Below, piece after piece: positions 1 to 64,000 of a DNA stretch of 64,000 nt. The notes under the pieces were generated by a model. The model searched no databases. It saw only the letters and a list, made by a program, of their open reading frames with translations, and was not told the origin of the DNA. The stretch's first letter is position 1. The number at the start of each line of letters is the position of its first letter. The translations under genes and the position numbers were made by a program. Source of the stretch: Flagellimonas flava (GTDB lineage Bacteria > Bacteroidota > Bacteroidia > Flavobacteriales > Flavobacteriaceae); assembly GCF_900129665.1 (NCBI RefSeq), contig NZ_FQWL01000005.1:1-64000 (forward strand). The letters run 5' to 3'.

Positions 1-21
1 GCTCCTTACTTTTTACTTTAG

Positions 22-93
22 TAGCCCGTAGGGGAATCGAACCCCTGTTACCAGGATGAAAACCTGGCGTCCTAACCCCTAGACGAACGGGCC
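22..93 (-). tRNA. tRNA-Glu (anticodon TTC)
   Basis: Read on the minus strand this is a complete cloverleaf. The acceptor arms are GGCCCGT and ACGGGCT, the anticodon stem CCAGG/CCTGG encloses the loop TTTTCAT with anticodon TTC, and the T arm contains GGTTCGATTCC. The discriminator base is A, and the 3' CCA is not encoded, so it must be added after transcription. It lies just downstream of proS on the same strand but has its own promoter. Confidence 0.95.
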
Positions 94-116
94 ATAAGCT
101 CGCATAATTGCGGATG

Positions 117-146
117 CAAAAATACAACTATTTTTAAGTCTTGCAA
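117..146 (-). promoter_or_regulatory. Promoter of tRNA-Glu
   Basis: On the minus strand TTG (144-146) is followed after 19 bases by TATTTTTG (117-124). This is an exact match to the Bacteroidota sigma-A pattern TTG-N19-TAnnTTTG. It lies about 24 bases upstream of the mature tRNA 5' end, which leaves a short leader for processing. Confidence 0.7.
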
Positions 147-171
147 CAGTAAATTTTATTTTTTGCCCGCT

Positions 172-1647
172 TTAGTAAGCCTTGGCAAACAACACCCTTT
201 GTGCTGATGGATTTCCAGTTACCATGCAGCTCCCTTCTTCCTTTTTGGCATTAAGAGGAATGCACCTTATGGTGGCTTTTGTCTCTTCTTTAATCTTGTC
301 CTCTGTGGCCATAGTGCCGTCCCAATGGGCAGATACAAATCCACCTTTCTCCTCAATCACCTTTTTAAACTCTTCATAGCTATCTACCTCGGTGATACGC
401 TCAGCTCTAAAATCAAGCGCTTTTTGGAATATATTTTTTTGGATTTCCTCCATAAGTCCTGCAACCCTACCCACAACATCCTCAGCTTTGACCGATTCCT
501 TTTCCAGGGTATCCCTCCTGGCCACCTCATAGGTGCCATTTTCCAAATCGCGTTGACCAATGGCCAAACGAACGGGAACCCCTTTCAGTTCATATTCGTT
601 GAACTTGAAGCCAGGCTTGTGAGTATCCCTTTTATCAAATTTCACCGAGATACCTTTGGCCCTTAACTCCTTCACAAGTGGCTCCACTTTTTCCGAAATT
701 GCATCCAATTGCTCCAAACCTTTATAAATAGGTACGATTACTACTTGGATAGGTGCTAGATTTGGAGGGAGTACCAATCCATTGTCATCGCTATGGGTCA
801 TTACCAAAGCTCCCATAAGTCGTGTTGAGACTCCCCAAGAAGTAGCCCAGACATATTCTTGCTTTCCTTCCCTATTGGCAAACTTCACATCAAATGCCTT
901 GGCAAAATTTTGTCCCAAAAAGTGCGACGTTCCAGCCTGAAGTGCTTTCCCATCCTGCATCAAAGCCTCAATACAATAAGTCTCCTCTGCCCCGGCAAAG
1001 CGTTCACTTTCCGTTTTGGTCCCCTTAATCACAGGGACTCCCATATAATTTTCCGCAAAATCGGCATAAACATGCATCATTTGTTCAGCCTCGTCAAGTG
1101 CCTCTTGCCTTGTAGCATGGGCAGTATGACCCTCTTGCCATAAAAACTCCGCAGTGCGAAGAAAAAGTCGAGTACGCATTTCCCAACGCACCACGTTGGC
1201 CCATTGATTCACCAACAAGGGCAGGTCCCTATAAGATTGAATCCATTTTCTATAGGTGTCCCATATAATGGTCTCCGAAGTGGGACGTACTATAAGTTCT
1301 TCCTCCAATTTAGCATCCTCATCCACTACAATTCCGCTTCCATCCTCTGCATTTTTAAGACGATAGTGGGTGACTACAGCACATTCTTTGGCAAAGCCTT
1401 CCACATGGCTCGCCTCCTTGCTCAGATACGATTTTGGAATGAATAGCGGAAAATATGCGTTTTCATGCCCGGTTTCCTTGAACATTTTATCTAGTTGGGA
1501 TTGCATTTTTTCCCAGATGGCAAACCCATAGGGTTTGATTACCATACATCCTCTTACCCCAGAATTCTCAGCTAAATCCGCTTTTACTACAAGTTCATTA
1601 TACCATTTGGAATAATCCTCGCTTCGACTCGTTAAATTTTTACCCAT
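172..1647 (-). CDS. proS: Proline--tRNA ligase, archaeal/eukaryote-type (ProRS)
   Basis: This cytoplasmic class II aminoacyl-tRNA synthetase charges tRNA-Pro with proline. Its 491 residues match the short ProRS form without the bacterial editing insertion, which is the usual form in Bacteroidota. Visible motifs include RPTSE (about 121-125), QWANVVRWE (148-156) and [15 protein letters not shown] (about 163-177). These form the class II motif 2 and the proline pocket. An anticodon-binding domain with [12 protein letters not shown] follows, then the C-terminal domain ending in KAY. The start is the ATG at 1647. A promoter-like AAGTTTTG lies just upstream but departs by one base from TAnnTTTG. 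It is transcribed divergently from the W/G-rich lipoprotein gene. Confidence 0.97.
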
Positions 1648-1742
1648 CTACAGTAGTTTGGCACAAAACTTGTGACTTTATCTTGAAAAATAGTTCGGTA
1701 AAACTAACTATTTTTAGTATGTTCAACAATAAAAATTGTACG

Positions 1743-3074
1743 ATGAAAAAGTCTTTACCCCGCCCTAAAATCCAAATGCTTGCCGCATCGCTATTGACCA
1801 CCCTATTACTGGTCTCTTGTGGTACGTATCAGCAGTCTTCGTATTATGATGATGACGGGATCTACTCCAACAACAATCGCGTTGTACGTGTGGAGAAGCA
1901 ATCTCCCGAAGGTGTTAGAAACCAAAACTTGGAAAACGACATCTATAGAGAATACTTCGATCAACAATCCAAGGAATATGATGAAATCCTGGATGGTGAG
2001 ATTTTTACGGATGTGGATAGCTACAGCAGCGATGTACAGAATGATAGTATTCCTTTAGGGGCGCAAACAGACTATTTCGCAAATAACAATACTTATAGAG
2101 GAAATCCTGGTTGGGGTGACAATCCCACCAATCTCTCCATTAACGTTTACGACAACAGTTGGGCCTGGGGTGGCTGGGGCTGGAACGATCCATGGCTATG
2201 GAACGGCTGGGGCTGGGGCGGATACGGTTGGGGCTGGGGTTGGAACAACCCGTGGAGATGGAACCGCTGGGGCTGGGGTGGCTTCGGATGGGGAGGTTAT
2301 GGATGGGGCAACCCATACTGGGGTTACGCCGGTGTGGGATTTGGCTGGGGTGGATTCTATGGTAACCGTTGGGGCAGACCCTTCTACGGTAGAGGATATT
2401 ATGGCCGAGGATATGCCTTTAATAGAAGCAGAAGAGGGTACAACAATAGCTTTATTCCTGGAACGACTTTAAGAGGAAGGTCAAATCTGTCTTCGAGACG
2501 AAGCGGCTATGCCTCAAGATATAGATACAATTCTGGACGCTCAAATGTTTCCCGAAATGGTTATGCGGGCAGAAGCTCCAGAACCTACAGAAGCGGAACA
2601 ACGGCAAGAAGGTCCAATGGCGATGCCGTAGCTCGCAATAGAGGTTATAGAACCAGCAGAAGTACCCGAACTTCTCCTAACTATAACAGAAGTTCAAGAA
2701 CCTATCGTTCTTATGGCACTTCGCCTTCAAACAGGTCTAGGGGAACCTACCGTAGTGGAACCGTAAATAGGGGCTCTACGGGATACAGAACACAGGGAAG
2801 AAGCTCAAGAAGCTATCAATCTTCCGGAAGGACTGCTCCAAGAACAAGTAATTATAGTAGATCTTCCAGTAGTCGAAGGAGTTCAGGAACATACAGAAGT
2901 AGTTCCCCAAGCAGGAGTTACCGAAGTTCCGGTAGCAGATCCAGCAGTTCGCGGAGCTACCGAAGTGCACCGAGCAGAAGTTCGCGAAGCAGCGGAAGCT
3001 ACAGAAGCTCAGGTGGCGGGAGGTCTTCTGGAGCATCTAGGTCATCCGGAACCAGAAGCAGGGGAAGACACTAA
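1743..3074 (+). CDS. W/G-rich and R/S-rich lipoprotein of unknown function
   Basis: I chose the ATG at 1743 (443 residues) because it places a lipoprotein signal at the N-terminus. MKKSLPRPK is followed by a hydrophobic stretch and the lipobox LLVSC, with Cys26 as the lipidation site. An in-frame TTG at 1683 would bury this signal. Residues 30-140 are acidic and mixed. Residues about 141-223 are almost entirely Trp, Gly, Asn, Tyr and Arg (WGWGG-type units). From about 229 to the end the protein is Ser/Arg/Gly/Thr/Tyr-rich, with repeated SSRSYRS-like units. No enzyme domain is visible. It is probably an envelope lipoprotein with an intrinsically disordered surface tail. It lies 38 bases upstream of the OmpP1 gene on the same strand, so the two may be co-transcribed. 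Confidence 0.8.
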   Translation: MKKSLPRPKIQMLAASLLTTLLLVSCGTYQQSSYYDDDGIYSNNNRVVRVEKQSPEGVRNQNLENDIYREYFDQQSKEYDEILDGEIFTDVDSYSSDVQNDSIPLGAQTDYFANNNTYRGNPGWGDNPTNLSINVYDNSWAWGGWGWNDPWLWNGWGWGGYGWGWGWNNPWRWNRWGWGGFGWGGYGWGNPYWGYAGVGFGWGGFYGNRWGRPFYGRGYYGRGYAFNRSRRGYNNSFIPGTTLRGRSNLSSRRSGYASRYRYNSGRSNVSRNGYAGRSSRTYRSGTTARRSNGDAVARNRGYRTSRSTRTSPNYNRSSRTYRSYGTSPSNRSRGTYRSGTVNRGSTGYRTQGRSSRSYQSSGRTAPRTSNYSRSSSSRRSSGTYRSSSPSRSYRSSGSRSSSSRSYRSAPSRSSRSSGSYRSSGGGRSSGASRSSGTRSRGRH

Positions 3075-3112
3075 ATTCCAAATCAATTTATTGTAAAAAC
3101 TAAATCAAAGAA

Positions 3113-4612
3113 ATGAAAAGAGTCATAGCTTTCATCATGATATTGTCATGCACATATGCGACGTCGCAAAACATAAATGATGTGGTCCGTTACAGCACTG
3201 AAAACACCTTGGGAACTGCAAGATTTCAAGCGATGGGAGGTGCATTTGGTGCCTTGGGAGGGGATTTTTCTTCCCTGAACGTCAACCCAGCCGGTTCTGC
3301 TGTATTCAATCACAGCCAGTTTACCATTTCAGGTTCGAATTACAATCGGGACAACGAAGTTTTGTTTGGAAACAGTGTTCGGAATTCTAATCTGAATTCT
3401 GTTGAGCTCAACCAAGTGGGCGGGGTATTCGTATTTGAATCCTCGGACAGTCCTTGGAAAAAGATTGCCCTGGCCTTCAACTACGATATGGTACAGAATT
3501 TTGATAACGAGTTTGTAGCAGTGGGCAATACAACCCAGGGTATCGATAATTATTTTCTCAATTTTGCCCAAGGGCAAGCCCTAGGCCCACTGAGAGTTCA
3601 AGATGGTGAGTTTATAGAGGACGCCTATCTGGATATTGGCTCGAGCCTCGGTTTTGGTGCACAACAGGCTTTTCTTGGCTTCCAGGCCGGAATTATTGAA
3701 CCCGATGTGGACGATGATGCCAATACCGCCTATTTTTCAAATGCTGCATATAGTAGTGTCAACCAAGAGTATTTGCAACGCACAACTGGCTATAATAGCA
3801 AGTTCACCTTGAACTTTGCAGGTCAGTATCAGGAAAACTTGTATTTGGGCGCCTCGCTGAACTTTCACAATATTCTATATGACCGTTTGACCCTTCTGGA
3901 CGAATCAGGCTACGATACCGATTCACCTGTTCAGTTTACCACCTTTGACAATTTGTTGCGCACCGAAGGATACGGTTTTTCGTTTAGTGTGGGAGGCATT
4001 GCCAAATTAAACGAGAACATTAGGGTGGGTGGAAGCTACCAATCCCCTACTTGGTATGAACTAACCGATGACATCTCACAACGGATCAATTCGTCCTTGG
4101 CAGTGTCCGATATCAATTTCATCGATTTTGGCATTATCAACTTTTTTGAAGAGTACCGTATCAAGACCCCTTCAAAACTTACGGGAAGTGTTGCTGTTGT
4201 ATTTGGCAAGGATGGTCTTTTGAGCTTCGATTATGGCTATCAGGATATGTCCCAAGCTGAGCTTAGGCCAACTTCAGACCCAAATTTCTCCGAAGAAAAT
4301 GATGTAATCGCCAACACGCTGGGGGTAGTTAACTCCTACAGGGTTGGTGGTGAATACCGAATAGATCAAGTAAGCCTTCGTGCCGGATACCGTTTTGAGC
4401 AAAGTCCCTATGAAAATGGGAATACCATTGGGGATCTAACAGCATATTCCGGTGGGATTGGCTATAATTTTGGTGGGAGTCGTTTAGACCTTGGAGTAAG
4501 TAGAACAGACCAAGATGTAAGCGAGGCGCTATTTGATGCAGGCCTGAACAGCACGGCCATGATCAACAGAATCAATACCAATGTTACCCTTGGGTATACC
4601 CTAAAATTCTAA
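3113..4612 (+). CDS. OmpP1/FadL-family outer-membrane transport protein
   Basis: This is a 499-residue outer-membrane beta-barrel with an N-terminal signal peptide (MKRVIAFIMILSCTYATSQ). The mature start, NINDVVRYSTENTLGTARFQAMGGAFGALGGDFSSLNVNPAG, is typical of the FadL/OmpP1 family: it carries the conserved R-F-x-A-M-GGA-G and NPAG motifs. FadL proteins pass hydrophobic compounds such as fatty acids through the outer membrane, but the substrate here is unknown. The C-terminus ends in the aromatic strand LGYTLKF, as expected for barrel insertion. It is followed directly by a strong intrinsic terminator, so it is the last gene of its transcript. Confidence 0.9.
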   Translation: MKRVIAFIMILSCTYATSQNINDVVRYSTENTLGTARFQAMGGAFGALGGDFSSLNVNPAGSAVFNHSQFTISGSNYNRDNEVLFGNSVRNSNLNSVELNQVGGVFVFESSDSPWKKIALAFNYDMVQNFDNEFVAVGNTTQGIDNYFLNFAQGQALGPLRVQDGEFIEDAYLDIGSSLGFGAQQAFLGFQAGIIEPDVDDDANTAYFSNAAYSSVNQEYLQRTTGYNSKFTLNFAGQYQENLYLGASLNFHNILYDRLTLLDESGYDTDSPVQFTTFDNLLRTEGYGFSFSVGGIAKLNENIRVGGSYQSPTWYELTDDISQRINSSLAVSDINFIDFGIINFFEEYRIKTPSKLTGSVAVVFGKDGLLSFDYGYQDMSQAELRPTSDPNFSEENDVIANTLGVVNSYRVGGEYRIDQVSLRAGYRFEQSPYENGNTIGDLTAYSGGIGYNFGGSRLDLGVSRTDQDVSEALFDAGLNSTAMINRINTNVTLGYTLKF

Positions 4613-4633
4613 GTTGAAAATAAACAATCAAAG

Positions 4634-4658
4634 GCCGGAAACTATTCCGGCTTTTTTT
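4634..4658 (+). terminator. Intrinsic terminator after the OmpP1 gene
   Basis: The arms GCCGGAA (4634-4640) and TTCCGGC (4645-4651) form a stem with a 4-base loop, followed by seven T. It lies 21 bases after the OmpP1 stop codon. Confidence 0.9.
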
Positions 4659-4659
4659 G

Positions 4660-6111
4660 TTAACGTACCAGTGAAAAGTGACGCCTTATGGAACGTGCCA
4701 CTACTACCCCGGCATTATCTCGATCATAGTCAAGTCGAAACCAATAATCCGAAGAAGGCATATCCCGTCCGTTGAAAGTGCCATCCCAACCCAGAGTGTT
4801 TGTTGGGAATTCTTTGATAAGCTTTCCATAACGGTCGAAAATATAAATTCTTGGATTGGATAGTTCCTCTACACCGTATACGTTCCAAAAGTCATGTCTA
4901 TTGTCGGCATTTGGAGTAAAAAACTTGGGATAACCCACCACCAGAAATTCTATTGGCTCAGAGGTTCCACAACCATTTACATCGTTGACCACCACTGAAT
5001 TGATCCCTGGAGGCACATCCATGAATACAGGGTCTGTCTGAAACTCCTCTCCGTTTAGCGAATATTCATAATTGCCATTTCCGATAGGAACAAACTCCAC
5101 GTTATAAGGGTCTGTTTGATCACTATTTACGAAATCATCCACGACTACAATATCAATGTCTGCAGGTGTTGGAGTTGCGTAAAAGGTGATGAGAATATCG
5201 TCTTGAATTATGGTCGCAAAGGTGGTTTCAATGGTCACTCTATAGCGTCCTGAATTGGGACTTGTGACAGTCCATTCTGTTTGTCCGGCCCCAGTGGCCA
5301 AAGTGGTTTCATAGGTCCCATCATCATCTGCATCCAATTCCCAAGTAATATTGGCAATATTGGGCCCGGCCGGTGAATTCAATGCACTCAACACAATATC
5401 GGGATCCCCTTCACAGGCAATAATGTCCAATCCTAAAAACTCATCACGTAAGGTACAATCCAAGGCGGTGTTTTGATCATCGTCCACAGAAGAGCCCGTG
5501 AACGTTAAGGTAAAGGGTTCCGGATCGCCGTCAAAATTGGTGTTGTAATTGTTGATGAACAAATAATAGATTTCCCCCGCGATGACATCAATGTATTCAT
5601 CATAGGTATTCTGGCTTCCCACAACAAAGGGCGCCCCCACCCTTCCATCAACGGGATTCACCCCAATACCGGTGAAATTTGTATCATTTACCTCATAGTT
5701 GCAACGTATGGGCTGTGCAGAACCATTTCCGACAAGAGTGCAGAAATTTTGACCTGATGTTTGGTCAAAAGGGCCATAAAGTGCAAAATCCAGTTCGGAA
5801 GTAACCAATCCACCCGGGGTTACGGGTTGGGCTTCGATATCAAAACCTATCTGTCCGTCTGTTCCAGCCCTAAAAACATACCAAGACGTGTTGTTCTCTA
5901 TATTGGCAGAGGCCACACTGCCTTTTTCCAAACATCCGGATTGGGTTATGACTTCGGGATCAAAATCATCTATATCCCCACTTCCATCGGTGGCGGAAGT
6001 AATGGGCATATCGGCACAAACAGGAATGGCCGTTCTACAATCTGGGGAGTTTTGTGAATTCGCTAAATGGAACGAAAGAACACAACAGATAGCGCATAAT
6101 AGAGCTCTCAT
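4660..6111 (-). CDS. Secreted surface protein with T9SS type B sorting domain
   Basis: This 483-residue protein has a signal peptide (MRALLCAICCVLSFHLANSQ) and an N-terminal domain beginning DCRTAIPVCADMPI. That domain contains SGCLEKGS and NNTSWYVFRAGTDGQIGFDI. The middle holds Ig/PKD-like beta-rich segments. The C-terminal ~85 residues (FFTPNADNRHDFWNV, then IYIFDRYGKLIKEF, GWDGTFNG, SSDYWFRLDY, and the end RRHFSLVR) are the gliding-motility-associated type B signal used by the type IX secretion system. The protein is therefore predicted to be exported across the outer membrane and attached or released. It is a tandem paralogue of the gene at 6227-8032. Confidence 0.9.
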   Translation of the reverse strand: MRALLCAICCVLSFHLANSQNSPDCRTAIPVCADMPITSATDGSGDIDDFDPEVITQSGCLEKGSVASANIENNTSWYVFRAGTDGQIGFDIEAQPVTPGGLVTSELDFALYGPFDQTSGQNFCTLVGNGSAQPIRCNYEVNDTNFTGIGVNPVDGRVGAPFVVGSQNTYDEYIDVIAGEIYYLFINNYNTNFDGDPEPFTLTFTGSSVDDDQNTALDCTLRDEFLGLDIIACEGDPDIVLSALNSPAGPNIANITWELDADDDGTYETTLATGAGQTEWTVTSPNSGRYRVTIETTFATIIQDDILITFYATPTPADIDIVVVDDFVNSDQTDPYNVEFVPIGNGNYEYSLNGEEFQTDPVFMDVPPGINSVVVNDVNGCGTSEPIEFLVVGYPKFFTPNADNRHDFWNVYGVEELSNPRIYIFDRYGKLIKEFPTNTLGWDGTFNGRDMPSSDYWFRLDYDRDNAGVVVARSIRRHFSLVR

Positions 6112-6226
6112 AGAATTTTGGGGCTAAACGGGTTATTCTATAATACCCTCTATAACTCCCAAAACTGACGATTTAGTATGTTTCAACCCAAAAATTATAC
6201 ACTTAATCGATAAAATGCATTCTTGA

Positions 6227-8032
6227 CTATCTCCTAAGCGAAAAATGGCTTTGTAAATACTTGGCATAGATTCGGTTTCCAGTATCATCCAAATAGGACA
6301 ACTTAAACCAATAATCCGTTGAAGGAAGCGGCATTCCATTAAAACTACCATCCCAACCAGGGCTAAATTCTGTCATTTGCCAGAGCAACTTTCCATAGCG
6401 ATCGTAAATGGTAACAATAGGAGAGTCCAGTACCGAAAGACCATCTACATGCCAGGTTTCATTGAGGACATCACCATTAGGTGAAAATATGGGCGAAAAT
6501 CCTACTACCACAAAGTTTTCTACCACTTCCCCGCAGCCATAAATATCTCTGGCCGTGACGGTATGCGAGCCGGGCAATACTTCATTAAAAACAGGGGAAG
6601 TTTGATAAGGTCCGTCATCGATACGATATTCGAACTCCCCATCGACCTCGTTGTCAATCGTCACTCTATTGGTTGGGCTCAAATTTTCAAACTCAACATC
6701 TACAGAGATTACTGGGGTGCTAGAAACAGCTACACTGACCGTTCTGTCCATAATACAATTGACACCGTTTGACGAATTGGTAACTGTTAAAGTATAGGTC
6801 CCTGCCTCAGTAACACTAATGCTTGGACTCGTTTCACCAGTACTCCAGACATAGGTATAGCTTGGGTTCGGCATGGTTTCTCCAATCTCATATCCTGTAG
6901 TATCCTCACAAATGGTAAAACTATCCGGAAAGCTTAGCTCCGGAGTTGCTACGGCATCAAGTATAAAACTTTCGGAGGTATCAAAACAATCTGGGCTGAT
7001 TAACGAAGTTGTTCGCACATAAACGGTTTCTTGTCCGACTGTTTTTGCATATTGTTTATCCATTGGATGGGTTCCCAAATTGGCATCGGACAGAGAAGTG
7101 TGATAACTTACCCTTACCTCATTGGGGTCCTGTGCCCCCATTGCCTCAGCATCTTTTAGTGATAGGTCAAAAACCATTCCCGTAGTATGACAAAACACCT
7201 CATCACCTATTGGTGAAGTCGTTGGAATTGGACTGAAAACGGCCAGTACATCACTTACCACTGAACCTGAAGATGTTGCCACCACCACTCGATAGGTTGC
7301 ACTTCCAGAAACACTTAGAATTGGACCAACGGCGCCTCCGATTAAGGTGAAGCCGCTTCCGGTATCCGTATACCATTCATAGGAAATGGCCCCCGCCGTT
7401 GTGGCATCCAACGCCACAACATCCCCATCACAGGCCGCTATTGGTGATCCCAATAGATTGTTTACAATGCTACAATCCAACGCATCTGTAGGATTGGTGC
7501 TCCAGATATCTCCTGTGAACTGAATGGAAAATCCGGAATTTACATTGCTAAAATTATTGATAAAGAGATAGTAATCCTCCCCTGGATTGACTTGAAGCCA
7601 GTCTTCATAATGCACAGAATCAGTATCCCCGGTCGGGTCTTCTCCAACCCCTATAAAGCTCTTACCATCACTATTGTCGAAAAAATTACATCGGATAGGG
7701 TCTCCCAAAACCGAACAATTGCTGGTCTGGTACAACGCATAATCCCAATCTTCGGAGCTGTCATGTCCTATATTAAACCCCAGTTGACCGGCAGCTGAAG
7801 TTCTAAAATGGTACCATGCCGAATTGGATTCTATACTTCCAGATGTAGTCCGCTCCAAACAACCGCTGGAACTTGCCCCGTTGAAGTCATCCGAACCATA
7901 TCCATTGGTCCCTCCATTGATGGGGGTGTTGCTACAAATGGGCACTGCGCTGCCACAGTCTGGAATGACCTGCGCAGAGGTAATTTGACCGAAAAAAACA
8001 ATCGCTAATAGCTTAATAGCCGTTTTCCACAT
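6227..8032 (-). CDS. Secreted surface protein with T9SS type B sorting domain (longer paralogue)
   Basis: This 601-residue protein has the same plan as its neighbour at 4660-6111. It has a signal peptide, then an N-terminal domain starting DCGSAVPICSNTPI with SGCLERTTSGS and SAWYHFRTSAAGQLGFNI. Several Ig-like modules follow, including a repeat with YVWSTGETSPSISVTEAGTY. The C-terminus is a type B T9SS signal (FSPIFSPNGDVLNETWHV, IVTIYDRYGKLLW, GWDGSFNG, STDYWFKLSY, ending SHFSLRR). The extra length compared with the neighbour lies in the central modules. The two genes probably arose by tandem duplication and then diverged. The substrate or adhesion target cannot be told from the sequence. 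Confidence 0.9.
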   Translation of the reverse strand: MWKTAIKLLAIVFFGQITSAQVIPDCGSAVPICSNTPINGGTNGYGSDDFNGASSSGCLERTTSGSIESNSAWYHFRTSAAGQLGFNIGHDSSEDWDYALYQTSNCSVLGDPIRCNFFDNSDGKSFIGVGEDPTGDTDSVHYEDWLQVNPGEDYYLFINNFSNVNSGFSIQFTGDIWSTNPTDALDCSIVNNLLGSPIAACDGDVVALDATTAGAISYEWYTDTGSGFTLIGGAVGPILSVSGSATYRVVVATSSGSVVSDVLAVFSPIPTTSPIGDEVFCHTTGMVFDLSLKDAEAMGAQDPNEVRVSYHTSLSDANLGTHPMDKQYAKTVGQETVYVRTTSLISPDCFDTSESFILDAVATPELSFPDSFTICEDTTGYEIGETMPNPSYTYVWSTGETSPSISVTEAGTYTLTVTNSSNGVNCIMDRTVSVAVSSTPVISVDVEFENLSPTNRVTIDNEVDGEFEYRIDDGPYQTSPVFNEVLPGSHTVTARDIYGCGEVVENFVVVGFSPIFSPNGDVLNETWHVDGLSVLDSPIVTIYDRYGKLLWQMTEFSPGWDGSFNGMPLPSTDYWFKLSYLDDTGNRIYAKYLQSHFSLRR

Positions 8033-8139
8033 AAATAGCCATAGATTTTGGGCACCATAAAAATAAAATGCTCATTGCCTTAACAATAATTTATGTTGTC
8101 AAACCCCTGCTACCAGATGTTAAATAGGGCATTAATGTA

Positions 8140-8147
8140 TATCTTTG
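8140..8147 (+). promoter_or_regulatory. -7 element of the folE promoter
   Basis: TATCTTTG matches TAnnTTTG exactly and lies 20 bases before the ATG at 8168. It falls downstream of the in-frame codon at 8093, which argues against that longer start. Confidence 0.55.
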
Positions 8148-8167
8148 CTGTCTTGAAGAAAAAGCAA

Positions 8168-8848
8168 ATGAAACTAGAGCAGGCACTGGAAGAACAGTAT
8201 GAAGAAAGAGGGAATGACCATGTGGGTTCTTCAACCGAAACACCAATAAGGGAAGATGCCTTTGTATTGAGTGACGATGAAAAGATTGAGAGAATCCAAA
8301 AAAGTGTCCATGAAATTATGTTGACACTAGGTCTGGATTTGGATGATGACAGCTTGAAAGGGACTCCAAAACGGGTGGCAAAAATGTATGTCAATGAGAT
8401 TTTTGGAGGATTGCACCCAGATAGAAAACCTAAGTCATCCACCTTCAAAAACAAGTACAAGTATGGTGAAATGCTTGTGGAAAAGAACATTGTGGTCTAT
8501 TCTACTTGTGAACATCATTTATTGCCCATCATCGGCAGGGCCCATATAGCCTACATTTCCAACGGAACTGTCGTTGGCCTTTCCAAGATGAACCGTATCG
8601 TGGACTATTTTGCCAAACGTCCTCAAGTACAGGAGCGCATGAATATTCAAATTGTGAAAGAGCTTCAAAAAGTCTTGGGAACAGATGATGTGGCCTGTGT
8701 TATCGATGCCAAGCACCTTTGCGTGAATTCCAGGGGAATCCGCGACATCGAAAGCAGCACCGTTACCGCTGAATACGGTGGAAAATTTAAGGACGAGGCG
8801 GTAAGAAGGGAATTTTTGGACTACATCAACCTCGATACCGACTTTTAA
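8168..8848 (+). CDS. folE: GTP cyclohydrolase I
   Basis: The enzyme converts GTP to 7,8-dihydroneopterin triphosphate, the first step of tetrahydrofolate and pterin synthesis, in the cytoplasm. I start it at the ATG at 8168 (226 residues), because a TAnnTTTG promoter element lies at 8140 and the residues encoded further upstream are not family-like. The zinc site is visible: Cys114 and His117 in STCEHHLLP, and Cys185 in [31 protein letters not shown] is the conserved core. Length and motifs fit the type I family. cysS follows 14 bases later on the same strand. Confidence 0.95.
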
Positions 8849-8862
8849 CGCTTATTTCATCA

Positions 8863-10344
8863 ATGCAACTGTATAAAGACCAGCACTTAAGAGTTCACAA
8901 TTCACTTACAGGAAAAAAAGAAGTTTTTGAACCCATCAACGAAGGACATATAGGCATGTATGTCTGTGGGCCTACGGTCTACAGTAATGTGCACCTGGGC
9001 AATTGCCGTACTTTTATGTCTTTTGATATGATCTTCCGGTACTTCAAGCATTTGGGCTATAAAGTGCGCTATGTCCGTAATATCACCGATGCCGGTCACT
9101 TGGAAAACGATGCAGATGAAGGTGAGGATAAAATCGCCAAGAAAGCCAAATTGGAGCAGATAGAACCTATGGAGGTGGTTCAGCGCTATACGGTCGACTT
9201 TCATAATACCTTGCAGAAATTCAACTTTTTACCTCCAAGTATTGAGCCCACGGCCACAGGACATATCATTGAACAAATAGAAATCATTAAGGAAATCATT
9301 GAGAAAGGTTATGCCTATGAAATCAATGGTTCCGTCTATTTTGATGTGATAAAGTTCAATGAGAGCAATGAATATGGCAAGTTAAGCGGGCGTAAGTTGG
9401 AAGACATGATTGCCAACACCCGTGAACTTACTGCCCAAAGCGAAAAGAAAAACCCTCAGGATTTTGCGCTCTGGAAGAAGGCAGAGCCCCAGCACATTAT
9501 GCGTTGGCCTTCCCCATGGGGTGATGGATTCCCTGGCTGGCATTTGGAGTGCACGGCCATGAGCACCAAATATTTGGGTGAAACCTTCGATATTCACGGG
9601 GGAGGAATGGATTTGAAATTTCCCCACCATGAATGCGAAATTGCCCAAGCCGAAGCGAGCAACGGAAAATCCCCGGTAAAATATTGGTTGCATGCCAATA
9701 TGCTTACCCTTAATGGCAAAAAAATGTCGAAGTCCACTGGGAATAACATCTATCCATTTGAAATTTTCAGTGGAGAAAATGATATCCTTAGCAAAGCGTA
9801 TTCGCCCTCAGTAGTTCGATTTTTTATGATGCAGGCCCATTACACCAGCATCTTGGATTTAAGTGATGATGCCCTTTTAGCCTCTGAAAAGGGATACAAC
9901 CGACTCATGGATGGTCTGGAGAATCTGGAAAAGTTGAAAACGACCAATACCTCCAATTTTGATGTCAAGGCATGGAAGCAAAAGTGCTATGATGCCATGA
10001 ACGATGATTTCAACACTCCTATTCTTATTTCTCATTTGTTTGATGCCGTGAAACGCATAAACCTAATCAAGGAAGGGAAAGAAACCATTACTGAGGAGGA
10101 TAAAGCACTGCTTCAACAAACTATGAACAGTTTTGTTTTTGATATTCTTGGATTGGAAAATCAAAAATCCGTTGGGGAAGACACCAATGCCCTAGGAGGG
10201 GTAGTGGAACTTTTGATAAAATTGCGAAACGAAGCCAGAGCCAATAAGGATTTTGCAACGTCGGATAAGATTCGTGACGAACTTAACGCCCTTGGCATTC
10301 AGCTCAAGGATGGTAAAGAGGGAACCACCTTTAGTATAAATTAA
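8863..10344 (+). CDS. cysS: Cysteine--tRNA ligase
   Basis: This class I synthetase of 493 residues charges tRNA-Cys. The zinc Cys35 sits in [15 protein letters not shown], which also carries the HIGH-type motif HLGN. Further zinc ligands are in WHLECTAMS and HHECEIAQ. The KMSKS loop (KKMSKSTGN) is at about residue 287. The C-terminal part contains [20 protein letters not shown], the usual DALR-like end. Nothing unusual is seen. It is likely co-transcribed with folE upstream and yidD downstream. Confidence 0.97.
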
Positions 10345-10367
10345 AACCTGACCTTATTTTCTGGGGA

Positions 10368-10595
10368 ATGACTATCAAAAAAATTATTATCGCCCCTTTT
10401 GTGTTGCTGGTCCGACTCTATCAACTGCTTATTTCCCCTTTAACACCGGCTACGTGCCGCTACTCTCCCACTTGCTCCGCTTATACCTTGGAAGCGCTTA
10501 AAAAGCATGGACTCTTTAAGGGAGGATGGTTATCCATCAAGCGAATTTTTAGCTGTCATCCATGGGGTGGTAAGGGTTATGACCCTGTCCCCTGA
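10368..10595 (+). CDS. yidD: YidD family membrane-protein insertion efficiency factor
   Basis: This 75-residue protein carries the family hallmarks [24 protein letters not shown], with both conserved Cys, and [12 protein letters not shown] at the C-terminus. The N-terminal amphipathic helix should lie on the inner membrane near YidC. A purine run, GGGGA, directly precedes the ATG. It sits 23 bases after cysS. Confidence 0.93.
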
Positions 10596-10724
10596 AGAAG
10601 TTTGAGAATAAGATTCAAGGAGAATGGTTTTGCGAAATTTAAATCACCTTTTTTATCCCAAATCTAACATTCAAAAGCGCAGCGGTCTAACTTCTTTAAG
10701 TATCTTAGTCCAAAATTTTACCAT

Positions 10725-11660
10725 ATGTATTTCCTAGGCTTTACATGGAATCCAGATGACACTTTACTTCAACTTGGCTTTATCCAATTAAAATATTACA
10801 ACCTGCTTTGGATAGCCGCCTTTGTCGCTGGTTGGTACATTATTAAGCGCATCTTCCTGAGCGAGAAAAAAACCATGCAACAGGTGGATTCACTTTTTAT
10901 TTACGGCATTGTTTCCATAATGCTGGGCGCACGGCTGGGACATGTATTGTTTTACCAAAGTGAACTTTTTTGGGAGGACCCCCTGTCTATTTTATTGCCA
11001 ATCAGTACGGTACCGGAATTTAAGTTTACCGGTTTTGCTGGCTTAGCGAGTCATGGTGCTACTATAGCCGCAATTATTGGGGTTTGGCTGTATTGCAGAA
11101 AGTGGAAGGACATTAATATGTTGTGGCTGCTGGATCGCATGGTGGTCCCCTCGGCCATAGGCGCATGTTTTGTACGCTTGGGCAACTTCTTTAACTCAGA
11201 AATCAATGGTAAAGTGGTGGACCAATCGTTTGCCCTGGCCACCAAATTTGTTAGGGATTCTGATGACATGCCCGCTTACAAAGCGATGTCATTGACCCAG
11301 GAAAAAACGGCCAGTGCAGCCTATAAGGCGCTGGAAAACAATCCACAATATGCTGAAATTTTGGAGGCCATTCCATACCGACATCCTGCTCAACTATATG
11401 AAGCAGTGGCCTACGCCCTAGTTTTTGTACTGCTCTATTTCCTGTATTGGAAAACCGACAAGAAAAACAAAACAGGGTTTCTGTTCGGGGTATTCATGAT
11501 ATGTCTTTGGACCATTCGATTTATTGTAGAGTTTTTCAAAAAGAGCCAAGGTGGGTTTGAAGAGTCTTGGGGCCTAATGACCACCGGCCAGTGGTTGAGT
11601 ATACCCATGATTTTGATCGGACTTTACTTTATGTTCAAACCTTCAAAGAATAAAGCATAA
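10725..11660 (+). CDS. lgt: Prolipoprotein diacylglyceryl transferase
   Basis: This inner-membrane enzyme moves diacylglyceryl from phosphatidylglycerol to the lipobox Cys of prolipoproteins. Its 311 residues show about seven hydrophobic segments and the conserved pieces GARLGHVLFYQ, GLASHGATIAAI, and the Lgt signature around CFVRLGNFFNSEINGK. HPAQLYEAVAYA is near the C-terminus. A middle insertion (about residues 168-215) is common in Bacteroidota forms. TATCTTAG at 10701 is one base away from a -7 consensus and may be its own promoter. Many lipoproteins in this window are its substrates. Confidence 0.96.
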   Translation: MYFLGFTWNPDDTLLQLGFIQLKYYNLLWIAAFVAGWYIIKRIFLSEKKTMQQVDSLFIYGIVSIMLGARLGHVLFYQSELFWEDPLSILLPISTVPEFKFTGFAGLASHGATIAAIIGVWLYCRKWKDINMLWLLDRMVVPSAIGACFVRLGNFFNSEINGKVVDQSFALATKFVRDSDDMPAYKAMSLTQEKTASAAYKALENNPQYAEILEAIPYRHPAQLYEAVAYALVFVLLYFLYWKTDKKNKTGFLFGVFMICLWTIRFIVEFFKKSQGGFEESWGLMTTGQWLSIPMILIGLYFMFKPSKNKA

Positions 11661-11671
11661 ATCATCTCACA

Positions 11672-12154
11672 ATGCGGAACATCATAAAGGTCTTAATGGT
11701 TGGTGCTGGTGTACTTTTCCTAGTCAACTGCAAAACGGAGGGAAAACGTGAAATCAAAACAGAGGTCATCAGCTTCACCAAGGAAGGGGAGCTTGAAATC
11801 ACTCGTGACGGAGATAGTTTGGTGCAATTGGATATTGAAATTGCCGAAACCGACTATGAAACGCAAACCGGCTTAATGTACCGCAATGAAATGGAGGACA
11901 GACAAGGGATGTTGTTTATTTTTCCTGATGTCACTATGCATTCGTTTTACATGAAGAACACAGAAATTCCTCTGGATATCATCTATATCGATGAAAATCT
12001 TAAAATTGCCAGCTTTCAAAAAAATGCCAGACCCTTTGATGAAACTGGCCTTTCCTCCCAGGTTCCCGCAAAATATGTCCTTGAAGTTAAAGCGGGATTA
12101 TCAGACCAATGGAGTTTGCAAGTGGGAGATGTTGTTTCCTTTAACAGAGATTAA
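11672..12154 (+). CDS. DUF192 domain lipoprotein
   Basis: This 160-residue protein has a lipobox ending LVNC (Cys20), so it is probably anchored in the envelope. Residues about 45-155 form the DUF192 domain: LDIEIAETDYETQTGLMYRNEMEDRQGMLFIFPD, then HSFYMKNTEIPLDIIYIDENLKI, and a closing VLEVKAGLSDQWSLQVGD. The biochemical role of DUF192 is not settled. It begins 11 bases after lgt, and the next gene starts directly at its stop codon, indicating an operon. Confidence 0.88.
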   Translation: MRNIIKVLMVGAGVLFLVNCKTEGKREIKTEVISFTKEGELEITRDGDSLVQLDIEIAETDYETQTGLMYRNEMEDRQGMLFIFPDVTMHSFYMKNTEIPLDIIYIDENLKIASFQKNARPFDETGLSSQVPAKYVLEVKAGLSDQWSLQVGDVVSFNRD

Positions 12155-12679
12155 ATGGCAAATTATCTTTTGGACGGGCATGAAACGGAACGCCTGAGTT
12201 TCCGTAAGGTGCAAAGTTCTGATTTTGACATCTGGTTGCCATTTTTCGACAACCCCAAATCCACGCAATTTTGGGATGGACTTCCCGCCGATCCGGCTGA
12301 AGCCTGCCAACAGCAATTCGACCGTATTTTTGAACGCTATGAGCAAGGTCTTGGCGGCATGAATGCTCTGGTCCTTAAATCCACGAATGAACTTGTTGGT
12401 ATTTGTGGGCTTTTGGTTCAAGAGGTGGACGGTATAAAAGAATTGGAAATCGGATATTCAGTACTCCCTAAATTTTGGCTAAAAGGTTTTGCTTTTGAGG
12501 CAGCGGACAAGTGTAAAAAAGAAGCTTTTAAAAACAATTGGAGCTCTTCCCTGATCTCCATAATTCACGTGGACAACATCCCGTCCCAAAAGGTTGCCAA
12601 AAAAAATGGGATGTATTTGGACAAAACCACAAGCTATAAGGACAATCCCGTCCATATCTTTAGGGTAAATCGCGGATAA
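12155..12679 (+). CDS. GNAT family N-acetyltransferase (RimJ/RimL-like)
   Basis: This 174-residue protein starts with the typical acyl-CoA-dependent GNAT opening TERLSFRKVQSSDFDIWLPFF. It also has LVGICGLLVQEVDGIKELEIGYSVLPKFWLKGFAFEA and ISIIHVDNIPSQKVAKKNGM. It is therefore a RimJ/RimL-type acetyltransferase, and its substrate is unknown. Its ATG follows the TAA of the DUF192 gene with no gap, suggesting translational coupling. Confidence 0.88.
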   Translation: MANYLLDGHETERLSFRKVQSSDFDIWLPFFDNPKSTQFWDGLPADPAEACQQQFDRIFERYEQGLGGMNALVLKSTNELVGICGLLVQEVDGIKELEIGYSVLPKFWLKGFAFEAADKCKKEAFKNNWSSSLISIIHVDNIPSQKVAKKNGMYLDKTTSYKDNPVHIFRVNRG

Positions 12680-12707
12680 TTTCTAATTTGATGGACCTAA
12701 TTCCGGT

Positions 12708-13958
12708 ATGAGACAGCCAAAAAACTATGCCATCCTGGCCCCGAACAATGCTAGCACCCAAAAGTTGGTCAAAAACCTTTTAAAGGGTCATCCCATCGAA
12801 GGGTTTGAAGCATTAACTTCAAAAAATGGGTTACTGTTCTCCCGTTCCGAGATCAATCGGTATATGGACGAAGAGGAACGGCACGATATCAAAGTGTTGA
12901 CCAAGAATACCTCCCAATCCCTCAAATCCATGAGCAGCGGGGAACAAAAGAAAGCCCTGCTTGCTCATTTAATGTCCCAACAACCAGATTTTTTAGTCCT
13001 TGTCAATCCCTTCGATAATTTGGATATCGCCACCCAGGAACAACTAAGGAAGCAGCTTACTTCCATTTCGGAATCAACTTCACTGGTACAGGTGGTAAGT
13101 AGATTGGAAGATATTTTGCCCATCACTTCTGATTTTTTTAGCTTATCCAATATCTGTTTAAAGGCATATACCAGTGCCAAAGAATTCAGGGAAGCGCATG
13201 CTTTGGATAACAACCCTTTTCAGGGTTCCATCCCGCCTCCCCTTGTAAATGGTTCGCTTAGGTTAAATAACCTAGTCTCGTTCAAAGGTGTTTCTGTAAG
13301 TTTTGATGGTCGCCAGGTTTTAGATCAAATTGATTGGGAGATCAAACAGGGGGAATTTTGGCAACTGGTGGGCCCCAACGGAAGTGGTAAGACTACGTTG
13401 CTATCCATGATTACAGGGGACAACCATAAAGGGTACGGGCAAGATTTGACCCTCTTTGGCCAAAAAAAGGGAAGTGGGGAGAGTGTTTGGGACCACAAAA
13501 GAAAAATTGGCTATTTCACACCCTCCATGACGGATAAGTTTAGAGGTTACCATAGTGTTGAAAACATGGTCGTTTCTGGTTTCCATGATTCGGTAGGACT
13601 CTATATCCAACCCTCGGATCAAGAAAAAAGAGTGGCAAACCAATGGATCGACCTGTTGGGATTAAAAGCCAAAGCGAATGCCCAGTTCTTTGAGCTTTCC
13701 CAAGGAGAAAGGCGATTGGTCATGACCGCTAGGGCCATGGTGAAGCATCCGCCCTTACTTATATTGGACGAACCCACCGCTGGCCTTGACGACATCAATG
13801 CCTTACTGTTCATTTCGTTGGTGAACAAAATAGCCCAAGAAAGCGACACAGCCATTGTTTTTGTTTCGCATCGGAAGGAACCCCAGTTAAAACCAAAGTA
13901 TGTTTTTGAACTTATTATGACAGAAAGTGGGTCAAAAGGCGTTGTCAAAACAATGTAA
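12708..13958 (+). CDS. ModF-like double ATPase of the ABC class, N-terminal half degenerate
   Basis: This 416-residue protein has two fused ABC ATPase domains and no membrane segment, like ModF/PhrA-type proteins. The C-terminal domain is complete: Walker A GPNGSGKTT (about 222-230), signature LSQGERR (about 331), and Walker B LLILDEPTAGLD (about 350). The N-terminal domain is altered. Its Walker A position reads APNNASTQK, the signature reads MSSGEQKK, and the Walker B position reads LVLVNPFDNLD without the usual DE. Only one site is therefore expected to hydrolyse ATP. The role is unknown. No transporter permease gene is nearby. Confidence 0.85.
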   Translation: MRQPKNYAILAPNNASTQKLVKNLLKGHPIEGFEALTSKNGLLFSRSEINRYMDEEERHDIKVLTKNTSQSLKSMSSGEQKKALLAHLMSQQPDFLVLVNPFDNLDIATQEQLRKQLTSISESTSLVQVVSRLEDILPITSDFFSLSNICLKAYTSAKEFREAHALDNNPFQGSIPPPLVNGSLRLNNLVSFKGVSVSFDGRQVLDQIDWEIKQGEFWQLVGPNGSGKTTLLSMITGDNHKGYGQDLTLFGQKKGSGESVWDHKRKIGYFTPSMTDKFRGYHSVENMVVSGFHDSVGLYIQPSDQEKRVANQWIDLLGLKAKANAQFFELSQGERRLVMTARAMVKHPPLLILDEPTAGLDDINALLFISLVNKIAQESDTAIVFVSHRKEPQLKPKYVFELIMTESGSKGVVKTM

Positions 13959-13959
13959 C

Positions 13960-14499
13960 ATGAAGAAACAAGAAATAATGCGCCTACTGGTAGAGAATCA
14001 TCAGACCTTTACCACAACTCTAAATGCATTGTCGGATGAAGATTTTATTCGAAGACCTGGAACAAAATGGACAGCAGGACAGCAATTGGACCATATTCTA
14101 AAATCCGTTGTTCCGGTAGCCAAAGCATTCCATTCTCCCTTGGAAGTACTTGAATCCAAATTTGGACTCTCGGAAAAACCAAGTCGGAGCTATCCGCAAC
14201 TTGTAGATGATTATCTATTGGTCTTACAGAAACTCAAGGATTTTGTCTTACCGGAACGTTTTGTACCCCATCCTATATCTGCAGAAAACAAGTCCACTAA
14301 ACTCGAAGAGCTAAATCGAACCATATCCCTCCTAAATAAAGGACTACAACATTTTGAAGAGGAAACCTTGGACACCCACTCTATTTTTCATCCGGCAATG
14401 GGGAAACTCTCTTTACGGGAAATTCTTTATTTTACCATCTACCATGTTAACCACCACGAAAAGCAAATCCAGAAGAATCTAAATGACCATCCCGTATGA
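13960..14499 (+). CDS. DinB family protein (putative metal-binding four-helix bundle)
   Basis: I start it at the ATG at 13960, one base after the ABC-ATPase stop. An in-frame ATG at 13927 would overlap that gene. The 179 residues fit the DinB/YfiT-like fold, with FIRRPGTKWTAGQQLDHILKSV near the N-terminus and ILYFTIYHVNHHEKQI near the C-terminus. The histidines in DHILK and HVNHHEKQ are the expected metal ligands. Members include thiol-dependent transferases, but the substrate is unknown. Its stop overlaps the next start (ATGA). Confidence 0.85.
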   Translation: MKKQEIMRLLVENHQTFTTTLNALSDEDFIRRPGTKWTAGQQLDHILKSVVPVAKAFHSPLEVLESKFGLSEKPSRSYPQLVDDYLLVLQKLKDFVLPERFVPHPISAENKSTKLEELNRTISLLNKGLQHFEEETLDTHSIFHPAMGKLSLREILYFTIYHVNHHEKQIQKNLNDHPV

Positions 14500-15014
14500 T
14501 CCAACTCAAACAGGCAACTCATGAAGATGCTGCGCATATCGCCCTTTTGGCCAGGTTCACTTTTACGGAAACGTTTGGACACTATTTTCGGGATAGGTCT
14601 GATTTGGAAACATACCTAAATCAAACCTTCAATGTGCCCAAGCTTCAAGACAGCCTTAAAAAGTCCAACAACTTGTTTTGGTTGGCCTATATTGATCAAC
14701 TTCCGGTAGGCTATTCCAAACTAAAATTGGATTCCCCTACCCCATTTCTTCAGTCCGATTCCATATGCCAGTTGCAAAAAATATACGTGCTGAAGGACTT
14801 TCTTTCCCACAAAGTGGGCCTGCCATTACAAAATGCCATACTGGAACATGCGGTGAAAAAAGGCATTAAAAACATTTGGCTTTCGGTACTGAAAGAAAAT
14901 GCCAGGGCCATACGGTTTTACGAAAAAAATGGGTTCAACATTTTGGGCGATCATGATTTTCAGATTGGAAAAGAACATTTTGAGTTTCTGGCCATGGCCA
15001 AGAATTTGTATTAA
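14496..15014 (+). CDS. GNAT family N-acetyltransferase
   Basis: This 172-residue protein has the GNAT core: IYVLKDFLSHKVGLPLQNAILEHAVKKGIKNIWLSVLKENARAIRFYEKNGF, including the acetyl-CoA loop region and the family-typical N-x-RAIRFYEKNGF. The N-terminus (QATHEDAAHIALLARFTFTETFG) resembles the family's first strand and helix. It overlaps the DinB-family gene by four bases (ATGA), which indicates translational coupling. The acceptor substrate is unknown. Confidence 0.88.
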   Translation: MIQLKQATHEDAAHIALLARFTFTETFGHYFRDRSDLETYLNQTFNVPKLQDSLKKSNNLFWLAYIDQLPVGYSKLKLDSPTPFLQSDSICQLQKIYVLKDFLSHKVGLPLQNAILEHAVKKGIKNIWLSVLKENARAIRFYEKNGFNILGDHDFQIGKEHFEFLAMAKNLY

Positions 15015-15024
15015 CTTTAAGTCG

Positions 15025-15348
15025 ATGCGAGAAGAAGTTTTAAAAATATACGATGAAGTCGTTTCCAAAAACCCAAACTTTGAACGAAAGGGCAAGACCA
15101 TGCCCTATACCTCCGCCAACGGACATATGTTTTCGCTATTGAACAAAGCTGGGGAACTGGGTATTCGACTTTCCAAGGAGGATACCGCAGAATTTGATAC
15201 GGCTTACGGTGCCCAATCCTTTCACTCCTACGGAGCTACCATGCGGGGTTACGTATTGATTCCCGAAGCACTTTTAGAGAACCAGAAGGAACTAGGCAAC
15301 TACCTGCAAAAAGGTTATGATTACGTAATGTCACTTCCTCCCAAATAA
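15025..15348 (+). CDS. Small protein resembling the TfoX N-terminal domain
   Basis: I start it at the ATG at 15025 (107 residues), 10 bases after the GNAT stop. A longer reading from 14899 would lie inside the GNAT gene. The pattern GKTMPYTSANGHMFSLLNK, then GIRLSKEDTAEFD, FHSYGATMRGYVLIPE and ELGNYLQKGYDYVMSLPPK follows the TfoX/Sxy N-terminal fold. The assignment comes from pattern memory only. No C-terminal TfoX domain is present. Confidence 0.65.
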   Translation: MREEVLKIYDEVVSKNPNFERKGKTMPYTSANGHMFSLLNKAGELGIRLSKEDTAEFDTAYGAQSFHSYGATMRGYVLIPEALLENQKELGNYLQKGYDYVMSLPPK

Positions 15349-15359
15349 GGAATTCATTC

Positions 15360-16136
15360 ATGGGGTTTTACGATTTGCCCAAGGAGGAACGCCAGCTTTT
15401 GGTAGAAACCATTGACCATGCTATTTGGGATGGTTTCAAGGAGAAAAATCCGGCTTTGGTCCTTCCCTACTTTTCGGATGAAGACACCTATATCCGTAAA
15501 ACGGCGTACCTAGCAGTTGGTAAAATTCAAAAAAAGGGACTCTTGGATATAGATACCATCGTTCCCTTTCTGAACCAACTTCTTATCTCTAATTCTGAAA
15601 AAGTTAGACAGACCGTGGTGAATGCAGCGGGTGAGATAGGAAAGAGCCATTTCCAGGAAGTAGTACACTTTTTTGACCAATCGCTTTTCGATACGCACCA
15701 CTCGGTGAGAAATGCAGTAATTGGTTCCATTAAAAAAATGGGAGAGAAGAACCCTAGACCTGTTTTAAAATGGGCCGAAGGATACCTTATGCATCCCGAT
15801 AAAGAAATTCGCCGTGAAATTTGCCATGGCATAGAACTAAGGGGGCGTACCCACCCAGAAGACACTTTACCTCTCCTCCGCAAACTCCAACATGATGAAA
15901 CTGCAAGAGTACGCAATACCCTAGTGCACGTACTTGGACAGATCGCTTACAAAAAGGGTTGTCTGCCAACGGTAATTACCGATTTAAACTCCTGGGAAAA
16001 TAAAATACTTGTCCAAAAAGTGTTGGACGAGATTGTGGATGTGCATCATCGGTATAAAAACTTCGCAGCTTTATCACAGGCTGAGGCGATTGCCTATATC
16101 GACAAACATTATATAGAAACTAAAAAAGCCATCTGA
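15360..16136 (+). CDS. HEAT-repeat protein (AlkD-like)
   Basis: This 258-residue protein is built of helical HEAT repeats. Successive units read EDTYIRKTAYLAVGKI, SEKVRQTVVNAAGEI, HHSVRNAVIGSIKKM, DKEIRREICHGIELRG and TARVRNTLVHVLGQI. Such folds occur in DNA alkylation repair (AlkD-like) and in scaffold proteins. No catalytic assignment can be made. It is the last gene of the run from folE and is followed by a strong terminator that overlaps its stop codon. Confidence 0.8.
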   Translation: MGFYDLPKEERQLLVETIDHAIWDGFKEKNPALVLPYFSDEDTYIRKTAYLAVGKIQKKGLLDIDTIVPFLNQLLISNSEKVRQTVVNAAGEIGKSHFQEVVHFFDQSLFDTHHSVRNAVIGSIKKMGEKNPRPVLKWAEGYLMHPDKEIRREICHGIELRGRTHPEDTLPLLRKLQHDETARVRNTLVHVLGQIAYKKGCLPTVITDLNSWENKILVQKVLDEIVDVHHRYKNFAALSQAEAIAYIDKHYIETKKAI

Positions 16137-16154
16137 AATCAGATGGCTTTTTTA
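16122..16154. terminator. Bidirectional terminator between the HEAT gene and secDF
   Basis: The arms AAAAAAGCCATCTGA and TCAGATGGCTTTTTT form a symmetric hairpin with A and T tracts on both sides. It can end the rightward HEAT transcript and the leftward secDF transcript. It begins inside the HEAT gene's last codons. Confidence 0.9.
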
Positions 16155-16172
16155 ATGCTTAAGGTCCTACCT

Positions 16173-19139
16173 TTATTCGTTGGCGGAACCAATTTTTTTC
16201 TTCAATGCATCGAACATGATCGGAGTCGCAATAAATACCGAAGAATAGGTACCCACCAAAACACCGATTATCATGGCGAACATAAATCCTCTAAGACTTT
16301 CTCCACCAAAAACAAAGATGGCCAAAAGTACGATCAAAGTCGTTAATGAGGTGTTCAATGTACGGCTCAAGGTACTGTTCAAGGCCTGATTGATATTTTG
16401 GCCGTTATTCCATCCCTTCAGTCCAACAATTTCCCGAATCCGGTCAAAAACTACCACCGTATCGTTCAGGGAGTAACCAATAACCGTTAGGATTGCCGCA
16501 ATAAAAGCTTGATCGATTTCCATGTTAAATGGCATAATCTTGCCTGTAAGGGAGAAGATACCCAATACGATCATCACATCGTGGAAAACCGCCACAACGG
16601 CCCCCAAAGAGAACTGCCACTTTCTAAATCGCAATAAAATATAAAGGAACACAACAGCCAACGAGCCAATAATGGCCAAGAAAGCGTTGTTCTTGATATC
16701 ATCCGCAATAGTAGGTCCCACTTTAACCGATTGAAGGATTCCTATGGATTTTTCGGAAGCCCCAACAGTAAAGTCTTCAAAAGAAGTGCCATCTGGCAAG
16801 TATTTCTGAAGCGAGGTATACAGTTTATCCTGAATCTCATTATCCACCTCGATTCCTTCTACATCCACTTTATAGGGCGTGGTAATCTTAATCTGATTGG
16901 CCTCACCAAAGGTTTTTACGTTGGTACCACTACCAAACACTGTGTTCAATTCTGATGCAATTTCTGAAGGATTCACAGCCTTCTCAAATCGTACCTGATA
17001 GGAACGTCCCCCAACAAAATCAACACCTTGTTGCAATCCAGCAGTGAATAGGGAGAACAAACCAATTCCAACCAAGATAAATGATACTATGTAGGCAATT
17101 TTTCGCTTGCCCAAGAAATTGATACTAATGTTTCTAAACAGGTTCTTGGTCAACGGTGTTGAGAATTCCAAGCTCCTTCCTTTTTTGGCGATATAGGAAT
17201 CCACCATCAAACGGGTTATGAAAATGGCCGTGAACAAGGAAGTTACAATACCGATCAAAAGGGTGGTAGCAAATCCTTTAATTGGACCTGAACCAAAAAT
17301 GAATAGGATAATTGCGGTAAGTCCTGTTGTTATGTTGGCATCCAAAATGGAGGAAAGTGCATTGCTAAATCCATCGGCCACCGCCTGTGCCTTACCTTTT
17401 CCGCGCGCCAGTTCCTCTTTAATACGTTCAAATATCAGCACGTTGGCATCCACAGACATACCTATGGTCAAAACGATACCCGCAATACCAGGTAAGGTCA
17501 ATACTGCTCCAAGGCTGGTCAACACTCCGAAAATCAAAAGGATGTTTAGGATCAATGCGATATCCGCGAAAATCCCGGCTTTACCATAATAGAATATCAT
17601 CCATAGCAATACAAATGCCATGGCAATCAAGAAGGACATAAAACCGCTATCGATGGCTTCTTGACCCAAAGAAGGCCCAACCACCTCTGACTGGATAATT
17701 TCAGCTGAAGCAGGTAATTTACCAGCTCGCAGCACGTTTGCGATATCCTTGGTCTCATTCACCGTAAACGTTCCTGTTATTTCCGAACGTCCACCGGAGA
17801 TAGGTCCAGAGGAAACCCCAGGGGCAGTATACACTTTGTTATCCAGCACAATGGCGATACCCGTCTGGTTATTGAACGCATCACCTGTTAGTTTTTCCCA
17901 TTCTTTTGCACCTCTGGTGTTCATGGTCATGCTCACCGCAGGTTTGTTGTACTGATCAAATGTATCCTGTGCATCAGAAACAACGTCTCCGCTGATTCTT
18001 GGGGTATTGTCCCTATTTGATTTTAGCGCGAACAGTTCGGCTATTTCAGAATCCTTTGCAGGTCTCTCCCATAAGAATTTGGTAAACTGTACATCCGTGG
18101 GCAACAATCTTTTTATTTCCCGCATTCTCAAATATTCACCAACCTCAGCCGTATCGGTAACCAATACTCGGGCAATGGCATGACTGCCAGGGTTTGCAGG
18201 AATAAGTTTGCCCAACAGTGGATTTACCTGTGCTGTAAGATCCAAGGAATCCTGGGCCACATCAGACAGCAGTGAATCAATTTCCGATTCTGGGGTAGCT
18301 TCCTCTTCCGCTTCCTCGGTTTCTGGCTCTAAAATTTCCTTTAGCCTTTCATTTGCGTTGATAAAAAAGGTTCCCAAACTCTGGTTGCTTTGCGGATAGG
18401 TTTCCCAAAACTCAAGTTGTGCAGTACTGGATAGCAACTCTTGTGCCCTGGCAATATCCCTTGCTCCTGGAAGTTCCACCAAAATACGCCCTGAGTTACC
18501 TTCTCTTTGGATATTTGGTTGGGTCACCCCAAAACCATCAATACGCTCACGAAGTACTTCGAAAGCAGAAACAATGGACTCATCAATCTTTGTGCGGATA
18601 ATCGGTTTTACCTGATCATCGGTCATCTGAAAGTTAATGACATCGCTCAAGCCTTTATTTGCAAAAATATCAGGGGAAGCTAATTTGGTGTCGCCCTTAA
18701 TGGCATCAAAGGCATCGAAGAACAGTTCCAAATAGGTATCGGGACTATTTTTTGAAGCATTGTCGGCATCAGCCAAAGCTTTGTTGAAAACTGGATTTTT
18801 GGTATTGTTTGCCAAACCTTTCAAAATATCCTTGACCGATATCTGAAGCGTAACGTTAATACCTCCTTTAAGGTCCAATCCCTTGTTAAGTTCCTTTTTC
18901 TTTGCATCGTCATAGCTAGTAAATCCTAGAACGGGGTTACTGCCAATGGAATCCAAATACGATGCTTCTAAGGCTTCACGCTTAGCCACATAATCTTCCT
19001 CAGCCTCCGAAATCTGGTTGATTGCATACTTTTCTGCATCACCTTCCAACTTACTTGTGATGAAGGTGAAGGAAAGCTGATAGATGCTCACCAAACCAAA
19101 AAGGAGCGCAAAAAGCCTTATAAGTCCTTTATTTTGCAT
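16173..19139 (-). CDS. secDF: Protein translocase subunit SecDF (fused)
   Basis: This 988-residue fusion of SecD and SecF is an inner-membrane RND-type protein that uses the proton gradient to help Sec export. The SecD half shows DLKGGINVTLQ, the periplasmic P1 domain with RIDGFGVTQPNIQREG, and GPSLGQEAIDSG before its membrane block. It then has GMSVDANVLIFERIKEEL. The SecF half has GVDFVGGRSYQVRF, GPTIADDIKNNA and GYSLNDTVVVFDRIRE. An acidic linker (TEEAEEEATPESEIDSL) lies in the P1 region. Fusion of both subunits is normal for Bacteroidota. It has a canonical promoter at 19178-19208. Confidence 0.97.
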   Translation of the reverse strand: MQNKGLIRLFALLFGLVSIYQLSFTFITSKLEGDAEKYAINQISEAEEDYVAKREALEASYLDSIGSNPVLGFTSYDDAKKKELNKGLDLKGGINVTLQISVKDILKGLANNTKNPVFNKALADADNASKNSPDTYLELFFDAFDAIKGDTKLASPDIFANKGLSDVINFQMTDDQVKPIIRTKIDESIVSAFEVLRERIDGFGVTQPNIQREGNSGRILVELPGARDIARAQELLSSTAQLEFWETYPQSNQSLGTFFINANERLKEILEPETEEAEEEATPESEIDSLLSDVAQDSLDLTAQVNPLLGKLIPANPGSHAIARVLVTDTAEVGEYLRMREIKRLLPTDVQFTKFLWERPAKDSEIAELFALKSNRDNTPRISGDVVSDAQDTFDQYNKPAVSMTMNTRGAKEWEKLTGDAFNNQTGIAIVLDNKVYTAPGVSSGPISGGRSEITGTFTVNETKDIANVLRAGKLPASAEIIQSEVVGPSLGQEAIDSGFMSFLIAMAFVLLWMIFYYGKAGIFADIALILNILLIFGVLTSLGAVLTLPGIAGIVLTIGMSVDANVLIFERIKEELARGKGKAQAVADGFSNALSSILDANITTGLTAIILFIFGSGPIKGFATTLLIGIVTSLFTAIFITRLMVDSYIAKKGRSLEFSTPLTKNLFRNISINFLGKRKIAYIVSFILVGIGLFSLFTAGLQQGVDFVGGRSYQVRFEKAVNPSEIASELNTVFGSGTNVKTFGEANQIKITTPYKVDVEGIEVDNEIQDKLYTSLQKYLPDGTSFEDFTVGASEKSIGILQSVKVGPTIADDIKNNAFLAIIGSLAVVFLYILLRFRKWQFSLGAVVAVFHDVMIVLGIFSLTGKIMPFNMEIDQAFIAAILTVIGYSLNDTVVVFDRIREIVGLKGWNNGQNINQALNSTLSRTLNTSLTTLIVLLAIFVFGGESLRGFMFAMIIGVLVGTYSSVFIATPIMFDALKKKIGSANE

Positions 19140-19177
19140 TGATTATTAAATTTTATGATGTTTTCTTAAACAGCGTG

Positions 19178-19208
19178 CAAATATATCATTTCCCACAAGA
19201 TTTGCCAA
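19178..19208 (-). promoter_or_regulatory. Promoter of secDF
   Basis: On the minus strand TTG (19206-19208) is followed after exactly 20 bases by TATATTTG (19178-19185). This fits TTG-N20-TAnnTTTG and lies 38 bases upstream of the secDF start. Confidence 0.75.
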
Positions 19209-19258
19209 TAGAATTTAGGGGAATTGCAAGGGAGTTGGGCAGTTCTCATGTTAAAACA

Positions 19259-19298
19259 AAAATGCCATTTCAAACCAACAGGCTCGAAATGGCATTTT
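19259..19298 (-). terminator. Intrinsic terminator after mdh
   Basis: The arms AAAATGCCATTT (19259-19270) and AAATGGCATTTT (19287-19298) form a 12-bp stem with a 16-base loop. It lies 18 bases downstream of mdh, with a T-rich run on the minus strand. Confidence 0.85.
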
Positions 19299-19316
19299 CT
19301 ATTTTGAAAGCTGCGT

Positions 19317-20243
19317 TTACAGTTGAAGCAATCCGTTTGTTTTTTTAACGCCTTCAGCGCTTTCCTTCATTTTGGCTTTTTCGGCATCGCTAAGCTCGAT
19401 TTCCACGACTTTCTCGATACCGTTCTTTCCAAGAAGGACAGGTACCCCAATGCAGATATCGTCCAATCCGTACTCCCCTTCCAAAAGCGTTGAGCACGGG
19501 AACATTTTCTTTTGGTCACAGGCTATGGCCTGCACCAATCCAGAAACCGCGGCACCTGGAGCGTACCAAGCACTTGTTCCCAAAAGTTTGGTCAGGGTTG
19601 CTCCTCCAACCTTGGTCTCTTGCACTACCCAATCCATTTTATCTTCGGGCAGGAATTCGGAAACCTTAACACTATTTCGCGTGGCATGACCGATCAGAGG
19701 TACCATACCTTTATCACTGTGCCCACCGATTACCATACCATCAACGTCAGATATTGGCGCCTCTAAAGCCTCCGCCAGGCGGTACTTGAATCGTGCGCTG
19801 TCCAAGGCACCTCCCATACCAATTATCTTGTGCTTTGGCAAATTTGTGGTCTTGTGCACCAAGTAGGTCATGGTATCCATTGGGTTACTTACTACAATCA
19901 ATGTCGCATTTGGAGAATGTTCCAGCAGACTGGTTGCTACAGATTTAACAATGCCCGCATTGATTCCAATAAGTTCTTCACGAGTCATTCCCGGTTTACG
20001 GGGAATTCCAGAAGTAATAACGGCAATATCGCTCCCCGCAGTCTTGGAGTAATCACTGGTACTTCCCGTAATTTTGGTGTCAAAACCATTAAGGGAAGCG
20101 GTTTGCATTAAATCCATGGCTTTTCCTTCCGCATATCCCTCCTTAATGTCCAACAAGACTACTTCAGAAGCAAAATTTTTCATTGCGATATATTCGGCGC
20201 AGCTTGCCCCTACTGCACCTGCTCCTACTACGGTAACTTTCAT
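19317..20243 (-). CDS. mdh: Malate dehydrogenase (LDH-like type)
   Basis: The enzyme interconverts malate and oxaloacetate with NAD in the TCA cycle. The 308 residues show the Rossmann motif GAGAVGASCAEYIAMK at the N-terminus, the loop ITSGIPRKPGMTREELIGIN, VVSNPMDTMTYLV, and GMGGALDSARFKYRLAE. The catalytic histidine is in VIGGHSDKGMVPL. The arginines in IPRKPGMTR fit malate rather than lactate specificity. It is followed by its own terminator and preceded by an exact -7 element, so it is probably a single-gene transcript. Confidence 0.96.
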   Translation of the reverse strand: MKVTVVGAGAVGASCAEYIAMKNFASEVVLLDIKEGYAEGKAMDLMQTASLNGFDTKITGSTSDYSKTAGSDIAVITSGIPRKPGMTREELIGINAGIVKSVATSLLEHSPNATLIVVSNPMDTMTYLVHKTTNLPKHKIIGMGGALDSARFKYRLAEALEAPISDVDGMVIGGHSDKGMVPLIGHATRNSVKVSEFLPEDKMDWVVQETKVGGATLTKLLGTSAWYAPGAAVSGLVQAIACDQKKMFPCSTLLEGEYGLDDICIGVPVLLGKNGIEKVVEIELSDAEKAKMKESAEGVKKTNGLLQL

Positions 20244-20269
20244 TTTAATTGATTTTAATTTTAAACGCT

Positions 20270-20277
20270 CAAAAATA
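20270..20277 (-). promoter_or_regulatory. -7 element of the mdh promoter
   Basis: On the minus strand the sequence reads TATTTTTG, an exact TAnnTTTG, 26 bases before the mdh ATG. Confidence 0.55.
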
Positions 20278-20490
20278 AGGCATTTAGCTTAGATAAAACC
20301 TGACTTTCTACCATTTTACGGCACTTCTTTTTTCGTCTGGCCATTGTAAGTAAAAAGCTCTTTATGTTAACAAAGCGTGCCGTTTACCGAAGAAATGTCC
20401 TGCCAACGTACCGTACATCGAAATTATTGCAATACCAAGTGGTCAATTACCGTTCTAATAGTCCCAAATTAGAATTAACCTACTTGACCT

Positions 20491-20862
20491 ATGAAAAAGC
20501 TCTTTTCATTGCTGGCCATTGCTTCTATTATTGCAATTAGCAACTGTACAAGCATCCCTGAGAACAATGACCCTATTTTAGGGATATGGGTCAGGGACGA
20601 TATATCTTCCGAAACTGACAAAGCTGAGGGTACAACTCGAGAAGAATGGATCTTCAACGATGTGTACCTTGGACGCTACCAAAGCTATTCCAACTCCAGT
20701 CTTACTTATTACACCGATTTTAAATGGTCCGAAGAAAATGGAGTTTATACCATTATTTATTCCGATGAATTGATTACGGATGTTACCGTGAGCCTTGAAG
20801 AAACCAGTGAACCTGAAGTTTTATCCTTGGAAAATGGATCGGTCTTCGCCACCAGGGAGTAA
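20491..20862 (+). CDS. Small putative lipoprotein, lipocalin-like
   Basis: This 123-residue protein has the signal MKKLFSLLAIASIIAISNC, with Cys19 as the possible lipidation site. The -1 residue Asn is unusual for a lipobox, so lipidation is likely but not certain. The mature part begins DPILGIWVRDD and continues REEWIFNDVYLGRYQSY and TYYTDFKWSEENGVYTIIY. This is a G-x-W start with beta strands resembling small lipocalin-like domains. The function is not recognised. It is a single gene followed by its own terminator. Confidence 0.72.
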   Translation: MKKLFSLLAIASIIAISNCTSIPENNDPILGIWVRDDISSETDKAEGTTREEWIFNDVYLGRYQSYSNSSLTYYTDFKWSEENGVYTIIYSDELITDVTVSLEETSEPEVLSLENGSVFATRE

Positions 20863-20891
20863 ACACGGAAGACCCACCATATGAAAATAGA

Positions 20892-20922
20892 GAGCCCAAT
20901 TCCCCAAGTTGGGCTCTTTTTT
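20892..20922 (+). terminator. Intrinsic terminator after the small lipoprotein gene
   Basis: The arms GAGCCCAA (20892-20899) and TTGGGCTC (20909-20916) are followed by TTTTTT. Confidence 0.88.
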
Positions 20923-20992
20923 ATTGGATACCCACAAATACTAGGCACAATTTCATACCTTTAAGAGAACTCCCCCCACTAAAAAAACTAAC

Positions 20993-21550
20993 ATGAAAGC
21001 TCTTATACATTACGGGGTTGCTTTTATGGCTTTCCTCGCTTTCCAAACCACCGAGACATCGCCAATCGAAGCTTTGGTCACTTCAGACTGCAAGACCTTC
21101 TTTAAATCAGCTATGGATGAAATGGTCGCCGACCAGGAAGATTTCATGGAACGTTACTTGAATGGGTCGGACGCTGACTATACCAGGGCATATGATTTTG
21201 AGAAGAATGTGCTGAAAATCCAAAAAAGGAAAAACGGTTTTACTGTTATGGAAATTGAGTTTATTCCCGTGGGTCATTTTGACGCCTCCAAGAAAATCTG
21301 GCATTGGGCTTGGGAAAATGGAGGAGAAGATTCCAATTTCGCAGCGGATTATCATGAGGTAAAGGCCTATGGCATGGAAAACGGCTGTGATAAACTCACC
21401 GTGGACCAATGGTTGGGAGAAGAGATAAACGCTTGGGAAATGGCTGCTGCCGTAAACCATATCCTAAAAGGAAAGGGTGCAGCTAGACACTACACCCCTT
21501 CCAAATATACATATGTGGTTTTTAAAAGTATAAAACCTGCGGTTGATTAG
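20993..21550 (+). CDS. Exported protein of unknown function, DUF6882-like
   Basis: This 185-residue protein has an N-terminal hydrophobic signal (HYGVAFMAFLAFQT). The middle has KKIWHWAWENGGEDSNFA, then VKAYGMENGCDKLTVDQWLGEEINAWEMAAAVNHIL and YTYVVFKSI. The W-x-WAW-N segment followed by a helix with W-E-M-AA resembles the DUF6882 pattern as I remember it. This is a weak assignment. TACCTTTA at 20956 is one base off a -7 element. The gene is convergent with the DUF6588-like gene, with only three bases between them. Confidence 0.65.
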   Translation: MKALIHYGVAFMAFLAFQTTETSPIEALVTSDCKTFFKSAMDEMVADQEDFMERYLNGSDADYTRAYDFEKNVLKIQKRKNGFTVMEIEFIPVGHFDASKKIWHWAWENGGEDSNFAADYHEVKAYGMENGCDKLTVDQWLGEEINAWEMAAAVNHILKGKGAARHYTPSKYTYVVFKSIKPAVD

Positions 21551-21553
21551 TTA

Positions 21554-22567
21554 CTATCTAAATCCAAAGTTGATTCCGAATGTAAAAGTGCTGAATTCAG
21601 CAATGTTATAGTCGGCATTAAGTCGGAAGAAGCCCAATTTAAGCTTGGTCCCTATATTTCCGGAAACACCGCTCACTTTGTTACTTATGCTAAAAGGATC
21701 GGTATAAACGATAGGCTGGGCCACCGTTTCGATTTCGTAGGTGCCTAAAATGTCGGTATCCGCTTTTCCAGTGATGTAGTTCAATCCTCCATAGAAATTA
21801 ATGACAGGCAATCTGGTGGATACCACGGCACTAAAATTCCAAGAACTAAATTTGGCATCAATGCGTTGATTTTCCCCAGAAATCACATCCGTAGTTGAAA
21901 AATCATACTCTCCTGATAGGTTGGTGTATCCTATTACTGCAGAAATAGCCACTGGAAGCAACTTATCAGCTGGCAAATGCTTTGTAAAGTCGTGCTGAAC
22001 ACCAAAACCATATAATCCGATTTTAACGTCATCTGTGTTTATCTTTGGCAGGAAACGTGCCTTAACTTCGGTTCCTTTAATGAGTCCAACACTCGCCTGA
22101 ATATATCCAGACGGTATAAAATTGAAATCTTCTGAGGAAAGACCTGAAGGAAGCTCAAACTCTGTGCTCACCGGTTGCCCCTCTACCAAAGCATTAATCG
22201 CCACACTCACACCTTCAATATCACCAAGGGCAGTGGCCACTTGTTTTGAGGTACTACCATCGGTAAAGGTCAGGTTTTCGTAGTCTGCGGTATTCAAGGT
22301 GAAGGACTTTTTATCATCCTTGTTTTTGAAGCCGGTAAGATTACCAATAATGGAAATTTCGAATCCGCCCAGAGGCTTGGCATCAGCCGAATTGTACCAA
22401 CCATTGGAGATACTATATATCCCTGCCTCGGTTACTGGAGCTATCCAATCTGTGGTAAAACGTTCCGCGTCGTTAAGACCAGCGGCCAAAATATCGTTCA
22501 GGTTGGACTGTGCCATTCCAAAGGAAAAACTGCACAACGTTAGCAAAAGAATTATTTTCTTCATCAT
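21554..22567 (-). CDS. DUF6588-like outer-membrane protein
   Basis: This 337-residue protein has a signal peptide (MMKKIILLLTLCSFSFGMAQ). The mature start is SNLNDILAAGLNDAERFTTDWIAPVTEAGIYSISNGWY. The rest is beta-rich with alternating aromatic strands and ends FSTFTFGINFGFR, consistent with an outer-membrane barrel. I recognise it as the DUF6588 type seen in flavobacteria, whose role is unknown. It has an exact -7 element directly beside the gyrB terminator, so it is transcribed apart from gyrB. Confidence 0.78.
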   Translation of the reverse strand: MMKKIILLLTLCSFSFGMAQSNLNDILAAGLNDAERFTTDWIAPVTEAGIYSISNGWYNSADAKPLGGFEISIIGNLTGFKNKDDKKSFTLNTADYENLTFTDGSTSKQVATALGDIEGVSVAINALVEGQPVSTEFELPSGLSSEDFNFIPSGYIQASVGLIKGTEVKARFLPKINTDDVKIGLYGFGVQHDFTKHLPADKLLPVAISAVIGYTNLSGEYDFSTTDVISGENQRIDAKFSSWNFSAVVSTRLPVINFYGGLNYITGKADTDILGTYEIETVAQPIVYTDPFSISNKVSGVSGNIGTKLKLGFFRLNADYNIAEFSTFTFGINFGFR

Positions 22568-22580
22568 GTGAGGTTTTTCC

Positions 22581-22588
22581 CAAAACTA
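22581..22588 (-). promoter_or_regulatory. -7 element of the DUF6588-like gene
   Basis: The minus strand reads TAGTTTTG, an exact TAnnTTTG, 13 bases before the ATG at 22567. It abuts the terminator hairpin of gyrB. Confidence 0.5.
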
Positions 22589-22617
22589 AAAAACTCGCCC
22601 TGTTGGAGCGAGTTTTT
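22589..22617 (-). terminator. Intrinsic terminator after gyrB
   Basis: The arms AAAAACTCGC (22589-22598) and GCGAGTTTTT (22608-22617) form a 10-bp stem with a 9-base loop, 19 bases downstream of the gyrB stop. Confidence 0.88.
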
Positions 22618-22635
22618 GTTGTGAACTGCCGTAAT

Positions 22636-24576
22636 CTATGCATCTATGTTGGCATAGACGGCATTTTTCTCTATAAATTCACGTCTTGGAGGTACCTCGT
22701 CACCCATCAACATGGAGAAGATTCGGTCCGTTTCCGTGGCATTTTCGATACTAACTTGGCGCAGTGTCCTGAACTCGGGATTCATTGTGGTATCCCATAA
22801 TTGTTCCGCATTCATCTCACCAAGACCTTTATAACGCTGAATACTCGCTCCTCCTTTCATGGACTCCACAATATCATCACGCTCCTTGTCGTCCCAGGCA
22901 TACCTTTTCTTGGAACCTTTCTTGACCAAATAAAGTGGCGGAGTGGCTATATACACATGTCCATTTTCTATAAGCTCTCGCATATAGCGGAAGAAAAAGG
23001 TGAGGATCAAAGTTTCAATATGGCTACCATCCACATCGGCATCACACATTATGACCACTTTATGATAGCGAAGTTTTTCCAGGTTCAACGCTTTACTGTC
23101 CTCCTCTGTACCAATAGTGACACCTAGAGCGGTATAAATATTTTTGATTTCCTCGTTTTCAAAGACCTTGTGCTGCATGGCCTTCTCCACATTCAGGATT
23201 TTACCACGTAGTGGTAAAATGGCCTGAAAGTTTCTATCCCTTCCCTGTTTGGCCGTACCACCTGCGGAATCTCCCTCAACCAAGAACACTTCACATTTAG
23301 TGGGGTCCTGTTCCGAGCAATCGGAAAGCTTTCCAGGTAGTCCTCCAACACTCATTGGATTTTTACGCTGGACCATTTCACGTGCTTTGGCAGCTGCATG
23401 GCGGGCCTGGGCGGCCAACTTTACTTTTTCAACGATTTGTTTGGCATCATCTGGATGTTCTTCCAAATAATTCGTCAACATTTCTGATACTGCCTGACTC
23501 ACCGCACTGGTCACTTCCCTGTTTCCCAGTTTGGTCTTGGTCTGACCTTCAAATTGAGGTTCGGCCACCTTTACCGAAACGATGGCGGTCAATCCTTCGC
23601 GAAAGTCATCTCCCGCAATCTCAAACTTTAATTTGTCCAACAATCCGGAATTGTCCGCATATTTCTTCAAAGTGGAGGTCAACCCCCTTCTAAAACCTGA
23701 CAAATGGGTGCCCCCTTCGTGGGTGTTGATATTGTTTACATAGGAATGCAGGTTTTCAGAAAAACCCGTGTTGTAAATCATAGCGACTTCCACCGGAATT
23801 CCATTTTTCTCGCCTTCCATGGAAATCACACTTTGAATCAAAGGTTCCCGGGTCTCGTCCAAGAATTTGATAAATTCTTTCAATCCTTCCTCCGAGAAGA
23901 AAGTTTCAGATATGAATTCACCTTTTTCGTCCTTGTTCCTTTTGTCGGTAAGTGTAATGGTCACTCCTTTGTTCAGGTACGCAAGTTCCCGCATCCGATT
24001 GGCCAGGGTATCGTAACTATACTCCGTGGTCTGCGTAAAAATGGTATCATCTGGGGTAAAGGTTACCGTAGTTCCCGTGTCTTTTGTGGTTCCTGTACTT
24101 TTTACAGGATACATGGTTTTCCCTCTTTCGTATTCCTGTTCCCAGACCTTACCTTCTCGATGCACTACGGCTTTCAAGTGGCTTGAAAGCGCGTTTACAC
24201 AGGAAACACCTACACCGTGAAGACCACCAGAAACCTTATAGGAATCCTTATCAAATTTTCCTCCCGCACCAATCTTGGTCATTACCACCTCTAGGGCGGA
24301 AACACCTTCTTTTTTATGTAAACCAACCGGAATACCCCTACCGTTATCCTTGGTAGTAATGGAGTTATCCTCATTGATGACAACCTCAATGGTATCACAA
24401 TGGCCTCCCATGGCTTCATCTATGGAGTTATCCACCACCTCGTACACCAAATGGTGCAATCCTCTTGTCCCAACGTCCCCTATATACATGGAAGGTCTCA
24501 TCCGCACATGCTCCATTCCCTCAAGGGCCTGGATACTATCCGCGGAATATTGATTCTTTTTAGCTTCTTCGCTCAT
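22636..24576 (-). CDS. gyrB: DNA gyrase subunit B
   Basis: This is the ATPase subunit of DNA gyrase, 646 residues. The GHKL ATP site is visible: EVVDNSIDEAMGG, DNGRGIPVGLHKKEG and GGLHGVGVSCVNALS. The TOPRIM part shows EVFLVEGDSAGGTAKQGRDRNFQAILPLRGKILNVEKA and MCDADVDGSHIETLILTFFFR. The C-terminus is IQRYKGLGEMNAEQLWDTTM and ends with PPRREFIEKNAVYANIDA. The length is that of the short gyrase form without the enterobacterial insertion. An exact -7 element lies at 24614-24621. Confidence 0.97.
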   Translation of the reverse strand: MSEEAKKNQYSADSIQALEGMEHVRMRPSMYIGDVGTRGLHHLVYEVVDNSIDEAMGGHCDTIEVVINEDNSITTKDNGRGIPVGLHKKEGVSALEVVMTKIGAGGKFDKDSYKVSGGLHGVGVSCVNALSSHLKAVVHREGKVWEQEYERGKTMYPVKSTGTTKDTGTTVTFTPDDTIFTQTTEYSYDTLANRMRELAYLNKGVTITLTDKRNKDEKGEFISETFFSEEGLKEFIKFLDETREPLIQSVISMEGEKNGIPVEVAMIYNTGFSENLHSYVNNINTHEGGTHLSGFRRGLTSTLKKYADNSGLLDKLKFEIAGDDFREGLTAIVSVKVAEPQFEGQTKTKLGNREVTSAVSQAVSEMLTNYLEEHPDDAKQIVEKVKLAAQARHAAAKAREMVQRKNPMSVGGLPGKLSDCSEQDPTKCEVFLVEGDSAGGTAKQGRDRNFQAILPLRGKILNVEKAMQHKVFENEEIKNIYTALGVTIGTEEDSKALNLEKLRYHKVVIMCDADVDGSHIETLILTFFFRYMRELIENGHVYIATPPLYLVKKGSKKRYAWDDKERDDIVESMKGGASIQRYKGLGEMNAEQLWDTTMNPEFRTLRQVSIENATETDRIFSMLMGDEVPPRREFIEKNAVYANIDA

Positions 24577-24613
24577 ATATTTTCTTTATTTGCCTTGAAA
24601 ATTTCAAATCTTA

Positions 24614-24621
24614 CAAATATA
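24614..24621 (-). promoter_or_regulatory. -7 element of the gyrB promoter
   Basis: The minus strand reads TATATTTG, an exact TAnnTTTG, 37 bases before the gyrB start. Confidence 0.5.
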
Positions 24622-24738
24622 AGGAATACCCTTTGTAAATAGGTGTTTGAGGTTGATTGCACCCCTCAAGTTATCAACAAAATATTGTGGAAAAAATACC
24701 GGTTGGATTTTGATGCAAAACTCAACTTAAAAGCACCA

Positions 24739-24764
24739 AAAAGCCCCTTCTACAAGGGGCTTTT
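24739..24764 (-). terminator. Intrinsic terminator after asnB
   Basis: The arms AAAAGCCCCTT (24739-24749) and AAGGGGCTTTT (24754-24764) form an 11-bp stem with a CTAC loop, about 60 bases past the asnB stop. Confidence 0.88.
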
Positions 24765-24825
24765 CTGACTAATTGAAAATGAAACAAAACAGCATCTTAC
24801 TACTGCATATCGTATAATGGATTGG

Positions 24826-26496
24826 TTATTTCACATAAGCATCCTCATGAACATTTGCTACAGCCCTTCCAGAAGGGTCATTCATGTTCTTAAAGGCCTC
24901 ATCCCACTCCAACGCAATCTTGGTACTACAAGCTACCGAAGGTTCTTGCGGAACGCTCAAAGCGGCGGCATCTGAAGGAAAATGTCCTTCAAAAATGGAA
25001 CGGTAATAATATTCTTCCTTGGTTGTTGGCGTCTGAATTGGGAACTTAAAGTGGGCGTTGGCCAGTTGTTTGTCCGTGACCTCTTCTTCCACCAACATTT
25101 TTAGGGTGTCTATCCAACTGTAACCAACACCATCGGAGAATTGTTCTTTTTGCCTCCAAGCCACACTCTCCGGCAAATAAGACTCAAAAGCCTTGCGAAC
25201 TACCCATTTCTCCATTCGCTCCCCGTTGATCATCTTATCCTTTGGATTGATTCGCATCGCCACATCCATGAATTCCTTATCCAAGAATGGCACACGACCC
25301 TCTATTCCCCAAGCCGCCAAAGATTTATTGGCCCTTAAACAATCGTACATATGAAGCTTATCCAGTTTCCTGACAGTCTCTTCATGGAAATCCTTTGGAC
25401 TTGGCGCCTTATGGAAGTACAGATACCCTCCGAAAAGCTCATCTGCACCTTCGCCAGACAATACCATTTTAATTCCCATGGACTTGATTACCCGAGCCAT
25501 CAAATACATTGGTGTGGATGCCCGAATTGTGGTAATATCATAGGTTTCAAGATTATAAATGACATCCTTGATGGCATCCAATCCTTCCTGAATCGTAAAT
25601 TTTATCTCATGGTGAATGGTTCCGATATGATCAGCCACCTTTTGCGCCGCGGCCAAATCCGGGGAGCCCTCCAATCCTACCGAAAAGGAATGCAATTGAG
25701 GCCACCAAGCTTCCTTGGTATCTCCCGACTCAATTCGCATTTGGGAATATTTTTTAGCAACGGCAGAGGTGACAGATGAATCCAATCCACCGGAGAGAAG
25801 CACGCCATAAGGCACGTCGGACATCAACTGTCGATGTACAGCAGCCTCCAAAGCATCTTTTATTTCTTGAATGCTAGTTTGGTTTTCCTTTACAGCTTCA
25901 TACTCCATCCAATCCCGTTTGTACCATCTTCTGAATTCTCCATCGGCACTGTGCAAGTAATGACCTGGAGGGAACAATTCAACTTTTGAACAGGTTCCTT
26001 CCAAGGCCTTAAGTTCCGAGGCCACATAGAAAGTTCCATGTTCATCCCATCCAATGTATAAAGGAATAATGCCCATATGATCTCGTGCGATGAAATACGC
26101 ATCTTTTTCGGAATCATAAATGGCAAATCCAAAAATTCCGTTTAAATCATCAACAAAATCAACTCCTTTCTCTTTGTACAAGGCCAAAATAACCTCGCAA
26201 TCCGATTGGGTTTGAAATTCATACCTTCCCTCAAATTGCTGCCGTAACTCCCTATGGTTGTATATTTCACCGTTGGCGGCCAACACCAATTTTCCGTCCG
26301 CGCTAAAGAGTGGCTGCTTTCCGGAAGCAGGGTCCACAATGGCCAAACGTTCATGGGCCAATATCGCCTTTTCATCCGCGTAAATACCACTCCAATCTGG
26401 GCCTCTATGCCTCACTTTCTTGGACATTTCCAAAAGTTGGGGCCTTAATACCTCAACAGGTTCTTTTATATCGAACGCACATACAATTCCGCACAT
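24826..26496 (-). CDS. asnB: Asparagine synthase B (glutamine-hydrolysing)
   Basis: The enzyme makes asparagine from aspartate, glutamine and ATP. The 556 residues begin MCGIVCAFD, so Cys2 is the glutaminase nucleophile after Met removal. RHRGPDWSGIY, HERLAIVDPASGKQPL and ANGEIYNHREL complete that domain. The synthetase domain shows the PP-loop VLLSGGLDSSVTSAVA, FSVGLEGSPDLAAAQKVA and VLSGEGADELFGGYLYFHKAP. The length matches AsnB of the E. coli type. It has its own terminator downstream. Nothing odd is seen. Confidence 0.97.
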   Translation of the reverse strand: MCGIVCAFDIKEPVEVLRPQLLEMSKKVRHRGPDWSGIYADEKAILAHERLAIVDPASGKQPLFSADGKLVLAANGEIYNHRELRQQFEGRYEFQTQSDCEVILALYKEKGVDFVDDLNGIFGFAIYDSEKDAYFIARDHMGIIPLYIGWDEHGTFYVASELKALEGTCSKVELFPPGHYLHSADGEFRRWYKRDWMEYEAVKENQTSIQEIKDALEAAVHRQLMSDVPYGVLLSGGLDSSVTSAVAKKYSQMRIESGDTKEAWWPQLHSFSVGLEGSPDLAAAQKVADHIGTIHHEIKFTIQEGLDAIKDVIYNLETYDITTIRASTPMYLMARVIKSMGIKMVLSGEGADELFGGYLYFHKAPSPKDFHEETVRKLDKLHMYDCLRANKSLAAWGIEGRVPFLDKEFMDVAMRINPKDKMINGERMEKWVVRKAFESYLPESVAWRQKEQFSDGVGYSWIDTLKMLVEEEVTDKQLANAHFKFPIQTPTTKEEYYYRSIFEGHFPSDAAALSVPQEPSVACSTKIALEWDEAFKNMNDPSGRAVANVHEDAYVK

Positions 26497-26708
26497 ATCT
26501 TATTCTTTAATAACAATTCTGATACAAATATCCACTTACATTTACATTTTAAAAACATAAAGAGTAATATCAATTACATTTTTAAACTTAAAGCATGACA
26601 TAATCGATAATAAATAACCATATGAATATAATTACAAGCCCAGCAATGCAATATGTAAGGTTCTTAAATTTTAACGTCTTTTTATAAAACCTTCAGTTAA
26701 TAACACCC

Positions 26709-26716
26709 TAGTTTTG
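26709..26716 (+). promoter_or_regulatory. -7 element of the DUF2911 gene
   Basis: TAGTTTTG is an exact TAnnTTTG, 21 bases before the ATG at 26738. It supports that start over the in-frame codon at 26714. Confidence 0.5.
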
Positions 26717-26737
26717 GGTTCAACTAAAATCATCATC

Positions 26738-27268
26738 ATGAAAAATGTTTTCTTACTTACTTTTTTAACCTTAACATTTGTTTTTTCCACGGAGGCCACA
26801 GCGCAGAAATTCAGTGGCCTAGATAAGAGTCCAGCTGACATAGCGTCTTATCCTACCAGCTACAGGGTTTCGGACAAATCCGTTAGGGTAATCTACAGTC
26901 GTCCACAATTAAAGGGAAGAAATCTTTCGGAACTAGCTCCCGATGGTAAAGTTTGGAGAACTGGTGCTAACGAAGCTGCCGAAATTACTTTTTACAAGGA
27001 TGCGACAGTAGGGGGTAAAGCCGTTAAGGCCGGAACCTACTCGTTGTTTACCATTCCTGGAGCTGACGAATGGACCGTCATTCTAAATAGTAATCTGAAC
27101 CAGTGGGGTGCCTATTCCTATGATAGCGCAGCTGATGTAGCCAGGGTTACTGCCAAGGCCAGCACAGATGGCGACTCTCTTGAAGCCTTCTCCATAGCTT
27201 TCGATGATAACGGAAATATGGTAATGGGCTGGGGCACCACTCGTGTTTCTTTGGCTATGAGCTTATAA
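26738..27268 (+). CDS. DUF2911 domain exported protein
   Basis: I start it at 26738 (176 residues), just after a -7 promoter element. The signal peptide is MKNVFLLTFLTLTFVFSTEATAQ. The DUF2911 core reads VRVIYSRPQLKGRNLSELAPDGKVWRTGANEAAEITFYKDATVGGKAVKAGTYSLFTIPG, followed by WTVILNSNLNQWGAYSYD. The biochemical role of DUF2911 is not known. It is a single-gene unit bounded by a promoter and a bidirectional terminator. Confidence 0.9.
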   Translation: MKNVFLLTFLTLTFVFSTEATAQKFSGLDKSPADIASYPTSYRVSDKSVRVIYSRPQLKGRNLSELAPDGKVWRTGANEAAEITFYKDATVGGKAVKAGTYSLFTIPGADEWTVILNSNLNQWGAYSYDSAADVARVTAKASTDGDSLEAFSIAFDDNGNMVMGWGTTRVSLAMSL

Positions 27269-27289
27269 GAGCTCTCAAAAAAAGAATTC

Positions 27290-27314
27290 AAAAAGCGGGC
27301 ATAGCCCGCTTTTT
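27290..27314. terminator. Bidirectional terminator between the DUF2911 and amidohydrolase genes
   Basis: The arms AAAAAGCGGGC (27290-27300) and GCCCGCTTTTT (27304-27314) have a 3-base loop and A/T tracts on both sides. It serves two convergent genes. Confidence 0.9.
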
Positions 27315-28936
27315 TATTTGACCTGCTTGCCGTCCACAAAAACTTGCTCAGCTTTAATACTGGGAATACGGTTTGCCGGTATGGTCATTATATCGTCACT
27401 TAGGATAACAAAGTCGGCAACTTTACCCACTTCAATGCTTCCTTTTTCAGCTTCCTCAAAATTGGAATATGCAGCCCAAATGGTCATCCCCTTTAGTGTT
27501 TCTTCTCTTGACAGCGCGTCTTTCATTTGAAAACCACCTTCGGGGTATTCCTCTAAATCTTGACGGGCGACCGCTGCATAAAAAGTTAAGAATGGACTAA
27601 CCCTTTCCACGGGAAAATCGGTTCCCAATGCCACAATACCTGCTTTGTCCAATAATTTTTTAAAAGCATATGCCCCTTCTACCCTATCTGGACCTAGCCT
27701 ATCCTCTGCCCAATACATGTCGCTAGTGGCATGTGTTGGTTGCACAGACGGAATAATTCCCTTAGCGAAATAATCAAAATCGTCTTCAGAAACTACTTGT
27801 GCATGCTCTACCTTCCATCGACGGTCTTTCTTACCTGCAAGGGCTTTTTCATAGGCCCTTAGCACCACTACATTAGCAGAATCTCCGATGGCATGGGTAT
27901 TCATTTGATATTCGGTCGCAGCAATCCGTTCCGCCAGGGACTCAATATCATGTACTGGAGTTATCATAGCGCCAAAATGACCATCATGGTCAGAATAAGG
28001 CTCCTTAAGCGCAGCTCCTCTTGACCCCAAAGCACCGTCTCCATAAACCTTTACAGATCGTACATTTAGTCGGTCCGTTTTAATTATCCCTTTATCCAAA
28101 TAGTAATCCAAATTTTCAGCCGTATTGCTGATCATGGCATAAACTCGAATTGACAAATCACCGGTTTGCTGAAGGCTATCGATAAGTTCAATGGTAGATT
28201 TGTTCAAGCCTGCATCATTAACGGTTGTCAAACCATAATTAAAACACAATTGTTCGGCAGCTTTCAGGGCCTGAATCTGTGTAGATCTATTGGGTTTTGG
28301 GGCCACCTGATCAACAAGGGCCATCGGATTATCCACTAGAACTCCGGTTGGCCTACCTGATTTAGTAACAATCTCCCCTCCGTTAACTTCGGTTGTACCA
28401 TCTATCCCCGCTAGCTCCAACGCTTTTTTGTTAACGAGGTATGCATGTCCATCAACCCTTTCCAAGGCTACCGGTGTGTCTGGGAACAATGAATCCAATT
28501 TATCTTTGGTCGGGAACGTTTTTGTCTCCCAATCGTTTTGATCCCAACCTCTACCGCGAATAAAATTTGTAGGATTTTCCTTTTGAAAAGCCACTACCTT
28601 CTCCAGAATTTCCTCAAAACTGGAGGTGCCCACCAAATCCACAACCTGTTGATTCAAGCCAAGCCCATAAAAGTGACAATGGGCATCAATGAGCCCTGGT
28701 ACTATGGTCTTACCTTCTGCATCAAGTTGATTGGCAGCATTGAAATCCTGAAAGATTTTCTCCTTATCCCCAACCGCCAAGAATTTACCATCCTTTATCG
28801 CAATGGAATTGCCTTTTGAAAAATCGGCATCTACAGTATAGATTTTGGCATTGTATACAATTACATCAGCTTCTTGTTTCGTAGCACAAGAAAGCATTGA
28901 TAATGCCAGCACCGTGGCAAAAAGGATGTTTTTCAT
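27314..28936 (-). CDS. Lipoprotein amidohydrolase (YtcJ-like)
   Basis: I start it at the ATG at 28936 (540 residues), which gives the lipoprotein signal MKNILFATVLALSMLSC with Cys17. A TTG 66 bases upstream would hide it. The metal site of the amidohydrolase superfamily is seen in VPGLIDAHCHFYGLG. YAMISNTAENLDYYLDKG, GDGALGSRGAALKEPYSD, NTHAIGDSANVVVLRAYE and KVEHAQVVSEDDFDYFA follow the YtcJ-like plan, and ALGTDFPVERVSPF supplies the last metal Asp. The substrate is unknown. It probably acts at the envelope. Confidence 0.9.
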   Translation of the reverse strand: MKNILFATVLALSMLSCATKQEADVIVYNAKIYTVDADFSKGNSIAIKDGKFLAVGDKEKIFQDFNAANQLDAEGKTIVPGLIDAHCHFYGLGLNQQVVDLVGTSSFEEILEKVVAFQKENPTNFIRGRGWDQNDWETKTFPTKDKLDSLFPDTPVALERVDGHAYLVNKKALELAGIDGTTEVNGGEIVTKSGRPTGVLVDNPMALVDQVAPKPNRSTQIQALKAAEQLCFNYGLTTVNDAGLNKSTIELIDSLQQTGDLSIRVYAMISNTAENLDYYLDKGIIKTDRLNVRSVKVYGDGALGSRGAALKEPYSDHDGHFGAMITPVHDIESLAERIAATEYQMNTHAIGDSANVVVLRAYEKALAGKKDRRWKVEHAQVVSEDDFDYFAKGIIPSVQPTHATSDMYWAEDRLGPDRVEGAYAFKKLLDKAGIVALGTDFPVERVSPFLTFYAAVARQDLEEYPEGGFQMKDALSREETLKGMTIWAAYSNFEEAEKGSIEVGKVADFVILSDDIMTIPANRIPSIKAEQVFVDGKQVK

Positions 28937-29074
28937 TTTCTTGAAGGTTTCCTCCAAAAATAGAAAATGTATGGTTAAGCTAAAGAACAATGGAATGTTC
29001 ATTGCCTTTATACAAAATAAAAGATTTTAGATGGTTTGACCTTCAAGCAAAGTTTTTACAGAAAGAGGTGATGT

Positions 29075-30163
29075 TTAATTATCTACATCGGTCATTACAA
29101 ATTCAACCCTCCGATTAGCCATATGATCTTCGGCAATTTTACCATTCCCCAAGGGTCTTGTATCTCCTACTCCCTCCCAAACAATTCGATTGTCATCAAT
29201 CCCCAGATTGGTCAGGTACAGTGCAACGGCCCTAGCGCGTAAGGAAGAGATAAACTTATTGTAGCCAGGTTGCCCTACATTATCCGAGTGCCCGGTAATC
29301 TTCATTTGCACTTCGGCATTTTCCTTTAGGTACTTAAATATTTTTTTGACACTTGCCACAGCCTCGGCATCCAATTCGTATCCTTTGGGCTCAAAAGGAT
29401 TACGCTCTAGAACATAGATCTTGTCCTTTTCATAATTTATCCTGGGCTGTTCTTCCAGCACCAAATTGTCAACATAATAGTATGAAAAATCGCTTGACAG
29501 GACCGGTCCTTCTTGTCCGAGAAGTTCAGTGTTTACATTATTGTCAAAATTTCCTACGATGATATGGTTTTCAAAACCTTTGGCCTCGAACTCAGCTGTC
29601 AGTGTAACCCACTCATCCTTATTTGCCAAAGATTTGTTGGGTTTAAGCTTTACCTTGTGAAATGACAAGCCTTCTTCCAGGTCCATTCTCGAACCGGTTA
29701 ACGCAGAACTGTTCGGGAATTTAATTTTTTTATTGACCAAGACAATCGATAAGTTTTTTAGGGCAAGGCTGGAAGCATCTGCCAAACTTACTTGCAAGGA
29801 TATTTTGTAGGGGTGTTTTTCCCTCAAAGTTTTACTGGTGTTCAATTGAAGGTATTCCCTATAATCGTTTAACGCATAGAAGTACAGTCCCACATAAGCG
29901 GAACCATCCGTAGCCACTTGGGAACCCTTAAAGTTGGCGGGCACCCCAAAATCACTTGTGCCACATTGATTAAAGTAATCTCCAGAACTTGAAGATGGCA
30001 ATGAAATCTCTTCGAGCAAAGCATCGAAACCGGTAATGTTGGTAGGGCAGGACTTATATTCCTCAAAACTGGGGTTAAGAACTAAATTTTGCCCATAACT
30101 TGACGCCCCCAGTGCAAAACCAAAAATAAGAGCAAAAAAAATACGAGTAACCTTATAAACCAT
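29075..30163 (-). CDS. OmpA family protein with N-terminal galactose-binding-like domain
   Basis: This 362-residue protein has a signal peptide and a mature start NLVLNPSFEEYKSCPTN. A beta-rich domain follows (GTSDFGVPANFKGSQVATDGSAYVGLYFYALNDYREYLQ). The C-terminal ~110 residues are an OmpA peptidoglycan-binding domain: VQMKITGHSDNVGQPGYNKFISSLRARAVALYL and GVGDTRPLGNGKIAEDHMANRRVEF, with the conserved D and R that hold diaminopimelate. It probably links the outer membrane or surface to the cell wall. It is paralogous to the equal-length gene at 30692-31780. Confidence 0.9.
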   Translation of the reverse strand: MVYKVTRIFFALIFGFALGASSYGQNLVLNPSFEEYKSCPTNITGFDALLEEISLPSSSSGDYFNQCGTSDFGVPANFKGSQVATDGSAYVGLYFYALNDYREYLQLNTSKTLREKHPYKISLQVSLADASSLALKNLSIVLVNKKIKFPNSSALTGSRMDLEEGLSFHKVKLKPNKSLANKDEWVTLTAEFEAKGFENHIIVGNFDNNVNTELLGQEGPVLSSDFSYYYVDNLVLEEQPRINYEKDKIYVLERNPFEPKGYELDAEAVASVKKIFKYLKENAEVQMKITGHSDNVGQPGYNKFISSLRARAVALYLTNLGIDDNRIVWEGVGDTRPLGNGKIAEDHMANRRVEFVMTDVDN

Positions 30164-30322
30164 AGTTGAATCTGTTTTTTTGGTTCTCGTACCGCTTATA
30201 TAAACGTTGGTTTTTTCGCTGTATTGTCTAGAACGATCTTTTCTACCCCCTTATCGATCTTGGATATTACTACCATACTAACTTTCAGGAAAATACGTTA
30301 CTATAGTCCAAATCTTACTATC

Positions 30323-30658
30323 ATGCGCATAGTGACGTGCATATTGGTGTTATCTCTTGTGCCCTGTTTTGGCTTTGGCCAAAATAAGATTACAGGTAAA
30401 ATTGTGGACCAGCTTGGGTTTCCCATCTACCGTGCTTCCGTTGCACTTAACACCACGGATATTATCACTTACACCGACTATGACGGGTCCTTTACCTTGA
30501 CAAGCGACAAAGATTTTCATTGGAAAGTCAACATTTCCTCCAAAGGCTATAAGCCAGAATCCTATTTCGTACTAAGCGGAGGCAGCACAGGCGCAATAGT
30601 TTTGGAGTTTGACGCCGACATCAAGGAACTTTTGGATGCCAGTTCCGGTATTGATTGA
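30323..30658 (+). CDS. Small exported protein with CarboxypepD_reg-like domain
   Basis: I start it at the ATG at 30323 (111 residues), giving the signal peptide MRIVTCILVLSLVPCFGFGQ. The mature part is a single beta-sandwich of the carboxypeptidase-regulatory type: ITGKIVDQLGFPIYRASVALNTTDIITYTDYDGSFTL, ending IVLEFDADIKELLDAS. This is the domain that normally heads TonB-dependent receptors, but here it stands alone. It lies between two leftward OmpA paralogues and is transcribed the other way. Its partner is unknown. Confidence 0.78.
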   Translation: MRIVTCILVLSLVPCFGFGQNKITGKIVDQLGFPIYRASVALNTTDIITYTDYDGSFTLTSDKDFHWKVNISSKGYKPESYFVLSGGSTGAIVLEFDADIKELLDASSGID

Positions 30659-30691
30659 TTTCTCAATTAGGAAAGCTGGGACGACAGTAAA

Positions 30692-31780
30692 CTACTCATC
30701 AACGAATTCGGTCATCACAAATTCCACTCTACGGTTTTTGCGCCTTGCTTTGTCATTAATTGCACTATCCAAAGGGATTTTGTTTCCATGCCCGGCAGAA
30801 GATATTCTATTTTTCTCAAGTCCTAGTTTTATAAGATAGCGGGCAACCGTATTGGCGCGCTGTGTAGATAGGACATCGTTGTATTCCTCCGAACCTAAAT
30901 CATCAGTATGACCACTAATGGAAACTTTAAGTTTCGGGTTCTTTTTCAGATAGCTATATACATCTCTTAAACTCTGCTTGGCTTTGGGCTCCAATTCGAA
31001 ACGGTCAAAATCAAAATTCACATGATTGAGCACATAGCTTTGGTTAGGTTGGTAATCAGGTCCTAAATACACCAAGGAAACATCGTCCAAGTAGTAATAG
31101 GAATAACCTTCTCCCGAAGTTGTTTTATTACCAAAATCCAGATAATGGGTTCCTCCGTTACTTTTGAAATTACCCAAAACCAGATTGGTCTCAAACCCTT
31201 TGGCTACAATATCCAGACTTACCCGCATCCATTCTTTCTTGTCATCATAAAATCCTGTAGCCGAAAATTGCTTGGCATGTGTGGTTTTGCTTCTTGCAGA
31301 GGCCAACACAGCATTGGACAGCTGTCTTTTGGTATGTATGGACAAAGGTTTTTGGGAAAATACAGCTCCCATATCCATGACCGCTCCATCCGATTTTTCC
31401 GAAAGACTGAGGCTAAGGCTCAATCTATACCTATGACCTTTTTTTAAGGTCTCCATCAATTCAACTTGAATATATTCCCTGTAGTCCTTGGGTGCAAAGA
31501 GATACAGTCCCGCATAGGCATTGCCCTCATAGGCTTCTTGTTTTCCCTTAAAGTTCATTGGGATTCCCAGTTTGGTCTTGCTGCACTCGTTGAAATAGTC
31601 CGTAGTGCCCAAGGTAGGGGCACTCCAATACTCTGTATCCCCGTTAAGATTGCTCATTTTGATAGGGCATTCCACAAAATCTTCAAAGCCTCCGTTATGG
31701 ACTAGATTTTGGGCCATTCCCATGAAGCAGGACAGGGTCAAAGCCAGGCTGGTCAATATGTAAGAGAATCGTAATCGCAT
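30692..31780 (-). CDS. OmpA family protein (paralogue)
   Basis: This is also 362 residues, with a signal peptide and the same plan as the gene at 29075-30163. The mature start is NLVHNGGFEDFVECPIKMSN, followed by KTKLGIPMNFKGKQEAYEGNAYAGLYLFAPKDYREYIQ. The C-terminal OmpA domain has VNFDFDRFELEPKAKQSLRDV, KVSISGHTDDLGSEEYNDVLSTQRANTVARYLI and NKARRKNRRVEFVM-type residues. The two paralogues flank a small CarboxypepD_reg-like gene on the opposite strand, so the trio looks like a duplicated envelope module. Confidence 0.9.
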   Translation of the reverse strand: MRLRFSYILTSLALTLSCFMGMAQNLVHNGGFEDFVECPIKMSNLNGDTEYWSAPTLGTTDYFNECSKTKLGIPMNFKGKQEAYEGNAYAGLYLFAPKDYREYIQVELMETLKKGHRYRLSLSLSLSEKSDGAVMDMGAVFSQKPLSIHTKRQLSNAVLASARSKTTHAKQFSATGFYDDKKEWMRVSLDIVAKGFETNLVLGNFKSNGGTHYLDFGNKTTSGEGYSYYYLDDVSLVYLGPDYQPNQSYVLNHVNFDFDRFELEPKAKQSLRDVYSYLKKNPKLKVSISGHTDDLGSEEYNDVLSTQRANTVARYLIKLGLEKNRISSAGHGNKIPLDSAINDKARRKNRRVEFVMTEFVDE

Positions 31781-31882
31781 GATTTCGAATCCAATTGGGG
31801 CGCCCAGAACGCTGAAAATTTAGCACAGGACAGTCAAAGCATAACGATTTTCTTTAGACTTTATTGTGTTTTTCCTACAAAA

Positions 31883-33646
31883 CTAGAAGTCGAACTTATA
31901 AGACACCCCCGCTAGAGCCTGAAATCCCTGCACTCTAAATTTGGCCCATCGCTGGTAGTCATTATTGGCAATATTGGAAGCCTTCACAAAAATGGAGAGT
32001 TGCTCGTTAAACCGGTATCCTGCATGCGCATTGGCATCAAAAAAACCATCTAATGTTACAATAGTTGCAGGAAACTCTGATGGGGTTGCATTTTCCAACG
32101 CCTGCGCAACTAAATCGTCCCGTTCTCCCACATAAAACAAGTTGGCCCCTAAGTACCATTGTTTGTTGATCTGATAATCCATGAACACGGATCCTTTAAT
32201 GCTTGGTAAATTCCAAGCGGGATTGTCCGTTTCCGTATCGTAGTCATAAAATTCGGCATTTACTCCTAAGGTAAAATTGCGATTAACATCAATGTTGAGC
32301 TCTCCAAAAATGCCCAAAGTCTTCACATCGTCATAAAACACTTGAAACGAATTGCCATAGTAATAGCCTTTTTCATCTGTCCTAAACAAATTTTGAGGAT
32401 TTAATAAGAACAACGGTTTTCTATTTTCGGCGGTGTACGAACCTTTTATATTGTATCCCACATTAGAGAGCAACTGCCCTTTCAACCCCACATAGCCCTC
32501 ATATTGTTGATCTGTTGGCAGAATAGACAAGGTTGGTGAAACAAAGGGGTTGTCCTGAACAAATCCATAGTACGAATTCTGGTTCAGTTGTCCTTCTATT
32601 CCCCCATAAGCAATTACAGTTTCATCCACTAGCCTATACGAAGCGGTTACTGCCGGATAAATGTAAAAATTGCCATCACTGTTTTCCGTATCCATGCCAT
32701 ATACAAAATTGGCACCCAAATTTAGGGTAAGATCATCCCTTAGCACTAAAAGACTGGGGTTAATCCCAACCTGAAACTGGCCATAGTTGATTTCTTCATC
32801 ATTGACCGTATTGTTTAGGGATGTGTTTTGGAAACTCCCTCCAACATAATCCAATTTTGTATTTATAGTTACCAATTCTTCCGTAATCGGCAACTCAATT
32901 GTCGGTGTAATTACGACCCGGTTCTCCCCGGAATCGGTAGCATCCCAAAATCGTCTAACCAAAATCTTGCCCTTCTTAAAAAATGAATCCTCAAGGCTCA
33001 AATGGGCCTGGGCCTGGGCATTGAAGTAATTCTGGGTCCCATCAATAGAGGCAACCGTGGCATCGTCAAAAGCCCCGTTTTCAATACCGTACCAATTATA
33101 AAGTTGATGTTGCAGTCCAATACTGGCGCCCCAATCCATATCGCGATCTTTTTTGGCATAGGACGCATCAAACTTGGTGTTATAGAAATCCGCATCCAGA
33201 GGTGTGGTTTCAATAGCTCCCCTTGAGGAATGATGGCTAAGGCCAAAATCCAACAAATTCTCTCCCCTGTTGAACTCCCGACTGGTGTACAGATCCACCA
33301 TGGCGTTGTTGTAGTTCCCTAATCCTATTGAGGCATAGGAGTTGTAAAAGGTGGGTGGAGGGGTACGCTTTACCTTTGAGGCCTTTCCTTTGGCCGGTGT
33401 AAAAGTAGAGGCCACTGGCACTGAAAAAATGTTATAGTCGATTTTCTTCTTTTGAAGAACGATCGAATCGTTCAGGTCGGGTGCCGATTTAATCTTAAAG
33501 GCATCCGAAACGGTAGGTGAATAAGGTTTGACCACCGTTACCGTCTCGGTTCCTATATCATCGGTCTCCTGAGCCAGCAAGGCTCCCCAAAGGCTCAAAA
33601 ATAAAATTGAAAATAGATATGTGTTCTTATTCATGTTTTCTCGCAT
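31883..33646 (-). CDS. Outer-membrane beta-barrel of TonB-receptor type
   Basis: This 587-residue protein has a signal peptide (MNKNTYLFSILFLSLWGALLAQ) when read from the second Met at 33634. The upstream ATG at 33646 shares its A with the stop of the TPR gene (TAATG), which suggests translational coupling, so both starts are possible. The mature N-terminus ETDDIGTETVTVVKPYSPTVSDAFKIKSAP is too short for a full plug. The rest is alternating aromatic barrel strands, ending QALAGVSYKFDF. It is probably an outer-membrane partner of the TPR protein upstream. The substrate is unknown. Confidence 0.82.
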   Translation of the reverse strand: MRENMNKNTYLFSILFLSLWGALLAQETDDIGTETVTVVKPYSPTVSDAFKIKSAPDLNDSIVLQKKKIDYNIFSVPVASTFTPAKGKASKVKRTPPPTFYNSYASIGLGNYNNAMVDLYTSREFNRGENLLDFGLSHHSSRGAIETTPLDADFYNTKFDASYAKKDRDMDWGASIGLQHQLYNWYGIENGAFDDATVASIDGTQNYFNAQAQAHLSLEDSFFKKGKILVRRFWDATDSGENRVVITPTIELPITEELVTINTKLDYVGGSFQNTSLNNTVNDEEINYGQFQVGINPSLLVLRDDLTLNLGANFVYGMDTENSDGNFYIYPAVTASYRLVDETVIAYGGIEGQLNQNSYYGFVQDNPFVSPTLSILPTDQQYEGYVGLKGQLLSNVGYNIKGSYTAENRKPLFLLNPQNLFRTDEKGYYYGNSFQVFYDDVKTLGIFGELNIDVNRNFTLGVNAEFYDYDTETDNPAWNLPSIKGSVFMDYQINKQWYLGANLFYVGERDDLVAQALENATPSEFPATIVTLDGFFDANAHAGYRFNEQLSIFVKASNIANNDYQRWAKFRVQGFQALAGVSYKFDF

Positions 33647-36600
33647 TAATTGCCCGGCTCCACGGAAGAATTACTTTGTGCTTCCCTTGACTTGATTATG
33701 GCAAGCTCTCCCTTGGCCTCCGCAACAATCTCATCATATTCCGCGAAGTTGGAAATTACACTCTCCAAAATATAAGTGGCCTGAAAGGCATCTTGCAGCG
33801 CATAAAAGTTTTTTGCCATAATGATCAGTCCTTTACCTCCCCATTCCTTGTGTGCCGAATAATCCTTTGCCAATTTCTGCACCGAAGTATTTGAAGCTTC
33901 AAAATCTTGGTTTTGGTGTTTGAAGTAGGCATCATAATACCATGCCTCCGCAGCTAGCTTACCTGTTGCGATTTTTTTAACCTCCCCATAAGCGGTCTCT
34001 GCCAAACGCTCATCATTGGTGGCAATGGCAGACCGGGCAATCATGATTTGGGCATCACTTTTAATTCTGTTGTCCAATTTGGGAGCATTGAGCACTTTTT
34101 CGGCATAGGCAATGGTCATATCATAATTCTTCTGACCGTAATATCCTTTCATCAGGTTGGACTGCGCAAAGGTTCGGTTCTGGGCAATTTCCGCAGAAGA
34201 TTCCAAACGTTCCAAATAAGGAATTGCACTTGGATAATCTTGTCGCCCAATATAAATTTCACATACCCGGGTCAATGCCTGCTCCGTGTATTCGCCGCTT
34301 CCGCTATCTGCCACGACCAAATAATTTTTCAACGCCTCGTCCTTTTGGTTCCTGGAAAAATATAATTGGGCCAACTTAAAGTTCACTTGAAGGGAGTGTA
34401 TTCCGGATGGGAATTCTTTTAGATAGGCTTCATACCCCCGAAGGGCGGCATCGGTTTTTCCTTCCGAATTTTTCCGGTCCGCGGCTTCAAAGCTAGCGTT
34501 GTCCAATTCTGCATCCGTGACCTCAACAAAGTCCAGATTTCTTACCCAAGCGGCATATTCACTTACCCTTCCCTCATCCACATAAACCAATTTAGCAGTT
34601 GCCACAGCTTGTTTCGCCTCTTGTGTATTTGGATATTTACTTACCACCGACTTCAATTTTGTCAGTGCCCGATCATTTCTGTTGGCATTGTAATGGACCA
34701 ACCCCTGTCTTAATAGAGCCCTTGGCGCAAATTTGCTCCTTCCAAATTCTTCCACCAAACGGTCATAGGTTTGCATACCTAAACTTTCATTGTCCGTTTT
34801 GATGTAGGAATTCCCCAGTTCGAAAAGGGCGTCATCCCTAAGTGATGATTTGGGGTAACGACTTAAGAATTGGTTCAACCCATCAATCTTTGCCTTGTTT
34901 TTTCCCAAAAATCCGTTGCACAACGTCTTCTGAAAAGCAGCATAATCCCTTTCTGGGCCATTTAATTTCGAAGCATCGTTATAGGCTGTTAGTGCAGATT
35001 GGTACTTGCTGGTTACAAAATAGCTGTCACCCAAGCGCACATAGCTATCCCCCAACCTTCCGTCTGCATCAACTCCTAAACTTGTGACATTTTTGAAATG
35101 GTTTATAGCACTTCCATAGGTTTTTAATTTAAAGTGGACATAGCCCAAATTGTAGTCCAAATGTTGATATTCGGGCAAATTCTTGGCAGCTGCCAGTCGT
35201 TTGAAACGACCAAAGTCATCCAGGGCCTCTTCAAATCGATTGAGACGATAGTTGCTTTCTCCCTTCCAATACAATGCTCTGGCCTCAAAATCGGTACTGC
35301 CCACATTCTTCAAGGATTTTAAAAAACGCTCCTCCGCGCCAGCGTAATCGCCTTCCATAAAAAGTTCCACGCCTCTATAAAATGCCACCTTTTGATAGGT
35401 TTCCTTACTGGCATATCCTTTGTTCTTTTCCAAAAGTTCCATGGCACCCTCAAAGTTTTTGGATGTGATATAGGAATCCACCAAAAGCTCCTGAATTTCC
35501 TGTTGGTGTTGATCTTTGGGATACTTCTCCAAATAGGAGGTCATGACTTCGGGAACAGGCTCATAGGCATTCCCTATTTCATAGCTCAGTCTTGCATAAT
35601 TGAGCAAGGCATCTCTTTCAATTTCAGGGCTGAAATCCATTTGGGAAGCATTCCTAAAAGCGTTTAGGGCTTCCGGCTTTTTATTCAATTTGAGGTAACA
35701 CTCGGCCAAATGGTAATATGCATTCTGGGAAACACTGTTGGTTCCACCAATGATTTTATTGAACTGCTGGATAGCCCCTTCAAAATCTCCTTGCTTATAA
35801 TGGCTATATCCCATGAGGTAGTAATCCGTATTGCTGAGTTTCCCTCTTCTACCCCTGTATTTTTTAAGGTACGGAAGGGCTTCATCATATTGTTCCAGAT
35901 TAAAATAGCTTTCCCCGATGACCTTGTTGAGTTCGGAAACCTCTTTCCGATCTGATTTGGGCAATTGTTTCTTGGCCATGGCGATGGCCTCTTCAAAATT
36001 GCCCAGTTTAAAATTTAGATCGGCTTGATAATAGGATAGTTTTTCATTGAGCAGTTCCGGGTCCGTGATTTGATCAAAACGGGCACTTGCCTCATCGTAA
36101 TCGTCTTGCTCATAAGCTATATAGCCTAAGTAGTATTTGGCTTGTGAGCCATATTTAGGCGAGGTGCTCACCCTGCTCAAGTAGCGTTCAGCCTCCTTGG
36201 GCCTTCTTGAAGCATATAAGGCGTAACCGTTATTAAAATTGAAACGTTCCTTATCTGCATTGGACATCGCAGATTGATCCACTTTTTTATACCATTTAAG
36301 GGCATAAGGGTACTTTCCAGTCTCAAAATAGTAATCGGCCACATCCAAAAAAGCTGAATTTCGTTTGGTGGAAGTGGGATAACGATCCACAAAATCCTCC
36401 ATGAGTCTGTCCGCTCCGCGTTGGTTCAATCGAATAGCGGCATTGGCGGCATAATAAGCACTATTGGCTTCGGTCTCCCCGTCCTCGGTGCTGGATTTTA
36501 CATCTTCAAAAATAGCTTGGGCCGCTTGGTACTGCTGATTGTTATAGAGCGTTAAGGCCTCTTGGTACACCTTATCTTCGTGGGTGAAAATTTGACTTTC

Positions 36601-36666
36601 CTGAGCCGAAAGCACAAAAAAAGTTCCCAAGAATATGGGAAAATAAAGGAGATTTTTTCGATTCAT
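33646..36666 (-). CDS. Large TPR protein, exported
   Basis: This 1006-residue protein has a signal peptide (MNRKNLLYFPIFLGTFFVLSAQ) and an almost continuous series of tetratricopeptide repeats. Visible units include YQEALTLYNNQQYQAAQAIFEDV, YPYALKWYKKVDQ, DYYLMGYSHYKQGDFEGAIQQFNKI and FEARALYWKGESNYRLNRFEEALDDFGRF. It is probably a periplasmic scaffold. Its stop codon overlaps the start of the barrel gene (TAATG), so the two are translated together, which supports a joint outer-membrane complex. An exact -7 element (TACCTTTG, minus strand) lies 70 bases upstream. Confidence 0.88.
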   Translation of the reverse strand: MNRKNLLYFPIFLGTFFVLSAQESQIFTHEDKVYQEALTLYNNQQYQAAQAIFEDVKSSTEDGETEANSAYYAANAAIRLNQRGADRLMEDFVDRYPTSTKRNSAFLDVADYYFETGKYPYALKWYKKVDQSAMSNADKERFNFNNGYALYASRRPKEAERYLSRVSTSPKYGSQAKYYLGYIAYEQDDYDEASARFDQITDPELLNEKLSYYQADLNFKLGNFEEAIAMAKKQLPKSDRKEVSELNKVIGESYFNLEQYDEALPYLKKYRGRRGKLSNTDYYLMGYSHYKQGDFEGAIQQFNKIIGGTNSVSQNAYYHLAECYLKLNKKPEALNAFRNASQMDFSPEIERDALLNYARLSYEIGNAYEPVPEVMTSYLEKYPKDQHQQEIQELLVDSYITSKNFEGAMELLEKNKGYASKETYQKVAFYRGVELFMEGDYAGAEERFLKSLKNVGSTDFEARALYWKGESNYRLNRFEEALDDFGRFKRLAAAKNLPEYQHLDYNLGYVHFKLKTYGSAINHFKNVTSLGVDADGRLGDSYVRLGDSYFVTSKYQSALTAYNDASKLNGPERDYAAFQKTLCNGFLGKNKAKIDGLNQFLSRYPKSSLRDDALFELGNSYIKTDNESLGMQTYDRLVEEFGRSKFAPRALLRQGLVHYNANRNDRALTKLKSVVSKYPNTQEAKQAVATAKLVYVDEGRVSEYAAWVRNLDFVEVTDAELDNASFEAADRKNSEGKTDAALRGYEAYLKEFPSGIHSLQVNFKLAQLYFSRNQKDEALKNYLVVADSGSGEYTEQALTRVCEIYIGRQDYPSAIPYLERLESSAEIAQNRTFAQSNLMKGYYGQKNYDMTIAYAEKVLNAPKLDNRIKSDAQIMIARSAIATNDERLAETAYGEVKKIATGKLAAEAWYYDAYFKHQNQDFEASNTSVQKLAKDYSAHKEWGGKGLIIMAKNFYALQDAFQATYILESVISNFAEYDEIVAEAKGELAIIKSREAQSNSSVEPGN

Positions 36667-36735
36667 AGTGTTCTACGCTGTTCTCGATTGACTGTTACCA
36701 TAACGTGAAAATTTAAGCCAAAGTATATTTTAGGC

Positions 36736-36743
36736 CAAAGGTA
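36736..36743 (-). promoter_or_regulatory. Candidate -7 element of the TPR/barrel operon
   Basis: The minus strand reads TACCTTTG, an exact TAnnTTTG, upstream of the 36666 start. No clear -33 element was seen. Confidence 0.45.
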
Positions 36744-36864
36744 GTTCGTAAAACCTTCATGCATATTAACTTTAAACATGGTAACTTTGACCTAAGTTGC
36801 TGTTGTCTTTTATTATCAAATCGTCAATAGGAATGTACCCATAACTTATAAACTTTTGCCATAA

Positions 36865-37548
36865 ATGCCTGAAACCATCTTAAAATTGCAGGATGTTGCC
36901 GTTTTCCAAAACGAGAATCTCATTTTGAACGATATCACCTTGGAGGTAAAAAAAGGGGAATTTGTCTATGTCATTGGAAAAACCGGGAGTGGCAAAAGTA
37001 GTTTCATGAAGACCCTCTATGCCGATCTGCCCTTAAAACAAGGTTCAGGCTCTATTGTTGACTTCGACTTAAAAAAACTGGAGGAAAAGGAAATTCCATT
37101 TCTGCGAAGAAAATTGGGCATCGTTTTTCAGGATTTTAAACTGTTACCGGACCGGAACGTGAACAACAATCTACGCTTTGTTCTAAAGGCCACTGGATGG
37201 ACCGATACCTCAAAAATGGATTCCAAAATTGAAGAGGTATTGGATAAAGTGGGCATGAAGACCAAAGGCTTTAAATTTCCGCATGAACTCTCAGGAGGGG
37301 AACAACAACGTATTGCGATAGCAAGGGCCTTATTGAACGACCCTGAACTTATCCTTGCCGATGAGCCTACAGGTAATCTAGATCCCCAAACCAGTGTTGA
37401 GGTGATGAAAGTGCTTCAGGACATCAATCAAAACGGACGGACAATCATCATGGCCACCCACGACTACGCGCTGATCTTAAAATATCCCCATAAAACCTTA
37501 AAATGTGATGGCAGCAAGGTATTTGAAGTCATACAAAAAGCGGTTTAA
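36865..37548 (+). CDS. ftsE: Cell division ATP-binding protein FtsE
   Basis: This 227-residue ABC ATPase has Walker [11 protein letters not shown]-loop [17 protein letters not shown], signature [15 protein letters not shown] and Walker [14 protein letters not shown], with the switch His in MATHDYALI. The Q-loop region PDRNV and the overall length fit FtsE rather than lipoprotein exporters. With FtsX it controls peptidoglycan hydrolases at division. ftsX is not next to it here, as often seen in Bacteroidota. Confidence 0.88.
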
Positions 37549-37694
37549 GTAAACCGATGTTTATTTTCCCCAAGACGCTATTCCCTCGCACAGGTACAGG
37601 ATCCCGTTAACAACAATTTGACAACCAGATATCTTCAGGTTTTGATGGCCAAAACTTTTTTGTTTCTTTTGCAGCATTAAATTTTATCCCTTTT

Positions 37695-38453
37695 ATGGAA
37701 ATTCTTGGTATTGATATAGGTGGATCAGGTATTAAAGGTGCCTTGGTAAATGCAGAAACCGGCGAAATGGTAACGGAAAGACATCGCATTCCAACGCCCA
37801 GTTCGAGGAAACCAGGGGATATGGCCGAAGTGGTCAAGCAAATTGTAGATCATTTCAATTATGAAGGTCCTGTAGGTTGCGGTTTCCCCACAATTGTCAA
37901 GAATGGCGTATGTGCTTCACCTGGAAATTTGGATTCCAGTTGGCTGGGTGTAAATATTGATGAACTCTTTACACAAGCAACAGGTCACGAATTTACCGTG
38001 CTCAACGACGCTGATGCTGCGGGTTATGCTTCCATGAACTATGGAGTGGGCAAAGGCAGAAAAGGATTGGTCATCATGATCACGATTGGCACAGGTTTGG
38101 GAAGCGGGGCTTTCTATAACGGGATATTGTTGCCCAATTTTGAATTGGGGCAACTTCCATATAAAAAATATGACAAAATTGAACAATGGGCCGCAGCTTC
38201 GGCAAAAGAGCGCGAAAATCTGAGCTACGAGAAGTGGGGAAAGCGATTCAATAAATTCCTAAAATATGTGGAACTGATTACAGCTCCGGACCTCATCATT
38301 GTGGGTGGCGGCACCTCCAAAAAATGGAAGGAATTCAGTCACCTCATCACCATTGAAACGGAAGTTGTAAAGGCCGAATTAATGAACCATGCAGGCATTA
38401 TCGGTCCTGCCGTGGCCTGCCTACGAGAGCAACACCACGGGCATTTAACCTAG
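37695..38453 (+). CDS. ppgK: Polyphosphate glucokinase (ROK family)
   Basis: This 252-residue kinase phosphorylates glucose, with polyphosphate and/or ATP as donor. The N-terminal phosphate loop is LGIDIGGSGIKGALV. NDADAAGYASMNYGVGKG, then ITIGTGLGSGAFYNG and ELGQLPYKKYDKIEQWAAASAKE fit the PPGK subgroup, with LIIVGGGTSKKWKEF near the C-terminus. Donor specificity cannot be read from the sequence. Its TAG overlaps the TAG of the convergent typA gene through a shared CTAG. Confidence 0.88.
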   Translation: MEILGIDIGGSGIKGALVNAETGEMVTERHRIPTPSSRKPGDMAEVVKQIVDHFNYEGPVGCGFPTIVKNGVCASPGNLDSSWLGVNIDELFTQATGHEFTVLNDADAAGYASMNYGVGKGRKGLVIMITIGTGLGSGAFYNGILLPNFELGQLPYKKYDKIEQWAAASAKERENLSYEKWGKRFNKFLKYVELITAPDLIIVGGGTSKKWKEFSHLITIETEVVKAELMNHAGIIGPAVACLREQHHGHLT

Positions 38454-40249
38454 TTTATTTTATTTCTTTTTCGGTCTACTTCTTTTAGAAATATCTTTCT
38501 AAGTCGAAGATGATTTGGCGTCACCTCAACGTATTCATCTTTCTGGATATACTCCAACGCTTCTTCCAAGGAAAACTTGATGGCCGGAACAATCTTTGCC
38601 TTGTCGTCAGCACCCGCGGAACGAACATTTGAAAGTTTTTTGGTCTTGGTCACATTGATGGTCATGTCATCTCCACGGGAGTTCTCGCCAATCACCTGTC
38701 CTTCATAAATATCTTCTCCTGGGTCAATAAAAAACTTACCTCGTTCCTGAAGTTTGTCTATGGAATATGGAATTGCCGTACCGTTTTCCATGGAAACTAA
38801 TGAACCGTTGATACGTTGTGCAATATCTCCTTTGAGTGGTTGGTATTCCAAGAATCGGTGAGCCATAATGGCCTCTCCCGCTGTGGCTGTCAACAATTGG
38901 TTCCGTAAGCCTATTATTCCCCTAGAAGGAATTATAAATTCGCATAGCATTCGCGAACCCTTGGCCTCCATACTGGTCATTTCTCCTTTTCGGATTGATA
39001 CCATTTCCACCGCTTTCCCGGAAACTTCTTCTGGTAAATCGATGGTCAAATGCTCTACCGGTTCGCATTTTACCCCATCTATCTCTTTAATAATTACCTG
39101 AGGCTGACCAATTTGTAGTTCATAGCCTTCGCGACGCATTGTCTCTATAAGTACCGACAAATGCAGTACACCTCTTCCGAACACCATAAACTTATCCGCA
39201 CTATCGGTTTCTTCTACGCGAAGTGCCAAGTTTTTCTCCAATTCCTTTTCCAGTCTTTCCTTGATATGTCGGGAAGTCACGAATTTCCCATCCTTTCCAA
39301 AAAATGGACTGTCATTGATGGTGAACAACATGCTCATGGTGGGTTCATCGATAGCAATGGTCTTCAATTTTTCAGGATTTTCAAAATCGGCTACCGTATC
39401 GCCAATCTCAAAACCTTCAACCCCAACAATAGCACAAATATCCCCGGCAACCACTTCTTGCACCTTTTGACGTCCAAGACCCTCAAAAGTGAACAATTCC
39501 TTCACCTTGGTCTTGACAATATTTCCATCTCTTTTTACCAAAGAAATCTGTTGCCCCTCTCTTAAAGTTCCTCGTTGCAAGCGACCGATGGCTATTCGTC
39601 CCGTAAAAGAGGAAAAATCCAAGGAGGTAATCAACATTTGGGTAGAGCCTTGTTCTGGTTTAAACTCTGGAACATGGTCTATGACCATATCCAATAGTGG
39701 TTCTATAGTATCATTAGGCTTTTGCCAGTCCTCACTCATCCAATTATGCTTTGCCGAACCATAAACGGTCGGGAAGTCCAATTGCCACTCTTCGGCCCCA
39801 AGCTCAAACATCAGGTCGAACACTTTCTCGTGCACTTCTTCAGGGGTACAATTCTCCTTGTCCACCTTATTAATGACCACGCAAGGTTTCAATCCTAGAT
39901 CAATGGCTTTTTGCAGTACAAATCGGGTCTGCGGCATTGGGCCTTCAAAGGCATCCACAAGCAGTAATACGCCATCGGCCATATTTAATACACGTTCCAC
40001 CTCACCGCCAAAGTCGGCGTGACCGGGAGTGTCAATGATATTGATTTTGGTATCCTTGTAGACCACGGAAACGTTCTTGGAAACAATGGTGATTCCACGC
40101 TCCCGCTCCAAATCGTTATTGTCCAAAATAAGGTCGCCCTTGTTTTCATTTTCACGAAACAAGCGACAATGGTACATAATTTTATCCACCAAGGTGGTCT
40201 TCCCATGGTCAACGTGGGCAATGATGGCTATATTCTTAATCTTGGACAT
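38450..40249 (-). CDS. typA: Translational GTPase TypA/BipA
   Basis: This ribosome-binding translational GTPase has 599 residues. The G motifs are IIAHVDHGKTTLVDKI (G1), ERGITI (G2), DTPGHADFGGEVERV (G3) and VINKVDKENC (G4). Domain II starts near QMLITSLDFSSFTGRIAIGRLQRG, and the C-terminal BipA domain contains RSAGADDKAKIVPAIKFSLEEALEYI. It is linked in other bacteria to ribosome assembly and stress adaptation. An exact -7 element lies at 40269-40276. Confidence 0.96.
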   Translation of the reverse strand: MSKIKNIAIIAHVDHGKTTLVDKIMYHCRLFRENENKGDLILDNNDLERERGITIVSKNVSVVYKDTKINIIDTPGHADFGGEVERVLNMADGVLLLVDAFEGPMPQTRFVLQKAIDLGLKPCVVINKVDKENCTPEEVHEKVFDLMFELGAEEWQLDFPTVYGSAKHNWMSEDWQKPNDTIEPLLDMVIDHVPEFKPEQGSTQMLITSLDFSSFTGRIAIGRLQRGTLREGQQISLVKRDGNIVKTKVKELFTFEGLGRQKVQEVVAGDICAIVGVEGFEIGDTVADFENPEKLKTIAIDEPTMSMLFTINDSPFFGKDGKFVTSRHIKERLEKELEKNLALRVEETDSADKFMVFGRGVLHLSVLIETMRREGYELQIGQPQVIIKEIDGVKCEPVEHLTIDLPEEVSGKAVEMVSIRKGEMTSMEAKGSRMLCEFIIPSRGIIGLRNQLLTATAGEAIMAHRFLEYQPLKGDIAQRINGSLVSMENGTAIPYSIDKLQERGKFFIDPGEDIYEGQVIGENSRGDDMTINVTKTKKLSNVRSAGADDKAKIVPAIKFSLEEALEYIQKDEYVEVTPNHLRLRKIFLKEVDRKRNKIN

Positions 40250-40268
40250 AAGCTGAATTTTAAGCCCG

Positions 40269-40276
40269 CAAAGATA
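40269..40276 (-). promoter_or_regulatory. -7 element of the typA promoter
   Basis: The minus strand reads TATCTTTG, an exact TAnnTTTG, 19 bases before the typA ATG. Confidence 0.55.
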
Positions 40277-40434
40277 CTGCTATTTTTTACTTGTCCACCC
40301 TCGTATATGTTATTTTTATCTTATTGATTATGAGAAAGTTTGAGTCCATTTCTATTGCTCGGAGCCCATTGGGCTTTAAAACCAAAAACTAAATCCAACA
40401 GCGCGTTATCAAAGTCCTAACCAAAACACGGCAA

Positions 40435-42834
40435 CTAACTTCCTATTCTGTTGTTTTCATCTTCCAATCCTGTTTTCCTTTTTCTAGCCTTTTTAATTTC
40501 ATTTCTCCCAAAATCATAGGTAAAGCTAAAAGCTACTTGTCTGGAATCACTTCCTCCAGTTCCATCAATGAACAGTTCGCCAAATTGTGTGGTTCCCCTC
40601 CAGGGTATGGTATACAAAATATCATTGAATGCCAATCTCCCGGTGACCTTGTTGTCAAAAAACTTTTTCTGAAATGCTATGTTCAAAGAGCCTAAGGATG
40701 CTGTTTCATAGGTTCCGCCCCAAATGGAAGGAGAGCTGTACCAACCTGAGATTTCCATTTTAAAATCTTTGGAAATGGTAAAGGTATTTTGGGCGTAAAA
40801 ACTGAGGGTTTCCTGCTTTACCGCCAAAAATTCTGGACTAGTGGGCTTGTAGTCACTGATGTAGGCATTCAAGCTGAAATACAGATTCCACCACTCGTAG
40901 ATTTTCTTGGGGTACGAAATTCCCAAATTGATGATTTCCTGATCTGCTACATTCAAAGTGGTCAAAAAACTGGCGCTTTCCCCTTCAGCCACAGTAACTC
41001 GCGCAAAAAAGTCCGAGATGTAAGAGTAGCTCAAGGAAGTGGTCAACCGGTAGTTGAAGGTATGGGATAGTTTAATATTGTCCGTGTATTGCGGTTGAAG
41101 AAAAGGATTCCCCTTACCAAAGGACAATTCATTGAGTTTGTATTCAAAAGGATTGAGCAATTGATAATTTGGGCGTTGGATTCGTTTGCTATAAGTCAGG
41201 GCAAACTGGTTCTTTTGATTCAGCTGATAAGTCAATCCCCCTGATGGAAAAAAGTCTGTGTAGTTACGCTCCACCCTTTCATTTTCATTCTCCTGGGCGC
41301 TTTCCAGCTTTCCATCAGAAATGGTATTTTCCATCCGTAGACCAGCTTGCAGGTTCCATTTGCCCCATTTCCTGTTGTAGTTGACATAAGCCGCGTTAAC
41401 GTTTTCCGAATATTCAAACTGATTGCTCCGGGTTGGGTCCAACACACTAACTCCTCCCTGTTGATTAAAAAAATCAAAGGTATTGTCCGTATTCACAAGG
41501 GCAATTTTAATCCCAGTACCTAGCTTTCCCTTTAAAAAATTCTGCTCGTAGTCCCCTTTTATGGTGGCGATACTGATATCTATAGGTGTTTTTTGGAGGG
41601 TGATACGCTCCGTAAGAACCTGGGATTCGTCCCCACTGAAATAGGTGTTGGGCTGAAAAGCATTCCTGTCGCTGTTGTACTTCCCAAAGTCCAAATCCAC
41701 ATTGACACTATGGCCCAAGGTGTCCACATACCTATAATTGAGATTGGTGTTGATGTTGTACGAGGTGTTGTCGGTTTGGTTCAGGGCCACCAGCACACTG
41801 TCCAGCTGCTGCACTTGAACAGGTCGGATGGGTGTTCTGGAATTGTCGGTAGTAAATCCGTTGTTGAAATTTCCGTTGAAAATGGCCCCCACGGTATGCT
41901 TGTCATTCACATAGTAATCATAACCCAATTTAAGGTTATTGCTGTTCCGGTCGTAGACACTGCTAGTCTCCGCATCAAACTGGGTACCGGATTGTGTTCG
42001 GAACAAATTGATGAATCTGGTGCTCTTGCCAAAACGGTTACTGTAGGTTCCGTAGAGATTCCCCTTTTTTCCCCTGTTGTTAAAATTTAGGCTGGAATTA
42101 AATCGAGCAAAATCCCCATTGGTCAGCCCGGAGGTATAGGTTCCATTGGTCCCAAGGCTTTTATCTTTCTTTAGTTTGATGTTGATAATACCCGCGTTTC
42201 CGGCCGCATCATATTTTGAAGAGGGTTGCGTGATAATTTCCACAGCTTCGATATCGGTGGCTTGAAGACTTTCCAGGTAATTGGACAAATCCTCGCCTTG
42301 AAGCACAGATAATTTTCCGTCTATAAAAATCTGCACTCCTGTCTTCCCTTCCAAAATAATGCCTCCGGTATTGTCCATAATGACCCCGGGGGCCTTTCTT
42401 AATAGCTCAAATGCACTGGTCCCAGTGGCATTTATGGTATTTTCGACATTAAATACCGTTTTGTCCGCCAACACTTGAACCATAGGTTTTTCGGCAACCA
42501 CAGTAACCTCCTCCAGACTTTCCGCAGCATCGGCCATGGTAATAATACCCAAGTCCAATTTATCCTTTTCGTTGGTCAACTGGGTTTGAAAATCGGCATA
42601 GCCAATACTAGAAACGTTCAACAAAAACTCTTGGGGAAAGACTCCTTTGATCTCAAATGTTCCCTCTTCAGAAGTTATGGTTGCCTTGATCAGCGAATTG
42701 TCCAACACTGAAGTTAGGGTCACCGCAGCATAGGGTATTGATGCGCCTGTATTCGAGGTTACCGTACCCATAATGGTTTGCGCTTGTGTAACCGTAATGA
42801 TTAACATAAAAAACAAAGTGGTTAGACTTTTCAT
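40435..42834 (-). CDS. TonB-dependent receptor family barrel with CarboxypepD_reg and plug domains
   Basis: This 799-residue protein has a signal peptide (MKSLTTLFFMLIITVTQAQ). Residues about 20-105 form a CarboxypepD_reg-like domain (IMGTVTSNTGASIPYAAVTLTS). A plug follows with EVTVVAEKPMVQVLADKTVFNVENT and IDGKLSVLQGEDLSNYLESLQATDIEAVEIITQPSSKYDAAGNAGIINIKLKK. The rest is a barrel of the OMP_b-brl_3 type. It ends in an unusual basic tail (KKARKRKTGLEDENNRIGS) instead of a terminal aromatic residue, so the last barrel strand is the internal VAFSFTYDFG. The substrate is unknown and there is no SusD partner. Confidence 0.9.
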   Translation of the reverse strand: MKSLTTLFFMLIITVTQAQTIMGTVTSNTGASIPYAAVTLTSVLDNSLIKATITSEEGTFEIKGVFPQEFLLNVSSIGYADFQTQLTNEKDKLDLGIITMADAAESLEEVTVVAEKPMVQVLADKTVFNVENTINATGTSAFELLRKAPGVIMDNTGGIILEGKTGVQIFIDGKLSVLQGEDLSNYLESLQATDIEAVEIITQPSSKYDAAGNAGIINIKLKKDKSLGTNGTYTSGLTNGDFARFNSSLNFNNRGKKGNLYGTYSNRFGKSTRFINLFRTQSGTQFDAETSSVYDRNSNNLKLGYDYYVNDKHTVGAIFNGNFNNGFTTDNSRTPIRPVQVQQLDSVLVALNQTDNTSYNINTNLNYRYVDTLGHSVNVDLDFGKYNSDRNAFQPNTYFSGDESQVLTERITLQKTPIDISIATIKGDYEQNFLKGKLGTGIKIALVNTDNTFDFFNQQGGVSVLDPTRSNQFEYSENVNAAYVNYNRKWGKWNLQAGLRMENTISDGKLESAQENENERVERNYTDFFPSGGLTYQLNQKNQFALTYSKRIQRPNYQLLNPFEYKLNELSFGKGNPFLQPQYTDNIKLSHTFNYRLTTSLSYSYISDFFARVTVAEGESASFLTTLNVADQEIINLGISYPKKIYEWWNLYFSLNAYISDYKPTSPEFLAVKQETLSFYAQNTFTISKDFKMEISGWYSSPSIWGGTYETASLGSLNIAFQKKFFDNKVTGRLAFNDILYTIPWRGTTQFGELFIDGTGGSDSRQVAFSFTYDFGRNEIKKARKRKTGLEDENNRIGS

Positions 42835-43013
42835 AGTTGTCGATTTAAATTAGATACCCAAAAATTCCCATTTCGTTACAGGAGTAAAATTGGAATCCCA
42901 CGAATTGACCCACTTCCAGTTTATTGGTCTTGACCATCCATGGGTCCATAGGACCATTCATAAGGTGGAGTGACTCCATCCCAAAAACGACAAAATTGGG
43001 GCGTTGACGTAGA
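42835..43013. other. Stretch without a recognisable gene upstream of the LytTR remnant
   Basis: Together with the pseudogene up to 43256, this fills the 424-base gap between the TonB-receptor gene and the 43259-43816 gene. Short open frames exist on both strands, but none has family-like residues. It may contain further, unrecognisable remains of the regulator that the LytTR fragment came from. Confidence 0.4.
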
Positions 43014-43256
43014 GCATTTTTATGGAAGAACCCTTCTATTGTACACCACAATAAGAAGTTGATCTCTATTAAATGTGAGGACATTATCTAGGTCGAAGCC
43101 TACGGTGATTACTCCAAGATACATGCAGCATCCCAAGCATACCTCAGCAATTTTGGCATCTTGGATGTGGAGGAAAAATTGCATCCCAAACTGGTTCCGT
43201 GGGTACATCGCTCCTCCATGATCAATATGGAAAAAGTAAAAGAATTATGCTGTGAT
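43014..43256 (+). pseudogene. Remnant of a LytTR-type DNA-binding domain
   Basis: One plus-strand frame reads HNKKLISIKCEDII, a TAG stop (43089-43091), VEAYGDYSKIHA, then SNFGILDVEEKLHPK and VHRSSMINMEKVKEL. This is the order expected of a LytTR domain (LISI-x-EDI-Y-VEA-x-GDY-x-x-IH ... F-x-R-VHRS-x-x-x-N). TAG stands where Tyr (TAT/TAC) is expected, and LVPWVHRS replaces the usual FxRVHRS. No start codon or receiver domain is present, and the C-terminal strand is missing. It is therefore a decayed fragment of a response regulator or sensor gene. Confidence 0.75.
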
Positions 43257-43258
43257 TC

Positions 43259-43816
43259 TTATCGGCCCACGCACCATCTTTTTTCGCTTATGATCCAACC
43301 AATACTCAGGTTTACTACGGGAAGGATGTCCCCTTTAAAAGGTCCAACATAATATCCTGCCCCAGCATCAAGTGAAAAGCTAAGACCAGAATTAAAACTC
43401 CTTTGAATACCATACACCAGTCCACCATATCCATGAACTCCATCTACCTGTCTTCCATCCACAACACGGGCGTCAGGAGAAAAAACAGCCACTGTCGGTG
43501 CTAGGTAATTTCCGGAATTTCCGTAGATATCCCTACCTCTTTGTTGTCTTCCATTAAAGTTGTGGTAGTATCTGTTCTGAATGGTTATGGCCGGAAAAAA
43601 ATTGTAGTTTTCCAAGGGTTCTGAACTGGCAGGTTCCAGTGCTGCTTGCCACCCCACCCTAAAGTCTAGAGTGCTATTTACACCCAATGCCATTTCGTAT
43701 TCCAACCCTGGATTAAAAAGGTTGATCTTAAGCTGGCGAACTTCGCAATTCTTTCCAAATTGTGCCTGCAGCATGCAAGTGAAACCCATCATGAGCCCAA
43801 CAAAAATTCTCTTCAT
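43259..43816 (-). CDS. Exported protein of unknown function
   Basis: This 185-residue protein has a signal peptide (MKRIFVGLMMGFTCMLQAQ). The mature part is beta-rich: LKINLFNPGLEYEMALGVNSTLDFRVGWQ, then FFPAITIQNRYYHNFNGRQQRGRDIYGNSGNYLAP and LSFSLDAGAGYYVGP. It looks like a small outer-membrane barrel of about eight strands. The C-terminus (SEKRWCVGR) is not a typical barrel end. No family is recognised. It is divergent from kdsA. Confidence 0.72.
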   Translation of the reverse strand: MKRIFVGLMMGFTCMLQAQFGKNCEVRQLKINLFNPGLEYEMALGVNSTLDFRVGWQAALEPASSEPLENYNFFPAITIQNRYYHNFNGRQQRGRDIYGNSGNYLAPTVAVFSPDARVVDGRQVDGVHGYGGLVYGIQRSFNSGLSFSLDAGAGYYVGPFKGDILPVVNLSIGWIISEKRWCVGR

Positions 43817-43862
43817 CGTAGGTTAATTTGGTAGTATTAGAACTATTCCTTTATCAAAATAG

Positions 43863-43870
43863 TATTTTTG
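43863..43870 (+). promoter_or_regulatory. -7 element of the kdsA promoter
   Basis: TATTTTTG is an exact TAnnTTTG, 16 bases before the kdsA ATG. Confidence 0.55.
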
Positions 43871-43886
43871 CACAAAATCAAAGTGC

Positions 43887-44705
43887 ATGCAATTAGACGT
43901 AATTCCCCAGATAAAACATACAAAAGGTGATAACTTTTTTCTTCTCGCCGGTCCCTGCGCCATAGAAGGTGAAGATATGGCCCTTCGTATTGCCGAGCGT
44001 GTAGTGGACATCACTGACAGGCTTGGAATCCCATATGTTTTCAAAGGTAGTTTCAAAAAGGCCAATCGAAGTAGGATTGATTCCTTTACTGGAATTGGGG
44101 ACGAAAAAGCACTGAAAATTCTTAGAAAGGTTTCAGAAACCTTTAAGGTTCCCACTGTTACGGATATTCACGAAGTGTCCGATGCGGAGAAAGCGGCCGA
44201 GTATGTTGATGTCCTTCAGATTCCAGCTTTTTTGGTCCGGCAAACGGATTTGGTTGTTGCCGCAGCCAAAACCGGGAAAGTGGTCAATCTGAAAAAAGGA
44301 CAATTTATGAGTCCAGAGAGCATGCAACATGCGGTAAAAAAGGTAATTGACTCAGGAAGCGACAAGGCATGGATTACCGATCGCGGCACCATGTTCGGGT
44401 ATCAGGATATGGTTGTTGACTTTAGGGGTATTCCTACCATGAAACAATATGCTCCTGTAGTTTTGGATGTTACCCACAGTCTGCAGCAACCCAATCAGTC
44501 TTCCGGGGTCACCGGGGGTAGACCTGCATTGATCGGTACTATGGCCAGAGCTGGTATTGCTGCCGGGGTGGATGGATTGTTCATGGAAACCCATTTTGAT
44601 CCGGCCAACGCCAAAAGTGATGGTGCCAATATGCTGGACCTGAGTTTACTGGAGAAATTGCTTACAGATTTGACCGCTATCAGGAAAGTGGTTCAAGGAT
44701 TGTAA
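43887..44705 (+). CDS. kdsA: 3-deoxy-8-phosphooctulonate (KDO-8-P) synthase
   Basis: The enzyme condenses arabinose-5-phosphate with phosphoenolpyruvate to make KDO-8-phosphate for lipopolysaccharide core synthesis. The 272 residues show FFLLAGPCAIEGEDMALRIAE, FKGSFKKANRSRIDSFTGIG, PTVTDIHEVSDAE, DVLQIPAFLVRQTDLV, VNLKKGQFMSPESMQHAVKK and DVTHSLQQPNQSSGVTGG. The position that binds metal in class II enzymes (Cys) reads as Ala in LLAGPCAIE-type context and would need alignment to classify. It is a single gene facing a convergent DUF1801 gene. Confidence 0.96.
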   Translation: MQLDVIPQIKHTKGDNFFLLAGPCAIEGEDMALRIAERVVDITDRLGIPYVFKGSFKKANRSRIDSFTGIGDEKALKILRKVSETFKVPTVTDIHEVSDAEKAAEYVDVLQIPAFLVRQTDLVVAAAKTGKVVNLKKGQFMSPESMQHAVKKVIDSGSDKAWITDRGTMFGYQDMVVDFRGIPTMKQYAPVVLDVTHSLQQPNQSSGVTGGRPALIGTMARAGIAAGVDGLFMETHFDPANAKSDGANMLDLSLLEKLLTDLTAIRKVVQGL

Positions 44706-44706
44706 C

Positions 44707-45072
44707 TTATTTCCAAAAACCTTTGTGGTTTACCTGCCAGGCTTCCATAAGCACTTCCACCAATACTTGGGCATCCAAATCCTCAAGATTGGCATAGCGG
44801 AGGGATTTCATCACCTTTCTGCCTTCTGTCACCATTTTATCTTGATGGACCGTTAAGTGTGCCGCACTCCAAAACCCCACATCCACATAGTTTTTCTTTT
44901 TAGGAACATTCAGGTAACATAGTGGCTTTCCGTCCAAATAATAAAAGGGAATTCGGTATTTGAACTTTAATTCTACCCCAGGAACTGTCGTCTCAATCAA
45001 TACTTGCAGTTGTAACAGCATTGACTTGAAAGGTTCCTTCTGGCTTAGTATATAATCTTCAGCAGGATTCAT
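44707..45072 (-). CDS. DUF1801 domain protein
   Basis: This 121-residue cytoplasmic protein follows the DUF1801 (YdhG-like) pattern. It starts NPAEDYILSQKEPFKSMLLQLQVLIETTVPGVELKFKYRIPFYYLDGKPLCYLNV. FWSAAHLTV and MKSLRYANLEDLD come later. The function of the family is unknown. It ends convergently with kdsA, with a single base between the stops. Confidence 0.85.
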   Translation of the reverse strand: MNPAEDYILSQKEPFKSMLLQLQVLIETTVPGVELKFKYRIPFYYLDGKPLCYLNVPKKKNYVDVGFWSAAHLTVHQDKMVTEGRKVMKSLRYANLEDLDAQVLVEVLMEAWQVNHKGFWK

Positions 45073-45108
45073 TAGCTAAAAATAAAAGTTTGGTTCAACG
45101 AAAAAAAG

Positions 45109-45149
45109 TTGGAAGGTTCAAATATTTAATTAACTTTGAAATTCAAAGT
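45109..45149 (+). promoter_or_regulatory. Promoter with overlapping palindromic operator, upstream of the membrane-protein gene
   Basis: TTG (45109-45111), 19 bases, then TAACTTTG (45131-45138) form a canonical promoter. The -7 element merges into a perfect 17-base palindrome at 45133-45149 (ACTTTGAA, A, TTCAAAGT), followed by ACTTT. The palindrome covers the expected transcription start and ends 8 bases before the ATG at 45158. Nearly the same palindrome precedes creD at 46081. Confidence 0.72.
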
Positions 45150-45157
45150 ACTTTAAA

Positions 45158-45766
45158 ATGGAATCAAAAAAATATTTGGAAGACATTTCACAAATCAAGG
45201 ATTTGATGAACCGTTCTTCGCGATTTATATCCCTTAGCGGCCTCTCCGGAATATTGGCTGGAACCTATGCCATTGTTGGAGCCCTTATAGCCCACTTTTA
45301 CCTTATCCCACAACAGGGCGGTTATGTTATATTGCATAGTTGGAACTTTAAAATGATCGTGGGTGTTTTAATCGCAGTAGCCATCCTTAGTCTCGTAACC
45401 GCCTACCTCCTCACCTCTAAAAAAGCCAAAAAAAACAACGAAAAGGTATGGGATGAGACCACCAAGCGGCTGCTCATCAATTTTTTGATTCCCTTGGTTA
45501 CAGGCGGCATTTACATCTTGATCAAACTAAATAGTCAACATTATGGGCTCACAGCGTCCTTGATGCTCATCTTTTACGGACTGGCGCTGGTCAATGCAGC
45601 TAAATACACTATCGGCAAGGTCCGCTATCTAGGGTACCTACAGATAGTATTGGGCCTCATTTGCGCTGCCATGCCCGGCTATGGGTTCTGGTTCTGGGTA
45701 CTTGGCTTTGGGCTGTTGCATATTATTTATGGTAGTCTGATCTATTTCAAGGAAGAAAAAGCATAG
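45158..45766 (+). CDS. Integral membrane protein of unknown function, in the creD unit
   Basis: This 202-residue protein has a short soluble N-terminus (MESKKYLEDISQIKDLMNRSSRFISLSG) and about five or six membrane segments: SGILAGTYAIVGALIAHFYL, MIVGVLIAVAILSLVTAYLL, LINFLIPLVTGGIYILIKL, GLTASLMLIFYGLALVNA, and two at the C-terminus. No enzyme family is recognised. It is one base from the winged-helix regulator gene and shares its operator with creD, so it probably acts with CreD in envelope stress. Confidence 0.82.
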   Translation: MESKKYLEDISQIKDLMNRSSRFISLSGLSGILAGTYAIVGALIAHFYLIPQQGGYVILHSWNFKMIVGVLIAVAILSLVTAYLLTSKKAKKNNEKVWDETTKRLLINFLIPLVTGGIYILIKLNSQHYGLTASLMLIFYGLALVNAAKYTIGKVRYLGYLQIVLGLICAAMPGYGFWFWVLGFGLLHIIYGSLIYFKEEKA

Positions 45767-45767
45767 C

Positions 45768-46061
45768 ATGGGGCTTATTGACAACATAAACAAACTCTTT
45801 GACCACCGTATAAGACTGGGCATTATGTCCATCCTAATGGTGAACGAAGAGGTGGATTTCAACAGGCTAAAAGAACTCTTGGATGTTACGGACGGAAATC
45901 TGGCCAGTCATACCAAAACCCTGGAAAAAGCAGAGTATATTAAAATTGAAAAATCCTTTATCGGAAAAAAACCAAATACGAGATATATCGTCACCCCAAG
46001 TGGTAAAATGGCCTTTAAAAAACATATAGAGGCCCTGGAACAACTTATAAAAAAGCAATAG
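45768..46061 (+). CDS. Winged-helix transcriptional regulator (ArsR/MarR-like)
   Basis: This 97-residue DNA-binding protein reads DNINKLFDHRIRLGIMSILMVNEEVDFNRLKELLDVTDGNLASHTKTLEKAEYIKIEKSFIGKKPNTRYIVTPSGKMAFKKHIEALEQLI. The helix-turn-helix is DFNRLKELLDVTDGNLASHTKTLEKAEYI, and the wing is KSFIGKKPNTRYIVT. It matches the flavobacterial winged-helix family with a C-terminal dimer helix. It starts one base after the membrane-protein stop and precedes creD by 53 bases. It is the obvious candidate for binding the two palindromes at 45133 and 46081. Confidence 0.9.
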   Translation: MGLIDNINKLFDHRIRLGIMSILMVNEEVDFNRLKELLDVTDGNLASHTKTLEKAEYIKIEKSFIGKKPNTRYIVTPSGKMAFKKHIEALEQLIKKQ

Positions 46062-46080
46062 CAAAAATTTTTACTTATAT

Positions 46081-46097
46081 ACTTTGAAATACAAAGT
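46081..46097 (+). promoter_or_regulatory. Palindromic operator upstream of creD
   Basis: ACTTTG-AAATA-CAAAGT followed by ACTTTT is almost identical to 45133-45149 (ACTTTG-AAATT-CAAAGT then ACTTT). It lies 17 bases before the creD ATG. TATACTTTG at 46078-46086 may be a -7 element with one extra spacer base. Confidence 0.68.
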
Positions 46098-46114
46098 ACT
46101 TTTAATTTAATATT

Positions 46115-47467
46115 ATGAATACACAAAAACAAAAAATTGGCAACTGGTTCAAAAACTCCATCTCTGCCAAGATGCTCATGGTCGGATTTTTAATCTTAAT
46201 TCTATTGATTCCCCTCGGATTTGTAAAAGACCTTATCCGGGAAAGAGGGTTTCGCCAGCACGAGGTCATTGAAGAAATCAACTCCAAATGGGGCAAACAA
46301 GTGGTCATGAACGGCCCTATCTTAAAAGTTCCCTATAACGTATTTGTTGAGGAAAAGGTATTTGATGAAAAGACCAAGACCTTTTTAAAAAGTCAGAAAG
46401 CCGTGCGGCACCATGCCTATTTTTTTCCTTGGGAACTCCATATTGATTCCAATGTGGAAACACAGCCCCTGGAAAGGGGTATTTACGAGTCCGTAGTATT
46501 TACCGCGAAGACCAAGATGAAGGGGTCATTTGCCAAATTGAATTTTTCCGCAAACGAAGTGCAAGAGGAAAACATCCTTTGGGACAAGGCAACGGTCCTG
46601 TTTAAGACCAGCAACCTCAAAGGCATCCGAAATACGGTCAAAGTGAAGCTGGGTGCGGAGGAATATGCGTTAAAGCCCAAGTTCGACAATAGTTATATGA
46701 ACACTCTGGAATCCGGTTTTCTAAAAGATTTGAAATCCATTCAAGAAGGTTCCATATCTTTTTCTTCATCTGTGGATATTAATGGAAGCAGTACACTACA
46801 GTTTATCCCTATTGGGAAGGAAACCCAAGTTTTCATGAAATCGAACTGGCACTCTCCTAGCTTCAACGGCAACTTTTTACCCGAAACGGAAAGGAAGAAA
46901 ATCAGTGCTTCCGGTTTTGAGGCACATTGGAAGGTTTTGGAAACCAACCGTAGGTTTGGTCAGTATTTCTTTGACAATTTGCCGGATCTATCAGAATTCT
47001 CTTTGGGAACAGAATTTATGGTGCCGGTTGATGACTATCAAAAAACCGAGCGTACCAGCAAATATGGCCTCATGATCATTGGACTTACCTTGCTTGTTTT
47101 TCTTTTGATCCAAATCAGTAGTAAAATTGTCATACACCCTTTCCAATACCTCATGATCGGCTTGGCTTTGGTGATGTTCTACACCTTGTTGATTTCCATT
47201 TCAGAACATCGGAACTATCTATTTGCATATCTCGTTGCAGGTATTGCAGTAGTGGGCCTTATTACTATCTATTCCCGTTCCATTTTGAAAAATCCAAAAT
47301 TCACTTTGCTCGTTCTAGGGTCCATGTTTAGCTTGTATGCATTCATCTTTGTCATCATACAATTGGAAGACTATGCCCTCCTTGTTGGTAGTATTGGACT
47401 GTTTGTAATCTTGGGCACCATCATGTTTACTTCTCGAAAAATTGACTGGTCAGGAGGCACAAACTAA
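46115..47467 (+). CDS. creD: Cell envelope integrity protein CreD
   Basis: This 450-residue inner-membrane protein has an N-terminal anchor (MLMVGFLILILLIPLGFVKDLI) and a large periplasmic domain beginning ERGFRQHEVIEEINSKWGKQVVMNGPILKVPY. WHSPSFNGNFLPETERKISASGFEAHWKV-type residues follow, and then the conserved VPVDDYQKTERTSKYGLMIIGLTLLVFLL leading into about six membrane segments. CreD is tied to envelope stress and beta-lactam response in proteobacteria. Here the regulator is a winged-helix protein, not CreBC. Confidence 0.93.
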   Translation: MNTQKQKIGNWFKNSISAKMLMVGFLILILLIPLGFVKDLIRERGFRQHEVIEEINSKWGKQVVMNGPILKVPYNVFVEEKVFDEKTKTFLKSQKAVRHHAYFFPWELHIDSNVETQPLERGIYESVVFTAKTKMKGSFAKLNFSANEVQEENILWDKATVLFKTSNLKGIRNTVKVKLGAEEYALKPKFDNSYMNTLESGFLKDLKSIQEGSISFSSSVDINGSSTLQFIPIGKETQVFMKSNWHSPSFNGNFLPETERKKISASGFEAHWKVLETNRRFGQYFFDNLPDLSEFSLGTEFMVPVDDYQKTERTSKYGLMIIGLTLLVFLLIQISSKIVIHPFQYLMIGLALVMFYTLLISISEHRNYLFAYLVAGIAVVGLITIYSRSILKNPKFTLLVLGSMFSLYAFIFVIIQLEDYALLVGSIGLFVILGTIMFTSRKIDWSGGTN

Positions 47468-47581
47468 TCATTCACTATCCAAATGCTGTCTTGGATTCCC
47501 ATCGCAGCATTTTTGGAGATGTCGAAATGGTTTGTTAACCAAAAAACTATCATTTTCAACTCATTCTGGTATAGGGTTTTA

Positions 47582-47589
47582 TACCTTTG
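47582..47589 (+). promoter_or_regulatory. -7 element of the phosphoesterase gene
   Basis: TACCTTTG is an exact TAnnTTTG, 14 bases before the ATG at 47604, and supports that start. Confidence 0.5.
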
Positions 47590-47603
47590 AAAAAACCAAC
47601 AAC

Positions 47604-48716
47604 ATGAAAAACCAACTTCTTTTTCTCTCCCTTATTTCTTCTGTTTTCCTAACGGCCCAAGACCATTCGCACAGATTCCCTGGAGCCATTTCATTTCCGG
47701 ATGTGCCGGGATACAAGACATTAAAAACCGATTTTCACCAGCACACTGTTTTTTCAGACGGTAACGTGTGGCCTACCATCCGGGTCATGGAAGCTTTGCG
47801 CGATAATCTGGACGTTATTTCCCTTACCGAACATCTAGAGTATCAACCGCACTCCGAAGATATTCCGCATCCAGACCGGAACAGGGCTTATGAATTGGCA
47901 CTGAACGAGGCCAAAGACCACGACTTACTGGTCATCAACGGATCGGAAATAACCCGTAGTGAGCCTATGGGACATAGCAATGCGATATTTATAACAAATG
48001 CCAATACACTGCTAACCGAAAAAGCTAAAGATGCTTTTGCCGCTGCCAAGAAGCAAAATGCCTTTGTCTTTTGGAACCATCCTGCCTGGTATCCCCAAAA
48101 CCCAAACGGAAATCCTTATTTGAGCGATTTTCAGAAAAAGCGCATTAAAAATGGAGAGCTGCACGGCATTGAGGTTATCAATGAGCGCGACTATGCCGAG
48201 GAGTCCCTGGCCCTGGCCTTGGAAAACAACCTGACCATTATGGGAACCAGCGATATTCATGGGTTAATAGATTGGCACTATACGGAAAAAGGCCATGATC
48301 GCCCCATAACCTTGGTCTTTGCAAAGGAGAAAACCGCCTCAAGCGTTAAAGAGGCCTTATTTGCGGGCCGTACTGTTGCGGTTTTTAATAATTTGTTGGT
48401 GGGAAAAGAAGAAAATCTAATACCACTACTCGAAGCTTGTATTAAAATTTCAGATGTCTCGTACATTCCCAATACCCAAGTGTTGAAGGTTACGCTTGAA
48501 AACGTATCCAGTGCCGATCTCTTGTTCAAAAACCAGATGCCCTATACGTTTTATTCCAGTCCAGAGGTGTTCACCGTTCCGGCTATGGGGACCAAAACAC
48601 TACAGATAAAGACGTTGGAGGTGTTGGGAGAAATTGAACTGAAATTAAGTGCCATTAAAACCTACGTAGCACCAAAGACACATGCTGTTTTAAGTAGAAA
48701 AGTTAAAGTTGACTAG
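47604..48716 (+). CDS. PHP-domain phosphoesterase (Sb-PDE-like), exported
   Basis: I start it at 47604 (370 residues), giving the signal peptide MKNQLLFLSLISSVFLTAQ. A longer frame back to 47442 would overlap creD. The PHP domain is TDFHQHTVFSDGNVWPTIRVMEALRDNLDVISLTEHLEY, with the His and Asp metal ligands. NGSEITRSEPMGHSNAIFI, FWNHPAWYPQ and GTSDIHGLIDWHYTE supply further ligands. The C-terminal ~100 residues form a beta domain. The family contains broad phosphodiesterases. The substrate is unknown. Confidence 0.88.
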   Translation: MKNQLLFLSLISSVFLTAQDHSHRFPGAISFPDVPGYKTLKTDFHQHTVFSDGNVWPTIRVMEALRDNLDVISLTEHLEYQPHSEDIPHPDRNRAYELALNEAKDHDLLVINGSEITRSEPMGHSNAIFITNANTLLTEKAKDAFAAAKKQNAFVFWNHPAWYPQNPNGNPYLSDFQKKRIKNGELHGIEVINERDYAEESLALALENNLTIMGTSDIHGLIDWHYTEKGHDRPITLVFAKEKTASSVKEALFAGRTVAVFNNLLVGKEENLIPLLEACIKISDVSYIPNTQVLKVTLENVSSADLLFKNQMPYTFYSSPEVFTVPAMGTKTLQIKTLEVLGEIELKLSAIKTYVAPKTHAVLSRKVKVD

Positions 48717-49016
48717 TTAGGCAACAGAAAAAAGCCGGGATCCGTTGATTTCCCGATCAAAATCGGCCTTTATTTTTTCAATGATATCGAATGGGGTTTG
48801 TTCAGAAATCCAAATCCATTCATTCTTTAAGTCCACGTCAAAATAAAAGTTTGAAAAATCCAACAGATGATCTCCATCAAATTGAGATAGGAGGAACCTC
48901 GTGATTCGCGGTCTAAGCCTATATTCTAAATCAATACAGACTTTTTTGGTAGCCGGATCGGAAGTTCCAGGATTGAGCCAATTGAATGTCACTGTTTTGG
49001 ATATTAGGAAGCCCAA
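48717..49016 (-). CDS. Short hypothetical protein with uncertain start
   Basis: The frame encodes about 99 residues from a TTG at 49016. No ATG is present. Reading further upstream adds IPNWIGFFLILG, which would make a membrane anchor but has no ATG either before a TAG stop, so the real start is uncertain. The C-terminal part (LDFSNFYFDVDLKNEWIWISEQTPFDIIEKIKADFDREINGS) looks like a genuine protein. It is convergent with the phosphoesterase, with no base between stops. No family is recognised. Confidence 0.5.
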   Translation of the reverse strand: MGFLISKTVTFNWLNPGTSDPATKKVCIDLEYRLRPRITRFLLSQFDGDHLLDFSNFYFDVDLKNEWIWISEQTPFDIIEKIKADFDREINGSRLFSVA

Positions 49017-49074
49017 GATAAGAAAAAAACCTATCCAATTGGGTATGACCTAAATAGCTTCGACCAACACCAAT

Positions 49075-50280
49075 TTATTCCAGACCATCCACGTAATCCT
49101 GCAAATAAGCGTAACGTTTGGTAAGCTTCCCATTTTGTGTCATTCTGGCCCGTTCCAAGATGCCGTCTTCGTCCCCATTAAAAAATGCGGGAATCACATA
49201 TTTGGAAAATGCCTCTCCAAAACCGTTACTGGCATCGCGGGGCAACTCGCAAGGGAGATTGTCCACGGCCATTACGGCAATGGCATCCGGGTTTTTAAAA
49301 TCCACCTCGGTTTCGGATTGGGGGTCATAGCCATAAACGGGGTCCGCCACCTCAGAAGGGCGAATGGTGGAAGCCACAGGTCCGTCTATATCACAGCTAA
49401 TATCCGCTACCACCCTGATTTTAAAGTTAGGGTGTCTGGCATCCTCCCGGGTGTAGAGATAGGGTGCCCCGTCACCGTAAAAGTGCCCGGCGATGTAAAA
49501 GTCGGTCACTTCCGCAAAGCGGAAAAAGTTGGATTTGTATTCTTCGGGGTTGGCGAAGAAATCGGCCTTGTTGCCCCGAACCCCATCTTTACGTTTATTG
49601 TATTCTGATGCGTCTATTTGGCAATACACCGGTTCGTTGAACGATTCGTTTAGGTAGTCACCCACATTGACCCGCTTTAGGTCCATGGCATCCAGCATTT
49701 CACGAGATCCATTACCTACCCTACCCCTGCCGGTCAGCAGGATTTTGATGTTGGGCAGTTTTATCTTATTGAGCTCATCTATCAACGCTTGTTGATCCTT
49801 TAGGGTTTCCGCCTTGGGCAGGTCGAAACTCCCGTATTTAAGTCCGTATGCCCTAAATCCGTTGTAGGCCCCCACAATACCCGCATAGCGCCCAAAGGCC
49901 ACCAAACGTTGCCCCTTGGGATTGGTGATAACCTCATGATCATAGAGCTCAATGTTCTTTTTCAGAATGGCACGAAGCAAATCCCGGTTATAGGTTTGTT
50001 TTTTAATGGTGTGGGAGAAGAAGAAGTATTTTTTATTGGGAATAAGGGCATCAATGGGCACTTCCTTTACGCCTAGGAGCACATCGGCATCCTGCATAGC
50101 GGAGACCACAGGGATGTCCATTTCGGCATATTCATCATCGGTGAAGACCCTAATGGGCGAAGTTTCGACCAAAATCTGCGCCTCTGGAAAGGCTTGGAGC
50201 ACATTTTGACATTCGGTCGGAGATAGCACTACTCTGCGATCTGGCGGGGACTTTCTTTCTTGGATGATGCCGAATTTCAT
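49075..50280 (-). CDS. Saccharopine dehydrogenase-like NAD(P)-dependent oxidoreductase
   Basis: This 401-residue enzyme has the AlaDH/PNT N-terminal pattern: FGIIQERKSPPDRRVVLSPTEC, then VEVSP-like ILVETSPIRVFTDDEY and ADVLLGVKEVPIDALIPNKKYFFFSHTIKKQTYNRDLL. LVAFGRYAGIVGAYNGFRAYG precedes the Rossmann loop ILLTGRGRVGNGSREMLDAM. This is the LYS1-like plan. It may reduce an imine to an amino acid, but the substrate is unknown. A near-ideal promoter lies at 50313-50344. Confidence 0.87.
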   Translation of the reverse strand: MKFGIIQERKSPPDRRVVLSPTECQNVLQAFPEAQILVETSPIRVFTDDEYAEMDIPVVSAMQDADVLLGVKEVPIDALIPNKKYFFFSHTIKKQTYNRDLLRAILKKNIELYDHEVITNPKGQRLVAFGRYAGIVGAYNGFRAYGLKYGSFDLPKAETLKDQQALIDELNKIKLPNIKILLTGRGRVGNGSREMLDAMDLKRVNVGDYLNESFNEPVYCQIDASEYNKRKDGVRGNKADFFANPEEYKSNFFRFAEVTDFYIAGHFYGDGAPYLYTREDARHPNFKIRVVADISCDIDGPVASTIRPSEVADPVYGYDPQSETEVDFKNPDAIAVMAVDNLPCELPRDASNGFGEAFSKYVIPAFFNGDEDGILERARMTQNGKLTKRYAYLQDYVDGLE

Positions 50281-50312
50281 GAATTATATAACTTTTTGGT
50301 TGACTATTGTTA

Positions 50313-50344
50313 CAAACATAACTTTTTGAAAGCAGGATTTCAAA
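50313..50344 (-). promoter_or_regulatory. Promoter of the saccharopine dehydrogenase-like gene
   Basis: On the minus strand TTTG (50341-50344), exactly 20 bases, then TATGTTTG (50313-50320) match the full Bacteroidota consensus. It lies 32 bases before the ATG at 50280. Confidence 0.78.
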
Positions 50345-50369
50345 ACTTTTTTTGGAATGCTTTTTGGGG

Positions 50370-50377
50370 TACCTTTG
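50370..50377 (+). promoter_or_regulatory. Candidate -7 element of a plus-strand transcript
   Basis: TACCTTTG is an exact TAnnTTTG, facing away from the minus-strand promoter at 50313. No gene starts close behind it, so it may drive a non-coding RNA or the tmRNA leader. The nearest TTTG (50351) is only 15 bases away, shorter than usual. Confidence 0.4.
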
Positions 50378-50383
50378 CAGGCC

Positions 50384-50493
50384 TTGCTTAGTTTTAAAGC
50401 ATGGCAAACGTACGCAATTTGTACGATTTTTGCGTTAGGGATAGCGGCACGTACCCCGCCAAAGGCGTGTACAGCCAATAGCCTGGTGCCCCG
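50384..50493 (+). ncRNA. Candidate structured RNA or conserved element in the ssrA upstream region
   Basis: Hairpins follow a possible promoter: CGTAC/GTACG at about 50409-50425, then GCGTTAGGGATAG (50432-50444), a stem GTAC..CGCC/GGCG.GTAC (50451-50472) and ATAGCCTGGTGCCCCG (50478-50493). The GCGTTAGGGAT...ATAGC...GCCC arrangement looks like a sequence I remember as frequent in flavobacterial genomes. I cannot name it with certainty. Ends are estimated. The rest of the 50281-50704 gap holds the two promoters, the palindrome at 50551 and no convincing gene. Confidence 0.35.
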
Positions 50494-50550
50494 AAACCTA
50501 AGCTCTTTGAAACCATTTGGTGAAAAAGATTGGTGAAGGGGCGAACGCCC

Positions 50551-50592
50551 ACTTCTCGATACATCCCGAAACAAGTTCGGGACACTCGAAGT
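50551..50592. repeat. REP-like imperfect palindrome
   Basis: The outer arms ACTTCTCGA and TCGAAGT enclose a perfect inner stem TCCCGAA (50564-50570) / TTCGGGA (50576-50582). This form (CTTCTCGAta...CCCGA...TCGGG...CTCGAAGTG) resembles dispersed intergenic palindromes of flavobacteria. Only one copy is in the window. Confidence 0.6.
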
Positions 50593-50704
50593 GACGTCAG
50601 TTCTTTGATAAAAAAATGAGAGGATTTTGTCCATCTTCCCAGCCCAAGGCAGGTTCGATGGTCGTAATTCGTTTACGGTAAGCAAAGCGTACCTAACTCA
50701 TTAC

Positions 50705-51100
50705 GGGGCCGACTGGTTTTGACAGCGAGACCATTGGCAATGTAAGCATGTCGAGCGCTGGGATACAGCTCGTTAATCTCATTTTCCACACTTTTAATTG
50801 GCGATAATAATTACGCTCTTGCCGCATAATCTGAATTATAGTAAGATTTGCCTCGTCCTTACTAGGTAGGGAAGCGAGATGTTCCTGGATAGCCCTTGTT
50901 GACGGCGATCCGTTTTGGAGCACCATAAAAGTCAACATAAGGGTACGGCTCGCTTTGGCAGTACCACTAAAATTTTAAGAAGCTAAGTGTACAATAGGCG
51001 GTCTTTGGTCGGTTGTGCATCTAAAATTGAACATAGACTAAGCATGTAGAAAGCATTGACTTTGCTTGTTTGGACGGGAGTTCGATTCTCCCCGGCTCCA
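50705..51100 (+). ncRNA. ssrA: Transfer-messenger RNA (tmRNA)
   Basis: The tmRNA rescues stalled ribosomes by tagging unfinished proteins. The 5' end GGGGCC pairs with the 3' GGCTCC, followed by the discriminator A; CCA is not encoded. The T arm reads GGGAGTTCGATTCTCCC. The tag frame at 50800-50829 codes GDNNYALAA and stop, the flavobacterial kind of tag. The start of the RNA resembles the tRNA-Ala-like D loop (GACTGGTTTTGACAG). It is followed by a 14-bp terminator stem. A tyrosine recombinase gene lies 237 bases beyond the 3' end, so this gene is likely an island attachment site. Confidence 0.95.
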
Positions 51101-51123
51101 CTTTTAGAACACCAAATTAGACT

Positions 51124-51160
51124 AAAATCCTGTAAATTGCTGATTTACAGGATTTTTTAA
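51124..51160 (+). terminator. Intrinsic terminator of ssrA
   Basis: A perfect 14-bp stem, AAAATCCTGTAAAT (51124-51137) and ATTTACAGGATTTT (51143-51156), has a 5-base loop and runs into T residues. Confidence 0.9.
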
Positions 51161-51210
51161 TTTTATATGGTTTCATTTATACCCAAATAATATCATTTAA
51201 AATGCCACCT

Positions 51211-51330
51211 AATCGACACCTATTTTAAAAATAAAATGCGGTGTCGATTTCTCTGTAATTTACTATTTTTCAATTAATTAAAAGATTATGTAATTTCTTT
51301 TTATTATCTTTAAAAGGTACAAATCGACAC
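51211..51330. repeat. Three copies of AATCGACAC upstream of the integrase
   Basis: AATCGACAC occurs at 51211-51219 and 51322-51330, and its exact reverse complement GTGTCGATT at 51241-51249. The first two form an inverted repeat with a 21-base spacer. They lie between the tmRNA and the recombinase gene, where arm-type integrase sites or an operator are expected. Confidence 0.6.
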
Positions 51331-51337
51331 TTAAAAA

Positions 51338-52579
51338 ATGGTAAGTACGTTTTCAACACTATTCTATATAAAAAATGAGCGTAGGGATAAGAACGGAAAA
51401 GCAGGCTTATACCTAAGGATTACGGTAGATGGGAGGCGAACATCAATAAGTTTGCACCGAAAAGTCGATCCGTCCAAATGGGACTCGCGGATGAATAAAT
51501 TAAAAGGGAAAGGTGTTGAAGCCGAAGAATTGAATCGCTTTATGACCACAATACGGCATAAGATAAATAGAATACAACATGAATTAATAGAAGGGGGAAA
51601 ACCATTTACGGCCCTTGATGTCAAAAACATTTATTTAGGCAAAGACAAAGAGGTTAAAATGCTTCTGGTTGTATTTGATGAACACAACCGCCAAATGAAA
51701 AAACTGGTAGATAAGGAATTTGCCATCGGTACCTGGAAGCGGTACTTCACCACCAGAAACCATATTGCGGAATTCATTCGCCATGAATACAAGAGGGAAG
51801 ACTTACCGTTCCAGGATGTAGACCTGAAGTTCATTACCCGATTTGAATACTTTATGAAATCGGTGAAAGATTGTAATCACAACAGCGCATTAAAATACAT
51901 CAACAACTTTAAAAAGATTGTCCGCCTGGCGGTTGCCAACGGGTGGATAGCCAGAGATCCTTTTTACAATTACAAGGTTAAGTTTAAATGGGTAGACCGT
52001 GAATTTCTCTCTACAGAAGAATTGCAACGCCTGGTAGATCTTGAAATTAACTGGCCACGAATTGATATGGTTAGGGATATGTTTGTCTTCTGTTGCTATA
52101 CAGGGCTAGCTTATATTGATGTGAAGAACTTGACTCAGGATAATTTGGTTAGAAATATTGATGGAGAGCTCTGGATAGAAGCCAAACGGACCAAAACTGA
52201 TGCTAAATTTAGCATTCCCCTACTGCCAAATGCCTTGGCCATCCTGGCGAAGCACAAACACCATCCCAAAGTGATGAACGGGGAATGTGTTCTTCCCATA
52301 TTGAGTAACCAAAAATCCAATGCTTATCTCAAAGAAATTGCTGATTTATGCGGTATCAAAAAGAACCTTACTACGCATCTTGCCAGACATACTTTTGCCA
52401 CTACTGTAACTCTTTCCAATGGTGTACCAATTGAAACTGTAGGAAAAATGTTAGGTCATAAAAATCTTAGAGCTACACAACATTATGCTAAGATCATAAA
52501 TAAGAAGGTGGGCGAGGATATGGCAATTTTAAAGGAAAAGTTGACTAGCGCCGAGGTAAACAAAAAAACTTCTAATTAG
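51338..52579 (+). CDS. Tyrosine recombinase / integrase of an ssrA-integrated element
   Basis: This 413-residue site-specific recombinase starts at the ATG at 51338. The arm-binding N-terminus reads FYIKNERRDKNGKAGLYLRITVDGRRTSISLHRKVDPSKWD. A SAM-like core-binding domain follows (NHIAEFIRHEYKREDLPFQDVDLKFITRFEYFM). The catalytic domain has HLARHTFAT (H-x-x-R), LGHKN and the nucleophile Tyr in TQHYAKI. The first Arg is replaced: CCYTGLAYIDVKNL has Ala where lambda-type enzymes have Arg. A missing first Arg is known from IntDOT-like Bacteroidota integrases. The position just downstream of the tmRNA 3' end suggests that the element uses ssrA as its target. Confidence 0.92.
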   Translation: MVSTFSTLFYIKNERRDKNGKAGLYLRITVDGRRTSISLHRKVDPSKWDSRMNKLKGKGVEAEELNRFMTTIRHKINRIQHELIEGGKPFTALDVKNIYLGKDKEVKMLLVVFDEHNRQMKKLVDKEFAIGTWKRYFTTRNHIAEFIRHEYKREDLPFQDVDLKFITRFEYFMKSVKDCNHNSALKYINNFKKIVRLAVANGWIARDPFYNYKVKFKWVDREFLSTEELQRLVDLEINWPRIDMVRDMFVFCCYTGLAYIDVKNLTQDNLVRNIDGELWIEAKRTKTDAKFSIPLLPNALAILAKHKHHPKVMNGECVLPILSNQKSNAYLKEIADLCGIKKNLTTHLARHTFATTVTLSNGVPIETVGKMLGHKNLRATQHYAKIINKKVGEDMAILKEKLTSAEVNKKTSN

Positions 52580-52678
52580 AGTAAGGTCCAGTATAGACGT
52601 AAATTTTTTTGCTAACTTTTATGTTATAGCATATTTTTTGCCTATAATTTCTTCCAAAATCCCATAGATTGAAACAAA

Positions 52679-54451
52679 CTAAAGTTGAGAAATTCTCTCA
52701 ATTAAAAAGCTAAAGTTAGTACTCCTCATATCCCTCATACAATATAAAAGTGAAAGTTTAGCTATCCTTGAATTGGTTGCAATGATTTCTTCTTTAATTG
52801 CGACATCCGAAGCTGATGAGTAAGAAAAGACAAAAACGATAGTCTTTGTCTTGAACAAATCGATAAAATCGCTTTCTCCCACAGGGATACTCTTGTCATC
52901 TCTATTATATGTAATTTCATTATCCTCGTAATTCTTGGAAACAGTGCTATAGTACTTTTTTAGTAGGGCATTGTCACTTTCATTTATTGCAGATTTAAGT
53001 ATTCTTGCAGCATTAACAATTTGATTTGAAAGAACTCTCAAATCTCTACCAAGATCTTTTTTCACATGATACAGATATATTGAATCTTCTGAAATTCTAA
53101 TTAGATCACAAATTTCGATTTGATTCAGAAGTTTGGTATCCGTCACTATAAAATTGTCAACATTCTTATATTCATCGTTGTAGCCCCCTTCTTTTGGAAC
53201 TAGATTAAGGTCCCAAGCTTCTAGCTTGTAATCTGGCACTATTGCATCAAAGTCAAATTCTGAAAAATATGTGTTTAGATGGTCATCAAAACCATCTCTA
53301 TATCGATACCAATCATTATCGATTTTGAAAAACTTGTTCCCATCAAACTCCACTTCTCCCCCAATCCATTTATCCAAAGAAACTTCATTCAAATAAGCTC
53401 CATCTTCAGTAATTTTATAACCTCCATAACAATTTTGTAGACCTTCCAAGAAAGTAGCTTCCGTCGAGGAATCTATTTTGTCCTCTGCCACCAATTGGGA
53501 TATGATTGAAGTAAAGCCAATTGAATATGCATAGGATATTTCTAGATAATCTCCATCAACATTGAATCTAGCCTCAATTGACCTCATATATTCGAATACG
53601 TCCGGATGATAAAAATCTATTGATTCTCCTTCCATATAAGAATTATAGGCCATCTTGATTAATTCTTCATTTAGGTTATCTCTTATTGCTCCCAATTCAC
53701 TCATAGAAAGCCTGTAAAACTGATTAAATTGAACACCTTCAAGTTCAAGTAATTCTTCAATTTTTAAAACTCTTTGTAGTAATTCATTATAATCAAAATT
53801 AGTTGACATTTCAATCGAGGAACTTCCATTTACAGATACTTTCCGAATATCATCCCGTTTTTTAACTATACCCAGTTTTTCGAAATTTTCTTCTTTTATT
53901 GAAGCCAACATTTTTTTATAAATTTTGCCAAAATCATCCTCATAGCTTAGATTGTAATTTTCTCTGAAATATCTCTCAGCTCCAAGCACTTCTCCGAAAA
54001 CCCCTCTTTCTTCTATTTGTCTTATTTCTGTTTCACTCTTGTTAACCAACCTCGATAATACCTCAAGACCAAAGAAGCGATCCATTAACTCTTCTAAGAT
54101 ATATCTTCCGAAATATCCCTTTGTAATAGCGTAAATCCTATTCTCACTATATAAGAAGAGTATGAACGATGAGTACTTTGCTTCCAATTCACCCAAGTCA
54201 TTTTCATTTGCAACAATTTCTGAAAGAAAATCAACCCACTTTGGATTTTTTTCTTGTGTTCTATAGACATATAGTTTAGGTGTATAACCATTTGAAGTCA
54301 GATTGGCATTTAAGGTGACGGAAACAAACTGATTTCCACTCTTCTCCCTATATTCATCAATCATTTTAGCAACCAACTCTTCAGAACCGGCATAATTCTC
54401 GACAACTATGTCTTGAAGTTTATAAAGCTTGGCATTTACACGTCGTGACAT
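52679..54451 (-). CDS. DUF6119/TIGR04141 family sporadically distributed protein
   Basis: This 590-residue protein has the plan of the TIGR04141/DUF6119 family. The N-terminus is KLYKLQDIVVENY, followed by PKWVDFLSEIVANENDLGELEAKYSSFILFLYSENRIYAITKGYFGRYILEELMDRFFGLEVLSRLVNKSETEIRQIEERGVFG. The C-terminal half has the conserved NFIVTDTKLLNQIEICDLIRISEDSIYLYHVKKDLGRDLRVLSNQIVNAARILKS. The segment E-x-CDL ... YHVK resembles the core of PD-(D/E)xK-like folds, but the nuclease idea is my inference. It is the last gene of a five-gene leftward operon. The function is unknown; the family is typical of genomic islands. Confidence 0.82.
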   Translation of the reverse strand: MSRRVNAKLYKLQDIVVENYAGSEELVAKMIDEYREKSGNQFVSVTLNANLTSNGYTPKLYVYRTQEKNPKWVDFLSEIVANENDLGELEAKYSSFILFLYSENRIYAITKGYFGRYILEELMDRFFGLEVLSRLVNKSETEIRQIEERGVFGEVLGAERYFRENYNLSYEDDFGKIYKKMLASIKEENFEKLGIVKKRDDIRKVSVNGSSSIEMSTNFDYNELLQRVLKIEELLELEGVQFNQFYRLSMSELGAIRDNLNEELIKMAYNSYMEGESIDFYHPDVFEYMRSIEARFNVDGDYLEISYAYSIGFTSIISQLVAEDKIDSSTEATFLEGLQNCYGGYKITEDGAYLNEVSLDKWIGGEVEFDGNKFFKIDNDWYRYRDGFDDHLNTYFSEFDFDAIVPDYKLEAWDLNLVPKEGGYNDEYKNVDNFIVTDTKLLNQIEICDLIRISEDSIYLYHVKKDLGRDLRVLSNQIVNAARILKSAINESDNALLKKYYSTVSKNYEDNEITYNRDDKSIPVGESDFIDLFKTKTIVFVFSYSSASDVAIKEEIIATNSRIAKLSLLYCMRDMRSTNFSFLIERISQL

Positions 54452-54475
54452 ATGATAAAGATTTGTTGTTTTAAT

Positions 54476-54916
54476 TCAGTATGGTAATGCATTGACTACC
54501 TCCAACCGAATTGAGCTTACCTCTTTATAGTTTTTAATGCTCAACTTAAAAGGCATTGTTCTATTAGGAGGAAAAATTTCATAAATGGTGTATTCTTTGT
54601 TTCCAATAACAGAGTTTGTTTTGGAATAATAGGTAACTTTTAAAACAACATCCTTATAACTGGCTACAGTAGCCTTATTAGAAATCTTTCCATTTATTTT
54701 CAGTTCAGTACCCCAAAAGCTTTCTTTATACTTTCCATTAGCAGTTAAAAATTGAACAGGATTTGCACTCTCAATCTCCTCAATGGACATCTTTTGCTCA
54801 TGATAGGTTTTTGAATTATCACTGTTGTCCGCTTTTATCACTTTTGAAATTATAATAATAGCTCCTAATACAGCCCCTGCATAAAGTAAATATTTAATGT
54901 ATTCAGCGCTTTTCAT
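54476..54916 (-). CDS. Single-pass membrane protein of unknown function
   Basis: This 146-residue protein has one N-terminal membrane segment (YIKYLLYAGAVLGAIIIISKVI) and an extracytoplasmic domain. The domain reads NPVQFLTANGKYKESFWGTELKINGKISNKATVASYKDVVLKVTYYSKTNSVIGNKEYTIYEIFPPNRTMPFKLSIKNYKEVSSIRLEV. It looks like a small Ig/FxLYD-type beta-sandwich, the kind of domain that carries I-x-G-x-x-x-N and P-x-x-x-x-F-K motifs. It lies 24 bases upstream of the DUF6119 gene and 12 bases downstream of the coiled-coil gene. Confidence 0.72.
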   Translation of the reverse strand: MKSAEYIKYLLYAGAVLGAIIIISKVIKADNSDNSKTYHEQKMSIEEIESANPVQFLTANGKYKESFWGTELKINGKISNKATVASYKDVVLKVTYYSKTNSVIGNKEYTIYEIFPPNRTMPFKLSIKNYKEVSSIRLEVVNALPY

Positions 54917-54928
54917 ATTGTATAATGA

Positions 54929-55189
54929 TTATGGACACGACCAACATTCATTGCCAAAAGCTTTATTAGCAGCTTCTTGAGCATATTCAGAAGCTTCCCT
55001 TGCATAGTCTGCAGCATCACTTGCATAAGAAGCCGCATCCTCAGCATTATTTTTTGCCATTCTGGCCTCATACTCTGCATTACTTACAGATTTCATTATC
55101 CTATTGAGTTTAATTTGAAGTTGAATATTATATGCCAACACCATAATAAAAACAACAACAATCAAAGTTTTGTTGGAAATTTTATTCAT
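54929..55189 (-). CDS. Small membrane-anchored alanine-rich coiled-coil protein
   Basis: This 86-residue protein has one membrane segment (LIVVVFIMVLAYNIQLQI) followed by a charged helix with seven-residue periodicity. SNAEYEARMAKNNAEDAASYASDAADYAREASEYAQEAANKA resembles bacterial Lpp-like or phage coiled-coil helices. It ends NECWSCP with two Cys. No family is recognised. It is the middle gene of the operon ending in the DUF6119 gene. Confidence 0.68.
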   Translation of the reverse strand: MNKISNKTLIVVVFIMVLAYNIQLQIKLNRIMKSVSNAEYEARMAKNNAEDAASYASDAADYAREASEYAQEAANKAFGNECWSCP

Positions 55190-55216
55190 TTATTTCAGAT
55201 TGAATTTTCTTGTGTT

Positions 55217-55561
55217 CTAATCTTCCCATCCACAAAGCGTTCTTCCTCTTCTCTTGGCCTCCTCAAGACTCACTTTAGAAATTGATGATCTACAATTTGA
55301 AAGACCTCTACAGTTTTTTTTATAATGATAGCGTTTGCTTGATTTACCATTGCATACATAAACTTCAGGGCTCTCACCCGTAAGAAGATGAATGGTGTCT
55401 AAGTTTTGCGGACCTTCCGGTTCAAACTTTGGGATATTCTGATAAGTGTTTTCATTGTGAAACCTATCTTCATAACCAACGCTCTTACTTTCCCTTCCCA
55501 ATAAAAAGGAAATCAGCAGAGCAAGAAATACACTTATATATTCAAAGTGTTTTTTCTTCAT
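55217..55561 (-). CDS. Membrane-anchored protein with a Cys/His (Ada-like) motif
   Basis: This 114-residue protein has one N-terminal membrane segment (YISVFLALLISFLLG). Its C-terminal domain is VYVCNGKSSKRYHYKKNCRGLSNCRSSISKVSLEEAKRRGRTLCGWED. The order VY-C ... YH ... C-x-x-L ... C ... VSLEEAKRRGRTLC matches a small Cys/His motif seen in many phage and nuclease-associated proteins, which may bind zinc or hold disulfides. It overlaps the upstream lipoprotein gene by four bases, so translation is coupled. Confidence 0.72.
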   Translation of the reverse strand: MKKKHFEYISVFLALLISFLLGRESKSVGYEDRFHNENTYQNIPKFEPEGPQNLDTIHLLTGESPEVYVCNGKSSKRYHYKKNCRGLSNCRSSISKVSLEEAKRRGRTLCGWED

Positions 55562-56208
55562 TCGAGAGAGGTTCCGTCTTCAAATAATATCTTTTCAGGT
55601 GTCCAAGCAATTTTCAAATCCTCTATGTCCTTATTTCTCAATCTAACATCTTCATCTCTAAACTGATTATAATCAGTTGTATACGTACCTCTGTATACGG
55701 TTCCCGAAGGAATTGTTTCATCAATTGTTAAATTGATAGAAGTAATTTTCGTGTCAAACAAATCATTGATGGTCAACACTCCTTTAAATGCTCTTATATC
55801 TTTCTGAGATTTGTTTTCAAAAGCCAAGCTATAAGTCAGATAATCTTGGTAATCATATTCAGTATAACCCTTATCATAAAGAGCAACTGTCAATGTGGAC
55901 CCCATTTTTATTCGCTTCTGCTCTTCTTCAAGCTTTGTCTTTTTTGCAAGATTCTCTTGTTGTTTTTCGTAGTCATTAGCTTCCTCTAGAATTTCGCTAT
56001 AAGTTTTTCCTTCCAAGGATTCTCCGGTCAATTCGGCTTTAGCAATCCAACCCGCCATTGTTTGAAGTTCTTCATCAGACAATCCTGCCTTTTCTCTAAT
56101 TTCTTTCGCATCTGCGGAAAGTGATATCTTACTATATTTTTTGTCTAGAGGCGAGGAACAAGATTGTAGTATGAACAAGCAAATAATTATGAGAGTAAGT
56201 CTTTTCAT
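55558..56208 (-). CDS. Lipoprotein, first gene of the island operon
   Basis: This 216-residue lipoprotein has the signal MKRLTLIIICLFILQSC with Cys17. An alpha-helical part follows (KEIREKAGLSDEELQTMAGWIAKAELTGESLEGKTYSEILEEANDYEKQQENLAKKTKLEEEQKR). The C-terminal half is a beta domain: LTYSLAFENKSQKDIRAFKGVLTINDLFDTKITSINLTIDETIPSGTVYRGTY. This is an FxLYD-like sandwich, similar in type to the membrane protein two genes later. It has its own -7 promoter element at 56234-56241. Confidence 0.75.
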   Translation of the reverse strand: MKRLTLIIICLFILQSCSSPLDKKYSKISLSADAKEIREKAGLSDEELQTMAGWIAKAELTGESLEGKTYSEILEEANDYEKQQENLAKKTKLEEEQKRIKMGSTLTVALYDKGYTEYDYQDYLTYSLAFENKSQKDIRAFKGVLTINDLFDTKITSINLTIDETIPSGTVYRGTYTTDYNQFRDEDVRLRNKDIEDLKIAWTPEKILFEDGTSLE

Positions 56209-56233
56209 TTTATGTTTGTTACTAGTTGAAGAA

Positions 56234-56241
56234 CAAACTTA
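56234..56241 (-). promoter_or_regulatory. -7 element of the five-gene island operon
   Basis: The minus strand reads TAAGTTTG, an exact TAnnTTTG, 25 bases before the ATG at 56208. It lies between the terminator of the upstream operon and the lipoprotein gene, so the operon 56208-52679 is a separate transcription unit. Confidence 0.55.
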
Positions 56242-56251
56242 TTCCCTCTGC

Positions 56252-56281
56252 AAAAAAGAACCTTACGGGTTTCCGTAAGGT
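56252..56281 (-). terminator. Intrinsic terminator after the Cas2-like operon
   Basis: On the minus strand ACCTTACGG (56273-56281) and CCGTAAGGT (56260-56268) form a 9-bp stem with a 4-base loop, then CTTTTTTG. It is placed after the stop of the gene at 56310. Confidence 0.85.
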
Positions 56282-56309
56282 CTTTAAATTTTTGGATGAA
56301 GTTTAACCC

Positions 56310-56672
56310 TCAGTAACAATTACATACGTAGTCTATAATATACTTATGAAATCTTTTCCCATAAGAATTTGGATCTCCATAACCTCCATATCGAAAATTG
56401 CTCCAGTTTTGAGAAGGAATACCACAAAAGATGTATGTGTTTGTGCTAAAACTATACTCATTCCTTTTTATTTCAGCCACAACATAAATACTGTAATTAT
56501 ATTCGTAGGCAGTTACCTTGTACAACCAGGACGAATTAAGGGTGTAGCTGCTCAAAGAACCTTTCCCATATCCCCCCGATTCAACAAATTCCAACAATCT
56601 GTTGCAGCTTATCTGTTGGGAAAAGCTGTTTCCAGAGCACATTAAAGCCAAGAGCAAAACAAACTTTTTCAT
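56310..56672 (-). CDS. Exported protein with KTSC-like domain
   Basis: This 120-residue protein has a signal peptide (MKKFVLLLALMCSGNSFSQ). The end reads NTYIFCGIPSQNWSNFRYGGYGDPNSYGKRFHKYIIDYVCNCY, which resembles the KTSC pattern (Y-x-x-x-G-V-P ... F ... S-x-G-K-x-F-x-x-x-I-x-x-x-Y). It also has several Cys. The function is unknown. It overlaps the upstream gene by four bases and is the last gene of its operon. Confidence 0.65.
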   Translation of the reverse strand: MKKFVLLLALMCSGNSFSQQISCNRLLEFVESGGYGKGSLSSYTLNSSWLYKVTAYEYNYSIYVVAEIKRNEYSFSTNTYIFCGIPSQNWSNFRYGGYGDPNSYGKRFHKYIIDYVCNCY

Positions 56673-57205
56673 TTTAGCTCATCCATCTTAGTTTTTGCCA
56701 AATCAAAGGCTACATCTATACTGGCTACATCTTTCATAAAAACAGTATTACCATCTCCGTACTTTTCTAGAATTAGATACCAACTAGTTTTACCCTTACT
56801 CACAAAATAACCAACTTGAAATCCGTCATCTGTCACAAATTTATTCTCAATATAATCTGCGTATGTAGAAGTGTCGTTTGTACTCTGAGATTTCAGATTT
56901 TCTAGTGCCTTTTGCATCTCTAGTAAATCTTCATAAGCAACCGAGGCCGTCTTAGTATCATATTTGCCCTCTTTGGAAATTTGGTAGAACAATTTTGTTT
57001 CTGTTCCACTGGTCAATTTCCTTATTCTTGCTTGGGCAATTCCATAGTTCAACTTGATACTAGGCAATCGATAATCCTCATATTTGATCAAAACCCCAGT
57101 TTTCGATACAAAGTCCAACATTTTAGACTGTTGTTCTTTTAGGTCTTGACTAAAAACTGTACCAACACTTAATAAAGCAATTAACAGACTAATAGTTTTA
57201 TTCAT
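56669..57205 (-). CDS. Exported protein of unknown function
   Basis: I start it at the ATG at 57205 (178 residues), giving the signal peptide MNKTISLLIALLSVGTVFSQ. The upstream Met at 57211 would overlap the preceding stop. The mature part reads LKEQQSKMLDFVSKTGVLIKYEDYRLPSIKLNYGIAQARIRKL, then SVAYEDLLEMQKALENLKSQ, FVTDDGFQVGYFVSKGKTSWYLILEKYGDGNTVFMKD and FDLAKTKMDEL. It looks like an alpha/beta protein of no known family. Its start is two bases after the small basic gene. Confidence 0.7.
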   Translation of the reverse strand: MNKTISLLIALLSVGTVFSQDLKEQQSKMLDFVSKTGVLIKYEDYRLPSIKLNYGIAQARIRKLTSGTETKLFYQISKEGKYDTKTASVAYEDLLEMQKALENLKSQSTNDTSTYADYIENKFVTDDGFQVGYFVSKGKTSWYLILEKYGDGNTVFMKDVASIDVAFDLAKTKMDELK

Positions 57206-57207
57206 TA

Positions 57208-57348
57208 TCATTTCTTTTTCTTTTTAGGTGCTCTCTGTGAAAGAGCACTACCTGCAGCTCTCTTGCTGTCTTTGCTAGTTCTTTTATCCCTCAAAACTTT
57301 GGATGCGGAAGAAGCTGCTTTTTTACTCGTCTTTCTTTGTTTTGCCAT
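57208..57348 (-). CDS. Small Lys/Ser/Ala-rich basic protein
   Basis: I start it at the ATG at 57348 (46 residues). The protein is strongly basic: QRKTSKKAASSASKVLRD, KRTSKDSKRAAGSALSQR and a run of five Lys at the end. The two halves look like a repeat (KTSKKAASSASKVL and TSKDSKRAAGSALS). Similar short proteins with S-A-S-K-x-L ... A-G-S-A-L-S-Q occur in many bacteria and phages as I remember them. Nucleic-acid binding is plausible but inferred. It sits directly between the Cas2-like gene and the exported-protein gene. Confidence 0.7.
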   Translation of the reverse strand: MAKQRKTSKKAASSASKVLRDKRTSKDSKRAAGSALSQRAPKKKKK

Positions 57349-57370
57349 TGGATATATTTTGAAATTAAAG

Positions 57371-57622
57371 TTATGGTAGGTTGTTTGGGGTATTATTGGA
57401 ATTATATGTCGCCCAACCCACTGACTCATCGATTAATAGTCCGTCATCCTTGTCGATAAATCCCTTAAAATAGTCCCTCAGAGCAGCTATGGAAGTATTA
57501 ACCCTTTTAAAACACCAGGTTGATTCTAAAACTTGAATTGCTCCGAAAGATTTTAGCTCATCATACAATTTTTGATAATCCCTATTATTACGTAAATCGT
57601 AACTTAAAAAGTAAAGTGCCAT
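57371..57622 (-). CDS. Solitary Cas2/SinR-like ferredoxin-fold protein
   Basis: I start it at the ATG at 57622 (83 residues). The sequence ALYFLSYDLRNNRDYQKLYDELKSFGAIQVLESTWCFKR, followed by LRDYFKGFIDKDDGLLIDESVGWATYN, follows the Cas2/VapD-like fold. It has a first strand ending in YDL-x-N, a Y-x-x-L-x-x-x-L helix, a W-containing strand, and the D-D-x-LL-I strand. No cas1, CRISPR repeats or VapD partner are present, so it is not CRISPR machinery. Nuclease or toxin roles are possible but not shown. Confidence 0.72.
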   Translation of the reverse strand: MALYFLSYDLRNNRDYQKLYDELKSFGAIQVLESTWCFKRVNTSIAALRDYFKGFIDKDDGLLIDESVGWATYNSNNTPNNLP

Positions 57623-57715
57623 ATACACTGTTTTTATTTATTATGGGAAAATAAAAACTTGAAGAACCACTTCATTACGGGATTCCTCATCAATAGAAAA
57701 TAAATTTTTTGGAAA

Positions 57716-58381
57716 CTAAATAAGCCCCAAATCCTTTACAATTGCCACTAAGTGTATGGCATTTTTAGCCCCGAACTGTATGCGAAGTTTATTCAGGTGT
57801 TTTTCGATAGAACTTAAACTGGAGGGGGAGATATTTTTCTTCTTGAACAACGAACTGATTTCATCTTGTGAAAGACCTTTGGCTAAGTGTTCCATCAGTT
57901 CAATGTCGAATTCATTAATTCCTAAATCCAACTTTGAGCTCAGTGCGTTTTTCACTTCTTCAGAGAGATAACGTTCATTATTATATATAGATGTGATTGC
58001 ATTGGATAGTCCTTTAAGACCGTTTCTCCCTTTACAAACGTAACCCTCAATCCCATAGTCATTTACCAAAGTTCTAACTCTTTGAAGCCTGTCCTCAACG
58101 GAATATACTATGACTTTTAAATTGGGATACTCGCTTTTTACTTTTTCAATTAAAGCTTCTCCTGAAGGGTAATTTTGTTCCCGATGGTCTACTTTAAAAG
58201 ACAAATCTGTGACCAATAATTCATAAGGCCCATCATCTAAATAGCTTCTCTTTATTTTTAAATAGGCATCGTCACAATACTGTGTTTGATGAACTTCAGG
58301 AATATCCAATTTGGAAAGAATCGTGTAAACCCCTTGGTTTACATCATCCATATCTTCCGCTACCAATACCTTTCTAAACAT
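57716..58381 (-). CDS. Response regulator, NarL/FixJ-like with LuxR-type output domain
   Basis: This 221-residue regulator has a receiver domain: KVLVAEDMDDVNQGV, the phosphoacceptor Asp in ELLVTDLSFKVDH, VIVYSVEDRLQRVR, and Lys in GYVCKGRNGLKGL. The C-terminal helix-turn-helix is LMEHLAKGLSQDEISSLFKKKNISPSSLSSIEKHLNKLRIQFGAKNAIHLVAI. It lies three bases after the histidine kinase gene, its partner. A set of AAGAAGTA-type repeats at 60340-60388 is a candidate binding site. Confidence 0.93.
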   Translation of the reverse strand: MFRKVLVAEDMDDVNQGVYTILSKLDIPEVHQTQYCDDAYLKIKRSYLDDGPYELLVTDLSFKVDHREQNYPSGEALIEKVKSEYPNLKVIVYSVEDRLQRVRTLVNDYGIEGYVCKGRNGLKGLSNAITSIYNNERYLSEEVKNALSSKLDLGINEFDIELMEHLAKGLSQDEISSLFKKKNISPSSLSSIEKHLNKLRIQFGAKNAIHLVAIVKDLGLI

Positions 58382-58384
58382 ATT

Positions 58385-60049
58385 CTAAACAATAATATGA
58401 ACTTCAAATCCATTATTTCTTTGTGAATCAAAAGTAATGGTTCCCTTTAGAGAGGTAATACGGTTTTCCGCATTCTGCAACCCGAGTTTCTTTTTCAGGT
58501 CGCATCCAATCCCATTGTCTTTATAATCAATGGACACTTTAGCTCCTGATTTATTAAACGTTAATGCGACCAATGAGGCCTTGCTATGCTTTTTCATATT
58601 GGTCAATAGTTCTTGCAAGACCCTGTAAATTGCCATTCTCTTCAAATCTGAAACCCGACTCCAATCTATTTTTACAATATTTCTAGTAACAATATTTACC
58701 TTTTGATTTTTAAAGCTTAGAAGCAGGTCATTTAGCAGAAGATCAAAATCTTCATTAAAGTCAATAGGACTATTTTCCCTCGAAATATCCCTTGTCTTAG
58801 AATAAATATTTTCCAAATCATCCATGACATCAGACTTAACATCCGGGTTGTTTTCCAGTTTGGTCATTACTTGATAAATATCGTTTGCCACCTCATCGTG
58901 TACTTTTTTGGAAATTCTAGTCTCGGTATTATATGCCTGCTCCAATCTTCCTTTTTTGTACCGGTATCGAAAAATAAAATAGGAAGCCAATAACGCTAAA
59001 AGTATTAAAGCCGCTATAGCTTTATATAAAAGTTTTAAACGCTTCTCCTTCTCCTGCTGCAATCTGCTTGCTTCTGTTTTCTTTCGCTCTTCCTCAACAT
59101 TATACTTTATGTATGCATTTTTATTTTCAGCCAATTGTCTTGCTTCAACAATACTATCGGTCAATCTCTTGTATTGTTTCACTTTGGGGTCTTCATCCAA
59201 TTCAACAAATAGTGATAACGCATCTTGCACATACCCACCATTCTCCAGTTTTCTGGCAATCGCATAAGCTTGGTCTGCATAAAGCATGGCATTCTTTTTG
59301 TCATTTTTGTCAAGAAAGAAATGGGTTAGATTTTTATAGCTTCTGTAAATTCCAGCAAGTTCATTTTCCTTTATCCTAACCTTTAAAGCTTTGTTTAGAT
59401 TGTCCAGTGCTGATGGCAGATTTAGCTTAGCTTGTACATATCCAAGATTATCCAAAACCATAGCCAGTTGTAAACTGTCACTACCACTCGAAGTCTTGTC
59501 ATAGACTAGAACATATTGATTTAGTGCTTGCTGATATTGAAGCATGTCCTTATGCACATTAGCCTTATTGTTGAGTATTGTGATACTATCTTTTGTATTC
59601 GAGGCCATTTTGAGAGCTTCTTCAAAAGACTTGAGAGCTTCTTCATAATTATTGGCAGACCGATAAACCCTCCCCAGTTGATTTAGTAATCCTACTCGTG
59701 ATTCAACCAAATTATCTCTATTCTTATTTTTGTTGATCAAATCAAGTGCTTCTACAATTGAGCTTTCACTGTCGTATACATTTCCTATTTTGAACTGACC
59801 AATGGCAATCATTCTCAAATCTCCAATAGCTCTTAAGGTATCTCCATTGATTAAATTTCTTTCTTTTCGTTTAGAATAATAGCTGATTCCGTCAGGCAAA
59901 TGCTCAGGTTGTTTTGGGTTTAGGATAGCATAGTAGTAATAGCTTACACTATCTGATTTATCCTGTGCTGTACATTTACCAGAAATCATTGTTATCAAAA
60001 ATGACAGCAATAAATAAAAAAAGAGGAATGAAATGTTTTGGTACTTCAT
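58385..60049 (-). CDS. TPR-containing sensor histidine kinase
   Basis: This 554-residue kinase has a signal segment (YQNISFLFFYLLLSFLITMISG). A periplasmic region of tetratricopeptide repeats follows (VGLLNQLGRVYRSANNYEEALKSFEEAL, DNLGYVQAKLNLPSALDNLNKAL). A membrane segment (LLYKAIAALILLALLASYFIFRY) comes next, then a HisKA_3 dimer domain with the phospho-His in ISKKVHDEVANDIYQVM. The HATPase domain has LTNMKKHSKASLV and YKDNGIGCDLKKKLGLQNAENRI. The first codons contain a terminator hairpin. It follows the lipopeptide gene and precedes the response regulator. Confidence 0.93.
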   Translation of the reverse strand: MKYQNISFLFFYLLLSFLITMISGKCTAQDKSDSVSYYYYAILNPKQPEHLPDGISYYSKRKERNLINGDTLRAIGDLRMIAIGQFKIGNVYDSESSIVEALDLINKNKNRDNLVESRVGLLNQLGRVYRSANNYEEALKSFEEALKMASNTKDSITILNNKANVHKDMLQYQQALNQYVLVYDKTSSGSDSLQLAMVLDNLGYVQAKLNLPSALDNLNKALKVRIKENELAGIYRSYKNLTHFFLDKNDKKNAMLYADQAYAIARKLENGGYVQDALSLFVELDEDPKVKQYKRLTDSIVEARQLAENKNAYIKYNVEEERKKTEASRLQQEKEKRLKLLYKAIAALILLALLASYFIFRYRYKKGRLEQAYNTETRISKKVHDEVANDIYQVMTKLENNPDVKSDVMDDLENIYSKTRDISRENSPIDFNEDFDLLLNDLLLSFKNQKVNIVTRNIVKIDWSRVSDLKRMAIYRVLQELLTNMKKHSKASLVALTFNKSGAKVSIDYKDNGIGCDLKKKLGLQNAENRITSLKGTITFDSQRNNGFEVHIIV

Positions 60050-60055
60050 TCCTCT
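60016..60055 (-). terminator. Terminator-like attenuator hairpin spanning the kinase start codon
   Basis: On the minus strand AGAGGAATGAA (60045-60055) pairs perfectly with TTCATTCCTCT (60022-60032) over 11 bp, with a 12-base loop, and runs directly into six or seven T. The ATG of the kinase gene (60047-60049) lies inside the 5' arm. The hairpin can stop transcripts from the lipopeptide gene or hide the kinase start. Confidence 0.65.
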
Positions 60056-60075
60056 AAAATATAAACTAATAATAA

Positions 60076-60237
60076 TTAGTTGTCCCCGCCAGGAGGTGGA
60101 GGTGGGGGAATATCTCCGCCATCACCGCCACAACAGGCTTCTATATAAATTTCCTCGTCTGCAATACTTTCCGGCGTACAGGAAAACAGCATAAAATTGA
60201 GGAAAACCGTAAACAAAATTAAATATGTTTTTGTCAT
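60076..60237 (-). CDS. Short Cys/Gly/Pro lipopeptide gene leading the kinase operon
   Basis: I start it at the ATG at 60237 (53 residues). The signal KTYLILFTVFLNFMLFSC gives a lipobox LFSC with Cys20. The mature peptide is only about 34 residues: TPESIADEEIYIEACCGGDGGDIPPPPPPGGDN, with an acidic part, CC, Gly/Asp and six Pro. No known family is seen. It lies 27 bases upstream of the kinase, separated by the terminator-like hairpin, so it is probably made in excess of the kinase. It may be a ligand or regulator of the TPR sensor, which is inference. Confidence 0.65.
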   Translation of the reverse strand: MTKTYLILFTVFLNFMLFSCTPESIADEEIYIEACCGGDGGDIPPPPPPGGDN

Positions 60238-60339
60238 TTTACTTGCTTTGAAAATGGACATACCAATGGCTGTCCGAGTTATTATTCAGTGAATTCTGCG
60301 ATGAGAAATCGCATAGAAATATGAGAGGCGTCCCTCTCG

Positions 60340-60388
60340 ATTGAGAAGTATTGAGGTAAGAAGTACACAGCTGTAATTACTTCTCAAT
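60340..60388. promoter_or_regulatory. Candidate operator in the divergent intergenic region
   Basis: Three related boxes occur: ATTGAGAAGTA (60340-60350), AGGTAAGAAGTA (60354-60365) and the reverse complement TACTTCTCAAT (60378-60388). Boxes 1 and 3 form a perfect 11-bp inverted repeat. The site lies between the lipopeptide/kinase operon and the divergent 60603 gene. The rest of the 60238-60602 gap shows no gene. Confidence 0.5.
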
Positions 60389-60602
60389 TACCTACAGCAA
60401 TGGACTTAATCCCTCTGATTTAGAATTGAAACTCGCAAGCCTTATACGAGAAGACATTTTCAAATTCTGAAGCAAATGAAATGATGAAATCTTGGAAACC
60501 CAGGAATTATTATGGAAGAGATTTGGAAAGTTTTCTGAGCAAAAATTCCACAGACATTCCAAAAGATTTCCTATTTTAAACTATCTAAAAATCAACCTTT
60601 TA

Positions 60603-61304
60603 ATGCACAAAACACTAATCATTCATGCTTTTAAAAAGGCAGAGGAGGAAAGAAAAAAAAGAGGAGAAAAAAAGCCCTCAAAAGTTGACCTAGCAGGCGA
60701 TATTTCAAATTTTATCAAAGATGAAATGGAATTCGGATTGGGTGAGAAAAGTTATCGTGATTATTTCAATGAAGCAAAAAAGTTGGGGAACAACCTGAAG
60801 GATATAAGTATTAAACAACTAAAGGTTGTTGTAGGTCTTTGTAGATTTCTTGGTTACAAAACTTATGAAGAGTTTGAGGAGAGTATAAAAAGTGAAAGCA
60901 TCCTTCAAAAATTGCTAGTCTTTTTAAAAAAGTATAAAATCTTAATCATACTTTTTATTATTACCACAGCTATTTTTATGGTAATAGTTTCGGTAAATCG
61001 ACAGCGATGGATGATATGGAATGGTAGTCATTACATTGAAACAAAATTTGATGCAGAAAAATTACAACAAGGTCTATTAAAGGTGTATAAAGAAGATCGG
61101 ATCAAGTATTTTGAAAAAATCGCTCCAGATTGCAATACAGAGTTTTTCACAGAAGAGGGTTTGGAAAATCTATGGTATGGAAAAAATTCATTAGGTGAAC
61201 TGGAATATTTCACTGACTTGGCAAGACATCCAGAAACAGGTAAATCCCTTAATCCAATAACTAGTTATATGATCAAAAAATACATTTGTGAAAAATATCC
61301 GTAA
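60603..61304 (+). CDS. Single-pass membrane protein with cytosolic regulator-like domain
   Basis: I start it at the ATG at 60603 (233 residues), because the conserved-looking part begins there. Residues 1-95 are cytosolic: HAFKKAEEERKKRGEKKPSKVDLAGDISNFIKDEMEFGLGEKSYRDYFNEAKKL, then LKVVVGLCRFLGYKTYEEFEES. This resembles a small flavobacterial domain often found before a membrane segment. The helix KILIILFIITTAIFMVIVSV follows, and a ~100-residue outer domain with WMIWNGSHYIETKFDAEK. It is divergent from the two-component operon and shares its intergenic region. Confidence 0.75.
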   Translation: MHKTLIIHAFKKAEEERKKRGEKKPSKVDLAGDISNFIKDEMEFGLGEKSYRDYFNEAKKLGNNLKDISIKQLKVVVGLCRFLGYKTYEEFEESIKSESILQKLLVFLKKYKILIILFIITTAIFMVIVSVNRQRWMIWNGSHYIETKFDAEKLQQGLLKVYKEDRIKYFEKIAPDCNTEFFTEEGLENLWYGKNSLGELEYFTDLARHPETGKSLNPITSYMIKKYICEKYP

Positions 61305-61394
61305 CTCATATTTCCAGAGTTTCCCCAAATCTTACCATAAATAACCTGCGCCGGATCCTGTTTCGATTTTATAGTGTGCGGGAAGCTAAGCGTA

Positions 61395-61414
61395 CCTGCC
61401 TGCTGACAGGCAGG
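61395..61414. repeat. Perfect 8-bp palindromic repeat
   Basis: CCTGCCTG (61395-61402), a 4-base loop and CAGGCAGG (61407-61414). This CCTGCC/GGCAGG form resembles dispersed hairpins in flavobacterial intergenic DNA. Confidence 0.7.
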
Positions 61415-61491
61415 AAGTAAAATTGAAATAGGGCGTACTTGCTATTTTCAAATCAATTCTATTTTCAAATCAGAACAAATAACTTCAAATT

Positions 61492-61618
61492 AAATCCGTG
61501 AAAAAAAGTGCCTCAAACAGCTACAATTCGAATCAAACATTATTTTTTGTGCCAAAAATTTTCCGTGTTTATAGGGGTTCCCAAGGTTTTTGTCACAAAA
61601 ACTATTTTTCACGGATTT
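61492..61618. repeat. 14-bp perfect inverted repeat enclosing 99 bases
   Basis: AAATCCGTGAAAAA (61492-61505) and TTTTTCACGGATTT (61605-61618) are exact reverse complements. Inside are another CCGTG (at 61563) and the palindromic GTTTTTGT C ACAAAAAC just before the right arm. No open frame of note lies between. Confidence 0.7.
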
Positions 61619-61660
61619 TTATATCTCTGTAAGATATTGAAAATCAGTAAACTAAAAATC

Positions 61661-61683
61661 GTAACATCGCGTTAGCGTGTTAC
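61661..61683. repeat. Hairpin GTAACA..CGC/GCG.TGTTAC
   Basis: GTAACA (61661-61666) pairs with TGTTAC (61678-61683) and CGC with GCG around a GTTA loop, with one bulged base. Confidence 0.6.
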
Positions 61684-61691
61684 CCTCTTGC

Positions 61692-61731
61692 TTTACATTC
61701 CACGTCCTGCTGGCAGGACAAAAAATGTAAA
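61692..61731. repeat. Composite hairpin with two stems
   Basis: The outer arms TTTACATT (61692-61699) and AATGTAAA (61724-61731) are perfect. The inner arms GTCCTGC (61704-61710) and GCAGGAC (61713-61719) are perfect too, separated by symmetric 4-base internal loops. Confidence 0.7.
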
Positions 61732-62046
61732 CACTATGCGCTTTGGGCATCTATTAAATGACCACAAAAGCCGTCAAATTTTATGTAGAATTAAGGTTAG
61801 TATTTCCGTATATTATTTAATGAAAAATGAATTCAATTCATAGGAAAGTCTATTACGCACAATATTTTATTGTAGTTTCTTTGATTTTTTGATTTAGGTG
61901 AGCTATTCGGTGAGTATAAAAAACGAAAGTATTGTAAAGCCGGTAATCACCTGTACTCCAGAATTAGGTTCTGGTCTTTATACGTCTGAATTACATTGTA
62001 TGGAAACCGCAAAATATAATACCTAACGCAAAAAAATCATTTAAGC

Positions 62047-62679
62047 TTAATCTGGCTGTTCTGTATATCTCAAATAAGAAGTGACCTCCTCGTGTCCTTT
62101 TGGAAATGTTCTGCCCGCTTCCTCACTTGAAATGGAAGGATCGATAATCACATCATCATTTTGTTCCCAATTCGCAGGGGTAACAATAGGATGTTTATAA
62201 CTAAGTTGAAGAGCATCCACCACTCGTAAAATTTCATCGAAATTCCTGCCTACGGCCATAGGATAGGTAAGCATCAATTTAATATCCTTTTCGGGCCCGA
62301 TAACAAAGACCGACCGAATGGTGTGCTTATCAGAACTCCCCTCATGAATCATTCCGTAAAGCTGAGCGACTTCTGCTTGTTCATCAGCGATTATCGGAAA
62401 GTTCACCGTAGTTTTCATTGTTTTTTCAATGTCGGATATCCAGCCTTTATGAGAATTAAGGCTATCAACACTAAGGGCAATTGCCTTAACATTTCGTTTT
62501 TTGAACTCATCATGTAAATTAGCGACTACCCCAAGCTCCGTTGTACACACTGGGGTGTAATCCTCCGGGTGTGAAAAAAATAGCCCCCAACTTGAGCCAA
62601 GCCATTCATGGAATCCCAATTCTCCCATTGTAGTGCTTGCGCTGAAATCTGGTGCTATCGAACCTAAAGTAATTGACAT
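62047..62679 (-). CDS. 1-Cys peroxiredoxin (Prx6-like)
   Basis: I start it at the ATG at 62679 (210 residues), MSITLGSIAPDFSASTT, because the residues encoded further upstream are not family-like. The peroxidatic Cys lies in FFSHPEDYTPVCTTELG, with Thr and Arg of the family. VKAIALSVDSLNSHKGWISDIE, FPIIADEQAEVAQLYGMI and RSVFVIGPEKDIKLMLTYPMAVGRNFDEILRVVDALQ fit the Prx6 group, and TPANWEQNDDVIIDPSISSEEA is its C-terminal domain. It reduces peroxides in the cytoplasm. Confidence 0.93.
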   Translation of the reverse strand: MSITLGSIAPDFSASTTMGELGFHEWLGSSWGLFFSHPEDYTPVCTTELGVVANLHDEFKKRNVKAIALSVDSLNSHKGWISDIEKTMKTTVNFPIIADEQAEVAQLYGMIHEGSSDKHTIRSVFVIGPEKDIKLMLTYPMAVGRNFDEILRVVDALQLSYKHPIVTPANWEQNDDVIIDPSISSEEAGRTFPKGHEEVTSYLRYTEQPD

Positions 62680-62757
62680 GGCTTTGACTAAATTATTAAA
62701 TAACAAAGAATTACTAAAGGAGTAATAAATGTATATTTACTTAGTAACGAACAAATA

Positions 62758-63525
62758 ATGGAAACTGAGGGTACTATTAAGGCAATAATTGTTGATGATG
62801 AGGCTCGTCATCATGAGACCCTGGGAAAAATGTTAGGCAATTTTTGCCCTGAAATTGAAATCTTGGGAAATGCCCAGAATGTTTCAGAAGCCGTTAGTTT
62901 GATAATGGATAAAAGTCCTCAAATAATTTTTTTGGACATTGAGATGCCTGGTGGTAACGGTTTTACCTTGTTTGACCACTTCGAAGAACCACCTTTCGAA
63001 GTAATATTTACTACTGCTCATGACCTTTATGCTATCAACGCAATAAAATATGCCGCTCTCGATTATCTCATGAAGCCCATAAATATTAGGGAGCTACAAG
63101 ATGCAGTGGCTAGGGCTGCAAAAGTCATTAACAAAAAAGGGGTTACCGTTAGTAGTGAAAAGATTAATGTACTTAAATCCAACTTGAAGTTGGAAGACCA
63201 ACGCTTTACCAAAATTGCCCTACCTTCTTCGGATGGAATAGACTTTATCGAGGCCGAGGCCATTATAAGAGCCGAAGCGGAACGGTCATATTCAAACTTT
63301 TATTTGCAAAGTGGGAAAAAAATACTGGTCTCAAAGCCTTTGAAAGAGTATGAAGCACTATTGGAACAGTGCAATTTCTTCAGGGTGCATAAGTCTCACA
63401 TGATCAACCTTACTCACCTGGAAAAATATGTGAAAGGAAAGGGTGGATATGTGATAATGAAAGATGGATCACATGTAGATGTGTCAGTTAGAAAGAAGGA
63501 CGACCTACTCAATAGGTTAATGTAA
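62758..63525 (+). CDS. LytTR-family response regulator
   Basis: This 255-residue regulator has a receiver domain: KAIIVDDEARHHETL, the phosphoacceptor Asp in IIFLDIEMPGGNGFTLF, FTTAHDLYAINAIKYAALDYLMKPIN. The C-terminal LytTR DNA-binding domain has IDFIEAEAIIRAEAERSYSNFYLQSGKKILVSKPLKEYEALLEQCNFFRVHKSHMINLTHLEKYV. It is convergent with a LytS-type kinase gene and overlaps it by nine bases. They are likely a pair, although the tail-to-tail order is less common than a head-to-tail operon. Confidence 0.93.
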   Translation: METEGTIKAIIVDDEARHHETLGKMLGNFCPEIEILGNAQNVSEAVSLIMDKSPQIIFLDIEMPGGNGFTLFDHFEEPPFEVIFTTAHDLYAINAIKYAALDYLMKPINIRELQDAVARAAKVINKKGVTVSSEKINVLKSNLKLEDQRFTKIALPSSDGIDFIEAEAIIRAEAERSYSNFYLQSGKKILVSKPLKEYEALLEQCNFFRVHKSHMINLTHLEKYVKGKGGYVIMKDGSHVDVSVRKKDDLLNRLM

Positions 63526-64000
63526 GTCATTCGGGAAACATACTTTTACCCTTGTCCCCGACGGACCATTCTTGTCTTTTAAATCTAATATTTCGTAAGT
63601 ATACTCCTTATCCTCACTGGAATCATTTAGAAGTTCCAATCGGGTTTCAAGATTACTTATGGCAACTGACTTATGACCTTGGCTCTTATGCTTTAAAGCA
63701 TTCTCTCTTCCAATTCCGTTATCCTCTATGATACAGATAATCCTATCCTCTGTTTCGTCTAAATGGACTTTTAAGCTCCCTTTCCTTCCTTCTAGCTTGC
63801 TTAGTCCATGAATCACTGCATTTTCTATAAATGGTTGCAGCAACATTGGTGGAATCAACGTGTCATGAGGATTATCTATTTCCTCGCTTATATGGTATTC
63901 AAAACTGTCGTTGAATCGTATTTTTTCCAACAAAAGATACTTGTCCAAAAACTCCAGCTCCTCAGCTATTGATATGTATTTGGTAGTCGAGTTGATCAGG
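63517..64000 (-). CDS. LytS-type sensor histidine kinase (partial; 5' end beyond the window)
   Basis: The frame is open to the right edge of the window. It starts, at the edge, with LINSTTKYISIAEELEFLDKYLLLEKIRF, the region that follows the phospho-His box in HisKA_7TM/LytS kinases. LIPPMLLQPFIENAVIHGLSKLEG is the N-box, IICIIEDNGIGRENALKHKSQGHKSVAISNLETRLELLN the ATP lid, and GTRVKVCFP the end. An internal TTG at 63948 is not the start. The membrane and sensor parts lie outside the window. Confidence 0.9.
   Translation of the reverse strand, partial: LINSTTKYISIAEELEFLDKYLLLEKIRFNDSFEYHISEEIDNPHDTLIPPMLLQPFIENAVIHGLSKLEGRKGSLKVHLDETEDRIICIIEDNGIGRENALKHKSQGHKSVAISNLETRLELLNDSSEDKEYTYEILDLKDKNGPSGTRVKVCFPNDLH

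What the first reader, a model, noticed from the sequence alone, without database searches (positions are those of the whole stretch)
52679..56208. Five-gene island operon ending in a DUF6119/TIGR04141 protein, with four envelope proteins
The genes 56208 (lipoprotein), 55561 (membrane anchor with Cys/His motif), 55189 (membrane anchor with coiled coil), 54916 (membrane anchor with beta-sandwich) and 54451 (590-residue DUF6119-like protein) are read in one direction. The gaps are a four-base overlap, 27, 12 and 24 bases, behind one -7 promoter element. The first four are all exported or membrane-anchored, while the last looks cytosolic with a possible PD-(D/E)xK-like core (CDL ... YHVK). An envelope sensor plus intracellular effector, for example in phage defence, is my inference. 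I know of no described system with this composition.
Basis: partly seen in the sequence, partly recalled or inferred. Interest (0 to 1): 0.72.

Follow-up and report, generated by a model that had tools for sequence, protein, structure and literature searches.

The report
Nuclease-like gene among mobile-island cargo
The five genes are real and lie in a row, but they do not look like one conserved machine: a probable DNA-cutting protein of an unstudied family sits beside small envelope genes that are found apart from it in other bacteria, next to a membrane signalling module that is common in this bacterial family and may control them.

Summary
Observation confirmed: five co-directional ORFs (gaps -4, 27, 12, 24 bases) behind a strong terminator-like hairpin (z -5.2); the last is a true DUF6119/TIGR04141 protein. 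The five-gene system is not supported: of 34 distinct DUF6119 loci none carries the lipoprotein, coiled-coil or sandwich gene; one has a weak Cys/His hit. In 22 of 33 loci DUF6119 has no co-directional gene within 60 nt.

DUF6119's C-terminal part models well (pLDDT 90) and weakly resembles PD-(D/E)xK nucleases (best Z 6.0-6.8). E421, C448-D449, H462-x-K464 and Q477 are invariant in 34 of 34, with His where Asp/Glu is canonical. Restriction and abortive-infection genes recur next to it elsewhere. Most likely it is a solo defence nuclease carried as cargo.

Outside the given coordinates the block is headed by a divergent membrane protein, a small polyproline lipoprotein, a TPR histidine kinase and a response regulator. 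The kinase occurs in 65 of 169 Flavobacteriaceae genomes; the genes after it vary. Loci picked by the Cys/His gene contain it in 11 of 19 cases; 18 random regions and 39 DUF6119 fetches contain no full-length copy. So the Cys/His gene, and less surely the lipoprotein, belong to that module's accessory pool; DUF6119 is an add-on.

The parts
52679..54451 (-). DUF6119/TIGR04141 protein, 590 aa; predicted PD-(D/E)xK-like nuclease core in residues ~410-590 (window 52679-53224)
54476..54916 (-). membrane-anchored 146 aa protein with C-terminal domain (sandwich inferred); homologues in other contexts
54929..55189 (-). membrane-anchored 86 aa alanine-rich coiled-coil protein
   Evidence: (PF11839 30 bits, cut-off 23.1); low complexity, searched only in loci already held
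55217..55561 (-). membrane-anchored 114 aa protein with ~50 aa Cys/His domain; accessory gene of the kinase module elsewhere
55558..56208 (-). 216 aa lipoprotein; homologues follow the kinase module in 2 of 40 kinase loci
56234..56241 (-). TAAGTTTG, candidate -7 element
   Evidence: not above chance over the window
56259..56282 (-). terminator-like hairpin separating the five genes from the genes upstream
56310..56672 (-). 120 aa protein with N-terminal hydrophobic stretch (exported by reading), upstream cargo
56669..57211 (-). 180 aa protein with N-terminal hydrophobic stretch (exported by reading), upstream cargo
   Evidence: homologues in two kinase loci
57208..57348 (-). 46 aa basic protein
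   Evidence: 78-85% identity in two kinase loci
57371..57628 (-). Cas2-like 85 aa protein (21.9 bits, below Pfam cut-off 23.8)
   Evidence: homologue in one kinase locus
57716..58381 (-). response regulator, 221 aa (Response_reg E 2.6e-5, below Pfam cut-off)
58385..60049 (-). histidine kinase: TPR repeats, hydrophobic segment near residue 341, HATPase (just over cut-off)
60076..60261 (-). 61 aa lipoprotein with CCG..polyproline-GG tail
60492..61304 (+). divergent 270 aa protein with one strong TM segment
51338..52579 (+). tyrosine recombinase (integrase)
50705..51103 (+). tmRNA gene ssrA, likely attachment site

Best explanation
The five genes are the distal cargo of an island beside ssrA, probably one transcript of their own (inferred from spacing and the hairpin). 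They are not a dedicated system. The Cys/His gene, and less surely the lipoprotein gene, come from the accessory genes that follow a conserved Flavobacteriaceae signalling module (divergent membrane protein, polyproline lipoprotein, TPR kinase, response regulator), whose copy lies just upstream in the same direction. DUF6119 is an independently distributed gene. Its C-terminal half most likely folds as a PD-(D/E)xK-like nuclease using E421, D449, H462, K464 and Q477 (sequence invariance shown; fold predicted; catalysis inferred). Its N-terminal half probably recognises nucleic acid or an infection cue (inferred). It most likely defends the cell by cutting DNA during infection (inferred); control of the cargo by the kinase is possible but untested.
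For: None of 39 DUF6119 fetches (34 distinct places; five fetched twice) holds a homologue of lipoprotein, coiled-coil or sandwich gene; only L066 has a weak Cys/His hit (E 4e-7). In 22 of 33 loci DUF6119 has no co-directional gene within 60 nt on either side. Homologues of lipoprotein, sandwich and Cys/His genes lie elsewhere without DUF6119 in the loci examined. Cys/His-picked loci hold kinase and regulator in 11 of 19, divergent protein in 14, lipopeptide in 8; the 11 kinase matches run over 493-560 residues with E about 2e-48 or better, while 18 random regions give one 53-residue ATPase match at E 5e-4 (none) and 39 DUF6119 fetches give no kinase and one weak regulator. 40 kinase loci: regulator 39, divergent protein 24, lipopeptide 20, Cys/His 3, lipoprotein 2, DUF6119 0. 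Nuclease: motif in 34 of 34 and in three canonical members; C-terminal model pLDDT 90.4; VIA top rows N.BspD6I Z 6.0 (rmsd 3.2, 118 residues) and R.BspD6I small subunit Z 6.0 (rmsd 3.0, 109 residues) (6.8 and 6.5 in the whole-protein model). Defence: 120 DUF6119 neighbours match 394 PADLOC models, 120 random genes 23; Eco57I 4, putAbiC 4, MmeI methylase 3 of 120, none of these among the 25 of 181 families shown for the random set.
Against: All Z are below 8 and Foldseek gives no E under 0.001; SfsA, CD38 and Rag GTPase rows stand close to the restriction enzymes in the VIA lists. The third catalytic position is His, not Asp/Glu. PADLOC counts are models, not proteins, and methylase models overlap. 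Family-profile matches to KwaB or SduA are absent and profile-profile comparison gave nothing. The window protein is only 20-25% identical to every relative aligned, so closer relatives with the same operon may exist unsampled. The random control is smaller (216 kb against 328 kb) and was drawn at one coordinate per genome. An integrase-like gene was found by two query integrases in only 4 of 39 DUF6119 fetches, 1 of 40 kinase loci and 0 of 19 Cys/His loci, so mobility of the kinase module outside this window is not shown.
Confidence: 0.6

Rival explanations
1. A dedicated five-gene envelope-sensor plus nuclease defence system; rare and recently assembled.
For: Tight spacing, one direction, hairpin and -7 element ahead, first four products exported or membrane-anchored.
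Against: Gene set not found again: 0 of 34 distinct DUF6119 loci, and none of the 3 lipoprotein, 6 sandwich or 19 Cys/His loci examined carries DUF6119.
Confidence: 0.08
2. The kinase module and the genes down to DUF6119 form one regulated programme: lipopeptide and TPR kinase sense envelope damage (for example phage adsorption) and the regulator switches on the cargo, DUF6119 included.
For: Same strand from 60261 to 52679; Cys/His gene linked to the kinase in 11 of 19 loci against no full-length copy in 18 random regions; 135 downstream genes in 23 of 40 kinase loci match 246 PADLOC models, among them type I methylases, E1-E2, an oligonucleotide cyclase and NucC, against 23 models for 120 random genes.
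Against: A strong terminator-like hairpin lies between the two halves; 17 of 40 kinase loci have no co-directional cargo of 60 aa or more; DUF6119 in 0 of 40; the PADLOC models matched most often there include SNase-type and kinase-type ones, which are not specific to defence; regulator binding sites unknown.
Confidence: 0.27
3. DUF6119 is not a nuclease: the His-x-Lys variant is inactive or does other chemistry, and the protein binds nucleic acid or acts as an RNA-directed toxin.
For: His in place of Asp/Glu in 34 of 34; N-terminal half gives weak rows with RnlA, CENP-N and lambda RexA (RexA Z 4.2 at rmsd 12.5).
Against: Strict invariance of the whole candidate site suggests catalysis; nucleases lead the list for the C-terminal domain.
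Confidence: 0.22

Closest known systems
DUF6119 / TIGR04141 (PF19614)
   Same: Passes both curated cut-offs; shares the ExCD...HxK...Q core with canonical members
   Different: Longer (590 against ~520 aa) subfamily, 20-25% identical to the relatives aligned; no function found in the library searched
N.BspD6I / R.BspD6I, FokI catalytic domains
   Same: Best structural rows for residues 410-590 (Z 6.0-6.8)
   Different: Z below 8; Glu/Asp-x-Lys replaced by His-x-Lys; no type IIS recognition domain identified
Shedu SduA (PF14082)
   Same: Solo defence gene with C-terminal PD-(D/E)xK domain (recalled); an SduA chain appears at Z 5.0
   Different: No family match and no profile-profile match (hhalign probability 0.2%)
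Kiwa KwaA-KwaB
   Same: General idea of membrane protein plus cytosolic nucleic-acid effector (recalled)
   Different: No family match and no profile-profile match with KwaB (probability 0.1%)
NarX/DesK-like two-component systems
   Same: Sensor region, HATPase, response regulator (subclass recalled)
   Different: TPR sensor, CC-polyproline lipopeptide and divergent membrane protein as frequent neighbours

Membership tests
DUF6119/TIGR04141 | profile score above curated cut-off | tested here: met
   140.5 vs 27; 98.9 vs 35
PD-(D/E)xK nuclease superfamily | alpha-beta-beta-beta-alpha-beta core fold | tested here: inconclusive
   Model order fits; nuclease chains lead VIA list at Z 6.0-6.8, below 8; Foldseek no E under 0.001
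PD-(D/E)xK nuclease superfamily | D ... (D/E)xK catalytic motif | tested here: not met
   D449 and K464 present, but His462 stands at the D/E position in 34 of 34; so filed as works-like, not member
Five-gene conserved system | genes stay together in other genomes | tested here: not met
   0 of 34 distinct DUF6119 loci
PADLOC 2.0.0 systems | match to a component model | tested here: not met
   no match listed up to E 1 for any of the five proteins
Kiwa | last gene matches the KwaB family (PF16162) | tested here: not met
   no PF16162 match up to E 1; hhalign probability 0.1%. Remote kinship is not excluded
Shedu | SduA C-terminal domain (PF14082) | tested here: not met
   no PF14082 match up to E 1; hhalign probability 0.2%. 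Remote kinship is not excluded
ssrA-integrated island | integrase next to ssrA | tested here: met
   ssrA plus integrase region also aligns at 79% in same-genus L026, with other genes after it
ssrA-integrated island | direct repeat at the far end | tested here: inconclusive
   none in window; 15-base copy 66.7 kb away, no tRNA there
Anti-phage defence | protection against phage | not testable with these tools
   needs bench work

The most novel reading that the evidence does not exclude
Flavobacteriaceae carry an undescribed envelope-sensing module (divergent membrane protein, CC-polyproline lipopeptide, TPR histidine kinase, response regulator) that sits ahead of interchangeable cargo, including defence genes; in this genome it switches on an operon whose effector is DUF6119, a nuclease class with a His-x-Lys site. 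Bacterial defence would here be induced by an outer-envelope signal rather than always on.
Probability: 0.22. Interest if true: 0.78.

Novelty: new variant of a known kind. Interest (0 to 1): 0.5.

Why it matters
DUF6119/TIGR04141 is widespread (7 of 299 Flavobacteriaceae genomes; 9 of 296 drawn from the phylum, 8 of them over the cut-off; both with the window's own genome; 24 plasmid records for a canonical member) yet without a function in the library searched; an invariant E/D/H-x-K/Q site makes its nuclease role directly testable. The signalling module found beside it has its kinase in 65 of 169 genomes of the family, with a conserved small lipoprotein as candidate ligand, and would offer a test of whether variable island genes are under envelope control.

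Tried and rejected
Rejected: single five-gene system; close kinship with KwaB or SduA. The RexA and RnlA rows for the N-terminal half are weak and I build nothing on them; one passage of PMC11077077 (found by term) names RdgC as RexA's structural relative; I read nothing else of that paper beyond its listing.

Led nowhere: A1 in viral contigs, no relative; lipoprotein and sandwich in viral contigs, none; window DUF6119 by tblastn in plasmids and phages, none; a canonical member (second DUF6119 gene of L048) found 24 plasmid records and one phage record, whose neighbourhoods I did not read. Phrogs: no match for DUF6119. Solved structures by sequence: none. Fold search in the viral library: no E under 0.001. 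DNA similarity at 61668 to two relatives looked at first like the island's right end but reads as a dispersed repeat. The coiled-coil gene was searched only in loci already held.

Literature: searches for DUF6119 (one unrelated paper), TIGR04141, RexA+DUF4868, KwaB+DUF4868+structure, TPR kinase+Flavobacteriaceae+genomic island, 'sporadically distributed protein'+defense, DUF5932, and TPR+histidine kinase+Flavobacterium+small lipoprotein+response regulator gave nothing relevant; open-access papers only, so absence is weak. (RexA, Kiwa) were seen as listings only.

Selection and rows dropped: of 26 non-own genomes with a Cys/His hit I fetched 19 of the 20 strongest, leaving out G057 and six weaker ones; 6 of the 19 are cut short by contig ends or by my range (in the 13 full ones kinase 8, divergent protein 11). 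Of 72 non-own kinase places listed I fetched 40 of the strongest 49; of the nine left out, five were already held as Cys/His loci that contain the kinase, so 3 of 40 for Cys/His is a low estimate. Of 8 non-own sandwich genomes I read 6. For neighbours, 129 genes were reduced to 125 and 120 drawn at random; controls 120 of 168 from 18 regions of 12 kb. In the 40 kinase loci cargo means co-directional genes after the first one, gaps under 400 nt. A7 dropped L145 (wrong frame). A2 holds two shortened members (L067, L069). Near-identical DUF6119 loci (such as L078/L079, L055/L059, L052/L053) were not merged. The lipopeptide pattern itself asks for a proline- or glycine-rich tail. My note 3 gave counts too high (12/12/9/15 for the Cys/His loci); searches give 11/11/8/14. 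The ssrA regions of 13 same-genus genomes hold kinase and regulator in 2.
Full report
Observation. The five minus-strand ORFs are as described, with a 4-base overlap and gaps of 27, 12 and 24 bases. Lipoprotein 55558-56208 has a lipobox; the next three have an N-terminal hydrophobic segment; the 590-residue protein has none. The last protein passes the curated cut-offs of DUF6119 and TIGR04141. The -7 element is present but such sites are no commoner than chance (66 against 70). A hairpin with a T tract at 56259-56282 (z -5.2) makes a transcript boundary ahead of the five genes likely.

Setting. A tyrosine recombinase (51338-52579) lies directly after ssrA (50705-51103). The same ssrA-integrase stretch aligns at 79% in a same-genus genome (L026) that has other genes after it. 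The ssrA tail has no second copy in the window; one 15-base copy lies 66.7 kb to the right in the same contig, without a tRNA, a possible far end of a large island that also holds SusCD-like and sulfatase-like genes (by reading). The search of the window's own genome gave one DUF6119 gene.

Does the set stay together? DUF6119 occurs in 7 of 299 Flavobacteriaceae genomes and 9 of 296 genomes drawn from the phylum (8 over the cut-off), own genome included in both. I collected 33 loci from named genomes and six from the genome search, five of which are the same places, so 34 distinct. None has a homologue of lipoprotein, coiled-coil or sandwich gene; L066 has a weak Cys/His hit. In 8 of 33 loci a co-directional gene lies within 60 nt upstream, in 8 downstream, in 11 on at least one side. 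Conversely the lipoprotein is in 4 of 71 genomes of the genus (one weak), the sandwich gene in 9 of 299, the Cys/His domain in 27 of 249, own included in each; no DUF6119 was found near those I examined (3, 6 and 19 loci).

What DUF6119 is. Alignment of 34 proteins leaves E366, E421, N425, D438, E446, C448, D449, H462, K464, R472, Q477, S561, A564, K565 and a few others invariant. The core ExCD...HxK...Q is also in three canonical members. The whole model has pLDDT 75; the C-terminal domain alone 90, with E421 at the start of a helix, D449 just before one strand, H462 and K464 at the end of the next and Q477 in the following helix. Foldseek found no solved structure with E under 0.001. The second-look aligner ranks BspD6I subunits first (Z 6.0 each for the domain; 6.8 and 6.5, with FokI 6.4, for the whole protein). 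Lower rows over the two lists hold many other restriction or defence nucleases (McrBC, BstEII, OkrAI, BsmI, PfoI, SduA, a Hachiman chain, Avs3 and Avs4), mixed with SfsA and with unrelated CD38 and Rag GTPases. I read this as a probable PD-(D/E)xK-like fold with His in place of Asp/Glu; activity is inferred.

Where DUF6119 lives. 120 genes next to it match 394 PADLOC models at E 1e-8, against 23 models for 120 genes from 18 random regions. The tool counts models, not genes, and methylases inflate the number. By Pfam, Eco57I methylase appears in 4, putAbiC in 4, MmeI methylase in 3, integrase in 2 and resolvase in 2 of the 120; the families shown for the control are largely metabolic or transport ones. 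Three putAbiC genes are the next gene downstream of DUF6119 (L055, L059, L071); two of these are close relatives.

The module next door. The Cys/His gene led to an unexpected linkage. Nineteen loci chosen only by that gene hold homologues of the window's kinase (58385-60049) and regulator (57716-58381) in 11, of the divergent membrane protein (60492-61304) in 14, and of the 61-residue lipoprotein (60076-60261) in 8. The 11 kinase matches cover 493-560 residues at E about 2e-48 or better; 18 random regions of 12 kb give one 53-residue ATPase match at E 5e-4 when searched alone and none in the joint search, and 39 DUF6119 fetches (631 kb) give no kinase and one weak regulator. The kinase is in 65 of 169 Flavobacteriaceae genomes at E 1e-40, own included. 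In 40 kinase loci the regulator follows in 39, the divergent protein is found in 24 (23 of them upstream and divergent) and the lipopeptide in 20. A pattern search finds a small ORF upstream in 22 of 40, of which 20 show a Cys-Cys pair followed by a proline-rich tail. Downstream genes vary: a TerB / ~420 aa / ~300 aa lipoprotein-like cassette in 5 of 40, with a staphylococcal-nuclease-like gene in 3 of these 5; the window's lipoprotein in 2; Cys/His in 3; the basic 46-mer in 2; DUF6119 in none. 17 of 40 have no co-directional cargo of 60 aa or more. The 135 cargo genes of the other 23 match 246 PADLOC models, including type I methylases, E1-E2, an oligonucleotide cyclase and NucC, but the most frequent is an SNase-type model. 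Two query integrases found a relative in only 1 of 40 kinase loci and 0 of 19 Cys/His loci, so I do not claim that the module is mobile elsewhere.

Reading. The window holds a mosaic: a conserved signalling head, accessory exported proteins of the kind that follow that head, and DUF6119 as a separately acquired gene at the end. A model consistent with this is that a lipoprotein tail is read by the TPR region of the kinase outside the membrane and that the regulator tunes island genes; every step of that model except gene linkage is inference.

Verdict. Observation right, grouping wrong, nuclease guess probably right. The more durable results are the invariant DUF6119 site and the linkage of the Cys/His gene, and more weakly the lipoprotein gene, to the kinase module.

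Noticed in passing
window 60076-60261 and L210-L249 upstream of the kinase: Small lipoprotein-like ORFs with a Cys-Cys pair and a polyproline tail, just upstream of a TPR histidine kinase in 20 of 40 loci.
   Followed up: partly
L214, L223, L234, L240, L241: Recurring cassette after the response regulator: TerB-like, ~420 aa, ~300 aa lipoprotein-like; an SNase gene with it in 3 of these 5.
   Followed up: partly
L048:7938-11384: Two different DUF6119 genes in tandem.
   Followed up: no
L055, L059, L071: putAbiC gene as the next gene downstream of DUF6119.
   Followed up: no
window 57208-57628: Cas2-like 85 aa gene followed by a basic 46 aa protein; the basic protein is 78-85% identical in two kinase loci of other genera.
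   Followed up: no
window contig C6:117802-117817 (outside the window): Copy of the ssrA tail 66.7 kb right of ssrA, possibly the far end of a large island with sulfatase-like and SusCD-like genes.
   Followed up: partly
L029, L034: ssrA-side regions of 2 of 13 same-genus genomes carry distant homologues of the kinase and regulator with other cargo.
   Followed up: no
window 61668-61741: Probable dispersed intergenic repeat, shared with G330 and G322.
   Followed up: no
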